IMG/VR virus record: IMGVR_UViG_3300049812_000109
Span: 1-24,078 of that record
Length of the DNA stretch: 24,078 bases
Source of the DNA: a virus
Strand: one strand, 5' to 3'
The position numbers and the translations under genes were made by a program. Under the pieces are notes generated by a model that was not told the origin of the DNA, did no database searches, and saw only the letters and a program-made list of their open reading frames with translations. Below are positions 1 to 24,078 of the stretch, piece by piece (positions within the stretch are counted from its first letter, which is position 1; each line of letters starts with the position of its first letter).

Positions 1-270
1 AAAAAATGGACAGGTGAAGTGACTCTTAAAATGGTAGTAGATAAAGCTAATGTACTTGACGATAATGATTTCTATTCTATGATTGGTTTTACCAAACAGA
101 TATGTGCTTCTGTTCCTTTGATGGAAGAGAACAAGATATTTAGAGATGAGACAGAAAGATTAGCTGATAAATATTTATCACATGATGATATGATAGAAGG
201 CATAGAAAGATTGACTAAGACTAGAGAACGTGATAATGTCATACACGTCAACTTTAAACCAGAGGCATAA
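1..270 (+). CDS. Hypothetical protein, 5'-truncated by window edge
   Basis: The reading frame is open to the first base of the window, so this is the C-terminal part (89 codons, ending TAA at 268-270) of a longer protein. A GTG at 19 and an ATG at 31 are possible internal starts, but no clear ribosome binding site precedes either, so a real start outside the window is more likely. The visible part is charged and probably helical, with no cysteine cluster, membrane segment or motif I recognise. It lies 3 bases upstream of the DUF3310 gene and so belongs to the same transcript as the nucleotide-metabolism genes. No function is assigned. Confidence 0.75.
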   Translation, partial: KKWTGEVTLKMVVDKANVLDDNDFYSMIGFTKQICASVPLMEENKIFRDETERLADKYLSHDDMIEGIERLTKTRERDNVIHVNFKPEA

Positions 271-273
271 AGA

Positions 274-555
274 ATGCTAAGACACATGGAGTATATGAAA
301 ATGAAAGAAAAACAAGCAATGCAACAGTCTGATAATCTTGATATGGTCAATCACCCACCTCATTATAATAAGGCAGGTATAGAAACAATAGAGGCTATTA
401 AGGCTATGACAGATGAGGGATTTGAATACTACCTACAAGGAAATATTATGAAGTACCTATGGAGATACAGGTACAAGAATGGTGTAGAAGATTTGAAGAA
501 AGCACAATGGTATCTCGAAGAGTTAGTTAACGTGGTTGAAAGCAATGAGAGTTAA
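274..555 (+). CDS. DUF3310 phage protein (often labelled nucleotide kinase-like)
   Basis: A 93-aa protein whose residues 26-85 carry the DUF3310 signature: VNHPPHY at 25-31, a GIE(T)IEAI segment, then GN(I)MKYLWRYRYKNG at 57-70 and a DLKKAQWYLEEL helix. The family is common in phages. Annotation pipelines often call it nucleotide kinase by relation to T7 gp1.7, but I see no Walker A loop, so the enzyme activity is unproven. AGAGG at 261-265 lies 8 bases before the ATG at 274; in-frame ATGs at 286, 295 and 301 would only trim the non-conserved N-terminus. Its stop overlaps the next small gene by 11 bases, suggesting translational coupling. The position just ahead of ribonucleotide reductase fits a role in nucleotide metabolism (inference). 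Confidence 0.88.
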   Translation: MLRHMEYMKMKEKQAMQQSDNLDMVNHPPHYNKAGIETIEAIKAMTDEGFEYYLQGNIMKYLWRYRYKNGVEDLKKAQWYLEELVNVVESNES

Positions 556-709
556 AATCATGATGACACTGCATATAGATGCAGAAGAATATGCAGTACC
601 TGCCGATGGCAGAGTAGATGAAGAAATGGAAGAATATATAAATGAGACTTTTCACGAGATAGAAGGAGTGAAAGTTAAGAGTATAAAAATAGTAACAGAG
701 GAGACCTAA
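545..709 (+). CDS. Small conserved-type phage protein, 54 aa
   Basis: A 54-aa ORF fills the gap between DUF3310 and ribonucleotide reductase. The ATG at 545 lies inside the end of the DUF3310 gene, and the TAA at 707-709 directly abuts the reductase ATG at 710. The protein starts with MRVKIMMTLHIDAEEY and ends near KVKSIKIVTEET. A strand-helix-strand fold is plausible: hydrophobic strand at 2-10, acidic helix at about 24-40, strand at 42-50. Its overlaps with both neighbours and the lack of any other coding use for this DNA argue that it is real. The purine-rich AGAGGAGA at 697-704 inside its 3' end serves the next gene. Function unknown; a small accessory to nucleotide metabolism is a guess from position. 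Confidence 0.7.
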   Translation: MRVKIMMTLHIDAEEYAVPADGRVDEEMEEYINETFHEIEGVKVKSIKIVTEET

Positions 710-2653
710 ATGAGAAACTATTTACCGACTGATTATCAAAATTTTATTGCTCTTTCTAGATATGCAAGATGGAAAGAGGATGAACAACGCAGAGAAACTT
801 GGGTTGAAACTGTGGATAGATACTTTGATTACATGAGTAATCATTTGAAGACTAAGCATAATTATATAATAACGAAAGCATTGAAAGAAAAGATAAGTGA
901 ATCAATAATGTCTCTTGGTGTTATGCCTAGTATGAGAGCCTTGATGACTGCAGGTGTAGCATTAGATAGATGTCATGTAGCAGGATACAACTGTAGCTAT
1001 ATACCTGTGGATAGTCCACGTAGTTTTGATGAGTGTATGTATATACTCATGTGTGGTACAGGTGTAGGTTTCTCTGTTGAGAGAGAGAATGTAGACAAAC
1101 TACCTGTTGTTAATGAACACTTTGAGAAATCATCTACTATAATAAAGGTAGGTGATAGCAGACCCGGATGGTCTAAAGCATTACGTGAGTTAATAGCTAT
1201 GTTATATGTAGGACAAGTGCCTACATGGGATGTATCAGATGTAAGACCTGCAGGTGCTAGACTAAAAACCTTTGGTGGTAGAGCATCAGGACCTGCTCCA
1301 CTAGTTGACCTGTTTAACTTTTGTATACAGAAGTTTAAAGGTGCTAAAGGCAGAAGATTATACCCTATTGAATGTCACGACCTTATGTGTAAGATAGGTG
1401 AAGTTGTAGTTGTAGGTGGTGTAAGACGTTCTGCTCTTATATCTTTGTCTAACTTAGGTGATGACCAAATGAGACATGCTAAGTCAGGTAAATGGTATGA
1501 TTATGAAAGCCAAAGGTCACTAGCTAACAACTCTGTAGCTTACAAAGGTAAGCCTACTATGGGTACATTCATGAGAGAATGGTTGGCACTTTATGAATCT
1601 CATTCAGGAGAAAGAGGTATCTTTAATAGAAAGTCTGCTATACGTAAGGTAGAAGAGAATGGTAGACGTAAGTCTTCTGAAAAAGAAAACCCTTCAGAGC
1701 CTGAAGATTATATACAGTTTGGTTGTAATCCATGTAGTGAGATTATACTTAGACCTTATCAGTTCTGTAACCTTACAGAAGTTGTTGCACGTGAAACAGA
1801 TGACCTAGTATCCTTGAAAAATAAAGTACGTATGGCTACTATCTTGGGTACATTTCAATCTACACTCACCGACTTTAAATACTTACGTAAAGTATGGAGA
1901 GATAATACAGAAGAAGAAAGATTACTAGGTGTATCTTTAACAGGTATACTTGACTGCCCTATATGGACAGAAGAAGTATTAAAAATACTAAAAGATGTAG
2001 CAGTAGAAACTAATAAGAAGATTGCTAAAGAGTTAGGCATACCTCAATCTACTGCTATAACATGTGTCAAACCTAGTGGTACAGTATCACAACTAGTTGA
2101 CAGTGCATCAGGCATACATGCAAGGCATAACCCTTTCTATATTAGAACTGTACGTGGAGATAACAAAGACCCTATCACACAGTTTATGAAAGAGAGTGGC
2201 ATACCTAGTGAGCCTGATGTTATGAAGCCTGACAGCACAACTGTCTTTAGCTTTCCTATGAAGTCACCTTCAGGTGCTATCACTAGGACAGAGATGACAG
2301 CTATTGAACAGTTAGAGTATTGGCTTGTGTTTCAAAGGCATTGGTGTGAACACAAACCATCTGTCACTATATCTGTTAAAGAAGATGAGTGGATGGAAGT
2401 AGGAGCATGGGTGTATAAAAACTTTGATGAAGTATCAGGCATATCCTTCTTGCCTTTTAGTGACCATACATATGCTCAAGCACCTTATCAGGATATAGAT
2501 GAAGCAAAATACTATGCACTATCGCATGAAATGCCTGACTCTATTGATTGGTCTAAGTTAGCAGACTTTGAGAAAGAAGATACTACAAGTGGCAGTAAAG
2601 AACTAGCATGTACTGCTGATGCGTGTGAAATGGTTGACATACAGGCTAGTTAA
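710..2653 (+). CDS. nrdJ: Class II (adenosylcobalamin-dependent) ribonucleoside-triphosphate reductase
   Basis: This 647-aa enzyme reduces ribonucleotides to deoxyribonucleotides for phage DNA synthesis, using a radical from adenosylcobalamin and needing neither oxygen nor a second subunit. The layout matches the Lactobacillus-type monomeric enzyme: first redox cysteine at C95 (YNCSY), an MCGTGVGFSVE segment at 114-124, the thiyl-radical finger loop NPCSE with C342 and E344, and the second redox cysteine C353 (FCNL). The C-terminal redox pair is C634 and C639 (ACTADAC). All catalytic positions are present and no intein interrupts the active site. At 647 aa it is shorter than the 739-aa Lactobacillus enzyme. 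AGAGGAGA at 697-704 is a strong ribosome binding site 5 bases before the ATG. The stop overlaps the next small gene (TAATG). It implies dependence on host or environmental B12. Confidence 0.96.
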   Translation: MRNYLPTDYQNFIALSRYARWKEDEQRRETWVETVDRYFDYMSNHLKTKHNYIITKALKEKISESIMSLGVMPSMRALMTAGVALDRCHVAGYNCSYIPVDSPRSFDECMYILMCGTGVGFSVERENVDKLPVVNEHFEKSSTIIKVGDSRPGWSKALRELIAMLYVGQVPTWDVSDVRPAGARLKTFGGRASGPAPLVDLFNFCIQKFKGAKGRRLYPIECHDLMCKIGEVVVVGGVRRSALISLSNLGDDQMRHAKSGKWYDYESQRSLANNSVAYKGKPTMGTFMREWLALYESHSGERGIFNRKSAIRKVEENGRRKSSEKENPSEPEDYIQFGCNPCSEIILRPYQFCNLTEVVARETDDLVSLKNKVRMATILGTFQSTLTDFKYLRKVWRDNTEEERLLGVSLTGILDCPIWTEEVLKILKDVAVETNKKIAKELGIPQSTAITCVKPSGTVSQLVDSASGIHARHNPFYIRTVRGDNKDPITQFMKESGIPSEPDVMKPDSTTVFSFPMKSPSGAITRTEMTAIEQLEYWLVFQRHWCEHKPSVTISVKEDEWMEVGAWVYKNFDEVSGISFLPFSDHTYAQAPYQDIDEAKYYALSHEMPDSIDWSKLADFEKEDTTSGSKELACTADACEMVDIQAS

Positions 2654-2829
2654 TGATAGAAGGTACAGAGATACTATGGTGGCAGTGGTGGTTACTCATT
2701 GCCATCAGTATAAATACGACAATAAACTTAATCGTTTTCTTCAAGGGTAGGAAGCTACACATAAGGGAACTATTACATCTTAAACCCAAAGCGAAAGGAG
2801 TTGCTCATGGAAAACCTAGCACCAAGTAA
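2653..2829 (+). CDS. Small single-pass membrane protein, 58 aa
   Basis: The ATG at 2653 shares its first base with the reductase TAA (TAATG), and the frame runs to TAA at 2827-2829. The 58-aa product has a short N-terminus, a Trp-rich hydrophobic stretch (LWWQWWLLIAIS, about 8-19, continuing hydrophobic to residue 30), then a basic tail (KGRKLH, HLKPKAKG). This predicts one membrane helix with the basic tail in the cytoplasm. It overlaps the following nuclease-like gene by 23 bases. The stop-start overlap and otherwise empty gap support it as real. There is no strong ribosome binding site of its own, so coupling to the reductase is likely. Function unknown; with one helix and a charged tail, a membrane-anchoring or host-takeover role is possible but not shown. 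Confidence 0.6.
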   Translation: MIEGTEILWWQWWLLIAISINTTINLIVFFKGRKLHIRELLHLKPKAKGVAHGKPSTK

Positions 2830-3223
2830 AGAAGACAGAAAAAAGTTTGACATAGACCTAGAATATGGTAAAGTAAGGGAACAATTTGTAGCAGACATGT
2901 TACAAGATAAAAAGATAGAAGTAAAAAGTGAAAGAGACAAGTGGCAGAAGACAGGTAATATAGCTATAGAATATGAATCATATGGTAAGCCTAGTGGTAT
3001 TAATGCAACAGAAGCAGACTATTGGTTTCATAATTTATGTATAGGTAAAGATGTATTTTGTACACTTGTATTTAGTGTGGAGAATCTCAAGAAGCTAATC
3101 AGTGGATTAGATTACAAGAGAAGTGTATCAGGTGGAGACCATAATGCATCAAGAATGTACTTACTAAAACTTGATAAGTTATTTTCATCTGACGTTTTAA
3201 AAACATTTAAAGGAGAAAATTAA
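2807..3223 (+). CDS. PD-(D/E)XK nuclease-like phage protein
   Basis: A 138-aa protein resembling a widespread phage family related to PD-(D/E)XK nucleases. Visible marks are FDIDLEYGKVREQF at 14-27, the E-x-K core IEVKSE at 37-42 (E38, K40), GNIAIEYES at 50-58, and PSGINATEADYW at 62-73. The upstream acidic residue that would complete the metal site is probably in the 15-25 helix, but I cannot fix which. I chose ATG 2807 because AAAGGAG at 2794-2800 sits 6 bases ahead of it; the in-frame TTG at 2801 directly abuts that site and is too close. The role is probably host DNA degradation or recombination/repair (inference). The stop overlaps the next ATG (TAATG at 3221-3225). Confidence 0.72.
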   Translation: MENLAPSKEDRKKFDIDLEYGKVREQFVADMLQDKKIEVKSERDKWQKTGNIAIEYESYGKPSGINATEADYWFHNLCIGKDVFCTLVFSVENLKKLISGLDYKRSVSGGDHNASRMYLLKLDKLFSSDVLKTFKGEN

Positions 3224-3471
3224 TGAGAGATATGATATTAAACGCATCTAAGTCTTACTACGTAGGCTTAATAAATAAGCACATAGCTAACGTGGAGATA
3301 TACTTAAACAAGTCTGTGGGAATAGGAGAACACTCTGATATCTTAGCATCTATAGATAAAGAGATTGCAGAGATTGGTAAGTATGATGACAGACTATCAA
3401 TGATAATTAAATATTTAGAAAGGAAACAATCTAATGAGACAGAAGAAAAAAAGGAATCCAAGTCTAAGTAA
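3223..3471 (+). CDS. Hypothetical helical protein, 82 aa
   Basis: An 82-aa protein starting at ATG 3223, overlapping the preceding stop by one base. AAAGGAG just upstream, inside the end of the nuclease-like gene, is a good ribosome binding site. The sequence looks all-helical: a segment around 12-30 (YVGLINKHIANVEIYLNK), a second helix around 40-55, a third around 57-70, then a charged tail rich in Glu and Lys. No cysteines, membrane segments or recognised motifs. Its 3' end overlaps the next gene by 38 bases in another frame. I do not recognise the family. Position within the metabolic operon is the only clue to role. Confidence 0.75.
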   Translation: MRDMILNASKSYYVGLINKHIANVEIYLNKSVGIGEHSDILASIDKEIAEIGKYDDRLSMIIKYLERKQSNETEEKKESKSK

Positions 3472-3718
3472 GTATGATGCACCACTTCGCATTCAGTTTG
3501 AACGTGGGGTAAATGCTTTCAAAGGTAAGCAGTATATACGTAATGTTGTTAAGAAGAGTGCTAAGATTATATGTACAGAGAGTCCATATAGTCCTAACAC
3601 TATGCAACATAGGGAGTGGCAAAGAGGATATAACTTTGCCTACTTCAGACAGTTAGAGAAAGTAAAACGTGATGAAGCTAGAAGAAGAAGCCAAGAGGTT
3701 CATGCAGTCTCACAATAA
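3434..3718 (+). CDS. Ribosome-modulation-factor-like small basic protein (tentative)
   Basis: A 94-aa strongly basic protein. ATG 3434 has AAAGGA at 3419-3424, 9 bases upstream. Residues about 23-32 read ERGVNAFKGK, and about 51-69 read PYSPNTMQHREWQRGYNFA. This resembles the bacterial Rmf/CrpP pattern RG-x2-A-x2-G followed by PY...R-x-W-x2-G-x3-A, with about 13 extra residues between the halves (seen in sequence; homology is inference). In E. coli, Rmf (55 aa) binds 30S subunits and promotes 100S hibernating dimers. A phage version could bind ribosomes or simply reuse the fold. The C-terminus is a charged helix rich in Lys, Arg and Glu. It overlaps both neighbours (38 bases upstream, about 47 downstream), so the start is secure only to within a few codons. 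Confidence 0.6.
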   Translation: MRQKKKRNPSLSKYDAPLRIQFERGVNAFKGKQYIRNVVKKSAKIICTESPYSPNTMQHREWQRGYNFAYFRQLEKVKRDEARRRSQEVHAVSQ

Positions 3719-4031
3719 AAGTCTCATAACTGCACACGAATACCAAGAGAAGTGTAAGACTACAGCTATCTATCCTAAGAAAGATGCCATAGCTTACCTA
3801 TCTCTTGGACTTGTGAGTGAGGCAGGAGAGGTAGCAGGGAAAGTAAAGAAACAAATACGTGATGGTACAGAATCAAACATAGCCTCTGAAATAGGAGATG
3901 TTCTTTGGTACTGTGCCATGTTAGCGAATGAGTTGAATGTAAATCTAGGTAAGATTATGGAAGATAATTTGTATAAACTTAATGATAGAAAGACAAGAGG
4001 AACATTAGCAGGTTCAGGTGACAATCGTTAA
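3672..4031 (+). CDS. mazG: MazG-like nucleotide pyrophosphohydrolase
   Basis: A 119-aa single-domain MazG-type enzyme that hydrolyses (d)NTPs to monophosphate and pyrophosphate. The metal-binding pattern ExxE...ExxD is clear: E50-A-G-E53 in LVSEAGEVAGKVKK and E73-I-G-D76 in SEIGDVLWYCAMLANEL, followed by the usual NLYKLNDRKTRG. In marine phages such proteins have been linked to dNTP pool handling. The start is uncertain: GTG 3669, ATG 3672 and ATG 3702 are in frame. ATG 3702 has AAGAGG at 3693-3698 nearby and would cut the overlap with the previous gene, leaving the whole domain intact. It ends the plus-strand block; its stop is one base from the stop of the opposing giant virion gene. Confidence 0.92.
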   Translation: MKLEEEAKRFMQSHNKSLITAHEYQEKCKTTAIYPKKDAIAYLSLGLVSEAGEVAGKVKKQIRDGTESNIASEIGDVLWYCAMLANELNVNLGKIMEDNLYKLNDRKTRGTLAGSGDNR

Positions 4032-4032
4032 A

Positions 4033-7000
4033 CTACATTTTCTCTCTTAGTTTTTGCCCTATTTTAACTAACAAAGCTATATGCTTTTCTTTGTCCAATT
4101 CAGGTGCTTTTCCTTCCTCAACATAGTATTGTCTTATAGATTCATCTCGCAAACTTTTAGGTAATCTTCTAAAAGATAGTAGCTGTCTTGCATATTCGGT
4201 GCTTTGCTTTTTACCTAGTCCGTCAGAGGCTATCTTCCTTTTAAACTTCTCCATTCTTCTATCTACAAAGTTTCTTACTGCTGTCACAACAAACTTACGT
4301 TCTGTAAACTTATCTTTAGTAGCCTGACTTGCTTTTCTATAATCTTTTAATGCTTGTTTTTCAATTACAAGTTCTGCAACTCTAGCTACTTCAGGTATAT
4401 ACTCTCTAATTATTCTATTCTCTGCTCTCTGTACACTAGGAACACCTGACCTACTACCAAACTTAAAGTCGGTATACCCATACCTCATTAAATATTTACC
4501 TGCTTCACTATCCTCGTTTGTTAGATTTAAACCTAACAATACTTTGTACATAGGAAGAACTCTTTCTTTTTTGTCTGTGAAAACAAACTCTTTTTTAGGT
4601 GCTTTTTCTTCTTCTTCAGCAGATACACCTAATGCTCTCTGTTTAAATGGCTTCTTTAATGCCTTCTCTCCTGATGCATAGAAATCTTCAAACACAGGGT
4701 CTTCTCTAAAGTCTTTATACTCTGTACCCCTAAAACCTAATGCTCTTTGTGTGTCAGTTATTTGATTAAATGGCACAAACCAACTAGATAGATAGTTACC
4801 AACAGGTCCTAATAAAGCCTTACCTGCCTTCTCACTGTCTGTAATGTCAACAGAGTCTATAATATTAGCTATGTCTTGGAATATACTTTGACCTACACCA
4901 ACTCTTAGATTAGTTCCTAAGAATGTTTCTAAAAACTCTTTACCATCAAAGAATGTAGATAGTGTACCATCCATAAGTCTTTTAGCAGACTCCCCTAGAT
5001 ATAAAAATTGTCTCACAGGAAACTGTGGAGTTGTATCCATTTCAGTTCCGTCACTAACTTTTAGTTTCTTGTAGTCAGGTGGAGCTTCTTCAGAGTTTCT
5101 ATATTGATATGCACCAAACATGGTAGCTACACCTATTAAGTTTCTTGATATTTGCTCTCTTTCTTTTGGAGTTAATGCTCCTCTCATACTAGGTTTAAGT
5201 ATGCTTGTTAATTTTCTAGATAAAGGAATAGATGCACCACCCATGTACTGACCCATGAGTTCCATACTATTGAACATAAACCTTGGGAAAGGTAAAGCTA
5301 CTGTCAATCCATTTCTAACTATAAAAGAACTTATACTTCTAAATATAGGCATGTCAGGTTGCTTTGCATAAGTTATATTAAGAGCTTTTTGTGTAGAATC
5401 AGTAACTAAATCTATAAAAGAACGAGCATCTGCAGGTTTAACATTACCTGCATCATTTAATAAGTCTCTTATCTTACCATCTCTTAGTGTCTCAAATAAG
5501 TCTATACCATATTCTCTTTTAGTAAGTCTATCTAATTCACCTAAAAATGCACCACGTCTAACTAAAAATTCCTGCCATCTGTTAGGTATATTAAGAGCCA
5601 TGACAGCATCTTCACCTTCAGTTAGTAGTTTATCTATAGCACCACCCTTACCACGACCTGTGGCTATCATAATCTCGTTTATGTTATTAAACAATAAGTC
5701 AAACTGACCTGATAATTCAGGTCTTTCTAATATAAAATCAACTACTTCTTTTGTTTCTTTAGGGTTGTCAAACATATACCTCATGTTTGCAAAACTGTCT
5801 TTCCAATTATTAGTAAAACCAATAGGTGAAGCATCTCCAATAGCATCAAAGAAAGATTTATCTCCTATCTTAGCTACATCAGGCATTTTAACACGTAGAG
5901 GAGATACACCTTTGACTGCTTCTAGATAATTACCTTTACCTATCTGATACAGAGTAGAGTCAATAACATTTCCTAGACTCTCAAGAGGTGCTCTTATAGT
6001 AGAGGATGTTAAGTTACGTGCTGCAGTAGCTATTTGTGATACTAAACCACCTCTTCTAATGTTCTCAACTCTTTGTATAAAATCTCTAATACTACCTTGT
6101 GCTTCTATAGTTGCTTTTTGTTGCATTGCAACTTTTTCATTTACAGGTCTAGCTCTTTTTATTTTAGATAACTGTTGTAAAACTTTACCTGCTTTAGAAC
6201 CTGAACCTGCTACAGTTAAGATATACTCTTCAAAAGATATATCGTACTTATTTAACATAGTGTATAACTTATCAGTAGCTACTAAATCTTTTTTAACTGT
6301 TAAGTCTAATAAATTATCAATGATAGGTTTATTATTATTAAAAGCAGTAGGAAACATTTTTTTGAAGTCAGAGGCAACAGCTACTATACCATCAAATTTT
6401 TCAGGTTTAAGTATGGGTTCAAATAAAGTATCACCTTGTCCAAAGAGAATAGAGCTTTCGTCTACATCTGTTGCTCCTGTTGCTTCAACCTTTACCTTTT
6501 CAGCAAGGGTCATTTTCTTTCTATCTTTTTTACCTTTAACAAGTTCAATGGCTCTCTTATTTCCTGCCTCTCTTGCTAATTTATAGTCAAGTGTTTTATT
6601 ACCTTTACTGTCTGTTTTGGATATAGTTGTACCTGCATTTTTTTCAAAGGCATCAATCAGTTCATTGGCTATATCTTTGTTACCTTCAGCTACTTTTTTA
6701 GCTTCATCTTTCTTTTTAAGTAATTCTTCAGCAGTAGCAGCTTTCATTTTACTTACATTAAGAGTTCTATTCCAAGCCTTTTCTGCCTTCTTTTTATTCT
6801 TCTCTGCTTTCTTAGCTAGTTGATTAGCTATTCTTTGATTAGCTTTAGGTATACTATAAAATAGTTGTTGCGTTTGTCCTAATATAGGTAGAACTTCAGA
6901 AAACTCTAAGAAAGCCATAGTGCCTTTGCCTACTTCTTTTGCTAAAGTCTTGGGGTCTATAGGTTTATAAGCCAAGCCTCTTGCTTTATTAGCACTAGCA

Positions 7001-7779
7001 GTAACTGTATTATATACATCAGGCATAGCCTCTTGAGTTTCTTTAGCAATCTTTTCTATTGCATCTTGATAAGCTGCTCCTGTGTAATTTAATCCCTTAC
7101 CTATAGATAATAACAATTCAAAACCTGTAGGACCTGTCATCTCAAAGAACTTTTTAGTTAAACTTATACTACCATCTTTATTCTTTTCAGGCATCTCCTC
7201 TACAATTTTATCTATAGCTTCATACTTTTCTTTTTCTGTTTGCCCTTCAAATAAATCTTCTTCATCATTTAATTTGTTAACTCTACTATAATCTTCTGCC
7301 TCTCTAGCATTATCTTTCTGTATATTAGTTGATTCAGTTTCTGTATTATATGCAAAACCAAAAGGAGCATCCTCTGACTTAGTGCTAATATGACCACTAA
7401 CAACTGCCTCATCACTTCCGGGAACACCTGACACCTCTGTCACAATGCCTATATTTTTTGCAGCATCAAAGTCTACAAGTTTTCCATTTTCAAATAATTC
7501 AGGGTACTTTTCTTGATAACGAGAATACAAGTCATCTTGACTAGGTGATATATCTTTCTCTACCTCTGCTTTGACTTCGTGGTCTTCTTTTATATTAGTG
7601 TCACCACTAGTAGTCTTTTCAAAAAGACTTGCATCCTCACCTTCTGACTCTAGCAATAAATTAAGCTCATCATCATTGCTGATAAGGGATGCATCATTTT
7701 GATTTTGTTGTATAGGGGGAGTTTCGCCTGTTTCTGTATCAGATAAAAGGCTTTTATAATAATCTAAAGACTGGTCCAT
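4033..7779 (-). CDS. Giant probable internal/ejection virion protein, 1248 aa
   Basis: A 1248-aa protein and the last gene of the minus-strand virion block. The N-terminal ~210 residues are acidic and low in hydrophobics, likely disordered. About 320-430 is very rich in Lys, Glu and Ala, predicting coiled coil. At about 575-600 is GLVSQIATAARNLTSS, resembling the 'rN' segment seen in large phage ejection or polyvalent proteins. Around 820-900 there are hydrophobic stretches (PFPRFMFNSMELMGQYMGG; NLIGVATMFGAYQY) that could contact membrane. The C-terminal 200 residues are basic and helical. I see no lysozyme, transglycosylase or polymerase motif. The size and place beside the 443- and 1167-aa genes suggest a podovirus-type core protein injected with DNA (inference). 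TAAGG lies about 8 bases before the start. A structural scaffold is the main alternative. Confidence 0.75.
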   Translation of the reverse strand: MDQSLDYYKSLLSDTETGETPPIQQNQNDASLISNDDELNLLLESEGEDASLFEKTTSGDTNIKEDHEVKAEVEKDISPSQDDLYSRYQEKYPELFENGKLVDFDAAKNIGIVTEVSGVPGSDEAVVSGHISTKSEDAPFGFAYNTETESTNIQKDNAREAEDYSRVNKLNDEEDLFEGQTEKEKYEAIDKIVEEMPEKNKDGSISLTKKFFEMTGPTGFELLLSIGKGLNYTGAAYQDAIEKIAKETQEAMPDVYNTVTASANKARGLAYKPIDPKTLAKEVGKGTMAFLEFSEVLPILGQTQQLFYSIPKANQRIANQLAKKAEKNKKKAEKAWNRTLNVSKMKAATAEELLKKKDEAKKVAEGNKDIANELIDAFEKNAGTTISKTDSKGNKTLDYKLAREAGNKRAIELVKGKKDRKKMTLAEKVKVEATGATDVDESSILFGQGDTLFEPILKPEKFDGIVAVASDFKKMFPTAFNNNKPIIDNLLDLTVKKDLVATDKLYTMLNKYDISFEEYILTVAGSGSKAGKVLQQLSKIKRARPVNEKVAMQQKATIEAQGSIRDFIQRVENIRRGGLVSQIATAARNLTSSTIRAPLESLGNVIDSTLYQIGKGNYLEAVKGVSPLRVKMPDVAKIGDKSFFDAIGDASPIGFTNNWKDSFANMRYMFDNPKETKEVVDFILERPELSGQFDLLFNNINEIMIATGRGKGGAIDKLLTEGEDAVMALNIPNRWQEFLVRRGAFLGELDRLTKREYGIDLFETLRDGKIRDLLNDAGNVKPADARSFIDLVTDSTQKALNITYAKQPDMPIFRSISSFIVRNGLTVALPFPRFMFNSMELMGQYMGGASIPLSRKLTSILKPSMRGALTPKEREQISRNLIGVATMFGAYQYRNSEEAPPDYKKLKVSDGTEMDTTPQFPVRQFLYLGESAKRLMDGTLSTFFDGKEFLETFLGTNLRVGVGQSIFQDIANIIDSVDITDSEKAGKALLGPVGNYLSSWFVPFNQITDTQRALGFRGTEYKDFREDPVFEDFYASGEKALKKPFKQRALGVSAEEEEKAPKKEFVFTDKKERVLPMYKVLLGLNLTNEDSEAGKYLMRYGYTDFKFGSRSGVPSVQRAENRIIREYIPEVARVAELVIEKQALKDYRKASQATKDKFTERKFVVTAVRNFVDRRMEKFKRKIASDGLGKKQSTEYARQLLSFRRLPKSLRDESIRQYYVEEGKAPELDKEKHIALLVKIGQKLREKM

Positions 7780-7788
7780 TATAATACC

Positions 7789-9120
7789 TTAATTTATAAA
7801 TCTGTTTCCTGTCCAAATAAACCTTTGTACTTTATTAGGAATATTAGGAACAGCATATTCAAAAACTGTTCCCTTAGCTATCCTATTATTATAGGCATAT
7901 GCACGTAATTTTTTTAATTGTTCAACAGCTAAAGAACTATTTTCAGGTATGTTAGTTATGTTACCAATTATACTTGTGGTCTCTGTTTTTGGCACGTACT
8001 TTTTAAAAGTATCATCATCTTGGTCATCTATACTCTCAAGATATTTAACACGTGTTTCATCTTTATACGTTTTTCTTTCTTGAAGCTGTTTAAACTTTTC
8101 TGCTTTTATAGCATCAAATAAGATAGGTTCATCAGCAGGACTAATACTTCTGTATTTCATCTCTAATGCTTTTATGACATTATCCTGTGTATTAAAAAAG
8201 TCTGCTTCATTTCCATCAAACAAAACTTTTATTTCATCACCTACAGATTTAATTAATCCACTCTTTTTTAAGGCATCATCACTTTTTCTTTTTATGAGAG
8301 TGCTTATAGTTTCTTTACTAAATAAAGATTTTTTATCACCTGTGCTGTCATTATCCTTTTTCTTAGACTCTAAGTGCTTCTGTAAATATTTGTCTGCTCT
8401 TTGTGACAAATCTGCCTTTTTTGCAGGGTCAGTTTCATAGTCTGCAGCCATTTCTAATTTTACATAAGCCTCTTGAAAAGAGGATGCATCATCTATTTGA
8501 TTTTTCTTTTTATAATCTTTTGCTTCTAAAAATTGATTAAAATCTATGGTTGCAGGTGGTACAAAACTACTATCAAATTTTCTAGTTTCAGGCAATGGTG
8601 CTGTAGCATCTGTTTGTTTCATTATCTGTTCCCCTATTTTTGGTTTAAATAATGCACCATACAAACCACTTGCAACATCACTGTCTTTAGCAGGTAAAGG
8701 TTTAATTTCTTTAACTGAGCCATCAATAAAATTATTTAAAAAGTCTGATGGACTAACTCCTTCAGGAGCATTAACACTTGCAAATTCTATAGCCTTGTTA
8801 ATATCAAAATCATCTCCTAAAGCTCTTTGACTTTTCATAGCCACATCATAAAATTTATTAGCATCTGTAATATTGTTACCTGCAGCTTGATACATTTGTA
8901 TGGCTTTAGTTGTATCGTTGCCCACTAAACTAGCCAACTTCATAATACTGTCTCTCAACTCATCTTTTTCTTTATCTTGTCTCTCTAAAGCTGTTCGTCT
9001 ACGAGTAACACGATACTGTGCCATACCATCAATTCTCTCTTGGGTACGTTCCATACTCTTCTTTAAATTTTCATCTACACTCTTAGCTAACCCTGTTGCA
9101 AATCCTGCGATAAAACTCAT
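7789..9120 (-). CDS. Probable internal virion protein, 443 aa
   Basis: A 443-aa, charged, largely helical protein. It starts MSFIAGFATGLAKSVDENLK, a Gly/Ala-rich amphipathic N-terminus, followed by a coiled-coil-like Arg/Glu/Lys segment (about 22-65). The middle (about 205-300) is Lys- and Asp-rich with KK pairs. The last 60 residues (IPENSSLAVEQLKKLRAYAY onward to FIWTGNRFIN) look like a small folded domain. No catalytic motif is visible. The start codon overlaps the preceding stop (ATGA, 9117-9120), so it is translationally coupled to the 179-aa gene. It is followed after 9 bases by the 1248-aa gene. Small amphipathic N-terminus, helical body and this neighbourhood fit a podovirus ejection protein, but that is inference by position. 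Confidence 0.72.
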   Translation of the reverse strand: MSFIAGFATGLAKSVDENLKKSMERTQERIDGMAQYRVTRRRTALERQDKEKDELRDSIMKLASLVGNDTTKAIQMYQAAGNNITDANKFYDVAMKSQRALGDDFDINKAIEFASVNAPEGVSPSDFLNNFIDGSVKEIKPLPAKDSDVASGLYGALFKPKIGEQIMKQTDATAPLPETRKFDSSFVPPATIDFNQFLEAKDYKKKNQIDDASSFQEAYVKLEMAADYETDPAKKADLSQRADKYLQKHLESKKKDNDSTGDKKSLFSKETISTLIKRKSDDALKKSGLIKSVGDEIKVLFDGNEADFFNTQDNVIKALEMKYRSISPADEPILFDAIKAEKFKQLQERKTYKDETRVKYLESIDDQDDDTFKKYVPKTETTSIIGNITNIPENSSLAVEQLKKLRAYAYNNRIAKGTVFEYAVPNIPNKVQRFIWTGNRFIN

Positions 9121-9656
9121 TGTTCTCTCCTAGTCATTAATCCCATAGGCTCTTCTTGCAAAATTTCTTGAGGCATTTCCATAGACTCTTCTTCATTTAT
9201 ATTTTTTTCATCCTCATCATACAACATACCTTCTTTTTGATTCATCTTTGTTTCTAACTCTGCTCTTACACTTTTTAATAATGTATCTCTTGTTTTGCCT
9301 TTGTTTGGATTCTCCATACCACTGTCATACTTGACACCTGAACTTTCACCCACAAGCATAATCATTTCCATAATGAAAGGCATGACTAGCATACCTATGT
9401 CAACACTATGAACACCATCCATAACACTGCCTAGCTGTATTGTGTTGGCTAATGTTGTAACAGGCACACCCATCTCTAGCACGTCTACAAGTTGGTCAGT
9501 AAATTCTTCAGAAGACATTCTTTCTAGATAATATTCTATTGTTTCATCTACTGTTGAATATTGTGGTGGGTTTAACCAAGGTCTTCCATTTACTTCTGCT
9601 GTTAATGATTGACCTGCAATAGGACCATCAAGCAGTGGTTGATTCAGTTCCGTCAT
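9117..9656 (-). CDS. Conserved-type virion-block protein, 179 aa
   Basis: A 179-aa acidic protein. Residues about 12-30 (IAGQSLTAEVNGRPWLNPPQ) have a 'GQSLT...PW..PP' pattern that I associate with conserved marine-phage structural-block proteins, without a known function. Next comes a helix-rich region (DETIEYYLERM) and a hydrophobic stretch at about 85-100 (DIGMLVMPFIMEMIMLVG), Met-rich and possibly a buried helix rather than a membrane span. The C-terminal 40 residues are Glu/Met-rich and probably disordered. The gene overlaps the 77-aa gene by 29 bases upstream and the 443-aa gene by 4 bases downstream. It could be an adaptor or chaperone for the neighbouring internal proteins (inference). 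Confidence 0.75.
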   Translation of the reverse strand: MTELNQPLLDGPIAGQSLTAEVNGRPWLNPPQYSTVDETIEYYLERMSSEEFTDQLVDVLEMGVPVTTLANTIQLGSVMDGVHSVDIGMLVMPFIMEMIMLVGESSGVKYDSGMENPNKGKTRDTLLKSVRAELETKMNQKEGMLYDEDEKNINEEESMEMPQEILQEEPMGLMTRREQ

Positions 9657-9861
9657 TTTCTCTTATCTCTTGTATTTTTCTACGCAATATAGATACGTGT
9701 TTAGCTACACGTTCTGATGGGTTATCTACCCCTGATTCTTTTCTAGCTTTGTCAGGTTGACTACGAGCTAATAATCCACGTGTGGCTTTGACATCTGTAT
9801 CCTCACCCTCTTCTACTTTTAAGTTTCTGTATAATCTAATTGCAGGATTAATTTCAGGCAT
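9628..9861 (-). CDS. Small charged protein, 77 aa
   Basis: A 77-aa hydrophilic protein, Arg/Lys- and Glu-rich, with a C-terminal helix (VAKHVSILRRKIQEIREND). It begins MPEINPAIRLYRNLK; the ATG (9859-9861) overlaps the last 8 bases of the 1167-aa gene. Its own end overlaps the 179-aa gene by 29 bases. The double overlap and in-line orientation support coding. No domain is recognised. It may be a small partner of the adjacent large virion proteins, but nothing in the sequence proves it. Confidence 0.65.
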   Translation of the reverse strand: MPEINPAIRLYRNLKVEEGEDTDVKATRGLLARSQPDKARKESGVDNPSERVAKHVSILRRKIQEIRENDGTESTTA

Positions 9862-12800
9862 AAGACACTAACCTTTCATTGTTTATCACAAAGTCCATAA
9901 ACTTTTTAGTAAGCCATTTTAGTTTAGGCTTGTTACTTATATAACTAGCATATGCTTTTCCATGCTTTTCATATAATTTGTTAAACCATTTAGGTGCTTT
10001 ATACTTTATCCACATACGGAATACAAACCAACTAGGATTGCCTTTTCCATATACCTCTCTTGCTACCCAACAAAAAGATGATGCTATATAAGCACTACCT
10101 AATGTACCAATCAAACTACCAATGGCACTACCTGCAGAAGTTTCAGCACCACGTTTGGCTACTTCACTTTGCGTATCAGCATTTAGGTTAGCAATAGACA
10201 TATCAGCATATCTGTTAAGTTCATTTTCAGCAGATGTCCATGCCCATTCCATAGTATCAGAATAGTATTGCCACAAATTATTATAAGCTAGATTTGATAT
10301 GCCCAATAAATTGTTAGCATTTAATTCGTTAATTCTGTTAGTTGTAGCAGTATCAGCAGTCGCTATCTGTCTTCTCCACTGTGCATTGTTTTGGTCAATC
10401 ACTAATCTATTCTGTGCATTAAAAGTATCTCTTTGATTGTTTAACTCTGCGTTAAATCTTTCTAATACGTTTCTCTGTCCTGCATTATATTGTGATTGTG
10501 CGTTTGCTTGTGTCGCATTAAACTGTCCTGCTTGTGTAATTAAGTTAGCAAAGAATTGGTCTACTTGATTTTGACTAGAAGCATTAAATTGTCTACTTGC
10601 ATTTTGAGCAGCTTGGTCTGTAAACAAACTTTGTACTCTTTGTTGTGCCTTAAACAATTCTACTTGCTGTTGATTGCTTAAATTAGCCATGTCTTGTTGT
10701 AAGAATGTTTGTGCATTTTGTACTGCAGCCTGTTGTCTGTTGTTTAAATTAGATAAATCCATATTTGCTAGTGCAGATGCTTCAGCTATAACCAAAGCCT
10801 GATTATTAGATAGATTTTGTAGATTCATAGTATTAGCTATACGACTATTCTCTAAAGCTATCTGTTGGTCTGCATTAAAGTTTGTATTAGCTACGTCTGC
10901 TATTCTAGAAGCATTCTGTACTCTAGCTTGGAAGGCTTGGTCAAATTCCTGACCTATAAATGTGGCTCTTTGTTGAGCAGATAACATAGCACGTTGTTGT
11001 CTATTAGACAAGTTTTGTGCTTCAAATGAAGCTACAGTCCTAGCATCTGCCTGTGCTATAGGTAAGGCTGATTCTAATGCACCTTGCACCATTGCTTGAG
11101 CAGCAATAGAAGAAGCACCCAAACCTCTTTGTTGCATAACTGATTGTACACTCCTAAGAGCACCTGCTGCCCATGCAGGGGGATTGGTGGCATCAAAGTT
11201 AGCATATAGAGATGCGAGTTGCCCTTGAACAGTTGCCTTCTCACTTGGACTAGCTGTTGCTGCCTGTATCTGTTCAGTAAATGCTGATGCTGTTTGAGCA
11301 TTAGCTACACCACTAACCAACTCTCCTGATTGTATCTGTCTTTGTACAGGATTATTTAATAAAGTAGCATTACCTTGAGCAGCTTGTAAGTTACCAACAC
11401 TTGATGCAGTTTGTTGTGCTGCAGTTATTTGAGCACGTTGGTCTGCAGGATTTGTTTGGGCAGCCTGTGTAGCATTTAAAGTTGTATTAATAGCGTCTGT
11501 AGTTCCTACAGGATACATCAAATTAGCATCGGTGGCTACCGGAAGTTTTGCCATTGTTGTTGTGGCTTGTGCTGTTGGTACAGCAACACTACCTGATACT
11601 TGTCCTTGGTCAGTAGGTATAAATTGACCTTGCTCCTGACCTATGCCAACACCTTGTATTTCTGTGCCTTGAGGTAACCCCGGTGAAGATAGTCTTTGTG
11701 CCGTTACATCTGTTATATCAGAATCACTTGATATTGATTGTGTTGGTATTGGTTGAGTTCCTAATCTTGTGGTCATTGCACCTCCTGTAATTGGATTTTG
11801 TCTATCAGCAGGTTTTATATTATCATCTGATGGAGGATTGTTTGGGTCAATAAGTAATCTATCTTGCGTAAACATAGGAGGGTTATTACCAAGACTTTTT
11901 CGTATTCTATTGGCATTTTGTATTATAGATTCCTTGCCTGTTCTTTTTAAATAAGCCTCATATGCCTTTTCTGCACCACCAGTGGGGTCTTGTTGGGATG
12001 TTGGACCAAAGTATTTACTGAAACCACTTGCAGGCATACTAACCATACTTTCATTTTCTAAATAATATCTATACTCTGGTGAGTCATAGTAGGCAGAATC
12101 TATAGGCTGTAAACCTATTCCTACCAATCTATTATTTCGTTCTTGTAATCCTTGTTTTGCACTAGTTATGCTTCTAGCTATATCTTCAGGTCCTCTACCA
12201 AACCTTTCTCCAAATGCTAATCTTTCATCTCCGTATTTTGCTGCCTCGTCTATTCTTTCTTGTCTCTGTTGTAAGCTCTCTTGTATTCTTTGTTGCTTAA
12301 ACGCATTTAAATCAGCTATTCTAGGTGGCATACCTATACGAACATTACTGCCCGGTTTAGTATAATATATATAACCACGTTCATCAGGTGCATTTTCAAC
12401 ATAACCTGAAGCCTCTAACGTTTTTCTTCTTTCTTCTGTCTGCCTAACCTGTTCATCTACTTGATTTGCTATATAGTTACGATAACTTTCTTCTGTAGGA
12501 TAAAGTTTAAGAGGACTGATATTTGGCTCAAAAGGTGGTATAAATTTAGTGCCATCATTAGTTTTGTAATTGGTGTCAATATAGGATTGTGGTAGACCAA
12601 AGTTATTTGCTCTTTTTCTTTCTTCTTCTGCTTGTTGTCTTTGTCGTTCTCTGTCCTGATATGTTAATAATGTCGTTGGACCACTACCACCACCTACATC
12701 AGCAGTAACAGTTCCTGTAAATTTTCCTTTTTGAGCCTCTCTAAATCCCGGTGATATGGTTGACATATCCTCCATATTCCGACCATATTCATCAAGTCCA

Positions 12801-13357
12801 AGCATTTCATTTCTTGGGTCTTTAACAAAAGTAGAATAGTCACCACCCCCTAACCCGGGTTGAATACTTATACCTTGTTGAAATTTTAAAGGACCATCTG
12901 CAGGTAGTCCTGTGGGAGTGTCCACTTGTTGTGGCATAGGCTGAAAGTCAGCTATAGGAAATTGTTCCATATCTGAAGGTCTACCTACAGGAGCACCACC
13001 AAATGCTACATCACCACCTACAGGAACATTAAAAGGTCTTCGGTCAGGTTGCGTATAACTAACATCAGTAACACCTGCTCTTTCGGCAATCATAGAGTTG
13101 CCATATTGTTGTCCATCAGGACCATATACAACTGCTTGTGTACCAACTTGAAATGGATTAAACCCACCCTGTTGAAAGTTACGTACCACACCACCCTCTG
13201 CCATCTTTCGTGCAGCATCTTCATAGACAATCATCTGTCTTTGCTTTTCAGGGTTTTGTTGCAGGTAGCTATCAAAGTTTACCATGTCACCACTGTAACC
13301 AAGCCTATTAGCTATCTTCTGCATTCCTTGTGGCTTAAAGCCTGTGAACATTGCCAT
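9854..13357 (-). CDS. Large repeat-rich virion protein, 1167 aa
   Basis: A 1167-aa protein in four parts. (1) The N-terminus MAMFTGFKPQGMQKIANRLG, then a Gly-rich stretch (KMAEGGVVRNFQQGG), a type common in marine-phage structural genes. (2) A polar, Pro/Gln/Tyr-rich central region to about residue 620. (3) A long Gln/Asn/Ala-rich helical region (about 775-990) with NLSN-x-QQ repeats, likely an extended coiled bundle. (4) A C-terminal module from about 1092 beginning CWVAREVYG and containing APKWFNKLYEKHG, which I recognise as a recurring C-terminus of phage tail or internal proteins. No enzyme motif is seen. Possible roles are an internal/ejection protein or tail component; the former is preferred next to the 443- and 1248-aa genes. 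GGAAG lies before the ATG, inside the end of the 77-aa gene. Confidence 0.78.
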   Translation of the reverse strand: MAMFTGFKPQGMQKIANRLGYSGDMVNFDSYLQQNPEKQRQMIVYEDAARKMAEGGVVRNFQQGGFNPFQVGTQAVVYGPDGQQYGNSMIAERAGVTDVSYTQPDRRPFNVPVGGDVAFGGAPVGRPSDMEQFPIADFQPMPQQVDTPTGLPADGPLKFQQGISIQPGLGGGDYSTFVKDPRNEMLGLDEYGRNMEDMSTISPGFREAQKGKFTGTVTADVGGGSGPTTLLTYQDRERQRQQAEEERKRANNFGLPQSYIDTNYKTNDGTKFIPPFEPNISPLKLYPTEESYRNYIANQVDEQVRQTEERRKTLEASGYVENAPDERGYIYYTKPGSNVRIGMPPRIADLNAFKQQRIQESLQQRQERIDEAAKYGDERLAFGERFGRGPEDIARSITSAKQGLQERNNRLVGIGLQPIDSAYYDSPEYRYYLENESMVSMPASGFSKYFGPTSQQDPTGGAEKAYEAYLKRTGKESIIQNANRIRKSLGNNPPMFTQDRLLIDPNNPPSDDNIKPADRQNPITGGAMTTRLGTQPIPTQSISSDSDITDVTAQRLSSPGLPQGTEIQGVGIGQEQGQFIPTDQGQVSGSVAVPTAQATTTMAKLPVATDANLMYPVGTTDAINTTLNATQAAQTNPADQRAQITAAQQTASSVGNLQAAQGNATLLNNPVQRQIQSGELVSGVANAQTASAFTEQIQAATASPSEKATVQGQLASLYANFDATNPPAWAAGALRSVQSVMQQRGLGASSIAAQAMVQGALESALPIAQADARTVASFEAQNLSNRQQRAMLSAQQRATFIGQEFDQAFQARVQNASRIADVANTNFNADQQIALENSRIANTMNLQNLSNNQALVIAEASALANMDLSNLNNRQQAAVQNAQTFLQQDMANLSNQQQVELFKAQQRVQSLFTDQAAQNASRQFNASSQNQVDQFFANLITQAGQFNATQANAQSQYNAGQRNVLERFNAELNNQRDTFNAQNRLVIDQNNAQWRRQIATADTATTNRINELNANNLLGISNLAYNNLWQYYSDTMEWAWTSAENELNRYADMSIANLNADTQSEVAKRGAETSAGSAIGSLIGTLGSAYIASSFCWVAREVYGKGNPSWFVFRMWIKYKAPKWFNKLYEKHGKAYASYISNKPKLKWLTKKFMDFVINNERLVSYA
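10380..11030 (-). repeat. NLSN-type Gln/Asn/Ala-rich helical repeats inside the 1167-aa gene
   Basis: Translated, this stretch holds recurring short units: NLSNRQQ, NLSNNQ, LNNRQQ, NLSNQQQ, then FNASSQNQ, FNATQANAQ, YNAGQRN, FNAELNNQ and FNAQNR. They are spaced roughly 20-25 residues apart with alternating Ala and Gln. The pattern suggests a long amphipathic helix grown by internal duplication. At DNA level the copies have diverged, so this is a protein repeat rather than an exact DNA repeat. Confidence 0.7.
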
Positions 13358-13358
13358 G

Positions 13359-13592
13359 TTATCTACTTCCCATCAGTATCTTATCCAACTTATCTTCTAA
13401 TCTTTTGAGTGCATCCATAAGATTGTGCATATCATCTTTCACATCATCCTTACGTGCATAATCTTCTCGTGTCTTGTTCAAGAGTATCTGTATGCGTTTG
13501 ACCTCTTGGAACATCTTGTTAAATGCCCAACCGAATGGTACAACGACCATAGTCAGGATTATGTTCCAGAATAACATTGCATCCATTTCCAT
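13359..13592 (-). CDS. Small membrane protein with coiled-coil tail (holin candidate)
   Basis: A 77-aa protein with an N-terminal membrane segment (about 6-25, FWNIILTMVVVPFGWAF), then a basic stretch and a long charged helix with heptad-like spacing (VKRIQILLNK...MHNLMDALKRLEDKLDKIL). One membrane helix with a cytoplasmic coiled coil and a position within the late genes is compatible with a holin or another lysis accessory. No endolysin is visible in the window to confirm it. The gene ends one base before the ATG of the 1167-aa gene and lies 9 bases after the 99-aa gene. Alternatives are a virion membrane-anchor or a superinfection factor. Confidence 0.7.
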   Translation of the reverse strand: MEMDAMLFWNIILTMVVVPFGWAFNKMFQEVKRIQILLNKTREDYARKDDVKDDMHNLMDALKRLEDKLDKILMGSR

Positions 13593-13601
13593 AGTTACTA
13601 C

Positions 13602-13901
13602 CTAACCTATGCTACTCGCATCATCTCTTTGTTTGCGTGTCTGATAATCACTTCTCGCAGTTACAAGTGCAACAAAGTCTGCTTGGTTACTTGGTATTGC
13701 ATCTGTGAAGCTACTGTCGTTCATTAACTTTGTAGTCCACTCTTGTTGCATACGTTTCCAACAGTTGTTTAACTTGCCTGTTATTGCACCATCAATCCAT
13801 GCATCTACACCTGCATTGTCTGATACATCATTGTATAAATCATTAGACAGAATCTTTTGTTGTAAATCTGTTAATGTTATTGTCTTTGTGTGATTTGCCA
13901 T
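13602..13901 (-). CDS. Conserved-type small late protein, 99 aa
   Basis: A 99-aa soluble, helical protein starting MANHTKTITLTDLQQKIL. The core contains AWIDGAITGKLNNCWKRM and SNQADFVALVTARSDYQTR, features I associate with small marine-phage proteins next to fibre genes. No catalytic or membrane motif is seen. It has a strong ribosome binding site, AAAGGAGA, about 6 bases before ATG (13899-13901), in a context almost the same as two other small late genes in this window. A 39-base gap separates it from the C1q-tipped fibre gene upstream. A fibre-assembly or virion role is plausible from position only. Confidence 0.78.
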   Translation of the reverse strand: MANHTKTITLTDLQQKILSNDLYNDVSDNAGVDAWIDGAITGKLNNCWKRMQQEWTTKLMNDSSFTDAIPSNQADFVALVTARSDYQTRKQRDDASSIG

Positions 13902-13940
13902 TTTTAATCTCCTTTATGATTGAGTTGTTTCACTCTTGGC

Positions 13941-15062
13941 TTATGCTACTAAGTAGCCTGAAAATGATGCTTCTACAGTACCTATAGTTGACTGACTTGC
14001 ACCACCACTTTGACTCCACTTAACAAACGCAGTATCACTTGCATCCATATCTGCTAATACATTTATATTAAATGTCCAAAATGCTGGGTCACCACTCAAG
14101 CCACCTAAATCAAAAATAGTTTCATAATTTCTATTACTTGTAGTAAGAAAAAGTCTAATATAAGTAGCGGCAGTATCTAGAGTACCTGCTCTAACTGTGA
14201 CATCTAATTGATACCTTCCTGTTATTGGAGCAGTAAATATATAATTACTATTATTATAATCTGCATTTTGGTCAAATACTTCTGTTCCAAAAGCTATAGT
14301 GGCATCACTAGCAATACTAGTTTGTGAGCTACTAGGTCTAGCCATAAAAGCAGGTTGAAGTGGTTTGGTTACAGCACCAGTAGAATCAATTTTTAAACTA
14401 GCTCCTGCTGAAGTAGCTAATGTCATGTTATTATCATTATGTCCATATTGAATGTAAGCTGTCATAGAATCTTGTTCAGCATCATTGAATCCTATATAAC
14501 CAGAACTGTCATTTCCTGAATATATTGTTAATCCTCTTCCTCCTGAACCATTACCTATAACTAAATCATCTGCTAAGTTATAATGACCATCAGGATTTGA
14601 ATTACCAATGCCAACTAACCCTGCTCCTGCATCAAGAAAAATACCATGAGTGTTACCATCACTTTCAACACGAAAGTCTAGGTCTATGCTATCTTCATTA
14701 AAAACTGCTTCGCTTGAAGTAAATTTTAAACGACCTCGTGTATTACCATCAACCATAGTTACTAAATTTAATGCAGAATCTTCTGTGCCATTAGACACAT
14801 CAGTTGCAGTTGCTTCTAGTTGAACTGCTGTTGTTACTTCTGCTGCATCATTATCAAAAAGAAATTGAACACGACCTAATACATCATTGTCAGCAGGACT
14901 TCCACTATCTCTTGTAAATTGTACTACAGGACCTCTATCTCCATCTGCATCAGTTGATGTTAATACTAATTGTGGGTCATTATCAGCAGTGCTTATAGTT
15001 GTACCATCTAATATGGTAGCACCTGCTCCTAATAGTTTTGCTGTATCTGATGCTCTAGTCAT
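13941..15062 (-). CDS. Tail-fibre protein with C1q-like C-terminal domain
   Basis: A 373-aa secreted-structure-type protein without membrane segments. Residues 23-158 form a shaft module (STDAD, SPADNDVLGRVQF, EAVFNE, DFRVESD, VGIGNSNP) shared with the 440-aa fibre gene. After a linker, residues about 237-373 match the C1q/TNF-like pattern: QPAFMARPSSS, then the FTAPITGRYQLDV signature, and the ending SFSGYLVA. C1q domains form compact trimeric knobs, so this end is probably the receptor-binding tip (inference). AAGGAGAA precedes the ATG by 5 bases. Upstream is a 57-aa small gene ending 9 bases away. The N-terminus is short and lacks the long virion-anchoring region of the other fibres, so it may bind another fibre or baseplate protein. 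Confidence 0.82.
   Translation of the reverse strand: MTRASDTAKLLGAGATILDGTTISTADNDPQLVLTSTDADGDRGPVVQFTRDSGSPADNDVLGRVQFLFDNDAAEVTTAVQLEATATDVSNGTEDSALNLVTMVDGNTRGRLKFTSSEAVFNEDSIDLDFRVESDGNTHGIFLDAGAGLVGIGNSNPDGHYNLADDLVIGNGSGGRGLTIYSGNDSSGYIGFNDAEQDSMTAYIQYGHNDNNMTLATSAGASLKIDSTGAVTKPLQPAFMARPSSSQTSIASDATIAFGTEVFDQNADYNNSNYIFTAPITGRYQLDVTVRAGTLDTAATYIRLFLTTSNRNYETIFDLGGLSGDPAFWTFNINVLADMDASDTAFVKWSQSGGASQSTIGTVEASFSGYLVA
14589..14996 (-). repeat. Fibre shaft module, copy in C1q-tipped fibre
   Basis: Residues 23-158 of the 373-aa fibre align with residues 106-241 of the 440-aa fibre. Shared landmarks in the same order are AD(N)-QL-L-STDAD, SPAD-DV-GRV-FL, V-DVS-GTE, EAVFNE, DFRVESD-NT, and VGIG-NSP. 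The two copies are alike enough to be paralogues, but not identical in DNA. Confidence 0.8.
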
Positions 15063-15071
15063 ATCTTCTCC

Positions 15072-15245
15072 TTAACCTGTAAATGCGTCTGCATCTGTTA
15101 TTGCTTTATCAATAACTGTAAAACTCTCTGAACCCCAATCAGTCAATGCCTTTTGATATTTGAGATACCCAACATGACGAATAACATCTTGTTTTTTTTC
15201 ATCATGTGTAAGGTCATGTTTTATACCTCTTGTGATTCTTTCCAC
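15072..15245 (-). CDS. Small hypothetical protein, 57 aa, GTG start
   Basis: A 57-codon frame fills the gap between the 96-aa and 373-aa genes. It starts at GTG (15243-15245), the only usable start after an in-frame TAA, and stops at TAA (15072-15074). The product is soluble and helical: IKHDLTHDEKKQD, then VGYLKYQKALTDWGSE and IDKAITDADAFTG. It overlaps the end of the 96-aa gene by 25 bases and has only a weak ribosome binding site, so translation would depend on coupling. An eight-A run at 15192-15199 lies inside it. Support is the lack of alternative content and the sensible amino-acid pattern. Function unknown. Confidence 0.5.
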   Translation of the reverse strand: MERITRGIKHDLTHDEKKQDVIRHVGYLKYQKALTDWGSESFTVIDKAITDADAFTG

Positions 15246-15511
15246 GTCTTGTAGTTAGCCTTAACAGTGTCTGTCCAAACTGCATTGGCTACTGCTTGTA
15301 CTTCGGTAGCTTCTGAACTTATGTCGGTGTCTGTGTATGTCCACTTACCATCTTCACCTTTTATAGATACAAATGGTCTTACAACGTGTCTTTCTCTTGA
15401 CCTACTAATTTCTTTATCATCTTCTTTGACAACTGTATCTGTTGCAACTTGCACATTCCAACTACCAACTATTTCTATTTTTTCTATTATTGTTTCTTTT
15501 GTTAATGCCAT
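15221..15511 (-). CDS. Small late protein of the fibre cassette, 96 aa
   Basis: A 96-aa protein starting MALTKETIIEKIEIVGSWN, with a mostly beta first half (VQVATDTVVKEDDKEISRS) and a second half containing EVQAVANAVWTDTVKANY. This resembles small proteins regularly found between marine-phage fibre genes (from memory of the type; no search was possible). It has the initiation context GAGGAAATAAAAAATG, nearly identical to that of the 118-aa gene. It sits 12 bases after the 440-aa fibre gene. A virion or fibre-accessory role is likely, but unproven. Confidence 0.75.
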   Translation of the reverse strand: MALTKETIIEKIEIVGSWNVQVATDTVVKEDDKEISRSRERHVVRPFVSIKGEDGKWTYTDTDISSEATEVQAVANAVWTDTVKANYKTWKESQEV

Positions 15512-15523
15512 TTTTTATTTCCT

Positions 15524-16846
15524 CTATTCAACATGATAAGTGCAAAAAAAGTCTATTCTTTTGGTACTTGCATTTGCACAAGTTAAGGTACTATTAGCGT
15601 TATAAATAAAATGTATATCTGCCGCTTGATTTTCTATATTAGGTCTAAGATTATTAACTACATAATCACTAGTGCTTAAAGTTGTAAAACTAACATTTCC
15701 ACCTCCAAGAAAAAAACCATTTATACTAGATGAGAAAGGTAAACTTAGATTTAAAGGATTAGTATTAGTATTAGAGCCTACAGTTACAGATGCGTGTAAC
15801 ATAACCAATCTTCCTATTTTTGTATAATTTCCTCTATTGGTTGTAATAGATGCTTGTCCACTAATTTCAGTAAATGAATGTGTTCCTTCTTCATAATCGT
15901 CTAGAAGATTTGATGCAGTAGCAGCAGTAACACCAAGATAAACACCCTTAGAAGCATTGGTAAAAAGTATATCATGGCTTACTGCAAGATTGTCTCCTGA
16001 TGCACCTGCCAAAACAACATCAGATGTACTGTTATCTTTAAAGGCAACTAAAGCTAAACTATCTGTACTGACAAACTTTCCAGCAATATTGCCACTTCCA
16101 CTATGTACTTCAAAAACTTCAGTAGGGGAATTTGTACCTATGCCAACTCGGTCATTACCAGCATCAACAAAAAGCATATTAGTATTGGTATCTGATTCAA
16201 CACGAAAATCTATGTTTGCACCACCTTCATTAAAAACTGCTTCAGTTGCGTTAAATTCTAGTCTTTGACTATTTGTACCTCCAACTATGGAATCAATTCG
16301 GAGGTTAGCACTCTCTGTGCCATCGGAGACATCTACTGCTTTAGAAAATATTGTTGCATAAGCAATCTGTTCATCAGCATCATTTTCACCTAGAAATCTA
16401 ACTCTACCAAAAACATCAGAGTCAGCAGGACTTGCTGAGTTTCTATACAAATCAAGTTGTGGACCTGAACTTGCATCAGCATCAGTAGAAACAAGAGTTA
16501 GTTGTGCATTATTATCAGCAGTTGTTATCGTTACTGCGTTATCAAACTGTCCACCATCTGCTTTACTTACAGTGTCTGCCACAGAGAATACATCATAGAC
16601 TACAATCTCAATCATGTCACTTACAGTAGCACCTGTAGCGAGTACAACAGTCGTGCCTGTAGTAGCTGTGTAGTCAGCTTCACTTAGCTTCACACCATTT
16701 TGATACACATCAACGTAGTTACTGTCTTTGTAGCTTAACGTGATATTTTCTGCACCTGCACCACTGAATGATGTTTGGGATGCAGTAGCAGTGTATGTAT
16801 GTTTCTGTCGTACTCCGTTAGATGGAGATACTCCTAAGTATGCCAT
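15524..16846 (-). CDS. Tail-fibre protein with DDYEEGT-type C-terminal module, 440 aa
   Basis: A 440-aa fibre. The N-terminal ~95 residues (MAYLGVSPSNGVRQKHTYTA..., YVDVYQNGVKLSEADYTA) are a common marine-phage fibre head that probably docks to the virion. Residues 106-241 are the shaft module shared with the 373-aa fibre. From about 311 the sequence LLDDYEEGTHSF, then NRGNYTKIGRLVML, marks a recurrent C-terminal tip module that begins 'DDYEEGT'. No S74 protease motif is present. The ATG overlaps the preceding stop by one base (TAATG at 16844-16848 read on the minus strand). It is probably a receptor-binding or side fibre used together with the S74 and C1q fibres. Confidence 0.85.
   Translation of the reverse strand: MAYLGVSPSNGVRQKHTYTATASQTSFSGAGAENITLSYKDSNYVDVYQNGVKLSEADYTATTGTTVVLATGATVSDMIEIVVYDVFSVADTVSKADGGQFDNAVTITTADNNAQLTLVSTDADASSGPQLDLYRNSASPADSDVFGRVRFLGENDADEQIAYATIFSKAVDVSDGTESANLRIDSIVGGTNSQRLEFNATEAVFNEGGANIDFRVESDTNTNMLFVDAGNDRVGIGTNSPTEVFEVHSGSGNIAGKFVSTDSLALVAFKDNSTSDVVLAGASGDNLAVSHDILFTNASKGVYLGVTAATASNLLDDYEEGTHSFTEISGQASITTNRGNYTKIGRLVMLHASVTVGSNTNTNPLNLSLPFSSSINGFFLGGGNVSFTTLSTSDYVVNNLRPNIENQAADIHFIYNANSTLTCANASTKRIDFFCTYHVE
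16124..16531 (-). repeat. Fibre shaft module, copy in 440-aa fibre
   Basis: Residues 106-241 of the 440-aa fibre are the partner of the module at 14589-14996. Downstream of the module the two fibres have unrelated tips (DDYEEGT type here, C1q-like there), which is the pattern expected when shafts are duplicated or recombined and tips exchanged. Confidence 0.8.
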
Positions 16847-18147
16847 TATGTGTTCTCCAATGTTACTATTCTAGCTGTCAATGCTTCTATTGTAGCTTGT
16901 TGTTCTTGCAATGCTTTTGTGAGTAAGGGAACAAGTTTACTTTGGTCTATTCCTTGTGGATTTATTTCTGTAGTAGAATAAGTTTTAACATCACCCACAG
17001 ATTTAGTAGGGTTATCACCTTGAGTTTCAACATCATCTTCTGTGTATCTTGCTTCTACTGCCATAGCATCTTTCTCGCCAGTAATAGCTTCAGGTATAAT
17101 GCCTGATACTTCGTGTGCAATAAAACCATCTACTAAAGTATTATTTTCGTCTGCAATCCAATTAAATCTGCAAGGTTTAAGTTGTTTTAATCTAGTAGTT
17201 GCATCAAATTCATAAGTAATTGATTCTTTTAATCTGTAGTCTGAACTTGTATTATAAGCTACAGACGAACTACTTGCTCTTGTTATTGAACCTATTCTAC
17301 CACCACTACTTGTATTAAAATCACAAAATAAACCACCAGTATGGTCTACCCCAGCATAAAAATAAATATTTGCTCTTGAATTTAAATTATCACCTACACG
17401 AGCAACCATACCATCATTATTTCTTAGTGATGACCCAACAAGAAAACTAGTAGCACCTATATCTGCATTACCAGTAACCTTAACATCATGGTTAAATGTA
17501 GCTGTACCTGCATCTGACATATCAAGTGTAAGTGCAGTTACAGTAGAACCACCATCATTGCCTTGAAGTTTGAAATCAGCATCAGATACTGAGGAAAAAA
17601 TATGTAAATCATTACTGCTTTGATATATTTGACCAAATTCAGTTCCATCATCTTTTAGAAAAATATTTTGCCCACCTGCATCTAAAATAATGTCTCCTGC
17701 AACATCAATAGTTAAATCACCACTTGATAAGTCTATTTCTGTACCATCTATAGTTATATTATCTACCACAACACCTGCGTTTGCAGTGACTGCACCATTA
17801 AAAGATGCTGCTCCTGCCGCTGACATATCAAGTGTAAGTGCTGTGATTGCACTACCACCATCATTACCTTTGAATATTATGTCTGTGTCTGATGTAGGAG
17901 CATTTACAATAAAACTACCTGATTCCATACCTATGTTAGCAACACTTGTACCATCATCTTTTAAAGTAATATCACCACCACCCACATCAAAGTTAAAATC
18001 ACCTGCTACATCTATGCCACCATTTAAAATGGATGCTCCTGTAACAGTATGAGTTCCCCCTGTTGTAACATTACCACTAAAGTCACCTGTGGTTGAATCA
18101 ACAGCAGTTGCAATTATATTTTCAGGTTTCTTTCCTATGTATGGCAT
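16846..18147 (-). CDS. Tail-fibre protein with self-cleaving S74/ICE chaperone domain
   Basis: A 433-aa fibre ending in an intramolecular chaperone (peptidase S74) domain. Residues about 300-420 contain SSDYRLKESI with probable catalytic Ser302 and Lys307, five apart as in the endosialidase dyad, followed by LKQLKPCRFNW and VDGFIAHEVSGIIPEAI. A terminal heptad helix (LVPLLTKALQEQQATIEALT) would trimerise the chaperone. In the family, the chaperone folds the trimeric beta-helical shaft and is then cut off at the Ser. The shaft (47-224) has two tandem ~100-residue repeats. The N-terminus MPYIGKKPENI is of a common marine-phage fibre type. It lies one base after the 118-aa gene, so it is probably served by the consensus promoter upstream. 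Confidence 0.92.
   Translation of the reverse strand: MPYIGKKPENIIATAVDSTTGDFSGNVTTGGTHTVTGASILNGGIDVAGDFNFDVGGGDITLKDDGTSVANIGMESGSFIVNAPTSDTDIIFKGNDGGSAITALTLDMSAAGAASFNGAVTANAGVVVDNITIDGTEIDLSSGDLTIDVAGDIILDAGGQNIFLKDDGTEFGQIYQSSNDLHIFSSVSDADFKLQGNDGGSTVTALTLDMSDAGTATFNHDVKVTGNADIGATSFLVGSSLRNNDGMVARVGDNLNSRANIYFYAGVDHTGGLFCDFNTSSGGRIGSITRASSSSVAYNTSSDYRLKESITYEFDATTRLKQLKPCRFNWIADENNTLVDGFIAHEVSGIIPEAITGEKDAMAVEARYTEDDVETQGDNPTKSVGDVKTYSTTEINPQGIDQSKLVPLLTKALQEQQATIEALTARIVTLENT
17476..17706 (-). repeat. Internal fibre-shaft repeat, second copy
   Basis: Residues 148-224 of the S74 fibre: VAGD, LKDDGTEFGQIYQSS, a QGNDGGSTVTALTLDM block, and TATFN. They match residues 47-121 of the same protein in order and spacing. 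Confidence 0.8.
17785..18009 (-). repeat. Internal fibre-shaft repeat, first copy
   Basis: Residues 47-121 of the S74 fibre: VAGD, LKDDGTSVANIGMES, a KGNDGGSAITALTLDM block, and AASFN. The period is about 101 residues relative to the copy at 17476-17706. The DNA encoding the NDGG...ALTLDMS stretch is nearly the same in both copies. Confidence 0.8.
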
Positions 18148-18148
18148 A

Positions 18149-18505
18149 TTATGTAATCTCCATATAACTCATTGTCACTGAAACTTTATCTGCTACAGAA
18201 CAGTCTACAGTTATTCTGTCATCAGCATTTAAAACAATCTTGTTACCTGACATAATCTCTACAGATGAACCTACAGGTATAGGTACGTCTTTTATAAGAT
18301 GTGCTGTAGTATTCTGTGTTGAGCCTGATTGGTTTGTTGTACTTACTAATTTAACAGAAGCTGTAACTTGTGCTGTATGAACATTTGCGAGTGTTAGTCC
18401 TATAACAACAGCAGTGGTGTTGTCTGGACAATCATATATCTCTTCAAAAGTTCCTGCACTTGCAGGTGCAACATCCCTTGTTGTTAATTTAAATGTATTT
18501 GCCAT
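18149..18505 (-). CDS. Small virion-type beta protein, 118 aa
   Basis: A 118-aa protein with alternating hydrophobic strands (AVVIGLTLANV, TASVKLVST, RITVDCSVADKVSVTMSYMEI) and no membrane helix, predicting a beta-sandwich. It starts MANTFKLTTRDVAPASAGTF and is preceded by AAGGAAATAAAAAATG. It is the first gene after a perfect sigma70 consensus promoter, with a predicted leader of only about 10 bases. It ends one base before the S74 fibre gene. The type is common among marine-phage structural genes; I cannot name it. A highly expressed decoration, tail or fibre-associated protein is plausible given the promoter. Confidence 0.8.
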   Translation of the reverse strand: MANTFKLTTRDVAPASAGTFEEIYDCPDNTTAVVIGLTLANVHTAQVTASVKLVSTTNQSGSTQNTTAHLIKDVPIPVGSSVEIMSGNKIVLNADDRITVDCSVADKVSVTMSYMEIT

Positions 18506-18521
18506 TTTTTATTTCCTTATA

Positions 18522-18550
18522 ATTATACTCGGTTTTGCCTAATTTGTCAA
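18522..18550 (-). promoter_or_regulatory. Perfect-consensus sigma70 promoter (TTGACA-17-TATAAT)
   Basis: On the minus strand, TTGACA (18545-18550) and TATAAT (18522-18527) are separated by exactly 17 bases, matching the bacterial housekeeping consensus at 12 of 12 positions. The start of transcription would be near 18515, only about 10 bases ahead of the ATG of the 118-aa gene and at its ribosome binding site. It lies in the only sizeable intergenic gap of the fibre region (18506-18556), which argues against chance. It should let host RNA polymerase transcribe the 118-aa gene and the fibre cassette independently of the upstream late transcript. Confidence 0.88.
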
Positions 18551-18565
18551 GTAAAATTAACCGAG
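18528..18565. repeat. Inverted repeat flanking the -35 box of the late promoter
   Basis: CTCGGTT at 18528-18534 and AACCGAG at 18559-18565 are exact 7-base inverted repeats with a 24-base centre. They bracket the -35 hexamer, touch the -10 on one side, and reach into the end of the 706-aa fibre gene on the other. This may be an operator, or a stem in read-through RNA from upstream followed by a UA-rich stretch. It could also be chance. Confidence 0.5.
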
Positions 18566-20677
18566 GGCAATCGCTAATGCAGTTGGGTCATCTGTTGTAA
18601 ACCCTGCACTAGATAAATATGTCTTAACATCTGTTAATGCCACTTGTTTCATTGTACCATTATCATTTGTTACCACTCTATCTGCATCTGCTAATGTTGT
18701 AGAAGAAGCAGATGTATCACCATCCATGATGTTTAGTTCTGTTGCTGTTGAGGTGACACCATCTAATATGTTCAACTCGGCTGCAGTTGATGTAATTGAA
18801 GTTCCTGCTATTTGTAATGTAGTAGCATTTACTTCACCACTAGAACCATATATGACTGCTTTACTGTTTACTATTGTACCTGCAGATGAACCATCAACTA
18901 AGTTTAACTCTGCAGGAGTAGATGATATCTGTGTAGTGCTTACGGCAGCTAATACAGGTATTGTACCTGATACGTTTGGTAAGTTAATTGTTCTGTCTGC
19001 TGTTGGGTCTATAATAGTAAGTGTAGTCTCGTGAGCATCTGCAGTAGCACCCTCAAATACTATTGCATTTTCTGCGTTCATTGTAACTGTGTCTACAGTA
19101 GTTGTAGTACCTGCTACAGTTAGTTTAGGTACGAGTAGCTCACCTGTACTTGGATTATACCTTAGTGCTCCTGTATCATCTAGTAAACCATTTGATTCAT
19201 CATGAAATACTACAGGAAAGTTTGTGTTAGCTGTACTATCTGTAACTGTTGTTGTTGCTGCTAAAGTAGCATTTGATACTGTTGTACCTGCTATAACACT
19301 TGATAGGGCAGTACCATTGACTGTGATTGCATCTGCTTCAAGTGTTCCATCTATATCTGCATCACCACTTACATCAAGAGAACCTGCATCAAGCTCACCT
19401 GTTAGTGTAATATTTCTAAAGGATGCTACATCTTTGTTTGCATCTGCTGTTACTACTTTACTTGCAACGACTGTGCCTACAGAAGCACCTGTGTCACTAT
19501 AATTAAGTTCTGTTGCAGTAGAGGTTACACCATCTAAGATATTAAGTTCTGCAGCAGTAGAAGTTACATTCGTGCCACCGATATCAAGTGTAGTCATGGA
19601 TACTTCACCTGCTACAGTAACCACACCACTAGCGAGTGTTAATAAATCTGTGTCGTTTGTGTGACCTATGGTGCTATTGTTTATAACAACATCATCTATA
19701 ACTAGAGAACCACCTGTAACTAATCCTAGAGTTGTTATTGTAGATGAACCTATATTAATACTACCAAAATCACTCGTTATACTACCAGAGTTTAATGCAC
19801 CCACTGTTGTAGCTGCAGTAGTTACAAGGTTAGGCATTGCAGTTATTTCATCGTCAAAGTAAGCTGCTAAGTCTGTTACTGCCACCTGAACCATAGTTCC
19901 GTTGTCATTTAAAACAACTCTATCTGCATCTGCTACTGTTGTTGATGTGGCACTTGTACCCCCATCTACAATGTTTAGTTCTGCTGCAGTAGATGTAATT
20001 GCTGTGCCATTAAAGTTTATTGCATCTAAGTATGCAACACCATCAATGTATATATCTTTCCACTCTTGACTAGAAGAACCTAAGTCATATGTATTATCAT
20101 CGTCAGGTATAATATTAGAATCTACATCTGCACCAAACACAACATTGTCTGTGGCAGCATCACCCATTGTGATTGTACCACCATTAAATGTAGTTGTACC
20201 TGTAACAGTTAAGTTACCACCTATACCTAAGTTACCTGATATGTCAGCATTACCATTTATATCTACTGTGGTTGCAGCTATCTGTATTTCTGTATCAGCT
20301 ACAAGGTCAAGTTGTCCATCGGCACTTGAATTGATGTATATAGCTGTATCTCTGAATTGTAGCTTCTCTGTAGAAGCAATAAGTATGTCATCACTAAACT
20401 CAAAATAATCCTCGTCTTCTTTCCATGTCAATACACCATCTGCTGTTTCACCATCAAATGTTACTGCTATATCTGTACCTGCTGTGCCATCACCTATAGT
20501 GATTGCAGTTCCAAGTAGTTTAGTTATAGGTCCACCTTCAGCAGTTGTACCATCGTGTGTATGTCCTGTACTTGATGCAAATGCTGCAAGTAGTTGGTCA
20601 AACTCATTATTGGTATCGGCTGCTTGTATTACGTCACCATCAGTGTATGATGATTGTCTTGTGTACGTTGCTCCCAT
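18557..20677 (-). CDS. Repeat-rich tail-fibre protein, 706 aa
   Basis: A 706-aa Ala/Thr/Asp-rich fibre of the 'STAAELN' type common in marine phages. The N-terminus includes GHTHDGTTAEGG (H39, H41), an HxH pattern like metal-coordinating sites in trimeric phage fibres. Residues about 150-220 include LGIGGNLTVTG and IIPDDDNTYDLGSSSQEW. The TSTAAELN-like motif then recurs four times, twice doubled as ILDGVTSTATELN. A longer block ending ADADRVV-NDNGTM-QVA-TD occurs near the middle and again at the C-terminus. No S74 domain or enzyme motif is present. The start codon overlaps the preceding stop by one base (20677). It is the first fibre gene after the tube proteins, so it is perhaps the main fibre or its virion-proximal part. 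Confidence 0.85.
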   Translation of the reverse strand: MGATYTRQSSYTDGDVIQAADTNNEFDQLLAAFASSTGHTHDGTTAEGGPITKLLGTAITIGDGTAGTDIAVTFDGETADGVLTWKEDEDYFEFSDDILIASTEKLQFRDTAIYINSSADGQLDLVADTEIQIAATTVDINGNADISGNLGIGGNLTVTGTTTFNGGTITMGDAATDNVVFGADVDSNIIPDDDNTYDLGSSSQEWKDIYIDGVAYLDAINFNGTAITSTAAELNIVDGGTSATSTTVADADRVVLNDNGTMVQVAVTDLAAYFDDEITAMPNLVTTAATTVGALNSGSITSDFGSINIGSSTITTLGLVTGGSLVIDDVVINNSTIGHTNDTDLLTLASGVVTVAGEVSMTTLDIGGTNVTSTAAELNILDGVTSTATELNYSDTGASVGTVVASKVVTADANKDVASFRNITLTGELDAGSLDVSGDADIDGTLEADAITVNGTALSSVIAGTTVSNATLAATTTVTDSTANTNFPVVFHDESNGLLDDTGALRYNPSTGELLVPKLTVAGTTTTVDTVTMNAENAIVFEGATADAHETTLTIIDPTADRTINLPNVSGTIPVLAAVSTTQISSTPAELNLVDGSSAGTIVNSKAVIYGSSGEVNATTLQIAGTSITSTAAELNILDGVTSTATELNIMDGDTSASSTTLADADRVVTNDNGTMKQVALTDVKTYLSSAGFTTDDPTALAIALG
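18650..18806 (-). repeat. STAAELN/ADADRVV fibre repeat, C-terminal copy
   Basis: Encodes TSTAAELNILDG, VTSTATELNIMDG, then ADADRVVTNDNGTMKQVA. This reproduces the block encoded at about 19875-20005. Further single or doubled ELN motifs are at about 18877-18931 and 19497-19571. DNA copies share long stretches, for example the complement of TCTATCTGCATCTGCTA in both. Confidence 0.75.
19875..20005 (-). repeat. STAAELN/ADADRVV fibre repeat, central copy
   Basis: Encodes TSTAAELNIVDGGTSATSTT followed by ADADRVVLNDNGTMVQVA, the partner of the C-terminal copy at 18650-18806. The 1.2-kb spacing and high DNA similarity make it a possible site for deletion or recombination within the fibre gene. Confidence 0.7.
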
Positions 20678-22440
20678 TAACGTCTAGCTCCTAATTGATA
20701 TTCTAACTGAAATCCTTTAAGTGAGTAAGGGTCAGTTGTACCTCCATCGTTTACTCTTAATGCTACTGCAAACCCTGAACCTTCTACAGACTGTCTTACT
20801 AGTGGTTGTGAAGGACCTCCATATGTTACGACCCCATATGTTGATGTTCCGTATATACCTGCTATATCTGTTGAGTCTAATGGATAAGCAGCAGGTCTAA
20901 CTGAATCTGCTGACTCGTAATCATATCTAACAAATAAGTCTGCATCTATGATGGATTCAGGTTTATAGTTTACAATAACTCTTTGCATATGTTTACGTAT
21001 TCCGGGGTCTCCAAAGGTCATATCAGGACTACGATATTTACCATTTATAGCAGAGCCATCAAATGTAGAACCTTCTTCTTGTCTGTATACATAACCATCG
21101 AAGCCTCCATGTATAATAAGGACATCACCTACACTTATAAAAGTATCAGTACAAGCAGGTTTAATTCCTTTTAATCTAGCAAACTCATAGGCTTCTCTAC
21201 CACTTTGTTGACCTTTTAACACACATATAAGTCCTTCTGTTCTACTTTCAAGCAAACCTGTTTTACTAAAAAATAAACGATATTGTGTCTTTTGGGGTAT
21301 TACTACAGATTCAAAAACAGAGGCATCAATTATTTCATCATCAAATACTGATTGTACATTAGAGCTTATAGTTCCTAATTCAACGTCACCGATTCTCGCT
21401 GTACCTGCAACTGTTCTTAATCCATCAGGTCCTAAGAATATTAAGTCACCTGCAAATTCTTGAATAGTCTTGCCATTTATACAACCTATATCTCTTGTTA
21501 CTGCTGATACTGCAAAATTAGCACTAGAGCTACCTGATAATTTAAATATTCTATTTTCGCAAAATATAAATAAATTCTCTCGGAAAACTTTAAGTCCTAC
21601 AACAGTATCATCAACTTTAAAACTACCTGCACCTGAACCACTACTAAACGCATCTTCATCAAAAGGTTGACTAAATACTACTTCTTGTGGGGTGCTTGAC
21701 ATACCTGCATAAAACATATGCTCTCTGAATGATGCAACAATACTTGCACCTTCAACAGCACTAGCTGTTACATCTGTTGCACTTAAAGATGAATTAAAAA
21801 CTGTGGGGTCATTAACACCATCTACGACAACTATTTTTTCATTGCCATCAAAATTAAATCTTTCAAAAGAATATTTACCTGCACTAGTTCTTCCTGTATC
21901 TCTTTCAGTCCAACTTTCTGACACTACTGTACGTGTAGTATCACTAGTTGCAGTATGAGCCGCAGCAGATGTGTTATTTACTGCTCTTGTTACACCTGTA
22001 AATGTTGTTGATGTCACACCTGTATAAGTAAATTGTTCGCTGTCTATTTGTATTGTACCACTAGAACTAAACCCTGTAGTGCTTTTTACTGTTATAGTTC
22101 CTGAACCTGTCATTGCAGTTCCTTGAGCTATGATACTAGCAGGACCTCTTCCTAAATCAGTTACAGCAGAGCTAAATATCTTTTCACCTCTTGCAGCTAA
22201 TATTTTATTAGCAAAGGTAGTAACCATAAGAACCAATTCATCAGATGAACTAGTGTGAGGCACAATTTGTCTTACATGTCTTTGATATCCACTTATTCTT
22301 CTGTATCCACCTTCTATATCAGGTTCAAAGTTTTCAAGTTGTATTGCTTGACCCGGCTGCATTATAAAAGTAGAACGATTGGCTATCAATCCACCTTCAC
22401 ATATAAATGCACTAGGACTTACTTGTGAAGCATCAGGCAT
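20677..22440 (-). CDS. Probable tail tube/nozzle (DNA-stabilisation-like) protein, 587 aa
   Basis: A 587-aa beta-rich protein. The N-terminal NFEPDIEGGYRRISGYQRH (37-55) and later blocks NLFIFCENRIFKLSGSS and DLIFLGPDGLRTV resemble the repeating blades of podovirus tail proteins such as P22 gp10 or T7 gp12-like nozzles. This is an assignment by type, not by search. Residues 106-170 are a Thr/Ser-rich beta insertion also present in the neighbouring 313-aa protein. No enzyme motif is seen. The start directly follows the 313-aa gene's stop, and the end overlaps the fibre gene start. Position between a probable adaptor and the fibres fits a tail hub or nozzle. A tail-completion role in another tail type is the alternative. 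Confidence 0.68.
   Translation of the reverse strand: MPDASQVSPSAFICEGGLIANRSTFIMQPGQAIQLENFEPDIEGGYRRISGYQRHVRQIVPHTSSSDELVLMVTTFANKILAARGEKIFSSAVTDLGRGPASIIAQGTAMTGSGTITVKSTTGFSSSGTIQIDSEQFTYTGVTSTTFTGVTRAVNNTSAAAHTATSDTTRTVVSESWTERDTGRTSAGKYSFERFNFDGNEKIVVVDGVNDPTVFNSSLSATDVTASAVEGASIVASFREHMFYAGMSSTPQEVVFSQPFDEDAFSSGSGAGSFKVDDTVVGLKVFRENLFIFCENRIFKLSGSSSANFAVSAVTRDIGCINGKTIQEFAGDLIFLGPDGLRTVAGTARIGDVELGTISSNVQSVFDDEIIDASVFESVVIPQKTQYRLFFSKTGLLESRTEGLICVLKGQQSGREAYEFARLKGIKPACTDTFISVGDVLIIHGGFDGYVYRQEEGSTFDGSAINGKYRSPDMTFGDPGIRKHMQRVIVNYKPESIIDADLFVRYDYESADSVRPAAYPLDSTDIAGIYGTSTYGVVTYGGPSQPLVRQSVEGSGFAVALRVNDGGTTDPYSLKGFQLEYQLGARR
21931..22125 (-). repeat. Inserted beta module, copy in 587-aa tail protein
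   Basis: Residues 106-170 read TITVKSTTGF, GTIQIDSEQFTYTGV, STTFTGVTRAVNNTSAA. They align block by block with residues 124-192 of the adjacent 313-aa protein (TITVASTTGF, GTLFIGNEQITYTAV, STTFTGCTRGANDTTAA). The module is a Thr/Ser-rich strand-rich unit about 65 residues long. Confidence 0.82.
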
Positions 22441-23382
22441 TTAATTCACCCTTATACTTAAATCTGCACTACTTGTATAACCTACTTTTGGTATAAATGT
22501 AGACCTTACATATTCAAATCTATTGACAAGTAGTGTCTGCATATTCTTTATGCCCTGTTCAAACCTTTGAAAATTAAGTTGATATTGTGCTGTTTCACCT
22601 CTATACTGATATACAAAAGCAGTTGCACCATCTACTATAACTGCTGCAAATCTGTCAGGTATTGTAGTTGTGTCACTATGGGCAGACATATCTGTTGGAA
22701 AAGAGAAAAAGTCATACTTTAAACTAAATCCTTTTGTAGGAAAAGGATATAATAAAAAGTTATTATCAGGTGTTCTTGCTACATATTGTGGCACACCCCC
22801 TGATTCAAACTGTGCTACCTGTACTCCACTTGCTATAGATGCTGCAGTTGTATCGTTTGCACCTCTAGTGCATCCTGTGAATGTAGTGCTTGAACCTACT
22901 GCAGTATATGTTATCTGCTCATTACCTATAAATAAAGTTCCTGTAGCATCAAATCCTGTTGTACTTGCTACAGTAATTGTTGTCACACTGTCTGTGTGTG
23001 TTGTACTTGTAGTAGTTGTTTGTATTTCATCTTCTTGTGTTATATAACTATTTATATAATCATTATAATTTATTATGTATAATCTACCCCCACTACATCC
23101 TAAGTCTGAATCTTTTACTAATCTAAATGTATTATAGTCAACAGTCTTTGCAGTTGTAGGTATTGAATACCTTACAGTTCCACCGACTAACGTTTCTGTT
23201 TTTGTTGAATGATTAAAAGGATATTGAAATTCTTTTTGATTAATATATCGGACAGATTCATTGACTGCATTTTGAGCTTGAGTTTGTATGCCTCTAGCAC
23301 TAGTAAAGTTACTTGAAGTTAGTTGCACTTCATTTAATCGTGCTAAAACTTTATTAGTATATGTTAAGTAACTCTCTGCCAT
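22441..23382 (-). CDS. Probable tail adaptor/tube protein (podovirus gp11-like), 313 aa
   Basis: A 313-aa protein with a helical N-terminus (SYLTYTNKVLARLNEVQL, AVNESVRYINQKEFQYPF) and a C-terminal helix ending LLVNRFEYVRSTFI. This architecture is typical of the head-to-tail adaptor or tubular protein A position in podoviruses (inference). Residues 124-192 are a beta module shared with the next protein. Between them, PQYVARTPDNNFLLYPFP and ATAFVYQYRG suggest a folded core interrupted by the module. It has AGGA about 8 bases before the ATG, and its stop directly precedes the 587-aa start. A neck or stopper protein is the alternative. Confidence 0.68.
   Translation of the reverse strand: MAESYLTYTNKVLARLNEVQLTSSNFTSARGIQTQAQNAVNESVRYINQKEFQYPFNHSTKTETLVGGTVRYSIPTTAKTVDYNTFRLVKDSDLGCSGGRLYIINYNDYINSYITQEDEIQTTTTSTTHTDSVTTITVASTTGFDATGTLFIGNEQITYTAVGSSTTFTGCTRGANDTTAASIASGVQVAQFESGGVPQYVARTPDNNFLLYPFPTKGFSLKYDFFSFPTDMSAHSDTTTIPDRFAAVIVDGATAFVYQYRGETAQYQLNFQRFEQGIKNMQTLLVNRFEYVRSTFIPKVGYTSSADLSIRVN
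22807..23013 (-). repeat. Inserted beta module, copy in 313-aa tail protein
   Basis: Residues 124-192 of the 313-aa protein are the partner of the module at 21931-22125. The flanking sequence in the two proteins is unrelated, so the module was inserted into or duplicated between two different scaffolds. Confidence 0.82.
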
Positions 23383-23398
23383 GTATAATTCCTATAAA

Positions 23399-23716
23399 TT
23401 AAGTATTATAATCTAATAATAGCTCTTCATTTTTTTTTACTAGTCTTTTAGTAATAATATTAAAAACAAAATAATCATCCCAATCTTGTGTGCATTCTAA
23501 AAAACAATTTGGTTTATCTGAGTGATTTATAAAGCCACCCAAAGGTGTTCTTATATAATTAAAAATCATTGGCACTTTAATATGTGTAGAACCTAAATCT
23601 GTATCTTTTTTTATATTTTGTTTAGCAAATATTCCATGACCATCAATAAAACTTTTTTGTATATAAACTTCATTAGGTAAAGGATTATAGTAAAATCTAT
23701 TATAGTTTATTTTCAT
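23399..23716 (-). CDS. Small SET-domain protein (putative protein-lysine methyltransferase)
   Basis: A 105-aa protein that is essentially a minimal SET domain. The three hallmark motifs are in order: GHGIFA (26-31) after the strand EVYIQKS, GGFINHSDKPNC (60-71) with the NHS SAM-binding/pseudoknot motif, and NEELLLDY (96-103) with the catalytic-type Tyr103. In the family these residues bind S-adenosylmethionine and the target lysine. The pre- and post-SET regions are absent, as in several small bacterial and viral SET proteins. The gene is visibly more AT-rich than its neighbours and lacks a clear ribosome binding site. It lies just after a stem-loop between structural genes, like an inserted extra gene. 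The target is unknown: a virion or host protein is possible. Confidence 0.85.
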   Translation of the reverse strand: MKINYNRFYYNPLPNEVYIQKSFIDGHGIFAKQNIKKDTDLGSTHIKVPMIFNYIRTPLGGFINHSDKPNCFLECTQDWDDYFVFNIITKRLVKKNEELLLDYNT

Positions 23717-23741
23717 TTACAACTTATTATTATTTTAGTGT

Positions 23742-23767
23742 AGAGGAGCAAGTTGCCCTGCTCCCCT
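23742..23767 (-). terminator. Stem-loop after the structural gene (possible terminator or processing site)
   Basis: Arms AGAGGAGCA (23742-23750) and TGCTCCCCT (23759-23767) form a nine-pair stem with one G-U wobble and an 8-base loop. It lies 10 bases beyond the stop of the partial structural gene, in the right place for a terminator. The bases after it on the minus strand are A/T-rich but show no real U-run, so termination would be weak; an RNA end-stabilising or processing role is equally possible. Confidence 0.5.
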
Positions 23768-23776
23768 AGAAAAAGT

Positions 23777-24078
23777 TTAAGCTAATTGGTCTCTATCGAC
23801 CTCATCAGGCTTATCATCTAAACCATGACCTGCTAAATCAATAACAGTGGCATACATTCTAAGTCTGCCTGTAGCTGGAGCAGCACCTGCAATCTTAGCA
23901 TCAATAGTATCTGTAGTAGTTACAAATTGAGTGTAAGTTGAAGCTGCACTTCCTACAATAGTATTAGTTTGACCATTACTACCTGCTGCACAAAAACCTG
24001 TAGAGGTTATATCTGCACCATCAATAATGTCATCACCTGCTGCAAAGTCCATGTCAAGAGTACAACTGCCTGTGAATG
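23777..24078 (-). CDS. C-terminal part of probable virion structural protein
   Basis: The frame is open to the right edge of the window, so the N-terminus is missing; about 100 residues are visible. The sequence is Ala/Thr/Asp/Gly-rich with DMDFAAGDDIIDGAD, then TGRLRMYATVIDLAGHG and an acidic end (DDKPDEVDRDQLA). The composition and beta pattern are typical of head or decoration proteins in marine phages. It is followed by a stem-loop, as is often seen after highly expressed capsid genes. I cannot decide between the major capsid protein C-terminus and a separate structural protein. An internal ATG at 24050-24052 is unlikely to be the start because the preceding codons are also coding-like. 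Confidence 0.6.
   Translation of the reverse strand, partial: FTGSCTLDMDFAAGDDIIDGADITSTGFCAAGSNGQTNTIVGSAASTYTQFVTTTDTIDAKIAGAAPATGRLRMYATVIDLAGHGLDDKPDEVDRDQLA

Follow-up and report, generated by a model that had tools for sequence, protein, structure and literature searches.

The viral DNA analysed here (the window; 24,078 nt, IMG/VR record IMGVR_UViG_3300049812_000109) carries a gene for a 105-aa SET-domain protein. This gene was inserted recently, cleanly and on its own at the small-head-protein/tail junction. The SET fold and ancestry of the protein are well supported. Our main reading, to which we give a probability of roughly 0.6, is that it is a compact SET protein lysine methyltransferase, carried as recent single-gene cargo by a marine podovirus of the HMO-2011 type, with a conserved host protein as its likeliest target.

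A one-gene insertion between the small head and tail genes

The window was compared with Puniceispirillum phage HMO-2011 (NC_021864). The RNR (74% identity), the tail protein (57%) and p2801 (79%) matched this phage, and the order of the RNR, tail and virion genes was the same in both. The window therefore represents part of the genome of an HMO-2011-type podovirus. An earlier note on this DNA had placed the SET gene between structural genes, and the flanks turned out to be the small head protein and the tail protein (Table 1). We ruled out the left flank as a coat protein, since its sequence corresponds to the C-terminal portion of the small head protein; in relatives the full protein has about 160-177 aa, ends in DRDQLA or DRDTLA and comes after a P22-type coat protein. 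The number of genes from coat to tail varies among HMO-2011 and the Roseobacter phages CRP-1 and CRP-345. The phage collection search, in which six records matched, revealed no SET homologue in these three phages.

Table 1. Coordinates of the SET gene, its surroundings and other features of the window, with the cargo gene of related phages
Feature	Position	Strand	Evidence or remark
SET-domain ORF	23399..23716	minus	ATG at 23716, 105 aa
Tail protein (HMO-2011 gp45-like)	22441..23382	minus	PHROG_10775, 1e-38; right flank of insertion
Small head protein, C-terminal part	23777..24076	minus	left flank of insertion; cut by window end
Inserted segment	23396..23736	minus	about 341 bp, both ends placed to within a few bases; gap comparison and junction alignment
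Conserved hairpin	23742..23767	minus	within a fold of -21.5 kcal/mol; between small head and tail genes
Tandem large repeat-rich tail-fibre-like proteins	13941-20677		share segments, e.g. p13941 and p15524 match in parts
Virion-region protein, 1167 aa	9854-13357		long Gln/Asn/Ala-rich middle; ends match HMO-2011 gp25 (69%, 46%); no PHROG match
132-aa cargo gene in relatives	L174:1407-1805, L175:1015-1413, L181:3590-3988, L201:332-730, L203:639-1037		

Using the tail protein of the window as the query, we fetched the 80 closest IMG/VR loci. The SET gene was present in two contigs identical to the window at the protein level. At least 46 close relatives had an empty site, in which the small head protein gene is followed by 50-56 bp and then by the tail gene, compared with a gap of 394 bp in the window; the examined stretch of these 46 contained no SET homologue. 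Their small head proteins were 68-100% and their tail proteins 74-97% identical to those of the window. The junctions of 15 of the empty-site relatives were aligned with that of the window, and the insert was found to consist of a 20-nt AT-rich leader and the SET gene. The hairpin of the window was seen in most of the 15 aligned junctions, and a similar purine-rich ribosome-binding site stood before the tail gene in all of them. In the window, the tail gene keeps an intact AGGAATT ribosome-binding site after the insert. Because relatives without the SET gene also have the hairpin, it belongs to the recipient genome and we rejected it as a part of the inserted unit. The earlier proposal of a recent accessory insertion is strengthened by the empty site, but the stem-loop does not mark that insertion.

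The SET gene had a GC content of 22.6%, whereas the window as a whole had 36.0% and the other genes that were measured fell within 32-40%. It lay 13 points below its own locus, the largest such gap among the SET loci compared (median 3.4 points; next largest, 9). No clear Shine-Dalgarno sequence preceded the SET ATG, in contrast to the tail gene. Both the AT-rich DNA and the weak translation signal described in the earlier note were thus recovered. The donor of the insertion was not found among the known SET relatives because the closest of them is only 80% identical. In five HMO-2011-type relatives, a different gene of 132 aa (MADTVTSQTILNTPYRLVMKF...) is located directly before the tail gene, indicating that this junction takes up cargo repeatedly.

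Fold and architecture of the compact SET family

The open reading frame that the earlier note had described was found at exactly its coordinates, on the minus strand, with all three SET motifs (GHGIFA, NHS and EELLLDY) in its translation. An HMM search confirmed the proposed family membership: Pfam SET (PF00856) matched the protein with an E-value of 9.6e-11 and 42.5 bits, against a curated cut-off of 22.4 bits, although the score comes from the second half of the domain only. The same model was found in 34 of the 34 family members scanned. PHROG_28741, labelled "unknown function", also matched (E = 5e-20), and a sequence search returned SET enzymes with known structure. The median pairwise dN/dS of the gene family was about 0.17 (111 pairs; usable dS, 0.05 to 1.5). 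This low ratio reflects purifying selection and indicates that the protein is maintained. The ORF is a real gene and did not arise by chance. The only NCBIfam match was a partial one, to the model of a large Legionella effector (24.7 bits vs. a cut-off of 550); it was not meaningful and is due to the SET motif common to both. The protein had no match in PADLOC, a library of defence-system proteins, and a link to anti-defence was dropped.

We predicted the structure with AlphaFold2 from the SET protein and 43 relatives, leaving out four rows from GenBank phages. The model was confident (pLDDT 88.2, pTM 0.78) and, in a Foldseek search of the PDB, gave 218 matches at E <= 1e-3. All of the 50 matches listed were SET-domain enzymes or complexes holding one, and the SET (beta-clip) fold was matched at 1e-6 to 1e-5, with a TM of 0.60-0.69. 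These matches included MLL3 (E 2e-6) and a Plasmodium SET protein (TM 0.69), as well as KMT5A and SET7/9. The TM-scores were moderate (0.60-0.73), with an rmsd of 3-5 Å for most matches. In the viral structure library, the model matched SET proteins of giant viruses and of uncultured tailed phages.

The conserved segments of the protein are G26xG28, R56TPLGGF, N64-H65-S and E97E98xxxxY103. Across 43 aligned rows, S22, G28, G42, H45, R56-T57-P58, G60-G61, N64-H65, N70, E98 and Y103 were invariant, and G26 was kept in at least 90%. Conservation in the family is highest at GxG, NH, EE and the C-terminal Tyr. The distance between the final Gly of GxG and the Asn of NHS is 34-39 residues in the compact proteins, compared with 61 and 69 in the two ordinary SET proteins examined, namely the bacterial L118 (from a Pelagibacter MAG) and human KMT5A. 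Most of the SET-I insert is therefore missing. In SET enzymes, SET-I helps to hold the substrate peptide. The invariant RTPxGG segment and His45 occupy the place where it would stand, and an N-terminal YxPLP arm is present. In a gapless sequence alignment, the active-site Tyr of the "EY" motif of KMT5A (Y245) falls on Thr44, next to the invariant His45; the hhalign mapping of the active site spanned residues 57-105 only. MLL/KMT2, KMT5A and L118 share the SET fold, GxG, NHS and the C-terminal Tyr with the compact family, but they have a full SET-I insert. The compact family also lacks a post-SET domain, whereas L118 has a Cys-rich post-SET-like tail.

The nearest counterpart with a known activity is vSET (A612L) of chlorovirus PBCV-1, another minimal viral SET domain (119 aa). 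A profile of 34 relatives matched vSET over residues 15-104 (E 1.8e-6), and Foldseek aligned its structure (3kma) with our model at a TM of 0.68 and 21% identity. It differs in belonging to a eukaryotic virus, in its histone target and in a matched span about 13 residues longer than that of the window protein. PBCV-1 packages vSET in its virions, and the enzyme trimethylates host histone H3K27; circumstantial evidence suggests that this methylation inhibits host transcription (PMC7019647).

Distribution and gene neighbourhoods

We confirmed 207 SET relatives in IMG/VR and kept 80 of them for further comparison. The earlier note had called SET proteins mainly eukaryotic with scattered bacterial and viral members, which understates their distribution in marine phages. 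Three isolates carry the gene, pelagiphage Kolga (EXVC016S; Kolga_gp27) and cyanophages P-SSM7 (PSSM7_204, from Prochlorococcus) and P-RSM6 (CPXG_00131), in each case annotated as "hypothetical protein". The two cyanophage proteins are members of PHROG_28741, and all three belong to the same compact family as the window protein. They share the YxPLP arm, GxGhFA, RTPLGGFhNHS and EELxxxY and match Pfam SET, but they are 37-57% identical to the window protein and are located at other genome positions. A gene for the 30S ribosomal protein S21 is also present in Kolga (L117:36025-36231).

In the IMG/VR relatives, the SET gene sits in at least six kinds of neighbourhood. It adjoins the RNR where a run of virion genes ends, lies between a helicase gene and DUF3310-like/DNA polymerase genes, precedes a primase gene, is flanked by a 2OG-Fe(II) oxygenase region and a glycosyltransferase gene, adjoins glutaredoxin and primase-helicase genes or, in another lineage, is found near presumed virion genes. 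Most relatives lie in replication/nucleotide or accessory neighbourhoods.

Homologues also exist on bacterial chromosomes. In a flavobacterial MAG (L092:1822-7914), the SET gene is located within an arginine operon of the order argG, argC, SET, proC, aminotransferase, argF and argB-like, between argC and proC and with overlapping ends; this placement is a possible clue to function. A Porticoccaceae copy follows fatty-acid genes, a homologue lies on a 214-kb contig from a SAR86 single cell, and the chromosomal copies L101 and L115 adjoin unrelated genes. Some "cellular" hits, such as L090 and L094, lie among phage-like genes, and the binning of some contigs may be wrong. A plasmid search returned no SET relatives. 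In the tree (about 108 columns), the window grouped with 11 other viral rows (90/89), and the deeper branching of phage and cellular members lacked resolution and gave no direction of transfer between the two.

Proposed function

We infer that the protein binds SAM, is catalytically active and acts on a host target. If the protein works as other SET enzymes do, GHG (26-28) and N64-H65 would form the SAM-binding site, and the channel for the target lysine, through which the methyl group would be passed, would be completed by Tyr103. Since most of SET-I is missing, the substrate would probably be chosen by the family-specific RTPxGG segment, His45 and the YxPLP arm. During infection, the protein would most likely modify a conserved protein of the host, as vSET does with a host histone.

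The earlier note had suggested that the phage methylates its own capsid or tail. We consider it distinctly unlikely that the coat, small head or tail protein is the substrate. The idea draws on the local position of the gene between structural genes and is joined by the P-RSM6 copy, which lies near a gp25-like baseplate gene. In addition, a gene inside the late module may be expressed late, which would suit a virion substrate and fits a host target less well. However, the position is not conserved: elsewhere the gene lies beside helicase and DNA polymerase, primase, oxygenase and glycosyltransferase or glutaredoxin genes, and it is also chromosomal. Furthermore, the gene is missing from the 46 close relatives, although their flanking proteins are well conserved. 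Given that the gene has no fixed neighbour and is kept on chromosomes, a widely conserved protein of the bacterium seems a likelier target than a capsid or tail protein.

The compact architecture bears on whether the protein methylates lysine at all. Loss of the SET-I and post-SET segments could mean a loss of peptide binding, and a protein that keeps the SET fold but has lost methylation activity and serves as a SAM-binding or protein-binding factor would accord with the short GxG-NH spacing, the apparent lack of the usual active-site Tyr after GxG and the Pfam score confined to the second half of the domain. We regard this as unlikely, because the strongest conservation falls on GxG, NH, EE and the C-terminal Tyr, which is hard to explain without cofactor chemistry, and because vSET, which is matched over the full span, is active with a similarly small domain (PMC7019647). 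Very unlikely, in our view, is a methyltransferase whose target is a small molecule or a residue other than lysine, in which case the short SET-I would reflect the different substrate. The homologue inside the arginine biosynthesis operon would agree with it, as would the RTPxGG segment and His45 in place of the usual peptide-binding segment, but only a single genome showed the link to the operon, and the L101 and L115 copies lie beside unrelated genes. We know of no precedent for this alternative. Lysine methylation of a host protein thus remains our preferred reading.

In the literature searched, no function was reported for any phage SET protein, and one mention was found, an annotation of ORF62 in Stenotrophomonas phage Ps15. 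Protein lysine methylation by phages of bacteria therefore appears to be uncharacterised. The protein itself is not of a new kind, since databases already list SET-like proteins from phages; "SET domain containing proteins" of uncultured Caudovirales (BFVD A0A6J5L8Y2 and A0A6J5PTS6) have the same fold, but are longer (128 and 263 aa) and 23-26% identical, and they carry no functional assignment. What is new here is a compact, mobile, uncharacterised SET subfamily, widespread in marine phages of the SAR11, cyanobacterial and HMO-2011-type groups and labelled as unknown or hypothetical in PHROGs and GenBank. The exact empty site shows how a single gene entered a compact phage operon and left the hairpin and the next ribosome-binding site unbroken. 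The protein is small enough for immediate expression and assay, and the question of its substrate is directly testable because cultured Kolga, P-SSM7 and P-RSM6 carry the gene. We tentatively raise the possibility that these proteins, with most of SET-I missing and with YxPLP, RTPxGG and an invariant His, form a separate SET class that travels between unrelated marine phages as a single cargo gene and, during infection, methylates a conserved protein of the bacterium. If true, this class would be the bacterial counterpart of the host takeover by vSET.
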